This document shows, piece after piece, positions 1 to 64,000 of a stretch of 64,000 nt of DNA (positions are counted from its first letter, which is position 1; every line of letters begins with the position of its first letter). Source of the stretch: Melanopsichium pennsylvanicum (Eukaryota; Basidiomycota; Ustilaginomycetes; Ustilaginales); contig OAPG01000018.1 of assembly GCA_900208305.1 (NCBI GenBank), forward strand, positions 248,001 through 312,000, given 5' to 3'. The position numbers and the translations under genes are program-made. The notes under the pieces were generated by a model, which saw only the letters and a program-made list of their open reading frames with translations, was not told where the DNA came from and ran no database searches.

Positions 1-306
1 GGGGATGAGGCCGAGACGGGATGTGAGGGCAACGAATGCAGAAAGGGGTGGTGGACGAATAGAAGCGTAAAGTTCTGGCTGTTCACGGGCTAGACGAGGT
101 AGGTGAACATTTGGAGTAGGATCGTGAACGTAAGGTGGTGTAATGACGGAGGACTCGGATGAAGCAGAAGTGGGTGTTGAGATTGCGGTGGATGCTAAAC
201 GATGCTGTGATGCAAGAGATGAAGAGATGAATGCATGTGTCGAGGTGGATGCATTGGATTGGGATGATGGACGAAATGCGCGTGAGAAAGATCTTGTGGC
301 AGCCAT
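1..306 (-). CDS. N-terminal part of a mitochondrial-type protein, cut by window edge
   Basis: An open frame runs from an ATG at 306 to the left edge without a stop, giving 102 codons of an incomplete protein. The first 45 or so residues are rich in Ser, Ala, Arg and Thr and nearly free of acidic residues, as in a mitochondrial targeting peptide. A segment ending in LSAFVALTSRLGL follows, which recalls the start of the RNase III-like fold of mitochondrial large-subunit proteins such as mL44 (Mrpl3). That family guess is weak because the diagnostic part lies outside the window. The gene is divergent from LST8 and the two share the 643-bp intergenic region. Confidence 0.6.
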   Translation of the reverse strand, partial: MAATRSFSRAFRPSSQSNASTSTHAFISSSLASQHRLASTAISTPTSASSESSVITPPYVHDPTPNVHLPRLAREQPELYASIRPPPLSAFVALTSRLGLIP

Positions 307-949
307 TATGGTGAATCACAATGCAAACAAGGCTATTGGTACTGTTGGTAGTCAGAGAGATGGTGGTGTTGGTGGTGATTATGATGATGTTAACGATGGC
401 TTGGTCGTATGGTCTCGAGTGGTAAAAGAAATCTCGAGAAATTCTTCCATTTCGACCTTTTCTTTCAATAATGTTCGGATTTTAACCTGCGAATCTTCAC
501 GTGATGCTGCCAATTCTGTTTTATGAGTATTGATACATTGTACCGTGCGAGTAGAAAATTATAAATTTCTAACTCCACCTTTCCATCTTTCCATCTTTCC
601 ATCTTTCCACCTTTGCACCTTTGGCGACTCTTTCGGCATTTCACTCAAATGCTCAGACCGCATATTGATTAGTTTTCTACATTGCCATAGACAACGTCGG
701 CCATTCCACCATCAACTGCCTACTTTACTGTAATTTACGATACTATACTATACTATACGATACCATCAATCCTATCCACATTGGTCGCTTCCACACACTA
801 CACTTGGCTGCTGTCAAAATATTAATTCGACCGATGCAGCGCGTGGTTGAGCAGCACCTCTCACATCCTCCTTTCACACACACTCACACACATATACATA
901 CACGTACATACATATATACACATCAAAGGTGTGAGCATCATCCATCACA
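307..949. promoter_or_regulatory. Shared upstream region of the divergent 1-306 and LST8 genes
   Basis: No gene is seen here. The stretch holds a short CTTTCCAT tandem repeat (about 585-628), a TACTA repeat (741-765), a TTTACTGTAATTTAC motif (724-738) and a CA/TACA-rich tract (868-925) that ends about 25 bases before the LST8 start codon. It probably contains both promoters, but no individual element can be assigned. Confidence 0.4.
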
Positions 950-2287
950 ATGGCAGCACGCCGTGCACCAGTTCGCATGCCAACTCAGGGCCGGTCGTCT
1001 CCTAATTCTGTAGCCGACGTTCACGCACACCAATCGGCAGCCCAAGTTCAAGCTCAAACTCAAGCCCAATCTGTAGCCCAATCCTCTCAATCCAACACAC
1101 AAGACGCTCTTTCCGTCTTACTCGTCACTGCAGGTTACGATCACACCATTCGTTTCTGGGAAGCATGGTCCGGTATTTGCTCCCGTACTATCCAACATCC
1201 CGACTCTCAAGTGAATCGACTCTCCATCTCGCCCGACAAACGCTTCCTCGCTGCGGCTGCCAACACTCACATTCGACTGTACGACTGTTCAATAGCCTCT
1301 CCCGCCTCCATTGCCGCTGCCAACGCAGCTTCTGGTTCAAGCGCAGCTGCAAATGGTGCCAATGCACCTGCACAACCTATCGCTACCCTAGAAGGCCACC
1401 AGGGCAACGTAACAGCCATCGCTTGGCATTGCGACATGCAATGGCTCGTCAGCGGAGGAGAAGATGGTCTCCTCAAGATCTGGGACCTTCGTACATCACG
1501 CGCTACAAGGATTTATGACCATAGAGGTCCCGTCAACGATGTTGTGGTACATCCAAATCAGGGAGAGTTAGTGAGTTGCGATCAGAACGGAAGCGTCAAA
1601 GTGTGGGATTTGGGTCAAAACGGTTGTAGTCACGAGTTAGTTCCCGAGGAAGGTGTACCTATACGAAGTGTCACCGTGGCTGCAGATGGAAGTTGCTTGG
1701 TCGCGGGCAACAATACGGGTAAAGTGTATGTTTGGAGATTTATCAATGGAACCTATGAGGGTCAGCTTCCAAGTCCAGCCACTGCAGGAGGCGATTTTAC
1801 AGAGTTGCAACCCGTCACCACTTTTCAAGCGCACGAAAAGTACCTCACAAGAGTGTTACTCAGTCCAGACGTTCGGTAAGTCACCCGCACCATCATCTTG
1901 ACCACCACCTCTGTTGTTCCACTCGCATGTTGCAGTGAATGTTGGTTCGAAAGTCACTCATCCTCTTACTTGTCCCCTGCTTTTTGTTTCTCTTTTTCTC
2001 TTGATTTTCACCATAGACACCTGGCAACTTGCTCAGCAGATGCGACGGTCAAGATCTGGTCCACCTCTCGATACGAGTTTGCACTCGAAAAGACGCTCGT
2101 CGGTCATCAACGTTGGGTATGGGATGCAGCGTTTAGTGCCGATTCAGCCTACCTGGTCACTGCATCCTCAGATCATGTAGCAAGATTATGGGAGTTGGCT
2201 TCAGGCGAGACTGTGAGACAGTACAATGGTCATCATAGGGCAGCAGTTTGTGTAGCGTTGAACGATGCGAGTCTGGGTGGACCATAG
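950..2287 (+). CDS. LST8: LST8-like WD40 subunit of TOR complexes
   Basis: Two exons, 950-1875 and 2017-2287, joined across a 141-bp GTAAGT...CCATAG intron, encode 398 residues. Splicing joins ...SPDV to RHLATCSADA, restoring a WD repeat. The motif VTAGYDHTIRFWEAWSG near residue 60, followed by CSRTIQHPDSQVNRL, is the diagnostic LST8/GbetaL N-terminus. The protein consists almost entirely of seven WD40 blades and would bind the TOR kinase domain in TORC1 and TORC2. About 55 residues before the first blade are Gln/Ala/Ser-rich and longer than in yeast Lst8 (303 aa). There is also an Ala/Ser-rich insert of about 20 residues near residues 120-140. The start ATG follows CACA and is the first in frame. 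Confidence 0.95.
1876..2016 (+). other. Intron of LST8
   Basis: The intron starts GTAAGT and ends CCATAG with a pyrimidine-rich tract before it. Removing these 141 bases restores the reading frame of a WD repeat. Confidence 0.9.
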
Positions 2288-2292
2288 CTCTC

Positions 2293-2333
<41 letters not shown>

Positions 2334-2691
2334 GTGTCCAGGATGAGCGTGTGGTGGAGACATGAAAAAATGTCTACATACCTCTTTTCTTCTATCAGTG
2401 AAATCCAATGCTCAACAAGAAAACCCACCTTGTATAAAGTATTGGTATGCTACAGTAATGGCTAAAAGAGGTACGCGTCATTTTGTCAGATATGCAAGAA
2501 ACAAAGCAGCGCGCCGGCAGGGCGAAAGGAAGCCCCGAATTCCGAAGAATCATGAATAAGTGGACCCTTTACTCTTTTGACTGTAACTCTTCAACACCTT
2601 GCATGCAGTACACCAATTCTTTGCATTGCTCTCTTACCCTGCTGACGTTGCCTCTGCATATTCGATTTAAACACACACACACACACACACA
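2288..2691. repeat. LST8-CCDC174 intergenic stretch with (TC)n and (AC)n tracts
   Basis: A (TC)n microsatellite occupies 2288-2333, directly after the LST8 stop codon and so probably in its 3' UTR. A 20-base (AC)n tract (2671-2690) ends one base before the next gene's ATG. No gene is seen between them. Confidence 0.7.
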
Positions 2692-3012
2692 ATGAGCGGA
2701 AAGGATAGTTGGCGATCATGCACATCTGCCTCTGGCTCTGGTTCGATTTCGACAAGTTTTCTTGATCTCAAGTCTCAACTTGAACTTTCAAAAATATCGG
2801 CTTCTCCCTCATCCTCTTGTTCGACCAGTAAACGTAAGGTTGACACTTTGTCCTTGAGATTTGATCAAGAACAAAAAGAACCGTCGTCGTCGGAGAAGAA
2901 GAAGAAGAAGAAGAAGGACGAGGAGAAAAAGAAGAAGCTTCCTTCGACTTTTCTTAACCACTACGATGTCAAGTCGTCGTCTAAAGTTGCATTCACCAGA
3001 TCGCCGCTCAGC

Positions 3013-3063
<51 letters not shown>

Positions 3064-3852
3064 GGTGAAAAAAGAAGCAAAGAAAAAGGCTCCGATCGTA
3101 ACAAGAGCAAATCCCACCACCCAACAAAATCGAATTGGAACGAAACCACTCCCACTTGTTCAGAGTTGAATACGATTCGAAAAAATTTGGAAAGGAAAGC
3201 TAGAATCTATGCTCAACTTGAAGCAGGTAAATTTGGTGGAATAACCAATCAAGAGTTGGAACAGGGTAGTATCGATTGGGATCGAAAACGAATTGAATCG
3301 TCACAACAGCAGCAAAATCCACCACATGCTTATGGTGATGGTGGTGGTGGTGGGCAGGTTTCAGAAGAAGCAAAAGAAGGTAAAGGTGTAAATAGTCGAG
3401 GTGGGGTTTGGAATGGTGGTGATGATGATAATGAACCAGAGATAGAGTATGTGGATGAATTTGGTCGAACACGAAAAGCACTTTTGAGCGAGGTTCCCAG
3501 AGAGTTTGTTCCAAAATTTTACGGTGGAGATCTTTCAGAAACCGAAGAGGAGCGAAAGGAACAGCAAATAGAGGAGGAGGACAATGCGATTTATGGACCA
3601 AGCACAAGCTTTCCCGTCTACAATCCTTTCATACACCCACCACTATCACCACGGGAAACGCAATATGAACCAAACGCCTCTGGGTTTGAAAACAACGACA
3701 TGAATGGTCAGAATAGGTATCGCGGAGCCGCGTTTTACAAATTCTCAATCGACCCAAACCAAAAACAAGTAGAGATGGATCAATTGGCACAGTTGAGAAA
3801 CGAGACTATCGCTCAAAGAAGCAAGAAAACAGGATTAGAAGAGAAGGAATAA
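2692..3852 (+). CDS. CCDC174-like nuclear protein
   Basis: The single exon encodes 386 residues. It matches the layout of the CCDC174 family: an N-terminal LDLKSQL segment (about residues 22-35), RKNLERKARIYAQLEAGK (about 163-180), an acidic EIEYVDEFGRTRKALLSEVP block (about 248-268) and a closing GAAFYKFSIDPNQK...MDQLAQLRNET segment. CCDC174 proteins are nuclear and are linked to RNA processing and the exon-junction complex in animals; the fungal role is unknown. The coding sequence contains unstable codon repeats: a lysine run (about 2896-2935) and a (CAACAG)n tract coding for alternating Asn-Ser (3016-3063). The protein is highly charged and probably largely disordered. Confidence 0.8.
3016..3063 (+). 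repeat. (CAACAG)n coding microsatellite
   Basis: About eight copies of a 6-base unit lie inside the CCDC174-like gene and encode alternating Asn and Ser. The unit is a multiple of three, so length changes would keep the reading frame. Confidence 0.85.
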
Positions 3853-4189
3853 ATGAGCTTTCAAGGCTTTTGCTATCACCACAAAGTTGGCCTCGTGTCA
3901 TGATGAGACTTTACTCAAACACAGTATACCCTAGTAATTGGGAGCGGAATCAACCCCAAAGACGAAACCGAAATCCACACACACACACACACACACACTT
4001 AGATCCTCTCTTTTTCTTTCAGTGTGACAAACACGAAAGTTCTAGTCTAGACGAATGTGTCACACCACCGACGTCTTGAGAGATCAAATTTATTATGCAT
4101 GTTACTGTATGTAAATGTAAATTTACTGTACAGAAAACCTACGATGGCGTGACTGTCAACCTTTGAATACGTTTGTTGTTTTGGTGCTA
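3853..4189. other. Convergent intergenic region CCDC174/RPC82
   Basis: No gene is seen in these 337 bases between two convergent genes. There is a (CA)n tract at 3976-3998 and a TTACTGTA-rich patch at 4101-4133 of the kind that recurs in other spacers of this window. Confidence 0.5.
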
Positions 4190-6340
4190 TCACTGCTCAT
4201 CAGTAGCATACATACCAGCGGCTAAATCCCTCATAACAAAAACGTCCATCTCTGTCCTCATTTCAGCCACTGTCAACATTTTCAAAACATTCTGCAATCG
4301 ATCCCAACTTTGCCTCTCCCACTCGGTCAACAAACCAACAGTATCCAATTTCACATCACTCCTCTCCACCTTGCTCATCAATCCAATCTGTCTTCTCATC
4401 TCCTCATTCCTCCTTTGACCCAACCTGGTCAAACTCTGATAAAGATGATCCAACAACCAAGCACGACATTTCGGTTCATCTACAAACCAAAGGAAAAAAG
4501 TTTTAGCAGGATCCCTATCTTTTGTCTTTGGAACTTCCTGTAAACCCAAAAGGGAAGCGTTAAAAAGACGAGAGCACAAATCGCGCGTTTCTGAAATCGA
4601 AACCAAAGCAAGTTTCGAAATATGTTTCTCTTCCAATTTTCCCTTTTCACGAAGAATGTTCATAATCCTATTCGCAGCCGTACCAAATTTCTCTTGAACC
4701 ACATTGCCAAGTAAATCGCTACGCATTCGTTGCGCAATGTTGCAAAATTCAATGGTAAGTGTCGAAGCAACTTTGGTTCCACCAGCTGTTTTCGTACAAC
4801 TATCCGAAGCGGGTGCCATCAACCTTTTCATTTTCGACTTGCCAGAAACATCTTCGGAATTCGAAAAAATGGCACAGTATTCAGCCAGGAATTCTTGCCT
4901 GGTAGGTAGTGAAGATTTTTCTTTACCAAACCAACGTCGATCAAATCCCTTTTGAACCGAAAGATTCAAAGGTAACTTGTGCGCCAGCGCAGTAATCGAT
5001 ACAGGAGCACTACGAACATCACGTACACTTTTCTTGGTCGAAACATCACCCGCAACCATGAGTTGCTGAAATACTTGCGCGGCGGTATTGTTGTACTTTT
5101 CTCGAACCGCGTCGATCACAACTTGGTCGCGAAGGTGAACGTCGAATCGATCGTAATGAACACGAACATAGACGGTTGGATCGATGTCGTAGTCGTCGGC
5201 TGCATCAAATGTTTCGGGCGAGGAGGGAATGCCATTCATGCCATTCTTGTCTTTTGTTTTTCGCTTTTTGTGCTCTCTGGATGTGGAGGAGCAAGACTTT
5301 GATCGCTTGCTTTTGGATGCGGCACTGGCGACAGCGATGGCACTCGCATTTTTGCGCATCAAGCCTCGCCGTGATTCAGGGTGATCAGCTGCAAGGCCAT
5401 CGGATCCAAGTGAAACGTTGGTTGCCGATACGTCCCAATCGGCTTCTCTCTCCTCTGCAATCTGAACACGCACTTGTTCCCTGATCTTTTGCAAATCTTT
5501 AGGGGTGGGGATGCCGCGAAGTTGTCGTCTCTTTTTGGCTTCGTACTTGATCTCCTTGTCACGTGGCGACACATACTGATGGACCGAGCTAGGCCTCAAA
5601 TACGCTCGATAAAGCATAATGGTCAACTGACGAGCCACGTCTGCCTGTACCTCTGAAAATTGGTCCTCTGTGCCTGCCTTACGCTTGTTGGATTTATTGT
5701 TGTTGGTGGTGGTGTTTTGTGGATCGCCATTGAGCTGAGCATCTGCGACGAGTGAGGCTGCTGTTGTGCGCTGTGTATGAATTTCAGAAGCGATTCGTTG
5801 GATGACGTCGCTAGCCTGCAACTTGCCATGTTGAAGAACAAGTTTTACGATCCTAGCAGCAGTGTCTCCGAGCTCGTCCTCAGCAATCCCAATGTACCTA
5901 CCGAAGCGCAGACGGAGGAGCACTTGATTGATGTTGATCTCGAAGAATTCTTGGTTGGGATCGGTAACGTCAGGATCGGTGGAGCTGTGCCAGGCGCAGC
6001 CATGCTGAATTAGGGTCATGATTGTGTGTTCGACGAGTAGCTTTGGGATAGGGACGGGAGCATTGGGATCGCCGGTACTGTCACTGGAGCTGGCGCCTGC
6101 AATGGGAGCAGAAACCAGGGTAGATTTGGTATGAGTGGCAGAGGTGTTGGTGAAAGGATCGATGGGGCCACGATTGGTACGTGTAGGTGCTTGATTGAGG
6201 AAACGACCTATTTCGCGAATGGTGAGACGGCCACGCTTGAGAAGAAGCGCGCCAATGCGTGCGGCGATGGGACCAAAATGCTGGAGCAAGACGTGCTCGC
6301 AGAGCTTGATCTTTTGAGGAGAGTGTGCGGTAGACGACAT
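4190..6340 (-). CDS. RPC82: RNA polymerase III subunit RPC82 (C82/RPC3)
   Basis: This intronless gene encodes 716 residues, close to yeast Rpc82 (654 aa). The start ATG at 6340 gives MSSTAHSPQKIKLCEHVLLQ; the frame stays open upstream but without a better start. The N-terminal winged-helix block KLCEHVLLQHFGPIAARIGALL and the second block ELGDTAARIVKLVLQHGKL (about residue 160) are typical of the family. The later LGNVVQEKFGTAANRIMNILREKGKLEEKHI segment is the fourth winged helix. With RPC34 and RPC31 the protein forms the Pol III subcomplex that contacts TFIIIB and opens promoters for tRNA and 5S genes. A Lys/Arg/Ser-rich insert near residue 360 (SKSKRSKSCSS) could be a nuclear localisation signal. 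It is divergent from PUS4. Confidence 0.93.
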   Translation of the reverse strand: MSSTAHSPQKIKLCEHVLLQHFGPIAARIGALLLKRGRLTIREIGRFLNQAPTRTNRGPIDPFTNTSATHTKSTLVSAPIAGASSSDSTGDPNAPVPIPKLLVEHTIMTLIQHGCAWHSSTDPDVTDPNQEFFEININQVLLRLRFGRYIGIAEDELGDTAARIVKLVLQHGKLQASDVIQRIASEIHTQRTTAASLVADAQLNGDPQNTTTNNNKSNKRKAGTEDQFSEVQADVARQLTIMLYRAYLRPSSVHQYVSPRDKEIKYEAKKRRQLRGIPTPKDLQKIREQVRVQIAEEREADWDVSATNVSLGSDGLAADHPESRRGLMRKNASAIAVASAASKSKRSKSCSSTSREHKKRKTKDKNGMNGIPSSPETFDAADDYDIDPTVYVRVHYDRFDVHLRDQVVIDAVREKYNNTAAQVFQQLMVAGDVSTKKSVRDVRSAPVSITALAHKLPLNLSVQKGFDRRWFGKEKSSLPTRQEFLAEYCAIFSNSEDVSGKSKMKRLMAPASDSCTKTAGGTKVASTLTIEFCNIAQRMRSDLLGNVVQEKFGTAANRIMNILREKGKLEEKHISKLALVSISETRDLCSRLFNASLLGLQEVPKTKDRDPAKTFFLWFVDEPKCRAWLLDHLYQSLTRLGQRRNEEMRRQIGLMSKVERSDVKLDTVGLLTEWERQSWDRLQNVLKMLTVAEMRTEMDVFVMRDLAAGMYATDEQ

Positions 6341-6937
6341 AATTCCAACAATTTGTGTTTGCGTATGTATGAGGCTGAAATGTGAGTAAAGCAGACTGCG
6401 CCGAGCCGATTGGATGGCTTGTGAGGTGAATGAGATTGCAAGACAGACTCGTGATCGGTTTGAAAGAGCGAGCTGCGATGTGAATTGGCTACGTTCACGA
6501 TTGCATGATGATTGATCGCAGCACAGCAATGGTTGGGATGGTGAGCTGGATGAAAGGTGCTTCGAGCACCTGTGGTAATGGGAAAGCGAGATGGAGCCAG
6601 ATGAGAAGAGCATCAGCTTTATACATCTTTTTCTTTATTCTTTTTTTTGGGGTCTGAGACCACAATTTCTTCCTGTAAAGTCAAAATAAAATTGTCTTAT
6701 TTTTTTTCTTTTTCTTTTTTTTTCATGGTGGGAATGCAGCGTGGAGGAAAGGTCAGTTGGATTCAATCGTCAATGTTACATTTTATTGGACAAACATTCA
6801 CTATTTAAAGAGTTTAATTCAGACACTCTTTCTCCATCCCTTCTAGGTTGCATGGTTGGTTACCATCCATCGTCTGTTCAATCTCGGAGCCCTCTTGCTC
6901 ACCGTACTGTACACTTGTCAGTCAAATACTCAAAAGC
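6341..6937. promoter_or_regulatory. Shared upstream region of RPC82 and PUS4
   Basis: This 597-bp divergent spacer contains T-rich tracts (about 6636-6655 and 6697-6723) and a GTACTGTAC motif at 6903-6911. No gene is seen. Confidence 0.45.
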
Positions 6938-8335
6938 ATGTCAGCCGATAATATCGACACCGCAAGCAGCAGCAGCAGCAACAATAGTATCTATCCTGCT
7001 CTCACACAGCCAATCGCACACATCAAAAACTCTTCTGATATCATGATCCCCTCCGCCGCCGCAGCAGCAGCAGTGACTTCATCATCCGTAGGTCCTATTC
7101 GCAATGCTCTTCGAACAGCTGCCTCTGCTACCGCTTCCATCTCTACTCGCCCTCTTTCTGGCATTTTTGGAATCAACAAGCCCAGTGGTCCCACATCCAT
7201 GTCTTTGCTCGATGAGCTCAAACCCCTGTTTGCAACCTCGCCCCTCTTCGCCGACGCTGATGGTAAGCGTTCCCAAGATCATTCTCGTAAACGCGGCAAA
7301 TTTACGAAAAGAGGCAAGGACAACAAGTTCGCTGGTGGTGTTGCTGGTGCACCTAAACTAGGTCAAGGTGGAACTCTGGACCCTCTCGCCGATGGTGTAC
7401 TCGTCGTTGGCGTGGGTAATGGAACCAAACAGCTGCAAAATTATCTCAATTGCACTAAAGAGTATCGCGCTACGGGTCTCCTCGGTTCCGCAACCACTTC
7501 GTACGATTCCTGTGATCCCATCCTCACACGAAAACCGTATCATCACGTCACACCGCAAAGTATCGCCGATCTATTACCAAGGTTTACGGGCACAGTCTCT
7601 CAGATTCCACCATTGTATTCGGCAGTGAGAATTGACGGTAAAAGATTGTTTGAATACGCACGCCAGAATTTACCCTTGCCTAGACCCATTCAGCCCAGAA
7701 AGGTTACGATTCATGAGCTGAGGTTGGTAGACTGGCTTGAGGCTGGACAGCATTCGTTTAAGGAACCAGACACAGAGGTACCGGAAGAGGATAAGGCATT
7801 GGTGGGAAGGGTGTTGGATATGACTGGTCGTAAAGAAGGACAGACAGATACTATCAAGGAAGAATTTCATGTCAATAGCGTTGAACCGATCATCGACACG
7901 CAGCAACAAGCACGTGTGCAAAATGTATCCAAGACTCTACCAACTCAACAAGATGCAACAGCGACGCAAACATCAACCGAGCCAAAAGATCAACATCCAC
8001 CCGCATTTGTGCTCGAAATGACGGTTTCGTCTGGCACATATGTTCGCTCCATCGTACACGATCTCGCCACCGCAGCCGGATCAGCAGCTCACGTCCAAAC
8101 TTTGACCCGAACACGTCAGGGAGAGTGGTCCATTGCCTCCTCTCGTCAAACACACACAACCGCAGATGATAAAAATCTTGTCGTACAAGGAAACTGCATC
8201 GATTGGAAAGTGTTTTCGGACGCCATCGCAGACATGCAGCGAGAAAAGACCGATGCATCTTACAAAGCTCCGCGCGACCAACAAGGTCTGCGATCATGGG
8301 AGTGTGAGCTTCTCAAAGTCATTGTACCTGTCTAA
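6938..8335 (+). CDS. PUS4: tRNA pseudouridine-55 synthase, TruB/Pus4 family
   Basis: A single exon of 465 residues. The first in-frame ATG (6938, preceded by AAGC) gives MSADNIDTASSSS. The TruB core starts at GIFGINKPSGPTSM (about residue 75). The catalytic block GGTLDPLADGVLVVGVG follows near residue 145, with the conserved aspartate in LDPLADG; SQIPPLYSAVRIDGKRLFEYAR and SSGTYVRSIVHDL complete the fold. The enzyme makes U55 to pseudouridine in the T-loop of cytosolic and mitochondrial tRNAs. A basic insert (SRKRGKFTKRGKD, about 115) lies just before the catalytic loop. The Ser/Ala-rich N-terminus might serve mitochondrial import, which is inference. Confidence 0.93.
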   Translation: MSADNIDTASSSSSNNSIYPALTQPIAHIKNSSDIMIPSAAAAAAVTSSSVGPIRNALRTAASATASISTRPLSGIFGINKPSGPTSMSLLDELKPLFATSPLFADADGKRSQDHSRKRGKFTKRGKDNKFAGGVAGAPKLGQGGTLDPLADGVLVVGVGNGTKQLQNYLNCTKEYRATGLLGSATTSYDSCDPILTRKPYHHVTPQSIADLLPRFTGTVSQIPPLYSAVRIDGKRLFEYARQNLPLPRPIQPRKVTIHELRLVDWLEAGQHSFKEPDTEVPEEDKALVGRVLDMTGRKEGQTDTIKEEFHVNSVEPIIDTQQQARVQNVSKTLPTQQDATATQTSTEPKDQHPPAFVLEMTVSSGTYVRSIVHDLATAAGSAAHVQTLTRTRQGEWSIASSRQTHTTADDKNLVVQGNCIDWKVFSDAIADMQREKTDASYKAPRDQQGLRSWECELLKVIVPV

Positions 8336-8370
8336 GCGTATACATCATCAGAATAGGGAGAGCAAGTCAA

Positions 8371-8414
8371 ATATATATATATATATATTGTGTGTGTGTC
8401 TGTCTGTCTGTCTG
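8371..8414. repeat. Compound (AT)n(TG)n(TCTG)n microsatellite
   Basis: The tract lies between the convergent PUS4 and lipase genes, within likely 3' UTR. Confidence 0.9.
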
Positions 8415-8516
8415 TATTTGAGTTGCACAAATCTGCGTGATTAAAAAAGCAAAGGCATTCACAGTTACATGGTATATCTTGACATCTTGTGCTTGTTTAC
8501 GTTGACAAGAAACGCC

Positions 8517-9530
8517 TTACAAGTGACTGTTGAACCAGTTGATCACGTACTCGCCCACAATCACCTTGTCCTCGCCGGGCTCGTTGAGTAAATCGTGATA
8601 GTATCCATCAAACAGCTTGATGGTCTTGTCCTTTGCATTCATCCTTTCGACAAACTTTTCCGAACCTTTGTGGCTTGTGACCAAATCGCCCGTTCCATGA
8701 ATCACGAGCAGCGGTTTGTTCTGTGGCCAACACTTGTACGACTTTTCTACGAGATCCATGCCACCATGTAGCGGTCCGTAGATTGCCTTAAGGTAGACCT
8801 TCTTATCCGACAGTGGATCGTTTTCAAAGTTGCTTGCCACCACTGGATCCCTTGAAATGTCTTTACCCAACAAATCCACACTCCAGTGCATTTCGGGAAT
8901 CAAGCCGAGCAACTTGGAGGCACCCCATACTACGAACCAGGGAGGAGGTTTAGTGAGCGTCAACCACGGAGCGCAAGCCACAACGCCTGCCACCATCTCC
9001 TTTGCCTCTTGCGACGGTCCGTTTCCACCATTCTGCCGAATCCACTCTTCTCCACGTGTATGGAATGCGGTTACGATGCCTCCTCCCATACTGTGCCCTA
9101 AGAGAAAGATGGGTACTTTACCTACACCCCACCTCTCATCCAACCTGTGACGAGTTTGACGAATCACAAATTCCAAATCTTGAAACTGTTGAGGCCAAGT
9201 GGTGTTGCCATAGTTCTTGATGGGGTTGGACGAGGAGCGGCATGTGTTGCCCCAACCACGTTGATCAAACCCGACCATTTCATGACCTTTGCTAGGCCAA
9301 AGCGTAAAAATGTTTCGGTATCGATCGATATATTCGACGAATCCATGCACAAAGATGGTGGTGGATTTGGGTTGAATTTCTTGATCATCCTGGGTAGTGG
9401 TGGGGTAGAAGCGTTTGGCCCAGAATCTGGTCTTGTCAGAATAGTCGGTTTCGATCCAGAATTGTTCCGACTTGCCAGGGTTGGGAATGTCGATGGAGGG
9501 AGGCACTGTGGGAGGCTTGTCGGCTGGCAT
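8517..9530 (-). CDS. Monoglyceride lipase-like alpha/beta hydrolase (Yju3 type)
   Basis: 337 residues in one exon, near the usual size for fungal monoglyceride lipases (about 310-330). The order is oxyanion segment TTIFVHGFVEYIDRY (about 57-71), GFDQRGWG (about 87-94), nucleophile elbow GHSMGG with Ser147, the acid residue in VIHGTGDLVTS and the histidine in GYYHDLLNEPGEDK near the C-terminus. The family cleaves monoacylglycerols to glycerol and fatty acid, usually on lipid droplets and membranes. No signal peptide is visible. A (CA)n(CT)n tract lies about 20 bases upstream of the ATG in the transcribed direction. Confidence 0.88.
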   Translation of the reverse strand: MPADKPPTVPPSIDIPNPGKSEQFWIETDYSDKTRFWAKRFYPTTTQDDQEIQPKSTTIFVHGFVEYIDRYRNIFTLWPSKGHEMVGFDQRGWGNTCRSSSNPIKNYGNTTWPQQFQDLEFVIRQTRHRLDERWGVGKVPIFLLGHSMGGGIVTAFHTRGEEWIRQNGGNGPSQEAKEMVAGVVACAPWLTLTKPPPWFVVWGASKLLGLIPEMHWSVDLLGKDISRDPVVASNFENDPLSDKKVYLKAIYGPLHGGMDLVEKSYKCWPQNKPLLVIHGTGDLVTSHKGSEKFVERMNAKDKTIKLFDGYYHDLLNEPGEDKVIVGEYVINWFNSHL

Positions 9531-10071
9531 GATGAAATGAAGGCGGCAAGAAAGAGAGAGAGAGAGAGAGAGAGAGTGTGTGTGTGTGTGTGTGTATAAG
9601 TGTAATTAAACGGGGGTGGGACAAGATGAGGAGAAAGGAAAGCGAGTACAGTGCCATATAAACTGATCCAAGCTATTCAAATAGGGTCTGTGTGGAGAGG
9701 CAGGAGCTCACCCACACACATGGGACAAGCTCGTGAATGCTCCAACCTGCAAAATCAATCACTGCTGTACACTGTACAGTAAACTTACAGTAAATACAGT
9801 ATACGTTCCTTATTGCAGCGCCGATCCTCTCTCGATCAGGTTCAATCCGGCACTTCATTAATAAGATTACATGTAAGCTACGGTAGTTTTGCACAGACTT
9901 TGGCCGAGCTATGCCATACCGTATTTGGCAAACCACATGATGCGACTCTGTGCTATGTGCACCGCTGCAACTCGATAAGGCGAGCGAGGGTCCGAGCACA
10001 AACGAGGCGTAAAACACATGTCGAAACATTTATATTATATTGATGCTATTTTTCTCGTACTCATCACAGCA
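9531..10071. other. Intergenic stretch with (GA)n(GT)n tract and TACAGTAA cluster
   Basis: A (GA)n(GT)n microsatellite occupies 9553-9595. A cluster of GTACAGTAAA/TACAGTAAATACAGTA motifs spans 9766-9803. No gene is seen before the tRNA. Confidence 0.55.
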
Positions 10072-10143
10072 GCCTCCTTAGCTCAGCGGTAGAGCACTTC
10101 ACTAGTAATGAAGAGGTCAGTCGTTCGAGTCGGCTAGGAGGCA
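10072..10143 (+). tRNA. tRNA-Thr (anticodon AGT)
   Basis: The cloverleaf is complete: acceptor arms GCCTCCT/AGGAGGC pair perfectly, D arm GCTC-AGCGGTA-GAGC, anticodon arm CTTCA-CTAGTAA-TGAAG with anticodon AGT, T arm AGTCG-TTCGAGT-CGGCT, and discriminator A at 10143. It decodes ACU (ACC by inosine). No intron is present. The T-rich stretch just downstream (TTTCTTTTTCC) can serve as a Pol III terminator. The tRNA is on the same window as the Pol III subunit gene RPC82, which is coincidental. Confidence 0.96.
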
Positions 10144-10334
10144 TTTCTTTTTCCTCTTGACATTTCTCGAATCGCATGATTTAACTTATCAATGATCCTT
10201 TTTTGGTGCTTAATCTCAAAACAATATTTCATTCTGAAAAGGCTTTTAAATACTTGAAACTCGTCGATCAAACCAGATCTATAGATTGCCATTAGGGTAT
10301 ATGGCGAATGGTACGGGAGACAATAAAGCAATAT

Positions 10335-10943
10335 CTAACAGCTTTTCACCTCAACTTTCCTGCCCGCTTCTAACAAAGCACAAGTCTGTCTCCACTCTGC
10401 GAACCAACTCCAACCTTTGTAATACTGTTTTGAAGGCGGCTGTGCCACTCTGTATTTGAGCGCTTTCCACGAACTTGCGAAGGGCAGTTGTAGACAGTGT
10501 AGGTGAAGATGGTCGACGCTACGAAAGGGGGGAATGTGAAATCCGAAGCTTCTCTCGCTCGACTGTTTGCGCTTTTTTGCTGCATCCGTGTCTAGTGACG
10601 AGGTTACAATGTCCAATGCCTTGTTTCCCAGTTGTTGCATTTCACGAACGAGATCAGCATCGCAATGAGAGAGGGACCTCACATTAGCGATGTGTTTTTG
10701 TGGTATGACCAGCAGATGATGCACTGCGGCGGGTGAGCGATCAGTGAAACAAATGTATTTGTCATCGGATAGCACAATGTTGAAACGAGACGGGTCGATG
10801 TTGCAAAATGTACATTTGACCGGATTGATAGAGTCTATCGGACGGTGACCAGCGAGCAAGGCATCATCTTGAGAAGATAAAAGCTGAGAGTTGTTGGCGC
10901 CTTTGTGATGAGTGTCAAAACAGCTGGTGAACAGCGAGGCCAT
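10335..10943 (-). CDS. HIT-family (histidine triad) hydrolase, HINT3-like
   Basis: 202 residues in one exon. CTFCNID near residue 44 begins the HIT fold; DDKYICFTDRSPAAVHHLLVIPQKHI is the central strand region; the histidine triad HLHLHC (His145, 147, 149) forms the nucleotide-phosphate site. The tail after the triad, with YRVAQPPSKQYYKGWSWF, resembles HINT3 or aprataxin-like adenosine 5'-monophosphoramidases more than Fhit. A basic insert (KKRKQSS) precedes the triad. The likely role is hydrolysis of AMP-lysine or related adducts; the physiological substrate is unknown. The start ATG is the first in frame. Confidence 0.88.
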   Translation of the reverse strand: MASLFTSCFDTHHKGANNSQLLSSQDDALLAGHRPIDSINPVKCTFCNIDPSRFNIVLSDDKYICFTDRSPAAVHHLLVIPQKHIANVRSLSHCDADLVREMQQLGNKALDIVTSSLDTDAAKKRKQSSERSFGFHIPPFRSVDHLHLHCLQLPFASSWKALKYRVAQPPSKQYYKGWSWFAEWRQTCALLEAGRKVEVKSC

Positions 10944-11245
10944 GTTGGATTAGGGTAAGCTATGTTGCTGTTCCACCTCGTGCAGCGGGCTGCAGGGCAA
11001 CACTCTCACCAGAACATAGCATGAACAGCTGGCAGAAGTAGTTAGATCTAGGTAATGGATGACGAGAGCAATCAACAAAGGATGCACACAACGATTTCCA
11101 TCATGTGTTTGTGCACATGCACATAGTATATCACCAACCTGTGCAGAACTTCCCTCCTATATTGAATTCCCGGGCGAGAAAGTCCCTTTTAGAAATGACG
11201 GCCGCAGCCGTTTTTTTCCCTCAATTTCTGTCGCTGCTTACTGTA

Positions 11246-11286
<41 letters not shown>

Positions 11287-11774
11287 CGCAATCAGAAAGA
11301 ATTCGTATATCGAAACGTTACTTTCTCTCCACCACCATCAAACGCAAATCGTAAGTGTTCACCACCTTCTTTTCTCTCCCAAAAACACAACCCTGTATCC
11401 CCTTTTCTTTTACGGCCTTCGAATGATGATTGGATTCTGCCTGGCACCAGTCGTAATAAAGCAATAACATTGCCGACAAAACCGATAGCAGTGGAGGCCT
11501 TTTATACGCTATTATCCTCCCTTAATCTGATACAACGCCGCCGCTACCGCCTTTTTACACCAACATCTGCTGTACCGGGATATCACAGCTGACATTTGAG
11601 ATCACCTCTGTTTTTGTCTCGTTTCGCTTCATGTTGTAGTTGCATCTCCTTGTCAAGATTTTTTTTTTGCTCTTGTTCTGTCTTTCTTCCTCTGTATACC
11701 TCACCTCGCTTCTTTGTACTATATACCCTTATTTTCCCTGCCAAACATCTTTCGCCCTTTGTAAACTCGCCACT
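10944..11774. promoter_or_regulatory. Divergent spacer HIT/COQ3 with long (CA)n tract
   Basis: The 831-bp spacer holds a 36-base (CA)n tract (11250-11285), a TTACTGTAA motif (about 11228-11236) and pyrimidine-rich sequence leading to the COQ3 start, probably its 5' UTR. No gene is seen. Confidence 0.45.
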
Positions 11775-13138
11775 ATGATTTCGACATCAATTGGCGCGAG
11801 GTCTACGGCAAGCTTGCTGACCCGTTGCTCGGGTGCTGCTTGGACTTCTTCTTTGGTTTGCCAGTGAGTTGCATCTCCCTCGCCTCTTCTCCTTTGACCT
11901 TCTTTTGAGCGTTGAACTGCTTTTTCTTTTTTTTGCTGAGTTCCTCTCTCGTGTTGCTCCTCTGCTTTGCAAAACCAACTTCTCTCATCTCAATCCGAAT
12001 CAGACCAAACACCACCTTGTCTCTGCGATCCTTTGCCTCGTCGTCCAAACTCGGTCTGAACGCATCTTCTGCATCCTCACTCGACCAGGGCGGTCATCCT
12101 CCTCCTTCTCCTCCTCCTCCTCCTCAACAACAACAACAAGACACTCGACAACGATCCTCATCGGTCCACGCCTCGGAGATTGAACACTTTTCGCGCCTCT
12201 CATCGAAATGGTGGGATGAACACGGAGAATTTGGTTTGCTTCATGCCATGAATCCCGTGCGCATCCAGTTTGTTCGCGAAAAGTTGGAAGAAGTGTGGGG
12301 TTACGAATTGGCTCAACAACAGGTCGCCGCTCGTTCCTCTTCCTCCTCCTCCTCTTCTTCTGTATCGCCAATTTATGCTGCGAATGTGGCGAAACAACCG
12401 TACGAAAACCTGGGACGGACGCAATTCCTGTCGGGTCTTGATGTGGCCGATATTGGATGTGGTGGAGGACTTTTTTCCGAATCGCTTGCACGTTTAGGAG
12501 CACGTACAACCGGTGTAGATGCCAGTAGTTCCAACATTGGTATTGCAACGACTCATGCTTTACGCGATGCGGTTCTATGTCGTCCACATGTTTTAGGTGG
12601 TCAGAGTTTGACGTATCTTCATACAACTGCGGAGGAATTGGTTGCTCAAGGGCAAACTTTTGATGTGGTATGTGCTATGGAGGTGGTTGAGCATGTGAAT
12701 GGACCTGGCGAATTTTTACGTTCTTTGGATCAACTTGTTAAACCAGGTGGACATTTATTTATGTCGACGATTGCCAGAACTTCTCTTTCATGGTTCTTGA
12801 CCATCTTTATGGCAGAAAATGTTTTACGGTTAGTTACGCCAGGTACACATACGCATCATCAGTATATTAACCCAAAAGAATTGGTGGAATTTTTTCAAAT
12901 CGATCGAAATTGGTATGGTAAGAATCATGGTAATTCGACAAACTTGCCTCAGAGGATGCAATTTGAAACAAGAGGAACTGCCTATCTGCCTTGGAAATCG
13001 TCTTGGACTCTGGCGAAAACCGATACAAATCTACCTGCCACCCAAGAGTGCAACTACTTTTTCTGGGCCAGAAAACCTCTCACCAACCCAACCCAACTCA
13101 ACACCAAAGCTGGAGAAACCTCAAACATCATCCGCTAA
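11775..13138 (+). CDS. COQ3: Ubiquinone biosynthesis O-methyltransferase COQ3
   Basis: Exons 11775-11863 and 12004-13138 are joined across a 140-bp GTGAGT...ATCAG intron and encode 407 residues. Splicing yields ...WTSSLVCQPNTTLSLRSFASSSKL, an uninterrupted Arg/Ser/Ala-rich mitochondrial targeting sequence. The SAM-binding motif I is ADIGCGGGLFSESLARLG (about 195-212), followed by GVDASSSNI, the post-I AMEVVEHV (about 260) and LVKPGGHLFMSTI. These define the UbiG/COQ3 family, which carries out both O-methylations of coenzyme Q synthesis on the matrix side of the inner membrane. Oddities are a Pro/Gln-rich run near residue 65 and a serine run near residue 140, both inserts relative to bacterial UbiG. 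Confidence 0.93.
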
Positions 13139-13448
13139 CTTAAAAAAACGCAAAATTGAAAAACAAAAAACCAAGAAAAAGTGTAAACAATTTCAATCCA
13201 CTTGCATCGGAAATGTTACTACCATGTTGTCGTTCATGCATACAGACGGAAAGAACTTGACTGATAGGATTGCAATGAATGCAGTGATTGTAGTAACCCA
13301 TGATGATGATGATGATAGTGTATGTGCGTGTGTCTTATATATATGTGTGTATGTATGTCGAGAAAAGATAGAATGATTATGACAAAAAAAAAAAAAAAAA
13401 AGAGAGAGAGAGAGAAAAAGCGAGATTGAATCGATCGATGGTGGATCT
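13139..13448. other. Convergent spacer COQ3/MPP10
   Basis: No gene. It contains GATGAT and TGTGTG microsatellites (about 13302-13360) and a 19-base A run followed by (GA)n at 13383-13415. Confidence 0.6.
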
Positions 13449-16400
13449 TTACAGCTTGAACTGATTGGCCATAATCGGCTTTGACCCATTCATACCATTC
13501 ATACCATTTACACCTTTCCCTTTGCCTTTCCCCTTGCCCTTCTTTGCACTCTGTCCACTTCCCGAAACCTCGCCTTTGCCAATGACCGAAACGCCACGAT
13601 TGCCAACCAACTTTTTAAGAGCTTGCTGTTTCTCCTCCTTCTCATTCACCTTTTTAGACCTCACCAATCCAGACATCTCCAACGCCTTCCTCGTATCTTG
13701 AATCTTTTCGTTCCTCTGCTTCTTTTCGTGTCGCAACTTGTTATGCAGTCGTTGCTTTTCTTCGGGTGTCATCTCGGACTTGGCACCTTCCATAGCCGTC
13801 GAGTGACGCTGCCTCTCGTACACTTCTTCGGGTGCCAACATGGTCGAGCTCGACGCAGTGGACGGAAGCGCCGTTTCCATCGAGACAGAAGGTGCATTGG
13901 TGAGCGTCTGGATCGTAGCTTTAGGTGCCTTGGGCGTAAAGTGTGCGTTGGACAGCGCATCCAGCTTGTTGAAAATCTCATCGTATAAAACCGTAATCTC
14001 TCCGTGCTCCTTGGCAAGTTTGGCATCGGCCTCGGCAACAGGCGCACCGTCTGGCCCATCACCACCACCACCACCGCGCGCTGCTTGATATTCTTCCTCG
14101 TACAGCTCAGCCAGCGACTTGGAACTCTTGCTGTCCGACAGTTCCAGCAGCCGAGACGGAAGGTATGGGAGCGCTTCCATCTCACGGCGACGAATGACAT
14201 CGTCAAAGTTGTGGTCGAGGATTCGACGCTTAATGAGGTCTTCGATGGATTCAGTCATCTCTTCGGTCACCTGAGGCGTGACTTTGGCAGCACGCTCGAA
14301 TTCGAGATCTTGCTCGAGAAGAGAGTCTTGAGGGCGGACGCGGGATCCGGCTTCTCCCATTAAAGTCCAATCTTTCTTGCTGACGTTCTCATCTTCGAGT
14401 TGAGCGATCTCTGCCTTGATGGCGGCTTGTCGCCTTTCGTGAGTCGAAAGCTTCTCTTGAGCGTCGGCCTCGTCATCGCTATCGGCAAACAGGTCGCCGG
14501 CAACTCGGCGGGCCGTGTTGACATCTTGGTCCTCTTCTTCATCCGCCTCATCCTTTTGCGCGTCCTCGCCTTGGCTCTGCGTGTCTTGGTCGTCCGAGTA
14601 CTGCTCTTCGTCTTCATCTTGCTCGTCTTCATCATCGCTGCCTTGGCGACCGACTGAGGAAGTCTCGGACTCAACTTCGTCCATATCCATCTCGTCATCA
14701 TCTTGGTCCTCTTGTGCATCCTCGTCATCTTGATCCATATCCTCATCAAATTCACGAGCCGCATCGAGGTCTTTGGAGGTCGCGCCGATCATTCCCAACA
14801 TGTCATCCAACGACTTCTTGCGAGGCTTGATGCGTCGGTACTCGATAGTGTCGTTGAAGCGAATCTTGCGCTTGCGATCGGGCTCCTCATAGACACGAGC
14901 GGCGGCCTTCTTGCTGGGGGATGCCTCTTGGCCCTCTTCAAAATCATCCTCGTCGTTACCATCGTTACCAGCGTTGCCAGTGTCGCCAGCAGCATCCAAA
15001 TCAGCGAATCGAGCGGAGGCCTTGCGCTTGCCAAATTTCTTATTGAACTTGGCAGCTTTGATTGGTGGTAAGAAGAAGTCTGCGTAGTGAGCGTCGGCGG
15101 CATCGACAAGACCGGAACCTGAAGTTGATTTCTCTTCGTCCTCTTCCTCTTCCTCTCCCTCGTCCTCCAAGTCATCGTCCCCGCTGAGCGGCTTAAAGTA
15201 GTCGACCTGGTTTGTGAGATCGTGGTCGTCGTCATCGTTGTCGTCGAGATCTTCTTCCGCATCCTGCTCGTCGAGCTGGCGATTGAGCTCATCTATTGAG
15301 AAAAAGTCGTCGTCAAGGGTTGGGTGGCGCTTGGTTGGACGCTGCGAAGGTTTGCCTGGTCGATCAAGGTCTTGGAGCAATGACTTGGGGATTCCGGCGC
15401 TGCTGTTGCCAGACGAGGTTGCTCGTTTGTTTTCGTCTTGTTCTTCCTCGTCCTCGCTGTCTTCATCGTCTTCATCCACGTCCTCTTCGTCCTCCGACAC
15501 CTCCGACACCTGCTCGTCCTCATCATCGTCGACCTGAGATCGTAGACGTGGCAACATGCCCAACTCTTGTTCCTCCTTGCGTTGAAGCTGCTCGGCCTCA
15601 GTCTTGAGAGGCTCATGGAAGATTTCGGTGGGGTCTCCGTCGCTGATATCGGACGCACCTGGATAGCCAGAATCTTGATCGTCGGAATCTTCATCTTCGT
15701 CGGCGTCGTCAGCCAAGGAGGCGAGGAACTGATCGCGAAGAGCTGGGTCGACGCCAATGGATCGGAGTTCGGCGTCACTGAGCTGGCTGAGACGGACTCG
15801 CTCCTCTTCCGGATCAAAGTCTTCCTCGTCGGACATGTCGTCATCATCTAGGTACTGGTCATCGTCCAGGTCGCTGTCATGGTCGTGATCTGAGCGAGAT
15901 CTTGAGCGCGACGGACCGGCCTTTTTGCTGGAATCTTGTTCATCTTGGTCTTGATCCTGTTCCTCTTGAATGAGACCCTGAGCGAAGAAACGTTCGACAA
16001 TGTTGGACATCTTTGCAGCCTTGAGGTCGATCTGCTCCCACAATTGACGTGAGTTCATTCCATCTGTGACGAGCTCGTCGAGTGGTGTGCCTTCAAAGAG
16101 AGGCGGATCAGACGCAGAAGCTTGGCCACGCTTACGTTTTCCAGCCGAGCGAGAAGCTCTCTGTTCGAGAAGCCCAGTTTTTGGAGTGACGGTTTGGATG
16201 AACGCGGATATAGAAGGGATAGAGGCTTGCTCGGACTGAACAGAGTAGTCGAACATCTGCTTGAGCGCGTGTAGTGAGAGCGCAGAGATAGTGGCATCTG
16301 GGTTGGCGAGTCGTTCGGGTTGAGCGGCGATGAGCTCTGCAAGTTCTTGCGCCTTGTTGAGATGTGGCAGGAAAGTGTTGAGCTCTGCTTTGTCACCGGC

Positions 16401-16454
16401 TTCTACCTGGATGGCAGGCGAGGGTTGAGAACCCTTGCGAGGTGAAGAAGGCAT
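13449..16454 (-). CDS. MPP10: U3 snoRNP protein MPP10
   Basis: 1001 residues in one exon; the ATG at 16454 gives MPSSPRKGSQPSP. The family signatures are present in order: an N-terminal helical region with LIAAQPERLANPD, very acidic Asp/Glu-rich tracts through the middle (about 170-650), KRKIRFNDTIEYRRIKPRKKSLDDMLG (about 510), and the conserved C-terminal block DWTLMGEAGSRVRPQDSLLE, IEDLIKRRILDHNFDDVIRR and LYDEIFNKLDALSNAHFTPK. It ends in a Lys/Gly repeat. MPP10 with IMP3 and IMP4 sits in the small-subunit processome and is needed for cleavage of 18S pre-rRNA in the nucleolus. It is larger than yeast Mpp10 (593 aa), mainly because of the acidic tracts. Confidence 0.93.
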   Translation of the reverse strand: MPSSPRKGSQPSPAIQVEAGDKAELNTFLPHLNKAQELAELIAAQPERLANPDATISALSLHALKQMFDYSVQSEQASIPSISAFIQTVTPKTGLLEQRASRSAGKRKRGQASASDPPLFEGTPLDELVTDGMNSRQLWEQIDLKAAKMSNIVERFFAQGLIQEEQDQDQDEQDSSKKAGPSRSRSRSDHDHDSDLDDDQYLDDDDMSDEEDFDPEEERVRLSQLSDAELRSIGVDPALRDQFLASLADDADEDEDSDDQDSGYPGASDISDGDPTEIFHEPLKTEAEQLQRKEEQELGMLPRLRSQVDDDEDEQVSEVSEDEEDVDEDDEDSEDEEEQDENKRATSSGNSSAGIPKSLLQDLDRPGKPSQRPTKRHPTLDDDFFSIDELNRQLDEQDAEEDLDDNDDDDHDLTNQVDYFKPLSGDDDLEDEGEEEEEDEEKSTSGSGLVDAADAHYADFFLPPIKAAKFNKKFGKRKASARFADLDAAGDTGNAGNDGNDEDDFEEGQEASPSKKAAARVYEEPDRKRKIRFNDTIEYRRIKPRKKSLDDMLGMIGATSKDLDAAREFDEDMDQDDEDAQEDQDDDEMDMDEVESETSSVGRQGSDDEDEQDEDEEQYSDDQDTQSQGEDAQKDEADEEEDQDVNTARRVAGDLFADSDDEADAQEKLSTHERRQAAIKAEIAQLEDENVSKKDWTLMGEAGSRVRPQDSLLEQDLEFERAAKVTPQVTEEMTESIEDLIKRRILDHNFDDVIRRREMEALPYLPSRLLELSDSKSSKSLAELYEEEYQAARGGGGGDGPDGAPVAEADAKLAKEHGEITVLYDEIFNKLDALSNAHFTPKAPKATIQTLTNAPSVSMETALPSTASSSTMLAPEEVYERQRHSTAMEGAKSEMTPEEKQRLHNKLRHEKKQRNEKIQDTRKALEMSGLVRSKKVNEKEEKQQALKKLVGNRGVSVIGKGEVSGSGQSAKKGKGKGKGKGVNGMNGMNGSKPIMANQFKL

Positions 16455-17677
16455 TGTGGGCAAGAAGCGTCAGGCCGCAATGACGCTTTTGAAGATGGCG
16501 CGGCGGAAGTGTATGTTTAGGTTTATGATATCATATGAATGTTTGCGAGGAGTATGGTGATGCAAAAGGAGGATGGTATGGGACGAGTGAGAAAGATTGA
16601 TGTAGAAGAAGATTTACATGGTCTGAGAGGATGAGAGGCTGAGTTACACTTTTTTTAGTGTTGCAATGATTTCCCAAAATTTTCCGCTTTTTTCGGCGAA
16701 CGCATTGGCTCTGCTGACTAACAACTGTGTAATGATGCTGTCAAAAAAAGAGAAAAAATTTGTGAGCTGATCAGAACCTAACATTTCAAATTCTTGCCCA
16801 TAAGTGGCTCATGAACGTGCAGAGGGAGGGCGAATATCAAAGCCGTGGTGTAAAAATCTAATCTTGGGGCTGTTGTGGATGCGCTGTGTCGTGCACATGT
16901 ACAGTAAAGTTAAAGTAACTTGGAGTGATTGTTTGTTGAATGGTTAGAGCGTGCATGAAAAGTTTGTTCGATATTGCAGAAAGGATATGATGGCGCCCAC
17001 ACGCATACGCGAGGGATTGATGCTGCAGGAAGACACAGTTTTGATTGCCGGTGGCGAGCAAGCAACTGATCAGTGCACCTTCTGGCTCATGGTTGAAATT
17101 TAGAGAAAGAAATTGGCATCAATACCGGTGAACTCGTTAAGCGTCTAGACTGATGGCCTCTTTCGTGCACTGAACCCTGACAAGAATCCAAAATTTCTTT
17201 TCTTCTCAATTTTCTTTGCTTTCACCAACTCGTGCTAAAAAAACCGAAAAAAAGGGCAATCATACACTAACGTAAATAATTATCAAATTGGGTTCATCCC
17301 GTGTCCAAGTGTGCGGGATTTGGCCATTTTGACTGAAAAAGTGCATTGCTTGTCGCCATCTCTCTCATTGTCACACAAGCCAAGTTTAATAGGATACTTT
17401 TTTTGCACTCTACATTCCCAAATCCCGCTCCAGCTCATAGTCGGCCTCGATCATTCAGCTCAACCCGCGATTCAAGTCTTGCCTCTCACCATCATCGCAA
17501 CCCATTGCGGCCAATTCCCTTCCGCTTCAACTCAACTCCTCTGCTTGCAGGCAGTTGCTACTCTTCACTCGACGTGCCATTCCATCTCCAATACCCTCGC
17601 ACTGGATATCAAACAAACCAAATATTCATTCATCAACAATCTAGCGCACGCTACGGTCAGGCTAACATTCAACAGTC
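16455..17677. promoter_or_regulatory. Divergent spacer MPP10/DENN-EFM7
   Basis: The 1.2-kb spacer has no gene I can support. It contains a GTACAGTAAAGTTAAAGTAA motif at 16899-16918 and a C/T-rich leader from about 17400 to the ATG at 17678. Confidence 0.45.
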
Positions 17678-20600
17678 ATGAGTAGTCCCGACCCTGGTCC
17701 AAGTCGCTCTGCAAGTCGCTCTGCAAGTCGCTCTGCAAGCCGTGGTGCCGGCTTGAGCCCAAAATTTTCCCTCTCCAATCTCTCGCTCAAGAGCGTAGAT
17801 GCACCAAGATCAGGGGCTCGCACTCCCAAGACCGCACACCGCTCCTTCCTCAGCAACCCTGTTCCAAGATCCAGTAATGTCCGCCTGTCCAACGTCTCGA
17901 CAGCTTCCGTACCTCAATCCACTGACGGCAACAATATTGCTCAGTTGTACGCCGTCTTCGGACTGCCTAAAGATCCAGCTGTCTGGACTCTGGCCGAAGA
18001 TGACTGCACCAACGGTGTGCACCACATCCAAGGCGCAGTGGGTCGTTTCTGGCGTCCTGAGGTGCTCGGCTGCTCCATATGCCCACCCGTTCACCCTGTC
18101 GACGAAGGTCTCAAGACACCTCTCTCTCCAACCAGCATCTCGGACAACAAAGACCCAAAACCTACTGGCTGGGGCTCCGACAAAAAGGGCGGTTCCAACC
18201 CCAAATTTATCGAGATGGCCGACGGTCGTGGCGGTGTAGAGCGGGCAGAAACAGCTCGCATCCTCTCCAAAGCTCTCAAGCTTTCCTTCACACGCGAGAT
18301 CGAAATCTCTTCCGGTCCCATCAATTTTCCACCTTCTTCCACCTCTCATACTTTTTCCTTTAGCGTCCCAACCGTAAAGTCTTCCGCTTCCGGTGGTGCT
18401 GCCCGAACTTCCACCGCTGCACGCAAGGCTAGCTCACCCTTCTCTCTCAGCGCTGCCAACGTCCACAACACTCGCTCCTTTTCCGCCGTCGGTGAAGGCT
18501 TCGGTCTCGAGGGCGTCTCATCCCGTCTCCCTGCCGGTGCTGGCGGCGCAGGCGACGACACTCCCGGAGTAGCCACTTTTTATGGCTCCGTGCTCACTGT
18601 GTGGAGTGCAGCCGACGACAAGCGAGCAAAGGCCATCCGCAAAGAGCTCAGCCGATTCGCCAAAGCCCGTGCCAGCGTTCGTAACGGTACAAACAAGAGC
18701 GTCAACAACGAAGGAGAAGACATCGAAGAAGACTTTGAAGGTACAAGTGTCCTCGGTCACTCTTTGCTTCCGGACAACAATGCTTTCTTCATGCCTTACG
18801 CCATCTGCATCGTCTCCAGATATCCCATCTACAACTTGCTTGGAGATTGGAACAAGGCCGCCTGGTTCAAGTACAGTCGAAACATCGAGATGCACAACAA
18901 GCTCATGGCTGCCATCCTCCGCCACCCAGCGCCTCGCATCGGCGAAACCTTCCGTCTCCAATCGCCAGACGAGGATCTCACGTTCATTTGCAACTTTCCC
19001 GGCGCTCTTGACTGGGGTCGGGGCCTGCTCGGCATCGACTTTTCCATGTGGCCTCTCTTCAAAACTCTCTCCGTCGACAATGTTCTCACCATCTGCGAGA
19101 TCGCTCTTGCGCCGGCAGGTCGTGTCCTCTTCATGTCGCGTCATCCTGCACTGATGGGCATGGCCGTAGAAACCGTAAAGTACCTTGTTGAATTGCGTGG
19201 TTGGAAGGGTGTCGCCCATCAAAACTGCCACGCGCGAGATGTCCGAATCTATCTCGAAGATCCAGGCTCATGGCTCATCGCTATCAACACCGAGTTGCGC
19301 AGCACCATCAAACCGCCCAAGGAGGTCTGCATCGTCGATCTTGACATCAACTTTGTTCTCTGCCATCATCCACCTCTCAAAGCTCTCAGCAAGGGTGCTG
19401 CCAGAGACAAGAAGCGCAGGAAGCTTATCTCCGCCCTCGGCTTTTCTTCAGCGGACTACATCATTCCACGCGAGTACGTAGAGGCCTTCCCTAGCGGCCG
19501 CTTCCGTCCTCTCACCAAGATCGAGTCCAAATCGCGCGATGTGCCCTACGAGCGTCTCGAGAGCCCACAGTGGTGGGACCAAGGCGCATTGGTCGGCGCT
19601 TTCGACCAGGTTTTGCATGAAGGCACCAAGCCTAGCTTTCTCAAAAGGGTGCTTCGCATGCGCACCGAGAAGCAGGCCGTGGCTTCCGAGACCGAGATGG
19701 CAGCGGTTCTCGCTCTGCGCAAGAGGGCCAGCACCTTTGTGGACGCCCGCGATGGTCTCGAGAACAAGATCGGCCGCCTCAACAAGCGTCTTGCTTTCCT
19801 CATGAGCGAAGGCGAGATGTGGCGCCGGCAGTTTGACAAAATCCAGCAGCTCGTCGACCGACTTACACGCGAAGCAGGCGATCTCCGCTCCAAGCTCGAC
19901 AAGGAGCGCAGAGAGTCGAGGAGGCTCAGTTCCACTCTGCAGCAAAGAGATATGGAGTACGTCCAGGCACAGATCCAGCTCAGGGATACCGAGACCGCAC
20001 GCGAAAAGGCGCAGGCCGAGCTGTTGCGCATGCGAACCGCCATGGAGAATCTCGAGTCCGAACGCGAAGCCATGATGGACGAAATCCGAAATGTCCTCAA
20101 CAGCTCTGGCGGTGATGAGTTTGGTATGGCCTCGCTCAACAACCTCCAGAGCATGACTCAAAGCTTTGGCCGCGGTAACGGCGCCTTTTCGCCGGCTGGC
20201 AGTGACATGAGCCACAACACCGAGATGCACATCATGAAGTCTCGCGCTTTGGCCGAACAGCGTATCTCGATGGGCCGTCCTCGCACCAATAGTCAATTCA
20301 GGAAAGGCTCAATCGCTGCCTCCGAGGATCTTCATCCCAACGGTAACGCTGCAGGCAACGCATCGACGCACAGCCATTTCCCCGACGAGCAGATGAACAA
20401 CGAAATCCAGAAGCGAACCACAGCGGTCACCGACCAGATCGCAAAGATCCAGCAGCAACTCGAGTCCACGCTTTCTCAGCTGGAGGGGCGTCGATCCGCC
20501 ACCTTTGAGCGTGAGCGTGACCGTCGTCGACTCTCGTCGTCCTCGCTGGGCAGCCACCGTTACGATTTCAACGGCCCGCCTTCGAGCATCGGTCACCACA

Positions 20601-22024
20601 ATGCAGTGGCTTCTAGCGTCGGTCACGGCCATGCACTCGATGTCGACGCACCCGGCACTCGCCCTTCAGAAGAGGTAGAGACCATCAATGGCGAGCGTTA
20701 CGGCTCACTTCCCATCCGTGCACGTGCTCCTTCGTCCACCCATCACGGCTCGTCGGTTCGATCCAACTATCGTGCTACTCGACCTGTACCGGCCATTAAC
20801 CCCAAGAGTCCTGCTCGTGCCCGGCGCGACTCGTTCATCTCATCCAATGCGCATCACACTGAGAACAGCTCGCTGGACGCAAACGGACACAATTCCTCTA
20901 CGCCCCAGGCCGCTGCCACAACCAAGGTCATTGAAGAGACCCCATCGGGTCCCTCTGATGCTGCTGCCGCCGCCATTGTTGGAGCTGCTGTTACGCCAGC
21001 GGCCGTCGCAAACGCGCATGGATTTGCCGATGAAACACCTGAGAAGGTCGCTCCAGCATTAAACGGTGTCAATGGAACTCATTGCCCTACAGACCGTGAT
21101 GGATCGATGCCCGATGTGCCCAACGACCAGAGCAGCGAGGAGAATGACATGTCCCGAAAGCTGGACGAACTCGAACTCGCCACCGGAGCCAACGCCACAA
21201 ACGGCGACAATGACGACGACAACAACAGCGACGCTGGTTTGAACATGTTCGAGGAACCCGAAGACTTTCGTCCCAAAACGCCTCCTCCCTCCGTCACGTA
21301 CTACGAGTTCCCCGGGACATCCTCCAAAGTCACACTCAATCTCGTTGGTAATCACCCTCTGTGGGGTCATCTTGCGTGGAACGCAAGCTTCATCCTATCC
21401 GACTTTCTCTGCGCACACGCGCTTACGCTTACGAAGGGCAAGAAGGTGTTGGAGCTCGGTGCAGCTGCTGGACTGCCGAGTATTGTCTGCAACTGGGCAA
21501 GTGCCAGTCATGTCGTTGCCACCGACTATCCAGACAAGGATTTGATTGATAATCTCACCAAGAACGTGGTGTTGAATTGTCAAGACGAGTCTTCGGCGCT
21601 GCGAGGACCAGGCAAGTCGTTCGTCGAAGGATATATCTGGGGTCGCGATCCAACGCCGTTGCTCGATAAGTTGAGTGATGAACAAGGCAGACCAGGCAAG
21701 TTTGACCTAATCCTCTTATCAGATCTAGTGTTTAATCATCAAGCCCATCCAGCCTTGCTCGAGACTTGTGAAATCTGTCTAGCAGATGCCTATCCAGGTG
21801 ACGAGATGGAAGGAACAATGACAACGCCTTGTGTATTGGTGTTCTTCACACATCATAGGCCACACTTGGCATACAAAGATATGCAGTTCTTTGATATGGC
21901 CGAAGTGAAAGGTTGGAAATTCGAAAAGTTGGGAGAATGGATCAGGGAGCCCATGTTCCCCAAAGATCCAGGTGATGAGGTGGTTAGGAGTACAATCCAT
22001 GGGTTCAGACTTTGGAGGGCCTAA
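17678..22024 (+). CDS. Fusion: DENN-domain protein with C-terminal EFM7-type methyltransferase
   Basis: One uninterrupted frame of 1448 residues. After a Ser/Arg repeat (four SRSA/SRGA units near residue 9), residues of about 85-680 form a DENN region, with NNAFFMPYAICIVSRYPIY and the core DFSMWPLFKTLSVDNVLTICEIAL; DENN proteins act as Rab exchange factors. A coiled coil (about 680-810) and a disordered part follow. Residues 1190-1448 form a complete family-16 methyltransferase: MFEEPEDFRPKTPPP, NHPLWGHLAWNASF, SAM motif KKVLELGAAAGLPSIV and FDLILLSDLVFNHQ. This matches yeast Efm7 (261 aa), which methylates the N-terminus and Lys3 of eEF1A. In-frame ATGs at 21149 and 21245 could start a separate EFM7, but no stop separates the parts. 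Product names are firm; whether one polypeptide is made is inferred. Confidence 0.85.
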   Translation: MSSPDPGPSRSASRSASRSASRGAGLSPKFSLSNLSLKSVDAPRSGARTPKTAHRSFLSNPVPRSSNVRLSNVSTASVPQSTDGNNIAQLYAVFGLPKDPAVWTLAEDDCTNGVHHIQGAVGRFWRPEVLGCSICPPVHPVDEGLKTPLSPTSISDNKDPKPTGWGSDKKGGSNPKFIEMADGRGGVERAETARILSKALKLSFTREIEISSGPINFPPSSTSHTFSFSVPTVKSSASGGAARTSTAARKASSPFSLSAANVHNTRSFSAVGEGFGLEGVSSRLPAGAGGAGDDTPGVATFYGSVLTVWSAADDKRAKAIRKELSRFAKARASVRNGTNKSVNNEGEDIEEDFEGTSVLGHSLLPDNNAFFMPYAICIVSRYPIYNLLGDWNKAAWFKYSRNIEMHNKLMAAILRHPAPRIGETFRLQSPDEDLTFICNFPGALDWGRGLLGIDFSMWPLFKTLSVDNVLTICEIALAPAGRVLFMSRHPALMGMAVETVKYLVELRGWKGVAHQNCHARDVRIYLEDPGSWLIAINTELRSTIKPPKEVCIVDLDINFVLCHHPPLKALSKGAARDKKRRKLISALGFSSADYIIPREYVEAFPSGRFRPLTKIESKSRDVPYERLESPQWWDQGALVGAFDQVLHEGTKPSFLKRVLRMRTEKQAVASETEMAAVLALRKRASTFVDARDGLENKIGRLNKRLAFLMSEGEMWRRQFDKIQQLVDRLTREAGDLRSKLDKERRESRRLSSTLQQRDMEYVQAQIQLRDTETAREKAQAELLRMRTAMENLESEREAMMDEIRNVLNSSGGDEFGMASLNNLQSMTQSFGRGNGAFSPAGSDMSHNTEMHIMKSRALAEQRISMGRPRTNSQFRKGSIAASEDLHPNGNAAGNASTHSHFPDEQMNNEIQKRTTAVTDQIAKIQQQLESTLSQLEGRRSATFERERDRRRLSSSSLGSHRYDFNGPPSSIGHHNAVASSVGHGHALDVDAPGTRPSEEVETINGERYGSLPIRARAPSSTHHGSSVRSNYRATRPVPAINPKSPARARRDSFISSNAHHTENSSLDANGHNSSTPQAAATTKVIEETPSGPSDAAAAAIVGAAVTPAAVANAHGFADETPEKVAPALNGVNGTHCPTDRDGSMPDVPNDQSSEENDMSRKLDELELATGANATNGDNDDDNNSDAGLNMFEEPEDFRPKTPPPSVTYYEFPGTSSKVTLNLVGNHPLWGHLAWNASFILSDFLCAHALTLTKGKKVLELGAAAGLPSIVCNWASASHVVATDYPDKDLIDNLTKNVVLNCQDESSALRGPGKSFVEGYIWGRDPTPLLDKLSDEQGRPGKFDLILLSDLVFNHQAHPALLETCEICLADAYPGDEMEGTMTTPCVLVFFTHHRPHLAYKDMQFFDMAEVKGWKFEKLGEWIREPMFPKDPGDEVVRSTIHGFRLWRA

Positions 22025-22937
22025 CTTGATGGCAGGAAAGAGTGGGAAAGGTATGCAAGGGGAAATGGGAGATGGGCAATGTGGAAGATCTGAGAGAAGG
22101 TCTGAGCATGCCAACAATAGTAATATCAGAGGAACAGGAACATTTTGTAGCACCAATGATGCTTGTCTTGGTAGTCACAAGTAATTTAAATGTGGTGTGA
22201 GATCTGGCATCAAGGGCAGAAGGACAAGACTTGTCAACCAACTGTGCAAGAGCTTTGGGATGAGGAGAAAAGTTGTTCTGTTGTCTTTCTGACCAACATG
22301 GAGCTAGTTTGGGCTTTGTCTGTGCCCATCTGCAAAGGCATTATTATAGTGCTGTATTGTATCCTTCAACAACGAGCACATGTTTCACTGTTAGAGTGAC
22401 AGCCAAGATTCTCCCATTCTCAATTACAATTTTGTCATCCTTGCAGTCATGCGCAATTTGCCATCTGCATTCAGTCAATTGTGCAATGTCATGATGTTTG
22501 GTCTCAGATAAGCAGGACTAAGTTTGTGGTAGAACCATAGCAGGCTTAGATGTAACCTGTGTTGATCTCTATATGGATACATTCACCTCGTAATTTTAAG
22601 TTTTGTAGAGTTTTTTTTGGCAACGTGACTTGTCTTGATCTACTATATAGAAAAGCGTAATTACGAATTTGGAGAGAATGAAAGGGGTGTGGTGTGTGCC
22701 GGAATTCCAACCGAGTTCGATGCAGAAATTCTGCATGCAAATTAGAATTCTGAGTTGAAGCGACGCGATGAAAATCCAACATTACATGACAAAGACCTAA
22801 CAGAACCAACCGCTACCGGCCCGACTGACGCATAGTTCTTAGACTGACCAATGAGATTCGATAGCTCGGAGCTAAGACTTCCGGCTAGCTCAGTCGTTAG
22901 ATCAAGCAAAGCCAATACTCATGTACATAGAACACCA
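22025..22937. other. Gene-free stretch before the Copia remnant
   Basis: No gene is seen. The first few hundred bases are probably the 3' UTR of the preceding gene. On the minus strand a TGTTGGATTTTC sequence near 22780 could mark an eroded Copia LTR edge, but no matching partner was found. Confidence 0.35.
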
Positions 22938-23978
22938 TTAGCAATTACAATAGTCAATAACAGCAATCCCTACTACTTTACCAACGAGAGCGTATTTTCG
23001 CCTGTTATTTGATGATTTTCTTGCTTCATCCTCGCTTTCATCAATTGTGGCTCCTGTTGACGAAATTGGAGTTTCCTCGCGCTGAAATTCTTCAGATGGA
23101 ATTTCCTCTTGAATTTCTTCTTGGTTTTCTGGGAAATCATCATCCACTAGGTGCTCTAGGGCATCCTCGTAATCTTGGTAATTTGCGTCTTGATCCTCAT
23201 ATCCGAGATCTGGAATTTCTGCGTCATCAACCGGTGCTTTTGGATGATCGATTTTCAATGGAAGGAATTCTGTTCTATCTTGCCAACCTTGTTGTTCGAA
23301 GAATTTAGCCGAATTACTCCAGAATAAATCCGGCTTGTAGTTTGGACTATAAAATAGCCAACTTTTCCTTGCCAGACTATATCCAAGCAGCACCGCCGCA
23401 ACAGCTCGAGCATCGATTTTACCGGGCTCCCGCCTCCCTTTAGGAATAAATACCCATGCAAGACAACCAAATACCCTGAGTAGTTGGACAAATCGATCCG
23501 GCTTCCGTTTAAATGCCTTTTCGTACGGTGTGAGTCCATGTTGGTCTGGAGTGAAGTTAATGATGAAAGCCGCTGCTCGAGCTGCAAAGGGCCATAGGCT
23601 CGCTGGTCATTCTCGTTGGCTAAGCAGCGCTCGCACTCTCTCCATGAGTGTGCAATTCATCCTCTCTACACGCCCATTCTGAGTACTGGTGTACGGCGAG
23701 GTCTTTTCCCAAAGAATTCCTTCATTCGCGCTCCATTGATCTGCTAGAGTGCTGGCCCATTCTCCCCAGTTCTTGCTCGTAAGTTTGCCCAAGCTGCTAA
23801 AATGTTTCTGGATGATAATTGGGTCGAGATTTCTGATCGGCTGAAAATCAAGTTCGTCTTCGAGTTCTTCTTCGTCGTCGTTATGGGTAGGGGTAGTATT
23901 CTTGTTCTTCTTGGCTCGAGTTTTCTTGGCTACGGCTTGAGCCTCAACGGGCATGGTCTGTGGTTCGGCGCTAGGCAT
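22938..23978 (-). pseudogene. Copia gag-integrase fragment with internal deletion and one stop
   Basis: From an ATG at 23978 the frame encodes a gag start (MPSAEPQTMPVEAQ, then an acidic EEELEDELDF patch), but after SKNWG it jumps directly into integrase sequence (LADQWSANEGILWEKTSPYT). This marks a large internal deletion. A TGA at 23607-23609 breaks the frame, which then continues in the same phase through LWPFAARAAAFIINF and a typical Copia post-integrase region to a stop at 22938. Reverse transcriptase and RNase H are missing. It is a non-functional relic; transcription is not expected to give an active product. Confidence 0.75.
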
Positions 23979-24090
23979 TTCCTTGTTTCTTCGGTTCGAA
24001 TTCTGTGTTCGCTGTTCTGTTCTTGTTCTTGTTCGAGTTCTGTTCTTGTTCTTGTTCCAGTTCTGTTCTTAAAAATTCTGGTTCGGTGCT
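23763..24090 (-). repeat. Left arm of 328-bp inverted repeat
   Basis: Its reverse complement matches 24132-24459 at equal length with scattered mismatches. The outer end of homology is at GCAAGAACTGGGGA; beyond this the left side runs into integrase and the right side into gag. Confidence 0.85.
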
Positions 24091-24131
24091 AACTGATCAA
24101 GAGTCTGAATACTCAGAACCACGAACCAGTA

Positions 24132-24459
24132 AGCACCGAACCAGAATTTTTAAGAACAGAACTCAAACTCGAACAAGAACAGAACTCGAACAAGAACAAG
24201 AACAGAACAGCGAACAGAGAACTTGAACCGAAGAAACAAGAAAATGTCTAGCGCCAAACCACAGACCATGCCAGTTGAGGCTCAAGGCATAGCCAAGAAA
24301 ACTCGAGCAAGGAGGAACAAGAACACTACCCCTACCCATAACGACGACGAAGAAGAATTCGAAGACGAACTAGATTTTCAGCCGATCAGAAATCTCGACC
24401 CAATTATCATGCAGAAACATTTTAGCAGCTTGGGCGAACTTACGAGCAAGAACTGGGGA
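24132..24459 (+). repeat. Right arm of 328-bp inverted repeat
   Basis: It starts AGCACCGAACCAG and mirrors 23763-24090. The 41-bp spacer 24091-24131 separates the arms. Confidence 0.85.
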
Positions 24460-24585
24460 TTTCGGAATTCGGATTTTGAACGACGAATTTTATCTCTTGA
24501 GGGAGTCGCTGAATATATTACAGGCGAAATCTTCGAGTTTATATACCTTCGTCGCGGCATCCAAAATTCGGTAAAGACAAAGTAA
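24244..24585 (+). pseudogene. Copia gag 5' fragment, truncated
   Basis: 113 codons from MSSAKPQTMPVEAQ to a stop at 24583-24585. It duplicates the gag start of the inverted copy and extends 40 or so residues further (NSDFERRILSLEGVAEYI). Sequence after the stop has no element features, so the copy is truncated at its 3' side. Confidence 0.7.
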
Positions 24586-24843
24586 TCTTGTCAAGTACCG
24601 CTCGCTATACACGTACAATAATATTTCCCTTTTGTTCGCCTTTTCAATTTCTTCGCTTTGTCCGCTTTACGCTTTGTTCGCCTTACGCGTTAATTCATCT
24701 GCCCACCTAATTCGGTCGGCGCAATATCTTCAACTGGTGAGTCTGAAATTTATTTTAACTTTCTTTCTGAAATTGGTATGTTCGCACAGAAATTCAAATA
24801 CACGAGACAGTTTGTCGTAGATAATACAGTATAGCATGGAGAA

Positions 24844-26940
24844 TTAAGCAGCATCGACACCTCCGGCACCGACAAGATTCTTGTCGAGCTGGATAAGAGG
24901 AGCGGGCCTTTCAACGTTTTTCCTCCTGAGAATCTTGGTCTTGAACCAGTAAGGTACAGCCTTGGTGTTCTGGTGCTCGATGAACTTGGCGTGAGGTACG
25001 CTGAAGACGGCGTCAAGCTCCTCGAGAGTGTAGCGAGCAGTCTCGGGTACAAAGAAGTAGATGAGGACGAAAGAAATGACGTTAAGACCGGCGTAAAAGC
25101 CGAAGGCACCGGTCGGCGTCATCGCGCGAAGCATACGCGGAAAGGTGATACTAAGAACCGCGGCCCAGAACAGACAAGTTGCCACCGCCCATGCCATTCC
25201 CTGCTCTCGCTGAGCAAGAGGGAACACCTCAGCCGAATATGTAAACGGAACTGGGCCTTCTCCAACGCTATAAAAGCATGCAAAGAGATAGATGAAGAGA
25301 GCAATGAGGCCTAGACGAGCTTTGCCTGGACCCTCTGGGATCAAGAAGCACAGACCAGCGGCGAGCAAGGTCCAAGCCATTTGCGGGAAGGTGAAGAGCA
25401 GGAGAGATCTGCGGCCGAAAGTATCGATTGTGAAGAGCGCAGGGAACGCAAAGACGAAATTGATAGCTCCGAATCCAAGGGAAGCATACAATGCTTGCCT
25501 TGATGTAGATCCCGATTCCGCAAAGACTGTAGAACTATAGAAGGCTATGATGTTAATGCCGCACATTTGCTGGGCTGTTGTTGTTGTTGTTCGGGCAAAT
25601 GTGATGTTATTATACGAAGATGGAGCAGAGGTCATTTTTTTGAAAAGGGAATATAAAAAGGTGAAAGGAGTCAGAGTTAGCGCAACGTATCAGCGAGCCT
25701 GTCGATTCCCGAGGTCCAGGTGGGAGTACAAATATGAAAGGAAGGACGACTTACCAAGCATAACAACAGAAGCACCGACGGTAGCACGACGAACGCGTGG
25801 AATGGTGAACAGTTCCGAGAATCGCTTGAGGTAAGTCTCGCCTCGAATGATCTTGGCCTCTTCGAGGAGCTGAACGTGGATGTAATAGAGATCACGGGCG
25901 GCCTGGATATGGTTGTGACGAAGCTTCTTGAGAGATCGCAGAGCCTGAGGATAGCGATTCTTCTTCATCAACCAACGAGGCGATTCAGGGCAGAAGTAGA
26001 TAAGGATAGCAAGAGGGAGAGCAGGAATGAAGGCCGAGCCGAGCTGCAAACGCCAAGCGATCTTTCCGACGTCAGCAACGACGACATTGGCACAGAAACC
26101 GAGGAAGATACCAAAGGCGGTCCACAGCTGCCATCCCATGACAAGCGCACCTCGAATCTGGGGAGGCGAGTTCTCGGCAGCGTAGACGCTCGTCGTCGAG
26201 GCTTTTATACCCATGCCAATTCCGAGGCAGAAGCGTGTGATAAAAAGCTCCCACCAGTTGTGGGTGAAAGCGGAGGCGATAGGAGTGGCGATGAGAATGA
26301 GAGCGGTGATGAAGATACAGCCGCGACGGCCGCACAAGTTGTTGAGCGGGTCAGAGAGCCAGCATCCGAGAACCGCAGAGGCGATGTAAGGTGCGGCGTT
26401 AACGAGACCAACCAGCCACTGGTTCTTCTCGGCCGTAGCTTGGGAAACGTAGCCGATGGCGCCTGGAGCGATGCCTTTGGTTGCCGTCTCGGGAATGTTG
26501 AACTCTTGGGGGAAGGACAAGTTGGCACCGTTGGAACCGGTCTGATCCCAACCCTGGGTGGCGGCACCGATCGAGCAGCTGAAGATGGTCAAGTAGAGCA
26601 TGAAGGGGTGCGACCATTTGTGAGCGTACTCGTGGGCGATGGCATGCTTCTCTTCGGTCTTGAGCTCGTCGATCTGCTGATACTCGGCAGGACGCTGGGC
26701 AAGCAAAGCACCACGCTTGAGCAGCTCAAGATCCTCGGTGAGGCGCTTCTCCTCGGCAAAGTTCTCGACATCGCGGAGCAATTGAGACTTGGAAAGTCCG
26801 GCAAGAGGGTTGGCAACGGTAGACTGGTCGCGAACCTTGGAAACATAGTTCATAGAGTCGTGTGAGCTGGCGTCGACGGTATCGAGGCGATTGGCGTCGA
26901 ATTTCTCCTCCATAGGAGAGATTTTCTCGTTGGCCGACAT
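24844..26940 (-). CDS. MFS sugar transporter (SP family)
   Basis: Two exons, 25755-26940 and 24844-25574, joined across a 180-bp intron (GTAAGT...ACAACAG), encode 638 residues. Splicing produces [19 protein letters not shown], the conserved QQ-G-N segment of transmembrane helix 7. Other family marks: [12 protein letters not shown] after helix 1, [13 protein letters not shown] between helices 2 and 3, [10 protein letters not shown] after helix 6 and [15 protein letters not shown] at the end of helix 12. The start MSANEK (26940) precedes an unusually long cytosolic N-terminus of about 130 residues ([19 protein letters not shown]), known in a fungal subgroup of hexose/polyol carriers. The substrate cannot be told from sequence. 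It lies between the Copia remnant and a gene-poor stretch. Confidence 0.9.
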
Positions 26941-29900
26941 GATGAGGGCAGGCGAAAAGTAGGGAAAGTGGGTACGTTTTTGAGCTGGGACAGAACGGGG
27001 GCATTCGCGACACCAAAACACTCATTTATATGTCGGTTGAATCTCACCAGCGAGTTTGCGTGTCATCTAATGTGTTGTAGTGCAGCAGACGAACGAGCAG
27101 GAAAACACTGAGAGTGGGGGCTCATTAGTTCCTGGAGATGGCTCAAGCATGTTCGAGCAAAGCGCAGGACCTCATTCTCCTCCAGGGTTTCTGACTGTGG
27201 GGCTCAGCGTCATGCGGGTTGGTGCCCCACAAAATCCCCACGCTGTTCTTAAGGCCGCGTCCAACATGGAGACAAGTCGCCAACATGCAAAACCCATAGC
27301 CGAGGTAAGGGCCACCCAATAAGGCAGCTGATTGGTTAAACTTAGTGTTGCCTCCCTTCTGCGTCTCGCCAATGACACACGACAATGAGACGATCGCACG
27401 TAGGTTCATGGCAGAGACCATGCCTTTGAGCAGTCGCATCTCGCGATTGAGTGATCTTGCCTGCACTCAGACACTCAGAGCAGAGGCAAAGCCAGGTACA
27501 GCCGATAGAGATAAAAGTGTACCGGCAAAGCGTGGGTGAGAAATTTTGCTGGCCTCTCAATTAACAGAGGACCATTTGCATGCATTTCAGTTTCTCCAGG
27601 AGGCGAGAGGCAAGATCAGGAAAGACAAGATTAGGAAAGATTCCAGCAACGAAGCACTGGATGTCGAAATTGCATCAATAGCATGAAGCCGACCACGGAT
27701 GCATAAATCCTCGCAGAGTCGAGGTGGCGGGCGCGAACTTAACTTGCTTGGCACAGGTCTGGAACGGCTCGTCGGACTGCTGCTTTGTACTCGCAAGGTT
27801 AAGCGCTTCCAACGGAACCTGATTTTAACGACGACGACAACGAACAACACAGGAAGGGTGGTACACGACGATTGCTGTGGACGAGCACACAGCCCGGATG
27901 GCCAAGGCCGTCGTGTGCACGAAAAGTGCTCACCACCCAAAGAGGTTCATTGCGGATAATTCGAGGTCGCAGCCACACTCGGACAATGACACAGCTCAAA
28001 GAACGCAGGCAAAAACTAAGATGGTTCCAAGGTCGTTGAGACCTTTGAATACTAGAATTTCTACAAATCGACACCGGCAAACTGCCTCAGTCTATGCGGT
28101 GCAGAGTCCGACTACAGCCAGCCACTCACTCAATAACCGGTGCATAATAAGTTGACTTGCAAATGAAACTTAAGGCAGAGCTTACCCTTCCAGCTCGGAT
28201 CCGATTTTCCACTTCAACATGCAAACAGTTGAGCGAATCACTTTCCAGCCTCTTCCAAGAGTGAGCCACACTTTGCATTCGACCGTCGAAGGCGCAAGTG
28301 GTAGTACACTGAAATCATTGGCTCCTCCGCACCCTGTACCAAGTTCAACAGCTCTCGGCATTAATGTCGCCCAAATAAATCACAAGGCGGGGCGGGACGG
28401 CCAATGTTGCTTCTAGAGCCGCCGCTTGCTGTCGTTACATGCATTCAAGCAAGATCTGACATGTCTATGCTTTGAACTGTATCGAAATTTACACAGACGA
28501 TCTGCTCAGCTCTCAAGTTCAGCCAAGGAGACTGATCAATCGCAGCGGCACTTTTGCCGAATGAATTCGCGAGAACTTGGCGTTGCCGCTCTCTTCCAGG
28601 TCGCAAACACAGATTCTGCCCCTATATTACTTGCAGTCTACGCGAGCTGCGCGCATAGAAAAATATCGTCTGCGGCATCTCTCTCTAAGCTTGGCCGCCG
28701 ATTTCGCCGTGGTCGGCGTTCATTGTCTCAGCTTGCTCTTCGGCTCCGTAGCCCGGCTCTCTTTACGATCCTACGGTGTAGCTCTTCTGCTCGTATGGCT
28801 GCCACATGTCAGTCATCCTGCGCGTTCCTGCCCTTCAGCTCGAACGCTAGCCGATCTATTCATTCGGTAGACTCCCTTTGCACATCGTTTTCCAAGCCGT
28901 GGAACAACTCTGAAGTGGGAGCTGCCAGGGCGGGGCAACATGATCGCACTCATGCACTACTCTAGTCCGAACGTCAATCCGATTGCACGGTGAAATTACG
29001 ATGTTATAGCGGTCTTTGGTCCTGAGATGCAATTCTTTTGCGGTTGCTGCACCGTAATAACAAGCGGGACAACCATCGTCTTGTGGTAATCGCAATCCCG
29101 TCCAATTCTGTCGCAGCATGATCTTCGCAAACATCAACGTGACTGGCCATGGCGACGGCGCCGTCTTGAGCCTGTAAAACGAGCACGAGAAAGGTTAGTT
29201 CACCATGACCACTGAATGAAACAGAGTGTGGCCATGTTCGAAAGCTAAACTTCGTAGCTTCATCAATAGATAGTGTATGTGGAATGCTTTTGTTTCAACG
29301 ATCTCCTTCCTGATCCCAAATCTCAGTGACAATTTTCATGGCAAGCTAGATTGTCTCAGCTCCCAGAAATCATCCATTTTGTTCGATCTTGCTACACCCG
29401 ACAACCAAGACTGCGACTGGTCTAAACACCCTGCATCGCCGAGGTCTTACGACTTGTCCGAAGTCAACCTGGCTTTGAAGTTCTTCTTTTGTTGGTGAAT
29501 CAACGGGATTGTTACACCTAAGGCGGAAAGGGCCGTGTCTGATATCCTGCGCTTCTACTGCGCATGTACCTGTCGAAGCCATCTGTACACAGAAATGGGA
29601 CTCCACAGTGTCCCCATCTCTCCATTTATTCTTTGATGGTCGGTGAGATTTTTGACCGGTAGAAGCTTGCGGAGCTTCAACTTATTTCACCTGCGTCACA
29701 ACGAGCCCGAAGACGATACCACGCTGTCCTGCCAAATCAGTCTGCTTTCTTTCTGCCATTGTCATGTCTCCTGCTACATCATTATCCGCTTGAATCGCTT
29801 CCCAAATAATCTGTCGAAGCAACGTACGGCCTCCTTTTGCGATCAATTGTGGAGAGGCAATCTGTGCTTCCAAAGGAAACAGATCCCCACACAAACGTCT

Positions 29901-31118
29901 TTCAGACTCGAAAACAGAACTTGGCTATCGAACGGACACCTTGGTCCTACATTCGAGCTCGACTTACGCTTGTGGTGACCAAAATCAATAGCTTCGTAGG
30001 TATGATCATGAGCGGCCGTGTGGAAGCCCAGACCTCGAAAATCCATCAAAGCGATGATCGTGATTCGCCATGTGATCAGATTGGATAGACCAACTTTTGC
30101 CCAGAGCTGATCGCAGAGCCAGCGAGCACCTGTATTTGTCGGCAATCACTCCATGCCAAAGCACGCCAAACATTGAAACACGGGATTTTCGCTTGAATCT
30201 TGCCATCGGCACAATCTGTAATGATGGTCAAACCCGATCTCTTATCGAGATCTCACAGAGTTTTAACATCATCAAACGATCCCACGGTTTTGGTGAAAGT
30301 TTCCTGGATATCCAGCGCCGAGCTATTATTTAGATCCATCCTCCCTACAATAAGAGACATGCTCAGGTTACAGCGTCTTCGCTCAACTTGTACCTAGACG
30401 GAAATACCGAGGCTGTCTGTCATCCCGAGCATAATAGTAACAAAGTTGTCATCGGATACGCCGGTTAAGCACATGATGCGTGTGAGTTTCTGCAAACCAA
30501 TCACTAAGTGTTTCTCATCAATTCAAGCCATTTCAAGTTGTTGCTTATATTGACAAGGGGCGATGCCTCAAGAGTCTTGATTGGTGAGCACAGTGGTTGG
30601 CAGAAGGGGGTGACCAGAACTACGAAGTGGGGGTCGTAATTTGTAATTTACATATTGTAAATTTACGGTACAGTAGATAAATTGCAGTAGCAGTACAGTC
30701 AGTACAGTATATTTAGATGCAATTTAACTGCACTTTTATGTGTGCACTTGCATGATCTTGCGAAGCGAGCGAGCCCTTTGCTCTTCATCTTCGGCTTCTG
30801 TCGCTCACATCGTTCCGGGCCATCCAATTTTTTTAGTCTCTCTTCTTAATCATGATTCAAATCTTTACTCCCTCCCTTCCTTATCTATTCAAGGTGATCG
30901 ACATCAACTTTAGCAATTTACCCACTGAAAACAGTCGTATCCTGCTTCCATGCTCAAAGCCTCAGCCTTGAGGCAAATCACATCACGAAATCTCATTCTG
31001 GAACACTTTCGATGGCACACTCGTACCGATTACTTCTGACGATCAGCAACTTTTTCAGCCACACCACCACAAACACTGTGATCTGTTCCCTTGTTTTTCC
31101 AATTGAAACTTCTCACAA
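26941..31118. other. 4.2-kb gene-poor stretch with coding-like fragments
   Basis: No intact gene can be supported. From about 29000 to 30400 the minus strand carries several protein-like fragments in different frames (see separate entry). A dense TTACTGTA/TACAGTA cluster lies at 30640-30716. The last 300 bases or so are pyrimidine-rich and probably lead into the ArfGAP gene. Confidence 0.4.
28950..30400 (-). pseudogene. Possible decayed or multi-exon gene of unknown function
   Basis: Reading the minus strand from about 30334, protein-like fragments follow each other: MDLNNSSALDIQETFTKTVG; TDCADGKIQAKIPCFNVWRA; LITWRITIIALMDFRGLGFH; then, after a plausible 101-bp GTAAGT...GGAAG intron (29867-29967), ASPQLIAKGGRTLLRQIIWE; and later MASTGTCAVEAQDIRHGPFR near 29582. 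They cannot be joined into one open frame without assumed frameshifts or several introns. No family is recognised. It may be a gene relic or a real gene with many short exons. Confidence 0.25.
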
Positions 31119-32597
31119 ATGAACACCAAAGCAGCCCAAGAGCGGCAGCAACGCATTTTGCTGGATCTGGTCCGTCAGCCGGGCAACGATGTCTGCGCAG
31201 ATTGCAAAGGTCGCGCACCACGATGGGCATCATGGAACTTGGGTATCTTCATCTGCGTCCAGTGTGCTGGTGTCCATCGCAAGATGGGCGTCCACATCTC
31301 CAAAGTTAAGTCCCTCACACTCGACACATGGACTCGCGAGCAGGTTGACAGGATGAAGGAGATTGGCAACATCAAGAGCAATCGCAATTACAACCCTGAT
31401 GAGATGCGAAATCGTCCACCGACCAACATGGAGGAGAGCGAAAGGCACAGCGAGTTGGAGAAGTACATCCGCAGAAAGTACGAATTCTGCAGATTTAGCG
31501 AGGGACGACCACCGCCGGTCCCTACCAAAGATGCCACCTTCCTTACCTCGCCTCCACCCTCGACAGGAAGATACGGCATCCCAAAGTCTGTCGTCGAAAC
31601 GAACACTTCATCGCGCTCATCCAGAAACCTCGTTGAGGGCAGCAGCATCGCGCGGTCTCGCACAGCTCCAATCCCGTCGACTTGGAGCGAGGCTCAGCAA
31701 CAAGCAAGAGCCAATGCCCTTCCACTACCTAGTCCTGGAGCTTCCGGGTTTCGTGCGGCGAGTGAGTCCATCTTCAACAATACCGCATCCTACGCAACTA
31801 GCTCTACGCCGGCTAGCTCGCAGTCGACCTTGCAGATGCCAAGCATGGCAGTCCCTCTTCGCACATCGAGCGCGCTCAACACCAGAAACGACGGCAATGC
31901 CGCAAGTGCATCCAAACCTACCAACTCGGCAGCTCAGTCGAGCATCTTTGAAGACCTCATCTCGCTCTCCGAACCGTCACAACCACCCTCAAATCAGCCG
32001 CCACTCCAGATGAATCCATGGGCAACGTTTCAAGCACAGCAACAATCCGTCTTGAGTGCGCCCGCCGTTCAAGAACCCACCGGTAATTTCTGGGCAGGAC
32101 AGTCATTAACGAACGCCGCTGGCCCTCCATCAGTACCATCCGGTGTCATCACATCAAATCACGCTGGCGTCTTCAGTCAGATGCGAAGTATGCCCCCACA
32201 TGCGAACACACTTCGTACGCACACCGTTCAGCAAGCAGGCATGCTCAGTCCCGGCCACGGCATGATGTTTCCCCAATATCAACAACAGCGGAGCGCCAGC
32301 TTGGGCACAATGGCTTTCTCGACTTCTCCGCTGCAATCGCCCAGTCTCTCCCCCAGCAACCCGTTCAGCATGATGCAACCACAGCAGCTCGGACGGGCCG
32401 CTTTCCAGGCTCAAGCCAACACTGTTTTTCAACCTCAACAGCAGCAACAATTTCAGCAGGCTGACAACGGCATGAATCAATTTCAGTCAAACATGATGCC
32501 GAATGGCTATGCACAATCAGCACAGTACGGTGCCGCTTCCATGCAACAGCAGCAACAATATTCCCAGCAAGGATCGCACTTCGGCAACATGTGGTAA
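31119..32597 (+). CDS. ArfGAP (Age2/SMAP-like)
   Basis: 492 residues in one exon. The ArfGAP zinc finger has Cys26, Cys29, Cys46 and Cys49 (CX2CX16CX2C), with WASWNLGIFICVQCAGVHRKMGVH containing the catalytic arginine finger (Arg54), then ISKVKSLTLDTWTREQV. Residues 130-492 are a low-complexity Ser/Pro/Gln-rich tail with Gln runs near the end. This layout, an N-terminal ArfGAP with an unstructured tail, fits yeast Age2 and animal SMAP proteins. It would stimulate GTP hydrolysis on Arf1 during vesicle formation at the trans-Golgi and endosomes. The tail contains several NPF/NPW-like motifs (NPFSMM, NPWATF) that could bind EH-domain partners, which is inference. Confidence 0.92.
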   Translation: MNTKAAQERQQRILLDLVRQPGNDVCADCKGRAPRWASWNLGIFICVQCAGVHRKMGVHISKVKSLTLDTWTREQVDRMKEIGNIKSNRNYNPDEMRNRPPTNMEESERHSELEKYIRRKYEFCRFSEGRPPPVPTKDATFLTSPPPSTGRYGIPKSVVETNTSSRSSRNLVEGSSIARSRTAPIPSTWSEAQQQARANALPLPSPGASGFRAASESIFNNTASYATSSTPASSQSTLQMPSMAVPLRTSSALNTRNDGNAASASKPTNSAAQSSIFEDLISLSEPSQPPSNQPPLQMNPWATFQAQQQSVLSAPAVQEPTGNFWAGQSLTNAAGPPSVPSGVITSNHAGVFSQMRSMPPHANTLRTHTVQQAGMLSPGHGMMFPQYQQQRSASLGTMAFSTSPLQSPSLSPSNPFSMMQPQQLGRAAFQAQANTVFQPQQQQQFQQADNGMNQFQSNMMPNGYAQSAQYGAASMQQQQQYSQQGSHFGNMW

Positions 32598-33150
32598 TTC
32601 GGATTGTAATTCTGTAATTTCAAGCGTAAAGCTTTTGTCATTCAGTCTATATTCCTGTGCCAACAGCATGAGAGTACTCTTGGGCGAGAGACATGCATCT
32701 TACTCGGAATTCGAGCCAAGTTGAATGAGGACTACAGCAATATGCTGTATTGGTAGTTGGGTTGGCCAAACGCTTTCTTTTGACTTAGGGGAAGACCTGA
32801 TACCTTTGATAGCAGGAAGCAATATAAAAAAAAGGAAGGAAAACTCCGTTATCATTGTCAACGTGCATGCGAAAAAAAGGTTTGACAGATACGCAATGTT
32901 CATTGATAGACACTGGCAAAGAGCAAGTCTTGAAATTGTCCAAATTTCTAGTGGTATGTCATTCAAAGTATCACAACAGGCAAAATGTTTGAATCTATTC
33001 CAACAAAGTATTGAACAAGTCACAAAAACCTCTCTGTGCGGATTCTGGCTTCCGCAGAGATAGCTGATACAAGTCGCGATGGTGCAGCATCGAAATTCAA
33101 GGTATACAAGGTATGTCATAAGTGTGCTAGAAGACATGGTAGTCATGCAA
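32598..33150. other. Convergent spacer ArfGAP/Smr protein
   Basis: No gene is supported in these 553 bases. A leucine- and cysteine-rich minus-strand frame (32700-33146) has no recognisable features and is treated as chance. Confidence 0.45.
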
Positions 33151-34032
33151 TTACATGATCACGCATTCGTCCTCGTTTCCGGTAGTGTGCTTGGCAAGAT
33201 CTCTGGTAAACCCAGCTCCGCCCTGACCATTACCCCTGAGGTTGATCACCAAAACACCAGCATTTCTTGGGTCCAGATGCGCCTCCAGCCTGTAATCCTG
33301 CATCAATTTCTCAACAGCTGGCGCAATGTGTTGCCTGTGATCCTTGCTGTGCAGACCTTTACCTACAATGATCCTCATCTCGCTCAACCCAGCACTCTGT
33401 CCTTGCCTCACCGCCTCTTCTGTCCTTTCGAGCGCTTCACTGGTATACAGACCATGCAGATCGATCGTTCCCTGTGGACTGTCCTCGTTGTTGGCCATAA
33501 AGATCCAGTCGGCAGCCTGCTTGTTGAGGCGCTCCATGTTGGCTTTGTGAGTGTGACCTTGGTTCGAGAGCTGCTTGGCACGTGAACCGTCACCCTGAGC
33601 ATAGGCCTTATGGGATTGATCGAAGCACTGTGCCATCTTGTCGCCTTCGGAACGGGCTTGGTTACGAAGATTCACATAGTTGGCATCGTGCTGGTTCACC
33701 TGATTATCTTGGGAGTACTTGTAGTGAGGACCTTGGCTGGGAGCGTTGTGAGATAGCTGAGGTGGAGCGTGGTAAGCGCCTTGTGGTGGCGGATGGTCAT
33801 AACTACCAGAAGCAGCTGCTCCAGCGTAGCCTCCGTTGGAACCGTAGCCGCCGCTATACCCTCCTTGTTGATTTTGAGGTGGTGCTTGCTGACCGTACGA
33901 TGCTGCCTGGCCGAAAGAACCGGACTGCTGCTGTCCACCGCCTTGGTTTTTCTTCCACCAAGTGAAGGCTTTCTTGGCAAATCTAGTGATCTGCCGCCTG
34001 TGCTGCTTAACGAAGCGTATTAGCTCATCCAT
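33151..34032 (-). CDS. DUF1771-Smr domain protein with C-terminal CaaX box
   Basis: 293 residues in one exon. Residues 1-110 contain basic FVKQHRRQITRFAKKAF followed by a Gly/Gln/Tyr-rich segment. The DUF1771 helical region (about 118-180, with YVNLRNQARSEGDKMAQCFD and AYAQGDGSRAKQLS) leads to the Smr domain, with the core TIDLHGLYTSEAL and the nuclease-type loop IIVGKGLHSKD. Smr domains bind or cut nucleic acid; the fungal DUF1771-Smr proteins are poorly characterised. The last four residues are CVIM, a CaaX box suited to farnesylation, which predicts membrane attachment. The ATG at 34032 is the first in frame. Confidence 0.88.
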   Translation of the reverse strand: MDELIRFVKQHRRQITRFAKKAFTWWKKNQGGGQQQSGSFGQAASYGQQAPPQNQQGGYSGGYGSNGGYAGAAASGSYDHPPPQGAYHAPPQLSHNAPSQGPHYKYSQDNQVNQHDANYVNLRNQARSEGDKMAQCFDQSHKAYAQGDGSRAKQLSNQGHTHKANMERLNKQAADWIFMANNEDSPQGTIDLHGLYTSEALERTEEAVRQGQSAGLSEMRIIVGKGLHSKDHRQHIAPAVEKLMQDYRLEAHLDPRNAGVLVINLRGNGQGGAGFTRDLAKHTTGNEDECVIM

Positions 34033-34655
34033 GGTCGAAAAAGTTGCTCCGAGTAATCCGCGGTGAGGTAGGTTCTATCGAGTTTCTATGAAAAACTTGT
34101 TCGTCAATTCAGGGCGCGATCTGATGTGAGATCGAGAAAAGCGCCCACTGTTCAGTCCTGTTGCACCGTTGGATGTGATGAATACCTCGCGAGGATGGGA
34201 CTTGGCAATGAGGTGATAGGACAACATAAGTGGATGCGACATTTTTCATCAGAAAGCGGTTTGTGGACGGTGCTTCTCGGCTATGAGTGAGTGACTAGAA
34301 ATGCAGCCGGGCTTTGAAAGTTAAACAAGGACGACAGCTTCACAAGCATTCCTACGGCGGACCGTCAAATCTTTCTTCGGCATGAGAAAAGAAGGTTCAG
34401 ATTGCATTTCTTTCACACTTGGGACAGGCGATCCGTCAAAGAGCCCTCGTGCCTACAAACCTCATAAGCTCGAGGTCAGAGGAATCGCCGGTCGTAAATT
34501 CAATCCCATAGATCTCATCGACATTTCGCCAGCTCCCGATCTATTGTAGGATGTCGTGCGAGATTTCTAAAATTCTTCTGTGCAATGTCTCCACTTACAC
34601 TGCCTCTTCTCATCGCACCTTCTACATCACTTCAACTACATTACTGATAATCGAC
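34033..34655. promoter_or_regulatory. Divergent spacer Smr protein/TMA22
   Basis: No gene is seen in 623 bases; it presumably carries both promoters. An in-frame ATG at 34551 upstream of TMA22 would add 35 residues without family similarity. Confidence 0.45.
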
Positions 34656-35444
34656 ATGGCGGACATCGAGAACGAAGCGGGACCTTCAACTGGTCCTCAG
34701 CCGCGCGAGGTGATCTACTGCGCAGTATGTACTTTCCCACCCGAGTACTGTGAATTCGGTCCCTCCCCTTCCAAATGTCGTACCTGGCTCCACGACCACC
34801 AGCCCGAGCTGTACTCCAAACTGTGGTCTGAGGAAGCCATCTCCTCCAATCTGGCCAACCTCACCACCAAGCAAGCAGAGGACCTCGTGCGCGAAGCAGC
34901 GAAAAAGGAGCGAAAAACGGTTGCCAAAGAGGAGAGGGAGAAGGCTCAAATGGCGGCATCGAAGATTGTGTTGAAGAAAGAGGCTAGGACGAAAAGAAAG
35001 GTCACCACCAGTATCATTGGGCTGCATCTGTTCAATCCTCCTTTGCCTGCGCTCAAGGTCGTAGCGAAAGCGTAAGTACTTGCTTTCCAACCTCGAATAG
35101 CGTGCCACTGGCAAAAGCTCGTGTGTAGGAAGAGAGAGAGGTAGCTGACCCCTTTTCTGCTTTCTGCCACCACTCTGGGACTCTGCAGCTTATCTTCGAG
35201 ATTTGCAACAGGTGCATCAGTAAGCAAAAGCATACAGAACCCCGGAGTAGACGAGATCGTTGTCCAAGGCGATGTTGCGGACGATGTTCGCGACCTCATT
35301 TTGAGCCGCACCAAACCTTTCCATGAGCTGCCCTCTGAAGCTGATGGTGGTCCAGGCGAAAAGAACGTCGTCATTGAAGAGGACAAGAAGATTTCCAAGA
35401 AAAGTGCTGCTGCGGCTGGTGCAGTTGCCGCCCCCGAAGACTGA
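34656..35444 (+). CDS. TMA22: Translation machinery-associated protein TMA22 (DENR)
   Basis: Exons 34656-35071 and 35189-35444 across a 117-bp GTAAGT...CTGCAG intron encode 223 residues. The N-terminal YCAVCTFPPEYCEFG zinc-binding motif and KCRTWLHDHQPELY are the DENR signature. After a lysine-rich linker, the SUI1-like domain runs KVTTSIIGLHLFNPPLPALKVVAKALSSRFATGASVSKS, with splicing inside the KALSSRF helix, then DEIVVQGDVADDVRDLI. TMA22 with TMA20 (MCT-1) recycles 40S subunits and removes deacylated tRNA after termination. The ATG at 34656 (GACATGG) gives the usual family N-terminus. The tail beyond the SUI1 domain is Lys/Ala-rich. Confidence 0.93.
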
Positions 35445-38400
35445 CGTCTTTACCTCGTCTACCAATCGCAATCACACTCTTGTTTGCGTCAATCTTGCTC
35501 TAGCAACGTTTACGAAATCGTTTGGGCAAAGGCAACGTAGAATGAAGACCGAGCATTTGCATGCTCGAAATACCCGAAAGACAGCTAAAGCGTCACATCG
35601 GCGAGCGTCTCTCTCCCTTCCTTCGCGGTTTTGCTCGGGCGGATCACCGTCCAGTCGTTTTCACTACTTTTGCTTAAACAAGAGACATTGCAGGGTTCTG
35701 TCCTCTTTTGGTAAATTTGACTCTGAACTGCCATCATTGTGTATCACGGAGTGTCTGAAGATACGATAAAGACATGCAAGTATACATGACTTCATGTGCC
35801 TGTCGAAAGCATTTGCGTCCTGAGCAGCTCTTCTTTTTCCAACGCATAGGTTCATCATCTGTGCATCTTAGATGAGAGCACTCGCGTCGCATGTGTAGCC
35901 AACCACAATTTGCAAGCTGTGTTCCTTATCGTCGTGAGTCGTAGCGTCAAGGTGATCAAACAAGAAACAATGTTGTCCTTGTGAAGCTGGTGAAGTTGTG
36001 GTGCAAAAGATCACGGGGCTTCGTTCGCAAGCTGAATGAGGCGTAGAGTCTACCCTTTCCAGCCTCCAATCACCATGTGCTCGTTTCGCAAAGGTGAATG
36101 CAGCAACCTTTGCATGCTTTGCAAGGCGGGTAATCAGCTCTACCGTATGGTGCGTAGAGGCGCCAAGTTGGTCCCATCTTTTTGTTTGCACCGGGCCGCT
36201 GCAATATGTGACATGAAATACAGTTCCTGCGCCAGCAAGTCAGCGAAAACGATGTTCTGACTTACCGCGTCGTTCTTCCCCTCACATCCGGGAGAGAGAG
36301 AGAGGTCGACCTGAAGCTGCTCCGCAGGAACAGAATGAATTGGACTGCCTCGTGATCATGTGTTTCACAGTGAGTACGCTGCGGCCAGAGCCCCTGTACA
36401 ATGGCAAGCACATTCTTGTGTTGGTCTCATATCGTAATCTACAAAAAGGAACGGAGAAGCGGGGACAAAAAGGGAGCCTCCTTGCGAGCTGCTTGCTGCG
36501 GGCCGTGTCTGACGCACTTTTTGCCTGACAGAACTCGAGCCGACACGAGGCTCGTGCGAGCGTCACAATTGGTGAGCGTGACCGGTGGTGACGGGGCGAA
36601 GCGAGAGACTTGAGCTAATTAGCCCACGTTTTGGTGCATCTGATTCAACCAAGAACCTTTTTCCCATGCTGGGCGACGCAGCGTGTTGCGACCTGCGACT
36701 CTAGCTCGCCGCAAAGAGGCCGATGCCGAGATGCCTCGAGCTGGTCAGCTCGTCGCTCATCTCTACTACTGGGCTTTCAGACAAGACTCTTGCAGTGAAA
36801 CATAGCCGACGTCACACAAGATCCTTTACGCCGCTCGTTGCGTCCTATCAACTGACCAAGTATGGGTCCGGAGAATGACACCAGCTCTAAAGCTTGTCAG
36901 CCAGCCTCACTTCCAGCCGAGAAGTGCGCAACTAACAGAGTGACTCAACTCTTCTTCCGTGTTGATACAAGCTCGTGCTTCCTTATCGGAGGTGAGCACC
37001 CGACGTTGCCGTTCTCGGGTTCTGAAGTACCAGACTGCGATGGTTTCGGCGACAAAAGCTCAACATTGAACAAACCTTTTCAACGGGCTTGGCATAGCCG
37101 AGGGCAAAGAAGCTGCTCTTTTCCAACACGCAAAGCTTTAACTTTTTCAGCTTGTATGGTCGGTTGCTGTGATTGGTGGGACTCATACAGCTCTGGACAG
37201 TGTAGATGAAGGGGTCTCTTCACTTGGCCTATGTGTTTCGTTGTTTCATTCTCATTTTGGTGGGTCATTTTTGGCCCGCAATGCAGGAAAGGTGGGATGC
37301 GAAATACCAGTGCCTCGCTTGGAAGGGCAGGATGCTGACCACGGCACGGAAATCCCGCGCGCTTTCTCTCACCCTCTCGATTCCTCCCCTCCCTCCCTCC
37401 CTCCCTCTTTCCCTCTTTCCCTCTCTCCCTCTCTGTTAATCTGAGACGACAGACGTTGGACTGGCGATATAGCGATACCGCTGTTGCCATAATTGGAGCA
37501 CTTTGACTCAACTCATTTGCGTCGCCTTTCGTGAGATTCTGGATCGCGCTACGCCACTCTACGTAAACCCTCCCTCTTTCCATGCGACATTCCGACAGGG
37601 CGCCAGTGCAGACGTTCTGGCCATTTTTATTTTTATTTTTATTTTTTCATTTTTTATTTCTAAATATCACACATGCTCTCTCTTTCTGCTCTCTTGTTCA
37701 TGCAGCTGTAGACTGGCTGCACAGCGCTTTCCACTGACCCAAACCTGACGAAAGCTGGGTGTTCAGTCCTTCTGCATCTTGGTTTTCAGCGCCTGCATGC
37801 TTCGTTGCAGTAGCGGGACCAAAGCTTCTCGTTGGTCAGTTAATCACGCCACCGTCCGACTGTGGCTTCCACTTATCTCCCAGCCTCTCCGCGGAGCTTT
37901 GGTTATGAGCGCTTTGACTACTGAAGAGTTTCGCAAGTTTTGGCCTCAATTGTGTCCATCGCTGCGCTGTCTTCGAGGTTCGAGCAATCACTGCGTGATC
38001 AACTTTGCGCGAAAGGAAGGCACAAAAAGGTGTGCATGTGAACGGAGAGAAGATGAGCATGGAGCCACTTCAGCCTGTGGGTATGGGCCGAAAAGGCTGG
38101 CATCGATAAGGAAGGCTCTTTTTCTTCCCACCGCCCGACGAACTCACACATCGTCATCTGTGAAAACAGGTGGCCCGAGCAGCAACTCTCCAGCTGACTG
38201 CCTGCCCGGAGCTTGAACACAGAGAGTGAGACTTGTGTCGACTTCGGTCGGGCACTTCACCAGAGCCCACTTGATCGTGGTTGAAGAGAGACCGGCACTC
38301 CCCTCTTTTGAGGCGAGACCCTGGCAGTTTTAATTCGCATCTCTGGTTCACACTGCTCAGATGCGGCATATTCACTTTCGTCCCTGCTGCTGCTGCTGCC

Positions 38401-39203
38401 GCCGCTGCACAATTGACGCTTCTTCCCCACACTTTTTTGGGCTGCAGCTTAGGCTCAGCTACTGCAGCCTCTGCTCTCCCTTCAGAGTTGTGCCTCCTTA
38501 CGCTACTGACCAACCCTTTCCCTCATGGCTACTAAGCCGCCCCCGACTACTTGGGTAACACACTGCATCCATTTTGCCTCACCACCATCATTTTGTCCAA
38601 AATTCACTCCTCAATACACATTGTCATCTTAAAGACCTCTTCTCAAGAGACGTATCTTCTCGCCAACTCATTCGTGCCGCAGTGATCAACCATAGCACTC
38701 ATCGACACAGTCTCTCAAGACGACCTTCATTCAACGCCAGATCACAGCTCCAAGCCCCTCTTTTAAGCACATTCACGAGACAGCTGCCACAGGCTGCTTT
38801 TTCTCGTCTCCGCGATCCCCAAACTTTCTCTTTGGCTTCCATCGGGCTCTCACGGCTTGATTTGCTCCGTCAAGCAGCACCGTCTGCCCACGTCTCATCA
38901 CATCGCCAACAACGTTCGGGGACCCAGGGGCCCTGCGCCCCGGATCGCTTGCGCCTTCACACGCAACCTTTCACAAGCACGCACACCATCACAAAGCGAG
39001 CTCTCCCTCAAGCATCGGTCCTCACGATACCCTACATACCCCTCACCGCTCTTGCATCCTTCGCCTTGATCTCTAGTAATCGTGTCTCGATCCTATTATT
39101 AGCACACCTCATCTCGCATCTGTAGTCAACGTCGTCGGTCGACTACTGTCGGATTTGCTGGACAAACCAAACCACTCTTCTTGCAACCAAGTGCAACTGT
39201 CTC
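35445..39203. other. 3.8-kb stretch without a recognisable gene
   Basis: I find no supported gene. It contains a (CCCT)n/(CTCT)n tract at 37383-37436 and a T-rich (TTTTA)n patch at about 37621-37650. The final 650 bases (38550-39203) are C/T-rich and probably form a long 5' leader for the serine-rich gene; a 183-codon open frame there (38574-39125) lacks any ATG at its start. Confidence 0.45.
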
Positions 39204-40205
39204 ATGGCTTCTCCGACGGCAATTCCTAATCCCGAAAAGTCTGCCCACCACCGTCCCCAGCCTCAAGCCATTCCATCCTCCACCGATCTCTCGAGTGAGA
39301 TCCGCACCAGCGAAGGCAACAGACTCTCCTTCTCCCCTCCCCTCTCCTTTTACTCTCGCGCCTCAGCTTCAGGCGGCAGCCTCCGTCTTCCAACGAGCAT
39401 GACGTCGACCATGGGACCCACGAGCCCAGCCAACCGCTTTTCAATGGGTTTCAGCCCCGCCAACAGCAAACCGGACGAAGTCCGTGTGACACCCCCTCAG
39501 CATCATACGCGCGCTCGATCGGCTACGGCCATCGGTGCCGGTACTATCGCTTCTAGCGCCGATAACTGGGATGCCTCTCGTGTTGAGGCACGACGTCCTT
39601 CTGATCCGAGCGATGCTCTGGGCGGACATCCTTCTTCCTATGTCTCTGCATCCGATCTCTCTTTTTCGCGCTCGCCCACAAGCCCTGGCAGCTCGCTCTC
39701 GTCTTCTGCAGCAGGATGCTCTTTGGGTAGAGTGCCATCGCTTCCCTTGGGCGCTTCGTATGAGCAGGCTCAGAAAAGATTCAACAGCGGCAGCTGGGGC
39801 CAAAAGATGGGATGGATGAACACGATGCGCCCCGGTCCCCTCTCGCCCACACTCAGCCGCTCTAGCATCGACGAAGGCAGCGCGGTCAGCGACGGTAATG
39901 CCAGCGGTCCGATGGGCAACCTGCTCCGTCGCTTCAGCCTCAGTGGAAATTCGTACAGAGCTCCCACTGGCGCTGTCACTGCATCAGCTCCAATCGCTCC
40001 CGCGTTCGACAATGCTCCCTCAGCAGCCTCGATCCCTCGGTCGGCTTCGCCCAAGGCGATCCCCGTTCCGCGCGATTCTGGCATTTGCTTCGATGAGGCC
40101 AAGTCGGCTTCCCGCGGCCGCCAGCCTAGCTTCAGCGGCAGTACCAAGCGCAAGCCCAGCCCTATGGGTGAGAGGCTGCTAATGGGCCACTTCAACGCTC
40201 ATTGA
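39204..40205 (+). CDS. Serine/proline-rich low-complexity protein of unknown function
   Basis: 333 residues in one exon, dominated by Ser, Pro, Ala, Gly and Arg with no globular domain. Candidate phosphorylation or 14-3-3 sites are frequent, such as RRFSLSGNS (about residue 242), RARSATAIG and KRKPSPMGER. The protein closes with PMGERLLMGHFNAH, which looks like a short conserved C-terminal motif: fungal serine-rich proteins ending in a similar ER(I/L)L-G-F pattern are known to me, but I cannot verify homology. Possibly a disordered signalling or scaffold protein. The ATG at 39204 is the first in frame and follows CTC. Confidence 0.7.
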   Translation: MASPTAIPNPEKSAHHRPQPQAIPSSTDLSSEIRTSEGNRLSFSPPLSFYSRASASGGSLRLPTSMTSTMGPTSPANRFSMGFSPANSKPDEVRVTPPQHHTRARSATAIGAGTIASSADNWDASRVEARRPSDPSDALGGHPSSYVSASDLSFSRSPTSPGSSLSSSAAGCSLGRVPSLPLGASYEQAQKRFNSGSWGQKMGWMNTMRPGPLSPTLSRSSIDEGSAVSDGNASGPMGNLLRRFSLSGNSYRAPTGAVTASAPIAPAFDNAPSAASIPRSASPKAIPVPRDSGICFDEAKSASRGRQPSFSGSTKRKPSPMGERLLMGHFNAH

Positions 40206-42185
40206 GAAAGCTGGGTTTCGATCTTGGGGCTGCTTGTCGGCCGTAACCTGGCTCCGTCTCAGTCCTGCCTCACTTCTCATGCACTTCAAACGCAGCTCCG
40301 GAACGCATTGCTTTTCTTTCATGACTGGGATGGCATCTTTGTTGTGGCTCCTATTTGATTCGATGTACACATAGTTTGTAGTCAGTCCGCATCGTGTCCG
40401 ATTCCCTGGTCGTTGTTTTGTGGTCTTATTTCGCCGGGTTGTCTCTGTCATGCCCAATTCGATAGCAGTTTATTCGAGATTCAATACAAATTCATTTCCA
40501 TCCTTTGGGAAGCGAACCTACACCTGAAGTTCGGGGTGTGAGCGAGGGGAGAGTTGAGTCATGGTGAGCCTTGCGTATACAGAAGCTCTGACAAGACCGA
40601 ACGCCCATCGTGCAGCTACAGCATCATCCTAAGAGAAATTTTATTTTTTGGCAGCTGACGGTATGGTTGGGTGGATGTGAGCAAGATGAGATGAGGTCTA
40701 TCGTGAAGCCTTCTGGGTGAGGAGCTTGCTCGATACGGAGGAGTTGCTTGCAAGCGAAATTCCGAGAGCGTGTCTCAGCTGAGAATTTTGAGGGATCTCC
40801 TAGAATAGCTACATTTTGCAGCAAGTCACCGTAAAGGACACCTTCTGGAGCACTTGGTACAGGAGCGTCGAGATTGGCAAGCGATTTTCACAGACTTGCA
40901 CTGGTAGGGGATCGCAAAACGAGCAGACACGCGAGCAAGTCGTGAGGTGGGCAGAAAGGACTGTAGAGCAGATTAGTGGTGATAGTATCGGCACATTATT
41001 ATGCGTTTATTACGATCTCAACACTTGCGCCTCTGACCACAAAAGTGGAATGGAGCACCCTCCCACAAGTGTTGTTCACACTACTTGGAGAGAAGGTGAT
41101 GAGAAGGAAGCTGAAAAAAGCGAGAGGCAAGGAGCGAAAGTTGGCCGATACTAGAGCAATGCAAGCAGACGACAACATGTCTTTCTTCTCCATCTTTCCA
41201 AATCATGACCTGTAGGTTTGTTGGAGTGACAAATGAAATCGGAAGCGATGAAGATTCAGCGTCAGGCAAAACAGCAGTGTGACACTCATGCAGCCGTGAT
41301 TTGAATCCAGACTAAGGGTCAACCCCGGATGGTTCGCGTGCGCGCGATCTGCATGCGCAGCTAAGATCTACTATACAGTACGAGTCGTGAGTCTGTGTTG
41401 AGATATTTGCAGCCATCTCTCTCGTGACGATTGAAAGTGATTGATTTGTTCAAAAAAGCCGTCGACACAGTAGATGGTGAGCAAGCCACGAGGCAGTGCT
41501 GCGAGAGTTGGCCGTGTTTCTTATGGTTGACTCAAAATGTGCACTCACTCACTCAACCTCCACTCTGACGAATCCAAAAGTACTTACTTAGCCTTTGAGA
41601 GCTGTTGAAGTTGTAATTTACTGTGCATATAGAAAATACTTGCAGAGAGTTCATTCCCCAGTCACACTACTTTTAATAAGTTGAAGCAAACAAGCAAAGT
41701 TAACTTGCCGACGTGTGTGGACAGTAAATTTATTAATATCGTACATGTCACCCGACAAGTCGACCCGACAAGTCGGCCATCTTGACTTACTTCAACCACT
41801 CCACCAGCAGCTTAACATCTTAGTATCGATACCAAATTTCATCACAATCGACTTTGATTCCCAGTTCGTCAATCCGTCAACAGACTCGTTCCGGCCCCCC
41901 CCTTTCTCCTACCGCCTCTATATGTTGCACATATAGATTCTTTCTCGCCTCCAATCAGCAAGCGGTCAAGTGTGTTGTACTCCGCCAACGTGCTCACGAA
42001 GCCGCAGCGTATATATCAGCCCACGCTAGAGCATTCTAGCTCCTGCATGACAATCGTAGCGGCGCCGACATTTCTGATGCTCACGGTAACGAGCGTCAAC
42101 CTCACGCCTTGTTTTCCGCTCTTTCTGCGCAGGCAGCCGTCTCTAGTTACATCTGGGTCAACGCACTACAGAGCTTTCCGCAGAG
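40206..42185. other. 2-kb stretch without a recognisable gene
   Basis: No gene is supported. TACAGTA/TTACTGT motifs occur at about 41373-41381, 41613-41622 and 41722-41731, and two GACAAGTCG units sit next to each other near 41755-41772. The rest is featureless to me. Confidence 0.45.
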
Positions 42186-45100
42186 ATGGCACTTCATCAG
42201 CTCTTCACCTTGGCATTTGCGCTGCATCTAGAGCCTCTACCGACCTTCAACTATGCTGCTGTGCCATATATCAGAGATCCTGGGCGAAGCACCGACTCAT
42301 TCGAGGAGCCAACGAGTCTAAGAGTCGGTGCAAACACCAAGCTAGAACCCATCTATACACGTCACCTTCCGCACACGGTAGACACACTTTCCTTTCTTCT
42401 CAACCATACTCGAGCTGTCGACGCTGTTGAGCCATTTGCCAAGCTCATCAGTCTGCTCGAAGAAGCAGACGATGATCCCGAGTTTCGCAATCTGCGCGAG
42501 TTCTTTGACGCAAGATATGGTGATGACGGCACCCTCGTTGGATCCGACAAAGACTCGCGCCACCGCGTGCGCAGTCTTTCTCGAGCGGCATCCACCAAAC
42601 ATCCAGGCCGGCGTCCAAGTCACGCCACCGAAGGTCGCAAGTCTTCCTTCGCCGCCAGTCTCGGTGGAGCCACTGCACTCAAGCTCAACTGGCTTCGTCG
42701 TAACAACAACGCAGACTCACACCATCACGAAGCATCTGATGATGAAGATTCACATTCAAGGATCTCAAGCAGTGGCCACGCTTCCAACCCAGCGCCACCT
42801 TCTGCTCCATATATCCGTCTCGCAAATCGATCCTCGTCATCCTCGCCGGCTAGTTCCGTGTCCTCATCCTCCCATCACGCACATCATGAGACAATCACAT
42901 TGGTCACATTCCGAGTTCGTCTTGACTTGCACACCGTCGGCCTGGCACCACCGCCACCAAAGCTTCGCTCCACCCGACAGCCCGAAACATCTGGCTCCAA
43001 TCTGCAACGCAGCGGCTCAGGCAGATCTACTTCGTCGTCCGATTGGATGCGACGCAGAGTGCGCGGCTCCAGCTTGACAAGCGGAGGTGCGCCGCTGAGG
43101 TCAGTGGCCAGTTCAGACAGCATGGCATCCCTAGGCGCCGTCTCAGCCATCGCTAATAGCAACGGTGACCATTCTGGTTTCTCGAGGCTGGCCATCGAGA
43201 CCGACTCTCCAGTGGATCCAAAGGCGAAGTCGAGGCTCACTCCATCCGCTGAAACCCCTCTGACGGCTAGCGCAGAGACCAATCTCCCAAGCATTACCGA
43301 AGGCGCTGTCACCAGTCTTCAGCAACCTTCCTCCCCGACGAGCGGCAAACCGAGTCGACGCCCTTCGATGATGTCCAAGTTGCTCGACTTTGGTAGGAAG
43401 AAATCCTTCCTCGACCGGGCCTTCAACGACTTACATGACAATCGTTCCGCATCTCCGGCTCCTTCTCATGATGACTCATCTTCTCAAAATGCCCCTGCCA
43501 TGGCTGGTCATCGAGCCAGCTTTCGCTCGCATTTGGGTCAACACATCGGCACCGGCACATCATCAAATGAAGAGGCGCTCGATCTAGAAGAAGAGGATGA
43601 CGAAGGAGCACTGCGCGCTCAAATCATGCGTAAAAATATCGATGAAGTCAACACAAAAAGCCGACGTCGTAGCTCGGCTGGAAGCTCTGGCAAGAGTCAT
43701 GCTGCAACAAAGCCCACTTCCCACGATCTGCGGCCAGTGCAGGAGGATGACATGCCGGACCTCACCATAGTCTCATCACGTTCCAGCATTGGCACAACCT
43801 TTTCCGGGCATGGAATCGCAGAGGAATCATTCGGAGGCAACGTTTCGGCTGAGGGCGCCAGTAGGCCATCAGGAAAGCCGCGACCGGCTGCATTCATGGA
43901 TGGCGGTGACTTCTTGTCGCTCTTTCGAGCGGCATCGACCATGGGTTTCGAGTCGATCGGGGATCCGCTTGACCTTCAGAAGCCAAGCAGTTTTGTGGAT
44001 GGCGTTCAAGGAGTTGTGACTACGCCAGGACAGGAGAACGTGCGCTCATCCGTCCCAGGGCAAGCGCATGTCTCGGGCACTGGCAGCACCAATACTCCCT
44101 CCATCAGGACCCCTCAAGTCCATCCAACAAACGGCTCCTTGCCCGTCACGCCTGGCAAGTCAGTCCGGTCGCTTGATCTCGACCGTTCTCCCCTCTCTCC
44201 TTCAGCAGCCAGCAACCCGATCGACGCGAGCTTCAAGCTCGGCGCATCTCTGGCGCAAAATAGCGGAGAGGAGGAAGCTTGGTGGCCTTGTGGCGACGTC
44301 GACCCGCTTCCAGTCAGTGTCGCCAGTGCGCTAGGCCAAGCGTTGGGCTGGGAAGGCATCATGCATCTCTGCTACGGCAAAGGCAGCCGAGGTGCAGCCG
44401 AAGGCAATTATATCGCTCTTGGCAAGGCAGCAGCGCTCGATCAGGCCAACAAAGTGCAGGAGCGAAGCGTTTTGGCGTGGAGGACAGGTGTTGCGAGTGC
44501 AGGTACTTCCCCACCGAAAGCCGATCAGCTGCCATCACTGCACGAACTCAATTCAGCTGACTTGGCAACCATTGCGGGATCTCTAAATCAGAAGCTGAAT
44601 CTCGACTCGGCTGATCCCCTGCCTGAAGCCACAGGCCATGCAGCGCTGCTGGAGCGCCTTCATAGCAGGACGCCACAACGCTCCTCCACCGTCCCTGCAG
44701 CGCATGAAACTCCTTTCGCACAGCAGCAAGCAACAAACGGCTGGGCTCAGACACCGTTGCTCTTCGGCACCAAGGTCAATCAAGCAAGGACTTGGGAGCA
44801 CTGGCAGGCGCTTTTCAGAAGCATCAAAGGTTGGGTTGATGAATACGAGAAAGCGAGGGTCCATGGCGGCCTCGCTCGTGAAATCGGTCTCGACCGACCG
44901 GTCGAGCCAGCAGTTAGAACGAATGAAGCAGACAGTACGAACAACAGCATCATTCTCTCAGCCCCAATCAACATCGAGCCTGCAAGTCCGGACATGCATG
45001 TCCCGCTGACAATGGGTTCCCCGCCGGTACCGTCTGCCGAAGTGCTCAAAGTGCCTCGTGACAAGGTGGATGTGTTGACGCTGTCGAAAGTGCTGGGCGC

Positions 45101-45713
45101 TTCCTTGAGCATCTCGCCGTGTGTCCTTGCAGATGCAACAAATCGAGCACACGGCTTCCGACGTCGAGTGGGAATCCCTGAAGGTCTTCCCCTGGGGCCC
45201 GAAGATGAAGAAACCATCGACTATACCTGGTCTCGCAAGAAACTCTCGGTAGAGCACTTTGCCACAGCCCTTACCATCAGCTGCGACTCCACTCTTCATT
45301 ATCTGACTCAACTCGCCACCTCCAATTGGCTTCATCGCTCAGCATGGGAACTTGACTACCTCGAAATGTGCGTCTTCAAGTCTCCCCTCGTTGCCGATCG
45401 TTTCCCGCCACCTGGCGAAGCAGTGGTCCCTCATTCGCAATCGTACCGTCCAGCAAAAGGCACTGCAGATCGCTCAAGGTTGTGTCCGAACCCAGACGAA
45501 GCAGGCGCTTGGGATCCAGACACATGGAAGAGATGGTTGATCTCGATCAAGGAAGGAGACATCATTGTGCCGGCAATCGCTTGGCAGGCTTGGTGGACTC
45601 TCATCAGCGTGCTCAATGGCGCAGATGGGACCGGGAGGTGTTACGACTTGCAGGTCAAAGCAACGGAGGAGCCTTTCGAGGCTTTGACGGATTTGAATGC
45701 CGTCTATCTGTGA
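42186..45713 (+). CDS. Large protein of unknown function
   Basis: 1175 residues in one exon. I do not recognise a family. The first 115 residues look folded (ALHLEPLPTFNYAAVPYI, TLSFLLNHTRAVDAVEPFA, LLEEADDDPEFRNLREFF). A long Ser/His/Arg-rich disordered middle follows (about 120-690, with repeated RRPS and SGSGRS patches). From about residue 695 a folded C-terminal half returns: EEAWWPCGDVDPLPVSVASALGQALGW, DVLTLSKVLGASLSISPCVLADATNRAHGFRRR, and a tryptophan-rich end (WLHRSAWELDYLEM, WAWDPDTW-like, AWQAWWTLISVLNG). The alternation of folded ends and a disordered middle suggests a regulatory or scaffold protein. No signal peptide or membrane helix is evident. Confidence 0.8.
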   Translation: MALHQLFTLAFALHLEPLPTFNYAAVPYIRDPGRSTDSFEEPTSLRVGANTKLEPIYTRHLPHTVDTLSFLLNHTRAVDAVEPFAKLISLLEEADDDPEFRNLREFFDARYGDDGTLVGSDKDSRHRVRSLSRAASTKHPGRRPSHATEGRKSSFAASLGGATALKLNWLRRNNNADSHHHEASDDEDSHSRISSSGHASNPAPPSAPYIRLANRSSSSSPASSVSSSSHHAHHETITLVTFRVRLDLHTVGLAPPPPKLRSTRQPETSGSNLQRSGSGRSTSSSDWMRRRVRGSSLTSGGAPLRSVASSDSMASLGAVSAIANSNGDHSGFSRLAIETDSPVDPKAKSRLTPSAETPLTASAETNLPSITEGAVTSLQQPSSPTSGKPSRRPSMMSKLLDFGRKKSFLDRAFNDLHDNRSASPAPSHDDSSSQNAPAMAGHRASFRSHLGQHIGTGTSSNEEALDLEEEDDEGALRAQIMRKNIDEVNTKSRRRSSAGSSGKSHAATKPTSHDLRPVQEDDMPDLTIVSSRSSIGTTFSGHGIAEESFGGNVSAEGASRPSGKPRPAAFMDGGDFLSLFRAASTMGFESIGDPLDLQKPSSFVDGVQGVVTTPGQENVRSSVPGQAHVSGTGSTNTPSIRTPQVHPTNGSLPVTPGKSVRSLDLDRSPLSPSAASNPIDASFKLGASLAQNSGEEEAWWPCGDVDPLPVSVASALGQALGWEGIMHLCYGKGSRGAAEGNYIALGKAAALDQANKVQERSVLAWRTGVASAGTSPPKADQLPSLHELNSADLATIAGSLNQKLNLDSADPLPEATGHAALLERLHSRTPQRSSTVPAAHETPFAQQQATNGWAQTPLLFGTKVNQARTWEHWQALFRSIKGWVDEYEKARVHGGLAREIGLDRPVEPAVRTNEADSTNNSIILSAPINIEPASPDMHVPLTMGSPPVPSAEVLKVPRDKVDVLTLSKVLGASLSISPCVLADATNRAHGFRRRVGIPEGLPLGPEDEETIDYTWSRKKLSVEHFATALTISCDSTLHYLTQLATSNWLHRSAWELDYLEMCVFKSPLVADRFPPPGEAVVPHSQSYRPAKGTADRSRLCPNPDEAGAWDPDTWKRWLISIKEGDIIVPAIAWQAWWTLISVLNGADGTGRCYDLQVKATEEPFEALTDLNAVYL

Positions 45714-46355
45714 AGTGGCTGGCTCCTTGCAATCAAATAATGTTTTGCAACTCATTCTATGTCTGACATGAGTTGTTACACTGTGCAATCTGGATGATAA
45801 CTTCATACAGGCTCAGGCAATTGCCAACCTCAGTGTTTGGTCTAAGTGTGGAATCCTCTTGAACATGAGGGCTTGCTGATCCTGTTTGCTCTTGTGGGCA
45901 AGTGCAATTAGGGAGGTTTTGCACAAGCACTGTTGAAAAATCTTGAGCTGGGTGTTTCTAGGTGCCCCAGACAAACTAAGAATCTAACACTTTCGAAAAA
46001 AGGCTCGCACCGTCCAACACCTGCAAGCGAAATGCACGCGTTCGTCGATGCTGCAGATGCTGAGAGAGCAACAAACACGAAAGGCACACCTCATCCTCCC
46101 GCAATGCTCTCGGCATATCAACCTGGCCTGAATCAATTCTCTCCTGATAGCAACGAAACGCCCATTCTCTCACCATTTCGAGCGCTGATCGAGATTTTGT
46201 CAACCACCACCCTGGATACATCAACACGATTCTTTATCCTTGTCTTCATATCTGATCAAAGCTTCCAGCAAATGCTCCTCCAAAGACGTCTCTGAGAGCT
46301 CGGGCGCTTGCTGCCTGCGGCTGTTCACGATCAATCAGCAACACTATTCGACCGC
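45714..46355. promoter_or_regulatory. Spacer upstream of the NIPA-type transporter
   Basis: No gene is seen. A 120-codon plus-strand frame (45933-46295) lacks family features and is not called. Confidence 0.4.
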
Positions 46356-48737
46356 ATGGACACAGGCATGTTGGCCATTAGCTTCTCGGAGGACGCGCAT
46401 CCACGTGCGCCCTTCAGCGTGGCCACTGCCATCGCTCTTGGTCTCATTGCGAGCTTCATTCAAAGTCTGGGCCTCACCATCCAACGCAAGTCGCACCTCG
46501 TCAATGAATCGCTTGCTCCTGCTCGACGAAGGACGGAATGGAAACGCCCATTATGGCTCATGGGCTTCGTCATCTTTCTCGTCGCTAATATCGGCGGCAC
46601 TATATTTCAGATTGGTGCTTTACCTATTGTCATGCTTGCCCCCCTCGGAGCGGTTAGTCTACTCTACAATGCGGTCCTGGCGCGCTTCTTGCTCAACGAC
46701 TTGCTGTCCAAATACATGGTCATGGGAACAGCGCTTATCGCGACGGGCGCAATTTTGATCGGCTACTTTGGTGTAGTGCCTTCTCCAACCCACAGCCTGG
46801 ATGAGCTGTTGGATCTCTATGCGCGGCCGACCTTCGTGGCATTCGCGACCATCTTCACGTTTGTCTTTGTTGGCGTCCTCACGGTCTCGCATCTGACCGA
46901 ATGGCAGCTTCACACTCGACTCTACCGCAACTCTCTTCCCAGCAGACCGCAGAAGCCGAAGCACAGGAGTGGATATGAGCTGCGAGGCAGGCTCCGCAGG
47001 AGGTGGTCCGCTCCGACGCTAGCACCGGTCGTCGAAGTCAGCGAAAGCAGCTCGGGCATCGCCACCCCCGTGCTTGCAGGTAGGGATGAGGCAGGCAGGG
47101 AAGAGGCCGAACCACCTTCCCATTCCAAACGCGACTACGGCTCACTGGGTCGATCTGAACTCAACCAGCGCAAACGCAAAAAAGGTATCGATGTTCCCCG
47201 TCTTGAGCTTCGCGAGGCCGAACAACGCATCGACGCCGAGACGGTGAAACAAACAAAGCTCGGTCTTGCTGTAGCATACGGCGGTGCTAGTGGCACGCTT
47301 TCCGGTGCGTGTCTCCTCCTGGCAAAGTCAGGCGTAGAGCTCCTCATGCTCACCTTCTCAGGCCAAAACCAATTCTCTCGATGGCAAAGTTGGCTCCTTA
47401 TCGGCATCCTCCTCGCAGCAGCTCTCCTACAGCTGTGGTACCTCAACAAGGCGCTAAAACTTGCCGATCCTACCCTTGTCTGCCCGCTTGCATTTTGCTT
47501 CTACAACACGTCAAGTATCGCCCTGGGTCTGGTGTACTTTGACCAGATCGGAGCACTAGCATGGTACGACCTGGTCCTGGTTGTCGTAGGTACAGCGGTG
47601 CTGTTGGGCGGGGTCTGGACGGTGTCACTGCATGGCAACGAGGACAATTGCGATGGTGGAGCTGTATGTGAGGAAAGAGAGCCGCTGCTTGCTTCGCCAG
47701 ATAGATCGAGGCGGGCCACGGACGCTGACTATGAAGGGCTAATTGCGGCGAATGCGGCTGGTGTTGCGGGGCCACATTTGCCACCTGTGTCTATGTCACC
47801 ACATTCATCGAGCTTTGTCGATCACAACGTGGCGCCGCTAACCAGCCCAGAGGAGGCGACACTGACGTTGCATCACGATGATCCTGCTTATTATCCAGAT
47901 AGCGCCAGCAGCAGTGCAAGAAGCACACCTCAATTAGGCGCCGCTTCGATGACCAAGCGCCGTTTTGGTTCACACGGCAACACAGCGCAACGCAGACCTA
48001 CCATCACCTTAGATTTTCCTCTTCGAGATGACTTGTTCTCCCCGAAACATGATGCTTTCTTTTCGTCTCAGCAAGACGTCGAGTCGCACGCTGCCGTCAC
48101 CGCATCACTCACATTTCACCACACACCCGAGGCTTCAGATCATGATGGCTCAACCGCTGGCAAACGGAAGCCCTCTTTATACCACACCATCATCGAGCAC
48201 GGCCTCTCTATCGGCATCAGTCCCAGCTCTCCCGGGTTCCACCTGCAGCCTCGCTCGCCGTCGCTGTCGAGGGCGACTTCGAGTTGGCAGCACCACCCTG
48301 GTTCCAGGCATCCTCAAAGGAGCATGAGTGAGGCTGATGCCCCGTCGGCCGTCTCGGGACATCGAAAAACACTGAGACAAGGTACGAGAGTGGACGGTGG
48401 TAGTGAAGACTCGACACATAGCATCATCAGTGGTGACAGTGGGCAAGGGACGACAGAAGAGATCAACGCAGGCAGTTCGAGTTTCGGCATGTTACTAGAT
48501 CAGATCGATCTCAGTAGACGGCTCGACGCTGTTGGAATTCGTAAGGAGAACGAAAGGTGGTGGTGGTCCAAGTTCAAGCCGTGGCAAAAGACGAAGCGGG
48601 TGGAAAGCGTGGTCGAAGAGGAGAGCGATGCAGGGAGTGTGATTGTGACAAGTGACAGCAATGGAAGTCTGCTGGCTGCCCCTGTTGATGAACAAAGGCC
48701 TCAGGGAGTTGGACTGGGCATTAGTGCCAGTGGTTGA
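46356..48737 (+). CDS. NIPA-type magnesium transporter
   Basis: 793 residues in one exon; the first in-frame ATG is at 46356 (MDTGMLAISF). The NIPA/DUF803 core starts at AIALGLIASFIQSLGLTIQRKSH (about 30-52), followed by WLMGFVIFLVANIGGTIFQIGALPIVMLAPLGAVSLLYN (about 72-110) and further helices, to about nine in all, interrupted by a cytosolic Arg-rich loop (about 195-290). The membrane part ends with ALAWYDLVLVVVGTAVLLGGVWTVSL (about 418-443). The last 350 residues are a Ser/His-rich cytosolic tail. NIPA proteins move Mg2+ across plasma or endosomal membranes; here that role is inferred from family. The long tail is unusual compared with about 330-400 aa animal NIPAs. Confidence 0.88.
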   Translation: MDTGMLAISFSEDAHPRAPFSVATAIALGLIASFIQSLGLTIQRKSHLVNESLAPARRRTEWKRPLWLMGFVIFLVANIGGTIFQIGALPIVMLAPLGAVSLLYNAVLARFLLNDLLSKYMVMGTALIATGAILIGYFGVVPSPTHSLDELLDLYARPTFVAFATIFTFVFVGVLTVSHLTEWQLHTRLYRNSLPSRPQKPKHRSGYELRGRLRRRWSAPTLAPVVEVSESSSGIATPVLAGRDEAGREEAEPPSHSKRDYGSLGRSELNQRKRKKGIDVPRLELREAEQRIDAETVKQTKLGLAVAYGGASGTLSGACLLLAKSGVELLMLTFSGQNQFSRWQSWLLIGILLAAALLQLWYLNKALKLADPTLVCPLAFCFYNTSSIALGLVYFDQIGALAWYDLVLVVVGTAVLLGGVWTVSLHGNEDNCDGGAVCEEREPLLASPDRSRRATDADYEGLIAANAAGVAGPHLPPVSMSPHSSSFVDHNVAPLTSPEEATLTLHHDDPAYYPDSASSSARSTPQLGAASMTKRRFGSHGNTAQRRPTITLDFPLRDDLFSPKHDAFFSSQQDVESHAAVTASLTFHHTPEASDHDGSTAGKRKPSLYHTIIEHGLSIGISPSSPGFHLQPRSPSLSRATSSWQHHPGSRHPQRSMSEADAPSAVSGHRKTLRQGTRVDGGSEDSTHSIISGDSGQGTTEEINAGSSSFGMLLDQIDLSRRLDAVGIRKENERWWWSKFKPWQKTKRVESVVEEESDAGSVIVTSDSNGSLLAAPVDEQRPQGVGLGISASG

Positions 48738-48957
48738 GATTCACGATGGAGACTTTCATGCTCATCAATTGCAATTCAGCAGGACACTCGCTTGCGCCAA
48801 TGGTACACCCCGGAATGCTCGATTCAAACGATGTACAAGCAGACACGACGCTGCACAGACGATGGATTCCCTTTTCCTTCTTGAGATAGGCACTCTTATA
48901 TGCATGGTATCGTTGGCTTACAGTAGTCGAAATAAAGTGGGATTGAGGACGGGAATA
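48738..48957. other. Short convergent spacer NIPA/MON1
   Basis: 220 bases with no gene; likely the two 3' UTRs. Confidence 0.5.
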
Positions 48958-51618
48958 TCAAAAACTTCCCGCATTGACCAGGAAGAGATCCTTTTCGTTT
49001 GTCTTGATCCACTTTGTCAGTCCGTTTGCAATTGCCACCACTGCCGACTTGCTCACTTGTGGATTCACGCAGAGGTACAATTCGAACGGGCTCGTGATCC
49101 ATCCCAGCACCTGCTCGTGTTCGGTCTTGACCAATTGCATCTTGAGTCGTCGATCTGCATCGAGCAACGGCCTTTGAGGCTGGCTTGTCCCGAAGCCTAA
49201 GGCTGAAATGCTTCCTTCCAACATGCCCTTGGTGGAATTCAAAGTAGCGGCAGGAATTGTGGGATTTGAAGACGTAATATTCTCGCCGTTCCCTCCTCCA
49301 CCAGCAGTGTTATTGGTAGGAGGGACTGGGTGGTGAATGTTGTTGTGCACGAGAGAGTACAACGTGAAGAGGCGCTTGCGATCGGTCGCGTTGATGCTGT
49401 AAGGCTCGGGGAGGGTAGGCGAGGTAAGTTGGATGGTGCTGTTGCTGCGGTACACAAAATGGCGCAAGCCTGGCAGGCCTAATTCGGCACATGTGTACGC
49501 GGATACTCGTGGAGAGCCTTCTTCCATGTTGATTGGATCTGAAAGGTGACGGGCAAGAGCTAGAATGAGGCGTTGAAAAGTCGTGTGCCATGCTTCCGAG
49601 ATTTCGTCGCCCTTGCGCAACTTTGAGGTCGACCATGGTTGGGAGGCATTCTTTTTGTATTTCGTACTGGCCATGGACGCCGGGTTGGATGCCTCTGGTG
49701 TCGACGGAGAGTTGGCGACGAGCGATGAGATCCATGCAGAGACAGTTGGGAAAGCATCCTTGTCCGCCGTGACGACGATGACTGCAAGCTCTGAGGGCGA
49801 CATTCTTTCTCCCTTCCGTGCTTCCCGGGCAGTGGTGGTCCAGCTTTCTGGGTCCAAGAACTTGACGTATGCGTGAACAAAGCCTTGCGGTGCGAATTTG
49901 GGCATGCTGAACGGAAGCCAGATTTCTGCCTCTTCCGAACCGCCAGATCGCTTGATTGACCTGCTGCCCATGACTGTGTTGATCAGCAGTAACAGGTCTA
50001 TTGGATGCACAGAGTGTTTCCGCGGTCTGAGAAGCGTGACGACCCTGCCATTCGCAATCAACAGGACGTAAAGCAGGTCTTTGGGTCTGTGTGGCTGAGT
50101 GCTCGAGCTCGATTCTGCCGCTGGTGGCTGTAATGCGATGGTGAGCTGATCACGCAAGTTGGGCATGGTGATCCGGATGGGCTGCAGCGCTTGCAACCAC
50201 CATTGGTGGCACGATGCCCAGTCCGTCACCACCCGCTTTGCTGCTTCTGCTTCCAACCCATTTTCATCGTCATCAGTCTCATTTGCATTCAGCTGGGTGA
50301 CCAAGTAGTTGAAGATGCCCTCCGTCCCTTCTAGCAACCTCCTCAGATCAAAATTCGGCATCCTCCCAAACAGCCTACTAAGCTGGCTTGCCGAGACCAA
50401 GCTGATCACTTGCAAGTAAAGATACTCCAGATGCTGACGGAGCGTCGACGGCTCCTCGTTCCAGTTGCTCACGCACACGAGGTAGAGTGGAGAACGAAGC
50501 AGAAAGGCTATGAGGAGATCACCTTGACGGATGAAGCGAAGCTTGTCGAAGTCCTCGTCGGCGAAGATGGAAATGAGGGCTTGCATGACGCCCACTTGTG
50601 TTGTGGCTGATTCATCTTCCTCGTCGCTCTCGTCGGCAGCAATTTTGTCCACAGCTTCCTCGTCGCCATTTGAAGCGGGCTTTGGTGGTGAAGAAGATGA
50701 CTGACGGCGAAAGCGATGGCGCTTGGTACGAGACAGGGAGGCGTGCGAAATGTAGATTGGTTTCCCAGCCGATGAGAGGATATAATACTTCCGATCAGCA
50801 TATTGCTCCTGTTCATCGGTTGCCGGATGGTCTAGGCCCTCTACCCGACAGTCCTCATCGACAGATTCATGCCGCATTGCCAGCTCTTGAGGCTGGGCGC
50901 TACGAATAGGGTCGGCTTGCTGCGTCTCGACAAACTCCTTCGGAATGGCCCGGCTGCTAGATGATGCATCCCGGCTGTTGCTTCTACTGCGAAATTTGCT
51001 ACTCGCCCGACTGACTGAAAGCTGTGACCATCGTGAACGTAGACTTTGATTCTGGATGGCTCTATCTGCAGCCGCTTTATCATTCACGCGATGCAGCAAG
51101 TCGAGCGCATGTATGCTCGAACTTGTCGTTATCCCGATCACTTCTGGTTCATCTTCTGCTGCATCGTTGAAAGCTCCCTCGCTGTTGTGTTGGCTTCTGT
51201 CCGAGCTCTGACGCGAAGATACTCGTACTTTGGACTCGGTCAGCTGCGCTTGATCCTCTGACAAGCCGACGATGGCTGGCGTGGTGGAGGGGTGTTGTGT
51301 GGAAGGGGAGAATGAGGGCTCGGGTATCGGGGTAGGAGCTCGGGTGGAGGTAGAGCTTGCAGAGCTGGCAGAGGGTGTGGATAGATTTAGCGAGATAGAT
51401 ACATCGGCGGCGGTGCTCGTATTCGCACCTACGGTGATACGAGAGGAAGTCGTAGAAGGTGATACAGAGGCTGATGTCCAGGATTTTGTCAGAAGCGCGG
51501 TTGGACGAGATGGTGCTGGACGAGAGATGTTTGAGGTCGAACTTGAAGTTGAGGGCGACGAGTTGTCGTGAGTACAAGCAGCGTCTGCTTTACTGCTCGA
51601 TGATGCCATGGCCACCAT
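48958..51618 (-). CDS. MON1: Vacuolar fusion protein MON1
   Basis: 886 residues in one exon from the ATG at 51618; a second ATG nine bases on (51609) has the better context, so the true start is uncertain by three residues. After about 290 Ser/Thr-rich residues the first longin domain begins at RKYYILSSAGKPIYIS and continues through MQALISIFADEDFDKLRFIRQGDLLIAFLLRSPLYLVCVSNW and LRQHLEYLYLQVISLV. The second domain carries LLYVLLIANGRVVTLLRPRKHSVHPIDLLLL; the third follows with GFVHAYVKFL. MON1 with CCZ1 is the exchange factor that loads Rab7/Ypt7 on late endosomes and vacuoles. A retroelement starts within a few hundred bases upstream of the start. Confidence 0.93.
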   Translation of the reverse strand: MVAMASSSSKADAACTHDNSSPSTSSSTSNISRPAPSRPTALLTKSWTSASVSPSTTSSRITVGANTSTAADVSISLNLSTPSASSASSTSTRAPTPIPEPSFSPSTQHPSTTPAIVGLSEDQAQLTESKVRVSSRQSSDRSQHNSEGAFNDAAEDEPEVIGITTSSSIHALDLLHRVNDKAAADRAIQNQSLRSRWSQLSVSRASSKFRSRSNSRDASSSSRAIPKEFVETQQADPIRSAQPQELAMRHESVDEDCRVEGLDHPATDEQEQYADRKYYILSSAGKPIYISHASLSRTKRHRFRRQSSSSPPKPASNGDEEAVDKIAADESDEEDESATTQVGVMQALISIFADEDFDKLRFIRQGDLLIAFLLRSPLYLVCVSNWNEEPSTLRQHLEYLYLQVISLVSASQLSRLFGRMPNFDLRRLLEGTEGIFNYLVTQLNANETDDDENGLEAEAAKRVVTDWASCHQWWLQALQPIRITMPNLRDQLTIALQPPAAESSSSTQPHRPKDLLYVLLIANGRVVTLLRPRKHSVHPIDLLLLINTVMGSRSIKRSGGSEEAEIWLPFSMPKFAPQGFVHAYVKFLDPESWTTTAREARKGERMSPSELAVIVVTADKDAFPTVSAWISSLVANSPSTPEASNPASMASTKYKKNASQPWSTSKLRKGDEISEAWHTTFQRLILALARHLSDPINMEEGSPRVSAYTCAELGLPGLRHFVYRSNSTIQLTSPTLPEPYSINATDRKRLFTLYSLVHNNIHHPVPPTNNTAGGGGNGENITSSNPTIPAATLNSTKGMLEGSISALGFGTSQPQRPLLDADRRLKMQLVKTEHEQVLGWITSPFELYLCVNPQVSKSAVVAIANGLTKWIKTNEKDLFLVNAGSF

Positions 51619-52770
51619 ATGACCAAGTGTATTAGGAACACTACTTAGGGTGAAGAGGGAAAGCAGAGGATGTGCACAAAGGGTTGATGGTCCAAGTGTT
51701 GTTAGAGTGTCAGGTACGGACACTTTCGTCAATGGCCAGATAAAGGTCACGTGCTCGGCCGGCACCGCAGTCGTGAGCTCAAGCTCAATCGCGGCTCCAG
51801 CTTAGTACAGCTGAGCCGTGGTCTCACACACTCCCTCTTCTCCTCTCCATCATCTTCAACACACAGACCTCGCCGAGGCTGCGTTTTTCCTTGCATTTTC
51901 GCTGCACCACCATCTCGACCGGCCTCTGCAACTCAGCTTCACCCCCCTCTCTTTCCTTCGGTGCCACCGATCCGCGCCGTGGGACCCCAAGCTCCCCTCC
52001 CTTCTCGACTGCTGCCCATATCGCCCTTTGGTCCAGGCGATCGACAAAAGGTCCCGCGCGCTTGGCAAGCCGTGGTAGATACCTCGACCCGCTATCTCGA
52101 GAGTTGTGCCTCGAGATCCAACAAGCTACTCGCTAGGGGTTGATCGCCCTGGCCATCTCTGTTGGCTCGACACGATCAGCGCCGGCTTTCATCCCCCGCG
52201 CTCAGCAGGCCCCTCAACTCGCACAAGGGGTAACACACCCCCGGTCTGACAAACCGGGATCATCCTCGTGGGGTGGCTTCCGTGCAATACGGTTCGCAGG
52301 TGTCAGTCTCACGTCTTACCAGCGCTGGGCCCAACAGCGTCAAGAAACTGGGACTTCGCCGGGCAGCACAAGCCTCTCGCACTTGTGTTCTCATCTGTCG
52401 ATTGTCTCGACAGCAACAGCGTCACCAACACTCGTGACGAGCGACCTTCGCTGGGGCTCCAGCAGCGTCAAGAATAGGTCTCAACGGAGCTCGGCGTGCT
52501 AAAACACGACCGATTCATCTACTGGCTGGTCCCCAGTAGCGACAGCGTCACCAGCACTTGTGACGAACACCATCGCCGCGGAGCTCAACGGCGTCAAGAA
52601 TTGGTCGCGACGAGCGGGCGTTGTTAAACGCCATCGCCGACGAATCGTACACCTTGCAAAGGAGCCTGGCAAGCCCTCGTAAGCTCTGCACTTTTCTTTC
52701 TCACTCTGCGATCCTGTGTTGACTGGTCTGGCACACCATCGCACACGCTCTCCAGAGTCTTTTTCCCCCA
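51619..52770. other. MON1 upstream region and leader of the DIRS-like element
   Basis: MON1's promoter must lie in the first few hundred bases. The rest is C/T- and then G/C-rich and leads into the retroelement's first frame at 52771. The exact element boundary was not found. A diverged tandem repeat lies at about 52405-52630. Confidence 0.4.
52405..52630 (+). repeat. Two diverged tandem units of about 125 bp
   Basis: Both units contain GCGTCACCA followed by CACT-GTGACGA, then AGCGTCAAGAAT or GGCGTCAAGAAT, and a closing TTAAAC or TAAAAC. The units start near 52418 and 52544. They sit in the untranslated leader of the DIRS-like element. Confidence 0.6.
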
Positions 52771-54042
52771 ATGACGATGAACCAGCCTTGCCCTTGGTGC
52801 AAGCGCTTGGTCCCGTCTTCTCATTTTATTGGTGTCCGCGGCAACACAGTCAAGCACTGTGCTGGCTGCCGCAAGCAGAACCCAGTGGTAGCTCCTCCCC
52901 CGGAGAGCCACATCCCCTCTCCACCCAGGTCGCCCTCCCTTCGCCGATCTCGCTCTCTGTCTTTCACCGCCTCCCCCACTCCAGCTGTCCGCGACCGCAG
53001 TGACGTAGCATCAGCTGCGTCTGTTGTGGCCCTCGAGACCCGCCTCTCCTCACTTGAGCAGAGTCTCGACGGCAAGATTAGCGAGTTGCTCAACGCTTTC
53101 CGAGCTTCTCAGCCCCTCGCCGCCCAACCCCCCTTTCCCTCGGCGCTCTTGCCCACGTCGCAAGCGCCACAGGCTTCGCAAGCGCTACCTTTGCTGCAAG
53201 CTTTGCCCCCGCCTCCTCGACCTCGAGCCCCCCCAGCAGTTGAGCCGGTACTCCTCCCTGCTGGTCAATCTTCTATTACCGCAGGTGAGTCAGCTCCTCT
53301 CTCCATCACTCGCTGCTTTGCCTGGGTCCCTTTGGAGGTGGTACACCAAGTCGAGCGCGACCAGCTCAAGCCCGAGCATCTGGTCAAGCTCCGCAATCCT
53401 GAGTTGCGGGTCTCCAAGGAGCCCACTCAGGAACAAGGCTTCACGCTGGGTGCCGGCGGTACTCTCTCTGTCGTACAAGAGAACGCCGATTCGCGCACCT
53501 CCAGCTTCATTAAGGCCATTCCGAACATCGCCGCCCTCGCCCAAGTCTGGTTGGTTTACATAGCCATCAGAGTTTGACACACAGGCAATATCGCACTCAA
53601 CGAGGCTCTGCTTGCATACTTGGAGCATCTTATTGAGTGCGATCACCTCTACACTTGGCGCGCCGTCGCAGACTACCACCTAGCAGTCTGTCGACAACGA
53701 TTTGGTACCGGTGCCGTCCACGAGTGGTCATCCTACGACCCTCAAATCAGCAGCCGGGTCCTGTACCCCTTCCTCAAGACCGGCCACCCCTCCTGCGGCG
53801 AGTCCAGCTCAGGCTCCCGCCAACCTGCTTTACGGCCCGCTAACCGCATCACCAAGGCCATCGCCGCGGGGGGCTCCTTTGACCCCTGCCGCAAGTACAA
53901 CGCCGGCCAACCATGTTCAGGGTGCAACCGTCACCACGCTTGCCTGCATTGTCAGCACAAGCACCCGATGACGCAATGCCCCATGCTCAGCGGGAAAGCC
54001 GGCTCCTCCTCCCACCCCACCACCGTGAAGAAGGCAACCTAA
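52771..54042 (+). pseudogene. Gag-like ORF1 of the DIRS-like element, one in-frame TGA
   Basis: From the ATG at 52771 the frame runs 423 codons, broken only by TGA at 53575-53577. The N-terminus has paired cysteines (CPWCK ... CAGCRKQ), an Arg/Ser-rich stretch and a coiled-coil-like segment (ALETRLSSLEQSLDGKISEL). The central part (FVPLEVVHQ-like to LAQVWLVYIAI) resembles capsid-type regions of DIRS gags. After the stop the frame continues in phase (TGNIALNEALLAYLEHLIE), and the C-terminus holds Cys/His clusters: DPCRKYNAGQPCSGCNRHHA, then CLHCQHKHPMTQC. This matches the cysteine-histidine tail of DIRS/Ngaro gags. The stop implies inactivation or read-through. Confidence 0.65.
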
Positions 54043-54111
54043 CAGTGAGTATGCCTTCTCACTCAGGCGACTCGCATCGCCTTTGGCCTGCAATCTCTTC
54101 CGCAGCGCCTC

Positions 54112-54475
54112 CAAGGTCAGAGCCGGCCTCTACACCTCCGTTCCTGCCCGGTCGGCATTACAGTACAACCGCCCGGCCTGAGCTAAGCTCAGCGCCGTTG
54201 TTCCTGCCTGGTCAGCATCGTACAACCGCCCGGCCTGAGCCAGTCTCAGCGCTGATGGTTCTGCCTGGTCGGCTCATAACACCACCAAGGTCAGCACCTT
54301 CTGCTGCACCTTCTTTTCTGCCTGGCCGGCTTCACAATACAACCGCCCGGCCTGAGCTTGACTCAGCCCCAAGGTTTCTGCCTGGTTGGCCCACAATACA
54401 ACCACGAAGGTCAGCACCCCATGCTGCACCTCCTTTCCTGCCTGGTCGGCCTACAATTGCACCACCTAGGCACAC
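54112..54475 (+). repeat. Coding minisatellite, about 57-60 bp unit
   Basis: About six to seven diverged units encode PRSEP-S-P-FLPGR or TTARPEL-SAP-FLPG variants near the start of ORF2. Recurrent words are CTGCC(T/C)GGTCGGC and CCGCCCGGCCTGAGC. Confidence 0.7.
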
Positions 54476-56042
54476 ACTCTCGTCGTGCCCTAGTCCTTGT
54501 CCACCGGTGGACACCATCGCCAACGGCATTGTCGACATGCCGCCTGACCTTGCCACCTCCGCCCTTCTCCCTCTTGTCGCAGGACAACAGCCGCCGCCGC
54601 CAAGGCCCAATACCTTGTGCGAGCGGCCCATCTTTGACGTCTCCGACGTCCCCGCCACAGTTGGTTCCCTCCAACTTCGCTTATGGTCCAGCTTCCTAGA
54701 CCTTTACCCGGACCAAGCCTTCGCCACCCAGCTGCGTGGTGCCTTGCGTCACGGTGTCAAGCTAGGCTACAACGGACCGCTGCGTTCCGCAGCCCGTCTT
54801 GAAGTGGCCAACTTGCCCATGAGCTCTGACGACGTTGCACATCTGCGTCGAGAGATCCAGGCGCGCCTGGAAGAAGGCCGCCTTTGCCATGTTGCCGACC
54901 CTGGCAACATCAATCTCGTCTGCTCCCCGGTGGGAGTCGTGCCCAAGCCTCACTCCGACAAGAGGCGCACGATCTACCACCTCTCTCACCCTTGAAAGCC
55001 GGGAGCTTGCCTGCCGTCCGTCAACGACGGTATACATCCCTCCTTCGTCACCATTCACTATGAGGGCCTTGACGCGATCATGGATTTCATCCGTGAGCGT
55101 CCAAGCGCCTCGTTGTGGAAAGCAGACTTGGAGGATGCCTTTCGGCATGTCATTGTGGCTGAGTCTGATGCCAGACTCATGGGCATCCACTTTGACGGCC
55201 ACTACTATCAGGAATGCGCGCTCGCTTTTGGTGGACGCTCGTCGCCATTCCTCTTCAACTTGTTCGCTGAGTTTCTTCACTGGTTGGCTTCCTTTGCCCT
55301 CCGGTCTGTGTCCACGTCGTCGACATCGCATTCCGATGTGGCACACTACTTGGACGACTTTTTCGGCGCCTCGGACGCATCCGCCAATCCTGCCGTGCCA
55401 ATCCATGTGCTCAGTCTGGCAGCTGCAGCACTTGGATTCAGGATTAGCCACAAGAAGACGTTCTGGGACACCACAAAGCTCGAGATACTGGGCATCAAGC
55501 TCGACTCCGTGGCCCAGACCGCCTCCATCACTCAAGAGCGCCGCCAGCGAATCCTACAGCGGTGCTTGCGCATCGTCAACAGAGGCCGTGCCTTGCTGCT
55601 GGAACTTCAACAAGTAGCAGGCCACCTTCAGTTCGTCACCCGCGTGGCTCCTCATGGCCGTGCCTTCCTCCGCCGCCTGTACGACGCCGTCAAGGCTCAC
55701 CACAAGGCTCCCTTTGGCCGCCGTATCAGCAAAGCAACTCGTGCCGAGCTGGTTTGGTGGATCAACACCCTCAACTCCTGGGACGGCGTCTCCCTTCTCC
55801 AGCCCTTGCCGCTCATCATTGAGCACATCTGGACGGATGCTTCAAAGCGAAGCATTGGTGGACACCTCGGCAGCATGGAGGCTCCACTCGCAGTCTTCAG
55901 CAAGGACCTCTCTCGCCGCCACCGCCAAAAGGACATCCGCTTCCTGGAAGCCCTTGCCGTCCTGGAGGCCTTGCGCCGTTTCGCCCCCCTCTGGTCTGGA
56001 CCTCGCCGCGTTGTTATCCATGTGGACAACGAGAACGTCGAG

Positions 56043-56047
56043 TTTGG
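56043..56047. repeat. Left target-site duplication TTTGG
   Basis: Identical to 63682-63686 at the other end of the Ty3/gypsy element. Confidence 0.9.
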
Positions 56048-56476
56048 TGTTAGTGCCTACCAACCGGAGTCCAAAGAGGGGTGCTCGGCCCCCCTCCCGA
56101 TTGAGCGATTGTCGTGATCGGGCCCCGATCGACCCTCTCCGGACCCCTCGCAGCGGAGCGGTCGGCCTGACACGATCCTCCTACCGCCCAACCGCGGCTG
56201 GCTCCTCCGTACGTAGGATACGACCGTCGGCAACCTAACATTGTAACGCCGCGGTGGGAAGTGACCGATAGTTCCTGTACCTTACCACCCCGCCCCCGCC
56301 TGACATGAGGTTGCCTCCGGACCTCGTCGCATGTATTACTTAGTTAGCTCTATAGCAACGCAGTAGTGTGCTCTGACCCCCAACCGCCTGTGTCGCCCCG
56401 CCTACGACCTCTCCGTACCCGTAGCCTCCATCCCGGCTGTAGCCGCCCGCGGTATCTAGACCCTACAGCCTTAACA
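56048..56476 (+). repeat. 5' LTR of the Ty3/gypsy element
   Basis: Starts TGTTAGTGCC, ends CCTTAACA. By eye it differs from the 3' LTR at three C/T positions and one G of a G run. Confidence 0.93.
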
Positions 56477-56487
56477 TTACATGCGAC
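56477..56487 (+). other. Likely self-priming primer-binding site
   Basis: TTACATGCGAC lies directly after the 5' LTR and does not start with TGG as a tRNA-primed site would. Ten of its bases (56478-56487) are exactly complementary to GTCGCATGTA at 56326-56335 inside the LTR. This fits the Tf1/sushi mechanism, in which the RNA 5' end primes its own reverse transcription. The transcription start needed for this is not proven. Confidence 0.55.
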
Positions 56488-56515
56488 CTCCCCACGGGAC
56501 GACGTCGTAACCAAG

Positions 56516-57751
56516 ATGAGTACACGCTCCAACCGACGAAACCAAACGGACGCCTCCCCCCAAGCGGAGGGAGACGCTCCCACCATCTCCCCCAGCGGAG
56601 ACGAGCCCGCCAGCGTCGTTGCACCCTCGGGCGAACCGCCCGCCGCCCTGACCACCTTGGTCCAAGGGCAAGTGGATATCCTGGCGCTTCTGCGTGAAAC
56701 CTCTGAACAACAGCGGCGCATTACCGCTCTGCTAGAGGCCGCCTTCTTCCCCAGGGAGGATCAACCTAGACCGGAGTCTTCCCAGCACTACCAAGGAGCA
56801 ACCGCTGCCCAGGTCCCCCCGCCAACCGTAGCCCCCGTCTACGTGGAGGCCGCGCCCCGCGAGCCAGAGATTTGACTCCAGGCTCCGGAATGGGACGGCA
56901 GCCAAGACAAACTGGAGGACTTCTTGGATCAATGCGAACTCAACTTCGAGGCTAATCCCTCCAAGTTTCCGACGGATGCCCGTCGCATCATGTTTGCCAT
57001 CGGCAACATGACGGGCAAACCACGAACCCGCATTCGCAATGTGCGACAACAGGAGGGGGAGGGTCCGCCCTGGATGAGCTCCTGGAGGGCCTTTTGCGCC
57101 GACCTCCGTCGCGTCCATGGCGATCCCGACCCCAGCTACACCGCACGCCTCCAACTGAATGCCCTCCGCCAGAAGGGATCAGTATCGGAGCACGCGGCGG
57201 AGTTCATGTCGCTGACGGCCAAATTGCACCTGACCGACCAGCAGCAGGCGTTGATGCTGTTCGAACAAAGCCTCCGGCCGCGCCTACGGGAAAAGCTCAC
57301 CCACGTGCCGATGACCGACATCCGTGACTTCATCAACGCCGCCATTGTCACGGAGCGCCGGATGCAGGTGATACAGGAGGCCACGACAAGACCCGCAGAG
57401 TCACAGCTGCGACACCGACCGCCCCTCCCAGCCGTGACGGCCAAACGAGAGCCCCCGGAGGGACCCCGCAAAATGGAACGACCTCCACTACCGGCCAAGG
57501 ACCCTACGCGTGATGCGGCGGAACGCCTCCGCCAGCACCGACGGACCAACGGGCAGTGCTTCGGCTGCGGTGGCAGCGACCATTTGGCCCGTGACTGCCC
57601 GAAGGCGCCCCAAACACAAACTCTCCGGGCACATGCTATTTCATTCGACAACGATTCCGGGACTATACTCGTCAACCCCATGGATGACGGGTCAGCCTCC
57701 AACCCCGACAGTGACCTATCGGATTTGGAGGATCCCCCGGAGGGAAACTAA
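56516..57751 (+). pseudogene. Ty3/gypsy gag, one in-frame TGA
   Basis: From MSTRSNRRNQTDAS at 56516 the frame encodes about 411 codons, interrupted by TGA at 56873-56875 (after VEAAPREPEI). It resumes in phase with APEWDGSQDKLEDFLDQCEL, the typical start of a Ty3 capsid. The nucleocapsid end has a CCHC zinc knuckle, CFGCGGSDHLARDC. The frame closes with TAA at 57749-57751, directly behind the slippery site. The TGA may be a recent nonsense mutation (CGA to TGA would do) or a read-through stop; the rest looks intact. Confidence 0.8.
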
Positions 57752-57786
57752 GGGTCGATGGGTTCCTTCGGTCCGAACCCATCGAC
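57742..57786 (+). promoter_or_regulatory. -1 ribosomal frameshift site between gag and pol
   Basis: The heptamer G GGA AAC (57742-57748) is in gag phase and followed at once by the gag stop TAA. After a 5-base spacer, GTCGATGGGTTC (57754-57765) pairs perfectly with GAACCCATCGAC (57775-57786) around a 9-base loop: a 12-bp stem. The -1 frame entered at the heptamer is the pol frame. Slippery heptamer, spacer and stem match the classical retroviral arrangement. Confidence 0.85.
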
Positions 57787-60700
57787 AACCTAAGCCAGCT
57801 CCGGGTGCTCGCCGCAGCATTCTGGGCAGCCCACCGGACCGACACTCCCGTCGTGGAGCAAGAGGGATCCGTTCTCCGGATCCATCAACACCCTACCTTA
57901 CCAACCTACGAATGCTTGGTAAGCGTCGGCGACACGCAAGGCCTTGCCTTGCTCGATACCGGCGCCACCGCCTCTTTCATTACTCCCAAAATGGTCGCAA
58001 CGGCCAACATTCCTACCCACTCCCTCCGTAAATCCGTCCACGCCACATTCCTCCAGGGCATGTTGGCCGCCATCAGTCGCCACGCGGCGGTGGATATCAT
58101 CATCAACAACCACTGCATCACCTCACGCCACCAACTCTTCATCACCCCCATGACCTCCCACAACGTGCTGTTGGGGATGGATTGGATCGAGGCCGCCAGG
58201 CCGGAGCCAAACTATACCCTCCGTACGTGGGACCTCCGGGTCCCCCACACCGTCACGGTGCCCTCCATTCCCAAAATCGAAAAGAACGAACTCCACAACT
58301 TGGTCGGCCGGCGACAGCTGGTCTCCGCTGAGGAGGACCTGCTGGTCCTCCCAGAACCGGAAGAGGAGCTACTGCCCCTCCGAGCTTCTGCGACCGACCT
58401 CGCCGTCCTACCGCCACAGTACCGCGAGTACGCCGACGTCTTCGACGCCGAGAGGGCCGACCAATTGCCTCCCCACCGCCCACACGACCACGAGATCAAC
58501 CTGGAGGCTGGCAAAACCCCTCCCTACGGCGCACTCTACTCCCTGTCGCACCGCGAACAAGAGGAGCTCCGGAACTACCTCCGGAAGATGCAGGCCATTG
58601 GCTTCATCCGACCGTCAAGTAGCCAAGCTGCCGCGCCCCTCCTTTTTGTACCAAAGAAGGACGGTCGCCTCCGGCCGTGTGTGGACTACCGCGCCCTCAA
58701 CGCCATCACCGTCAAGGATCGCTACCCGATCCCCCTCATCTCCGAACACCTTGATCGGCTGGCGACGGCCAAGATCTTCACTAAATTCGACCTGAAGGGT
58801 GCCTACAACCTCCTCCGGATCGCCCCCGGCCACGAATGGAAGACCGCATTCCGCACGCGCTACGGCAGCTACGAATACCTCGTCATGCCGTTCGGCCTCT
58901 GCAACGCTCCGGCGACCTTCCAACGGCTCATGAACCACGTGCTGTCGGATCTCTTAGACGTGTCCGTCATCGTATATCTGGACGACATCCTAGTCTTCTC
59001 CGACAACGAGGCCGACCACCACCACCACGTCTGCCAAGTGTTGGATCGACTACGGAAGCATCAGCTGTATTGCGCTCCGGACAAATGCGAATTCCACACC
59101 GACTCCGTCGAGTTCCTCGGCTACCTTGTCAGTCCCGACGGCCTCTCCATGGACCCGACCAAGGTCAACACAGTCTTGGAGTGGCCGCCACCACAGTCAA
59201 TCCAACAGATCCAAGTCTTCCTCGGATTTGCCAACTTCTACCGTCGCTTCATCCGCCACTATTCTCGTGTAGCGGCCCCCCTCACCGACCTCCTGAAAGG
59301 AGGAGCCTCTGGAAAGGTAGATCTGCCCCCGGAAGCAACGGCAGCCTTCAACCGGCTGAAAGAAGCGTTCACCTCTGCCCCTATCCTCCGGCACTTCTCT
59401 CCAACGCTCTACACCGTCGTCGAAACAGACGCGAGCGATGCTGTGGTAGCCGCCGTGCTGTCGCAGTGGCACCCACAGCCGGGCGCCGACGCGAGCGCCG
59501 AGCCCAACAGCCGCTCGCATACCCTCCATCCTGTGGCATACTGGTCGCGAAAGATGATCCCGGCGGAGCGTAACTACGAAATCCACGACAAGGAACTCCT
59601 GGCTATCGTAGACGCCTGCGGCGCTTGGAGACACTACCTCCATGGCCTCACCCGACCGTTCCTCATTTACACCGACCACCAGGCGCTCCAGTATTTTCAG
59701 ACGAAGCGACAACTCAACCGTCGCCAAGCCCGCTGGCAAGCCGACCTGGCTGAGTTCGACTTCGTCCTCCACTACCGTCCGGGTAAGGAGGCCGTCCGCC
59801 CCGACGCTCTGAGTCGCCGGCACGACTTGTTCCCCGACGGACCGTCGCGCCCAGACCCCGCCAACCAAGCCACTCTCCTCCCTGCAAACTTGTTTGCAAG
59901 GGCAGCCGGCGTACACTCCTTGGACCCCCTGCCTACGGAGTGGATCGAAACCCTCCGGAAAGCGGCCAACCTCCCCCCAAACGTTGCCGTCCGCGATGGT
60001 GTCCCGTACACCACAGAGGGTCACGTCTACCTGCCACCCCAATTACGGGACAAGGCACTCCACCTACTGCACGACCACCCTACGGCGGGACATCCTGGCC
60101 GCAAGACGACCCTCCATCTCATGCGTCAACGTTTTTACTGGCCAACCATGGTGCAGGACACCGACAGCTATGTCGCCTCTTGCGCGGCCTGCCGAAGGGC
60201 TAAACACCCCCGTCACAAACCCCACGGCTACCTTCTCCCGTCGGTCCCTCCCGATCGGCCGTGGTCCACTATTACCATGGACCACATCACTGACCTCCCG
60301 CCCTCCCTTGCCAACGGCACCACCTACAACTCCATTCTTGTAGTCGTCAACCGCCTCACCAAGTTTGTGGTCTTCATTCCTGCAAACAAAACCGATACGG
60401 CGGAGACTTTGGCGTACCAGCTCCACCGCTACGTCTTTTCATACTTTGGCCTCCCGGACACCATTGTATCTGACCGAGGAACCACGTTTGTAGCTTCCGT
60501 TTGGACGGAACTCCTCCGGGCCCTCCGGATTAAAGGGTCTTACTCGTCGGCCTACCACCCTCAAACAAATGGCCAGACCGAGCGAGCCAACCAGACGCTG
60601 GAGTTGTTCCTCCGCTTCTATACGGCCTACGACCACAGCGACTGGGCAACCCTCCTGCCGACAGCCCAGCTTGCGCTGAACCAAAGACCGTCGGCGACCA

Positions 60701-61311
60701 CAACCATCGCTCCGGCTATAGCTTGCTTCACGTTTGCACCTCGGGCACACCCCTCCATCCCCCCGGCCACCTCCAACGTTCCGTCGGCGGATAAAGTGCG
60801 GGTGTGCCAGGACGCCATCGCCAGAGCCAACCTTGCCGTCGCGAAGTGGTTTAACCGTCGCAGGAGCGACGTCTCGTTCCGCCGGGGGGACCTGGTGCTC
60901 CTCCGTACCAAGCACCTCCGCAGCGACCGACCCTCCCACAAGCTCTCCAACCCCCTTGCCGGCCTGTTCAAAGTCGACAAGGTGATTAGCGACCGAGCCT
61001 ACCGACTCCTCCTGCCTCCGTCGTGGAAGGTCCACCCCGTCTTTCACGTACAGATGCTGGAGCCATACCCCGACGGAGTCAGGGAGTCCAGCAACGCCCC
61101 CCAACCGACTACTCTGGAGGACGACTACGCCGATTTCGAAGTTGAGGGCGTATTGGACTCCCGCCGCCGCGCCGGACGCCTACAGTACAAGGTCTCCTGG
61201 GTAGGGTACCCCCCAAGCTGGGTCCCGGCGGAAGACGTGGACCGCGCCCCGGATCTGGTCGCTGCGTACCACGCCGCGAACCCGACCAAGCCGGCCCCTA
61301 CCCGGCGTTAG
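57742..61311 (+). CDS. Ty3/gypsy pol polyprotein with chromodomain
   Basis: About 1189 codons in the -1 frame relative to gag, without stops. Order: protease with ALLDTGATASFIT (about residue 72), reverse transcriptase with KFDLKGAYNLLRI, PFGLCNAPATFQ and VYLDDILVF (about 411), RNase H with VETDASDAVVAAVL and DHQALQYF, integrase HHCC zinc domain (HDHPTAGHPGRKT ... CAACRRAKHPRH) and catalytic core (VSDRGTTFVASVW; AYHPQTNGQTERANQTLE), then a chromodomain at the C-terminus (EVEGVLDSRRRAGRLQYKVSWVGYP is its core). Chromodomain elements (chromoviruses) often target heterochromatin. No ATG starts the frame, consistent with expression by frameshifting from gag. All catalytic residues I can see are present. 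Confidence 0.93.
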   Translation, partial: GKLRVDGFLRSEPIDNLSQLRVLAAAFWAAHRTDTPVVEQEGSVLRIHQHPTLPTYECLVSVGDTQGLALLDTGATASFITPKMVATANIPTHSLRKSVHATFLQGMLAAISRHAAVDIIINNHCITSRHQLFITPMTSHNVLLGMDWIEAARPEPNYTLRTWDLRVPHTVTVPSIPKIEKNELHNLVGRRQLVSAEEDLLVLPEPEEELLPLRASATDLAVLPPQYREYADVFDAERADQLPPHRPHDHEINLEAGKTPPYGALYSLSHREQEELRNYLRKMQAIGFIRPSSSQAAAPLLFVPKKDGRLRPCVDYRALNAITVKDRYPIPLISEHLDRLATAKIFTKFDLKGAYNLLRIAPGHEWKTAFRTRYGSYEYLVMPFGLCNAPATFQRLMNHVLSDLLDVSVIVYLDDILVFSDNEADHHHHVCQVLDRLRKHQLYCAPDKCEFHTDSVEFLGYLVSPDGLSMDPTKVNTVLEWPPPQSIQQIQVFLGFANFYRRFIRHYSRVAAPLTDLLKGGASGKVDLPPEATAAFNRLKEAFTSAPILRHFSPTLYTVVETDASDAVVAAVLSQWHPQPGADASAEPNSRSHTLHPVAYWSRKMIPAERNYEIHDKELLAIVDACGAWRHYLHGLTRPFLIYTDHQALQYFQTKRQLNRRQARWQADLAEFDFVLHYRPGKEAVRPDALSRRHDLFPDGPSRPDPANQATLLPANLFARAAGVHSLDPLPTEWIETLRKAANLPPNVAVRDGVPYTTEGHVYLPPQLRDKALHLLHDHPTAGHPGRKTTLHLMRQRFYWPTMVQDTDSYVASCAACRRAKHPRHKPHGYLLPSVPPDRPWSTITMDHITDLPPSLANGTTYNSILVVVNRLTKFVVFIPANKTDTAETLAYQLHRYVFSYFGLPDTIVSDRGTTFVASVWTELLRALRIKGSYSSAYHPQTNGQTERANQTLELFLRFYTAYDHSDWATLLPTAQLALNQRPSATTTIAPAIACFTFAPRAHPSIPPATSNVPSADKVRVCQDAIARANLAVAKWFNRRRSDVSFRRGDLVLLRTKHLRSDRPSHKLSNPLAGLFKVDKVISDRAYRLLLPPSWKVHPVFHVQMLEPYPDGVRESSNAPQPTTLEDDYADFEVEGVLDSRRRAGRLQYKVSWVGYPPSWVPAEDVDRAPDLVAAYHAANPTKPAPTRR

Positions 61312-61494
61312 GCACGGATACGAGCGACGGTCGCCGTCGGGAGACCCCCCCGCCGGAGCCAAAACCCCTCCGGTCCCCGACCTCTGGGGTAGGAGACCCG
61401 GTCGGGCTCCCCTCACCCCCACTCCCACACACGGACACACACACACGCAAGCGACAGAAAAGAAGACAAGTGCATTCGAGGAGGGGCCCCGGGG
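61312..61494. other. Spacer between pol and the antisense gene
   Basis: 183 bases with a short (CA)n tract near 61424-61446. This would be the tail-to-tail junction of pol and the antisense gene. Confidence 0.5.
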
Positions 61495-62949
61495 CTAGTC
61501 CCTCAGGAAGCCCTCCAACCACGCCCAGACCACGTCCACCTGCTGTCGCGTGTTCTGCAACAATTGCTGGATCTCGCTGATCCGGCGGAGCTCTCGCTCG
61601 CCGCCGGTCCTCAGCGACTCTGTCAGCAACAGCGCAGCCACGTCGGCCAGCCCCTGTTGAAATAACTCAGTCCCCTCCTGCACCCCGTGGAAGAGGGACT
61701 CGGCACGCCTTACGGCCGCACCCAGGTCCCCCAGGCCCGTAGCGGACTCCCCCGGCTGGCCTTGGGCCCGCGCCCGAGTGCGACGCCGCTCTCGGGCAGC
61801 CTCGGCTGGACGGTCGGGGCAAGACCTAGCTCGCTTGCGAGCCGCCTCCCGCTCCCGACCCACCGCGCCCACCCGAGCCACCTCCTCCCTCAGTTCCTCC
61901 TCCTCCTCCGGGATCTCGCCAAGTGTCCTCAGCAACAACCTGACGTTGGGGTGGGGGCGGCGACGCCGACCGACCCCTCCGGACCTCCACCTCTCAAGCA
62001 AGCACGCGTAAACCCTCATTCGGAGGGGACCTTGGGCGCCGCCAAGTGGTGGGACTGTCGAGGAAAACAAAAGGAGGAACAAGAGTCAGCCGACCACCCA
62101 GGACATCGCGACAGACGCCCGACGGAAATACTTACCGCGCATATCCGCGTCGCAGGGTTGCCCGTGCTGCCCCTGACACCGACGGCAGCGGACATCGCCT
62201 CCCGCCCGCTCACAGGCAACGCCGGCGCATACGCAGCCGTAGCAATTGCCCCACGTCTCGGCCCATAGCGGGGCAAGGTCTGTCGTATCGGCCACGGAAA
62301 CACAAACGTCAGTAGCGATCCCAATCAACACAGCAATGGAACAATACTTACCATCACCAACAAGTTCCGGAGTGATCTCGATGGGAACCGAAGGACGCGA
62401 CCACGGCATCGAATTCCGGGGCGCCAGGACGAGGGAAGTGTTGGTCGATGCAGAGGAAGGAATGGCCGACGGATCGGCAGACTGTTGACGCACGGCGCGC
62501 TCGCGACGGCCCGAGTTGGCCCCCCGGGAAAGGTGAGCACGCGGAGAACGGCGCACCCCCCGGATGGGACCAGCGGAGGTCTCTGACGGCCGATCTGTCG
62601 TAATCGAAACAAGGGGGAGGGAACAAATGTCAGTAACCTATTCCACGGCACCAACCGGTGGTTGTCAGACCCTCTGGGCCCCCCATCCGCAACCGAATCA
62701 CAACGGAACCACGATCGACTCACCTCCGGAAGCGGGTAACGTTGTTGTTGTTGTTGGTGCTGTTGTTGTTGTTGCTGCTGCCGCTGTTGCCGACGCTGCC
62801 GCCGTCGTGGACGTAGGCGATGGAGGGGGAACGGTACTGACACCGGCCGACGGGTTGTCGGCCGGGGAATCCATGGAAGCGTCTGCTGGTGGCGACGACA
62901 TTGCGAAAAAAAGACAATCCAAGGAAGCGTCTGCTGGTGGCGACGACAT
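61495..62949 (-). CDS. Antisense spliced cargo gene in the Ty3/gypsy element: Cys-cluster and helical protein
   Basis: Four exons on the minus strand: 62949-62724, 62594-62352, 62279-62136 and 62054-61495. The introns of 129, 72 and 81 bp start GTGAGT, GTAAGT and GTAAGT and end ACAG; all are phase 1. The joined frame has 390 codons and no stop. Residues 1-75 are Ser/Thr/Pro/Ala-rich with a tandem duplication; 76-156 are basic and disordered. Residues 157-204 hold six cysteines at 169, 172, 179, 188, 191 and 199, spaced CX2CX6CX8CX2CX7C, the spacing of a fungal Zn2Cys6 cluster. Residues 205-390 are charged and helical with basic patches (GRRRRP, RKRAR, RERRRTRAR). A nuclear DNA- or RNA-binding role is inferred only from this. 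I know no named family for it. Confidence 0.75.
62055..62135 (-). other. Intron 3 of the antisense gene
   Basis: 81 bases, GTAAGT...CGACAG, with a T-rich tract before the acceptor. Confidence 0.75.
62280..62351 (-). other. Intron 2 of the antisense gene
   Basis: 72 bases, GTAAGT...CGACAG. Length divisible by three and free of stops, so retention would keep the frame. Confidence 0.75.
62595..62723 (-). other. Intron 1 of the antisense gene
   Basis: 129 bases, GTGAGT...CGACAG, phase 1. Confidence 0.75.
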
Positions 62950-62960
62950 TGCAAAAAAAA
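62875..62960. repeat. 48-bp tandem duplication at the antisense gene start
   Basis: GGAAGCGTCTGCTGG units begin at 62875 and 62923. The duplication repeats the antisense start codon and its first residues (AMSSPPADAS) 16 codons apart, in frame. Confidence 0.8.
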
Positions 62961-63251
62961 GAATGGGGAAGAATGGGGGAAATCGAGAAGGAAGACCCGT
63001 CAAACCCCATCCTTATATCCTTCCTCGATAGCTACGCACGAGCAATGGCGCACAGTCAATTCCGCCGGTCCAAGGCATTGTGGGTGGTATTGCCTCATTG
63101 CTGCGCATCCGCGATTAAATTGCCAAGACGAGCGTCGCAACTTGTACAGAGAGGCGCCCCTGGCGCGGATTAAGGTTGAGGGAGTACGACCCCCCTCGCC
63201 CTCCTGTCCTATCAGCCGCCTGGGGACCAGTCGGCCTGAACCGGGGGGTAA
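62950..63251. promoter_or_regulatory. Region upstream of the antisense gene, before the 3' LTR
   Basis: 300 bases without a frame of interest. It must hold the antisense promoter unless that promoter lies in the 3' LTR. It ends in the polypurine tract. Confidence 0.4.
63241..63251 (+). other. Polypurine tract
   Basis: CCGGGGGGTAA directly precedes the 3' LTR; the G run is the plausible plus-strand primer. Confidence 0.6.
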
Positions 63252-63681
63252 TGTTAGTGCCTACCAACCGGAGTCCAAAGAGGGGGTGCTCGGCCCCCCT
63301 CCCGATTGAGCGATCGTCGTGATCGGGCCCCGACCGACCCTCTCCGGACCCCTCGCAGCGGAGCGGTCGGCCTGACACGATCCTCCTACCGCCCAACCGC
63401 GGCTGGCTCCTCCGTACGTAGGATACGACCGTCGGCAACCTAACATTGTAACGCCGCGGTGGGAAGTGACCGATAGTTCCTGTACCTTACCACCCCGCCC
63501 CCGCCTGACATGAGGTTGCCTCCGGACCTCGTCGCATGTATTACTTAGTTAGCTCTATAGCAACGCAGTAGTGTGCTCTGACCCCCAACCGCCTGTGTCG
63601 CCCCGCCTACGACCTCTCTGTACCCGTAGCCTCCATCCCGGCTGTAGCCGCCCGCGGTATCTAGACCCTACAGCCTTAACA
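63252..63681 (+). repeat. 3' LTR of the Ty3/gypsy element
   Basis: Starts TGTTAGTGCC, ends CCTTAACA; matches 56048-56476 with four differences seen by eye. Confidence 0.93.
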
Positions 63682-63686
63682 TTTGG
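63682..63686. repeat. Right target-site duplication TTTGG
   Basis: Identical to 56043-56047. Confidence 0.9.
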
Positions 63687-64000
63687 CCTCCGTAAGGGGT
63701 CCATCCGTGATCCTCTGACCCAGGTGCTCTTCAGGGAGATCTTTGCCCTGTGCCTACAGCAGCACATCGACCTCGTCCCTGTCCGCGTCAGCTCAGATGA
63801 CAATGTGCTTGCTGACGCCCTCTCCCGTCGCCGTTTTGCCTCGATCCAGCAGCAATTCCCGAGGGCCTCCTCCCTCTTGCGGTTCAACCGCCCGGTAGCT
63901 TCGTCGAGGCTTCCGGCCTCTCCTCCTCGGCCGCTCTCCTCCTCTGGAACGGCCTTGTCGCCAGCACACGTGCACGATCCGTCGCCGTGTGCGTTGACTT
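63682..64000 (+). pseudogene. RNase H end of DIRS-like ORF2 and start of a tyrosine recombinase frame
   Basis: Counting the duplicated TTTGG once, the ORF2 frame resumes exactly in phase with GLRKGSIRDPLTQVLFREI and ends its RNase H with SSDDNVLADALSRRRF, a typical terminus. In a different frame, from about 63840 to the edge, the sequence encodes ASGLSSSAALLLWNGLVAST, which resembles the N-terminal core-binding start of tyrosine recombinases (WNGL-STR). The recombinase proper lies outside the window. Confidence 0.6.

Follow-up and report, generated by a model that had tools for sequence, protein, structure and literature searches.

In the smut fungus Melanopsichium pennsylvanicum, a 7.6-kb Ty3/gypsy chromovirus bears, on the strand opposite to gag and pol, a four-exon gene that is, judging from the comparison of its genome copies, very likely real, that is, protein-coding and constrained. 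Our main reading, to which we assign a probability of roughly 0.6, is that it is an accessory antisense gene of the element, whose product is predicted to be nuclear and would likely regulate the element's own transcription or RNA. Real genes can go unnoticed within repeats, and the present one provides a multi-copy fungal system in which the role of antisense accessory genes of LTR retrotransposons can be tested, along with the question of a repeated origin of retrovirus-like antisense control.

The chromovirus and its antisense gene

The window, i.e. the whole 64,000-nucleotide stretch of DNA that was analysed and to which all plain positions refer, was placed on contig C18 of the 21.1-Mb, 61-contig genome of M. 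pennsylvanicum (Ustilaginales). The element spans positions 56048–63681 and is flanked on both sides by the target-site duplication (TSD) TTTGG. It is a Ty3/gypsy chromovirus, as defined by gag, the order PR-RT-RH-INT, a C-terminal chromodomain (Pfam Chromo, E = 2.6e-7 at pol residues 1111–1156; rve also matched) and LTRs with the TSD (Table 1). It is apparently nested in another retroelement (53913–56117 and 63682–64000; RVT_1 and RNase H-like Pfam matches at 55080–56114), the frame of which is broken at 56048. Outside the species, the best Pol relatives among the 120 matches listed were two ENA proteins (81% and 78% identity), two JGI proteins (72% and 70%) and those from Pseudozyma flocculosa (67% and 66%). 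Viral contigs searched with pol and exon 4 gave no relatives.

Table 1. Positions of the features of the chromovirus and its antisense gene within the window
Feature	Positions	Strand	Description
5′ LTR	56048..56476	+	429 bp; starts TGTTA, ends TAACA; TTTGG TSD directly left
gag region	56924..57751	+	Pfam Retrotrans_gag and CCHC knuckle (zf-CCHC); putative start (ORF start)
pol	57805..61311	+	Pfam protease, RVT_1, RNase H, integrase, SH3-like, chromodomain
Spacer, pol stop to antisense stop	61312..61494		183 bp
Exon 4 and stop	61495..62054	-	acidic stretch, Arg-rich basic stretch, C-terminal helices
Intron 3	62055..62135	-	81 nt; GTAAGT...CTGAC...CAG
Exon 3	62136..62279	-	144 nt; flanked by phase-1 introns; cysteine cluster CX2CX6CX8CX2CX7C
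Intron 2	62280..62351	-	72 nt (73 in most copies); GTAAGT...CTGAC...CAG
Exon 2	62352..62594	-	Arg/Ser-rich
Intron 1	62595..62723	-	129 nt; GTGAGT...CTGAC...CAG
Exon 1	62724..62949	-	Ala/Thr/Pro-rich; upstream ATG 62949, older ATG 62901; least constrained
TATA-like GGATATAAGG	63011..63020	-	candidate antisense promoter (putative function)
3′ LTR	63252..63681	+	430 bp; TTTGG TSD directly right

The antisense gene (61495–62949, minus strand) lies between pol and the 3′ LTR, so arranged that pol and the gene stand tail to tail (pol ends at 61311, the antisense stop is at 61495). A first-pass annotation of the window had described four exons, three GT-AG introns of 129, 72 and 81 nt, all in phase 1 (after the first base of a codon), and a joined frame of 390 codons, and all of these were found exactly as claimed: the joined exons amount to 1173 nt, or 390 codons plus the stop. 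Every intron of the window copy has a GTRAGT donor, a CAG acceptor and a CTGAC branch-like motif 33–39 nt before the intron end. As a description of the product, the 390 codons stand only in part: the frame is open, but its first 16 codons (62949–62902) derive from a 48-bp in-frame tandem duplication (a 47/48-bp repeat at 62868–62962), and this start-codon-bearing duplication was found in part of the family only. Since ATG 62949 is often missing (11 of 31 aligned copies) and ATG 62901 is near-universal (31 of 31 aligned copies, 35 of 36 full-span copies), the form of 374 amino acids is taken as the older protein. The length of an Ala/Thr triplet run in exon 1 (62738–62800) also varies among copies.

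The TATA-like GGATATAAGG sits within the 302 bp separating exon 1 from the 3′ LTR. Among 30 loci (L009–L038), its core is unchanged in all 29 in which the surrounding 24-base motif is present; the exception is L036, in which no such motif was found and an inverted piece of LTR adjoins the gene. Measured from the start of the motif, ATGTCG follows at 78–87 bases in 25 of the 29 loci, while two loci have it only at 127 and in the other two it was not found. On these sequence grounds, the conserved GGATATAAGG would fit an internal antisense promoter, as reported for gene23 of the plant element Grande (PMC7264820).

The gene accompanies the element family. Reverse transcriptase (RT) matches of at least 94% identity, partial ones included, numbered 38, and the gene was found 2.6–5.6 kb downstream in the expected orientation in 31 of them and within 12 kb in three more; it was absent near the other four, two of which are at contig ends. 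Exon 3 alone gave 45 genome matches at E ≤ 10, approximately the number of first-family copies plus fragments. Copies lacking RT were considered as non-autonomous elements, and this was rejected for the three examined (on C18, C13 and C19), which carry pol pieces 97–99% alike and look truncated; outside this set are those on C15, at C7:460639, C1:2072917 and C5:404895, and the C8 fragments. At C8:514123-515678 and C1:2072917-2076455, gene copies or fragments lie near each other in opposite orientation and might give rise to hairpin RNA.

A second chromovirus family (65 RT rows, 55–59% identity) is commoner than the first. In L044, the one full copy of it that was read, pol ends approximately 0.5 kb from the LTR, leaving no room for the gene, and the second family, judged on this one copy, appears to be without it. 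Its members L043 (on C22) and L044 (on C15) have RTs approximately 58% identical and LTRs of roughly 1 kb, which hold tandem repeats with 53-base spacing. On C8, an exon 1 match (497727–497903) and an exon 2/3 match (506137–506541) on the same strand flank a second-family RT (501979–502698), an arrangement that looks as if the second family had been inserted into an old gene copy.

Frame, splice signals and selection among genome copies

The gene region gave 44 genome matches, of which the 36 with full or near-full span (from query base 1–43 to the end) were all compared. In 33 of these 36 copies the joined frame runs unbroken between the second ATG and the common stop codon, the exceptions being L028 (frameshift by a 5-base deletion), L050 (internal stop) and L052 (no second ATG). 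Of the 36 copies, 35 have a GT donor at intron 1 and all have one at introns 2 and 3, with L020 keeping the frame and having AT in place of GT at the intron 1 donor, and the CAG acceptor and CTGAC are unchanged in all 36 copies for each of the three introns. Sites in splice signals varied far less often than those in intron interiors (3/42 vs 65/240, p = 0.0025). Eight of the nine coding indels (3, 3, 6, 9, 9, 9, 18, 24 and 5 bases) had lengths divisible by three, against none of the four intron indels, each of one base (p = 0.007); this test is weakened because triplet slippage in the Thr/Ala run of exon 1, in or near which 6 of the 8 in-frame indels lie, itself favours threes.

Because the copies have recent common ancestry, their intact frames are not independent evidence; many copies are approximately 98% alike, and in a neutral simulation 46% of copies were still intact after 20 substitutions. 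The divergent copies L029–L037 differ from the window copy at 88–111 positions and are all intact from the second ATG (9 of 9), compared with 6% and 3% of simulated copies at 75 and 100 substitutions, a comparison that is loose on account of the shared ancestry of real copies. The first-pass annotation had held that chance would not keep such a frame open and had proposed to check whether other copies keep frame and splice sites with dN/dS below 1. The copies bear this out: the frame is retained beyond chance with near-invariant splice signals, random stops or lost splice sites were looked for and did not occur (33 of 36 frames intact, each donor in at least 35 of 36), and the between-group dN/dS is 0.49.

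This ratio comes from comparison of 20 A-type with 9 B-type copies (dN = 0.036, dS = 0.074), whose intron interiors differ by 0.067, and shifted frames gave 0.88 and 1.18. By exon, dN/dS was 0.95, 0.48, 0.45 and 0.33 for exons 1, 2, 3 and 4, respectively. When each variable site was counted once across the 36 copies, the ratio of nonsynonymous to synonymous sites (N/S) was 0.71 in the coding frame (p = 0.007) and 1.01 and 1.40 in the other two frames of the same strand; the same site test on pol gave 0.65 (13 copies, p = 0.001). For the 13 young copies alone, N/S of the antisense gene was 0.85 (p = 0.27), and for sites common to at least two copies it was 1.65 among the 13 young copies (p = 0.91) and 0.81 among 31 copies (p = 0.15). 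Some of the tests are thus non-significant, and purifying selection, as estimated from these alignments, would be modest and comparable with that on pol; the constraint on the antisense frame looks real but moderate, resting partly on the divergent copies.

One element-sense frame over the gene also showed a low N/S (0.79, p = 0.018), which is probably the mirror of antisense wobble positions. An env-like gene on the sense strand was rejected as a candidate there, as each element-sense frame has 8–15 stop-making changes among 31 copies, with N/S of 0.79–1.40. In 300-base bins, five B-type copies differ from the window copy by 3.5–8.7% over 62048–62947 and by 0.3–4.7% in pol. Exchange of the gene region between subfamilies was considered and set aside; the difference profile climbs gradually with no clean breakpoint, and recombination is not claimed.

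The predicted protein and its possible roles

The product is rich in arginine (49 of 390 residues), with basic clusters RRRR, RKRAR and RERRRTR in exon 4, the last two following the acidic stretch. The Zn2Cys6 cluster (PF00172) has a spacing range of CX2CX6CX5-16CX2CX6-8C, and canonical members are basic between the second and third cysteines. The first-pass annotation had read six cysteines in Zn2Cys6 spacing in this protein. The spacing CX2CX6CX8CX2CX7C is indeed present (residues 169–199, with a seventh cysteine inside), but membership in the family did not follow, as there was no Pfam zinc-cluster match even at E = 10. Shuffling the whole protein 20000 times never produced such a spacing, and shuffling the exon-3 region as often produced it 6 times; 35 of the 36 full-span copies retain the seven-cysteine pattern.

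Pfam searches with the spliced protein at E ≤ 1 found no family, hence no PF00172, no Transposase_28 (PF04195) and no bZIP, and searches with protein pieces at E = 10, in which the HMMER filters drop most weak matches, gave only two weak matches, in the Ala/Thr-rich part. Nothing meaningful was found in NCBIfam. Among solved structures searched by sequence, the best match was RAD23B (E = 0.003), confined to the Ala/Thr/Pro-rich N-terminus, and Foldseek gave no match at E ≤ 0.001 (best 0.29 in PDB and 0.014 in viral models). A structural model of the deposited protein P0001, which is without exon 3, shows two long helices over the C-terminal 76 residues (block pLDDT 75–88), the rest being of low confidence; for a deposited protein that includes exon 3, and hence the cysteine cluster, the model has a mean pLDDT of 41.

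Relatives were sought in two protein-database searches by shared five-residue words, in each of which the approximately 8000 top-sharing candidates were scored. Among these candidates, seven proteins matched, all from M. pennsylvanicum and deposited as uncharacterized, and none from outside the species. Six of the seven use at least one of the predicted junctions or exons. P0001–P0004 (MEPE_05065, 05912, 04496 and 00722) share the intron-1 junction but splice exon 2 straight onto exon 4, i.e. exon 3 skipping appears in four deposited gene models of other copies, and P0005 and P0007 use the exon-2/exon-3 junction. In L027, the apparent source copy of P0001 by contig and type, the cysteine exon is intact. 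P0007 (MEPE_01710, 630 aa) has exons 2–3 fused to a protein matching PF00565 and PF00567 of Pfam, and this fusion is either a host gene that took the exons or an annotation error.

We infer that an accessory regulator is the most likely role, although for a regulatory role of the product, considered by itself, we put the odds a little below even. In the mechanism we propose, a separate minus-strand mRNA would be transcribed from the internal promoter near GGATATAAGG (63011–63020) and spliced in the fungal nucleus. The product would be imported to the nucleus through its Arg-rich stretch, its cysteine cluster would bind metal and its C-terminal helices would dimerise. Once nuclear, the Arg-rich, cysteine-cluster, helical protein would likely act on expression of the element itself. 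Retroelement genes are expected to lose introns on copying through RNA, and here three predicted introns persist because the gene lies antisense: the spliceosome would not remove them from the genomic RNA, to which they are antisense, and they would survive retrotransposition, which fits their presence in 36 of 36 full-span copies. As all introns are in phase 1 and exon 3 has 144 nt, this exon could be skipped without a frameshift, and isoforms that contain or lack the cysteine cluster would result. That the gene is an independently arisen, HBZ-like spliced antisense regulator in which a cassette exon 3 switches feedback states on the element's own LTR or RNA is a more specific version that we consider rather doubtful.

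Four other explanations were weighed. The product could be structural or enzymatic for the element, e.g. a nucleic-acid chaperone or a particle component, and not a regulator. Several retroelement proteins are Arg-rich, of low complexity and helical, as this product is or is predicted to be; however, if expressed separately from the antisense strand, it would no longer be coupled to Gag-Pol, and Pfam gave no match to a retroelement structural domain, which makes such a role unlikely in our estimation. Alternatively, it is the antisense RNA, not the protein, that matters, pairing with genomic RNA and dampening the element via double-stranded RNA or interference. The gene is wholly antisense to the genomic RNA of the element, and antisense RNAs of retrotransposons with such proposed effects are discussed in the accessible sections of PMC7264820, but an open frame, three-base indels and fewer amino-acid changes in one frame are all unneeded by an RNA and yet observed, and we consider it improbable that RNA alone accounts for the gene.

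An intron-bearing host gene captured antisense and carried as a passenger, which the first-pass annotation had suggested, was given just as little weight. Three introns of ordinary form and the lack of similarity to other retroelement genes speak for it. On the other side, the genome matches listed include no recognisable host paralogue, the 45 exon-3 matches at E ≤ 10 are, where placed, element copies or fragments, and no homologue outside the species was among the approximately 8000 candidates scored per search, which a distant donor could escape; a passenger should, moreover, decay neutrally, but the frame constraint is comparable with that on pol. The suggestion found no backing among the genome matches listed or the proteins scored. 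Finally, a chance ORF was rejected on the copy comparison, and it is very improbable that the frame stands open by accident, in copies that are GC-rich and young, with nothing made from it: long ORFs are common on both strands of the window DNA, and near-identical copies would often stay intact by neutrality, but the intact divergent copies, the conserved splice signals and the indel lengths all oppose it.

Comparison with known systems

A close likeness to the gene is found in plant Ty3/gypsy elements, which carry antisense ORFs after pol (aORF-3R: gene23 of maize Grande, rice RIRE2, and TRP28 of Silene Retand), as described in the accessible parts of PMC7264820 and PMC11963269. According to these, gene23 of Grande has a nuclear product and a promoter of its own, located upstream of the gene, and TRP28 of Retand is predicted to bind DNA. 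The smut gene has the same position and orientation and is likewise retained in most copies of its family (33 of 36 full-span copies intact), and its frame, which lies between pol and the 3′ LTR on the strand opposite to gag-pol, is open only after exon joining. It differs in its fungal host, in its chromovirus carrier (Retand is a non-chromovirus), in its three introns and in a protein unrelated in searches. No word beginning with 'intron' occurs in the main text of PMC7264820 or PMC11963269; in its accessible sections the former calls for a search for spliced antisense transcripts and leaves the function of antisense accessory genes open for plant elements.

HBZ of HTLV-1 and APH of HTLV-2/3/4 are minus-strand retroelement genes that have spliced transcripts, HBZ being a nuclear regulator of the LTR of its own element (PMC10186651, accessible parts); in the smut gene, splicing is predicted. 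Unlike hbz, which is expressed from the 3′ LTR and whose product has bZIP features, the smut gene has an internal candidate promoter and three introns within the coding region, and its protein has no bZIP match. Resemblance to fungal Zn2Cys6 (Gal4-type) proteins consists of six cysteines in the order CX2CX6CX8CX2CX7C and a downstream predicted helical region, whereas the smut cluster lies mid-protein, includes an extra cysteine and has no Lys or Arg between the second and third cysteines.

Additional ORFs are also carried by bdelloid LTR retrotransposons, whose ORF3s have spliced messages and are separate transcription units, and those described in the accessible text of PMC5408684 are of env, DEDDy, GDSL, CC and TM types, antisense intron-bearing genes not being among them. 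The legend to a fungal chromovirus figure (PMC2864245) notes a further ORF in some surveyed element, and the 25 genomes of that survey (its Table 1) include no smut fungus. In the accessible text of PMC5408684, PMC3411680 and PMC9603552, no fungal antisense retrotransposon gene with introns is described, and a literature search over titles and the beginnings of abstracts, covering few subscription journals, likewise returned no fungal intron-bearing antisense retrotransposon gene. Compared with the plant and HTLV systems, the present gene is distinct in residing in a fungal chromovirus, in having three introns inside its coding region and in encoding an unrelated protein.
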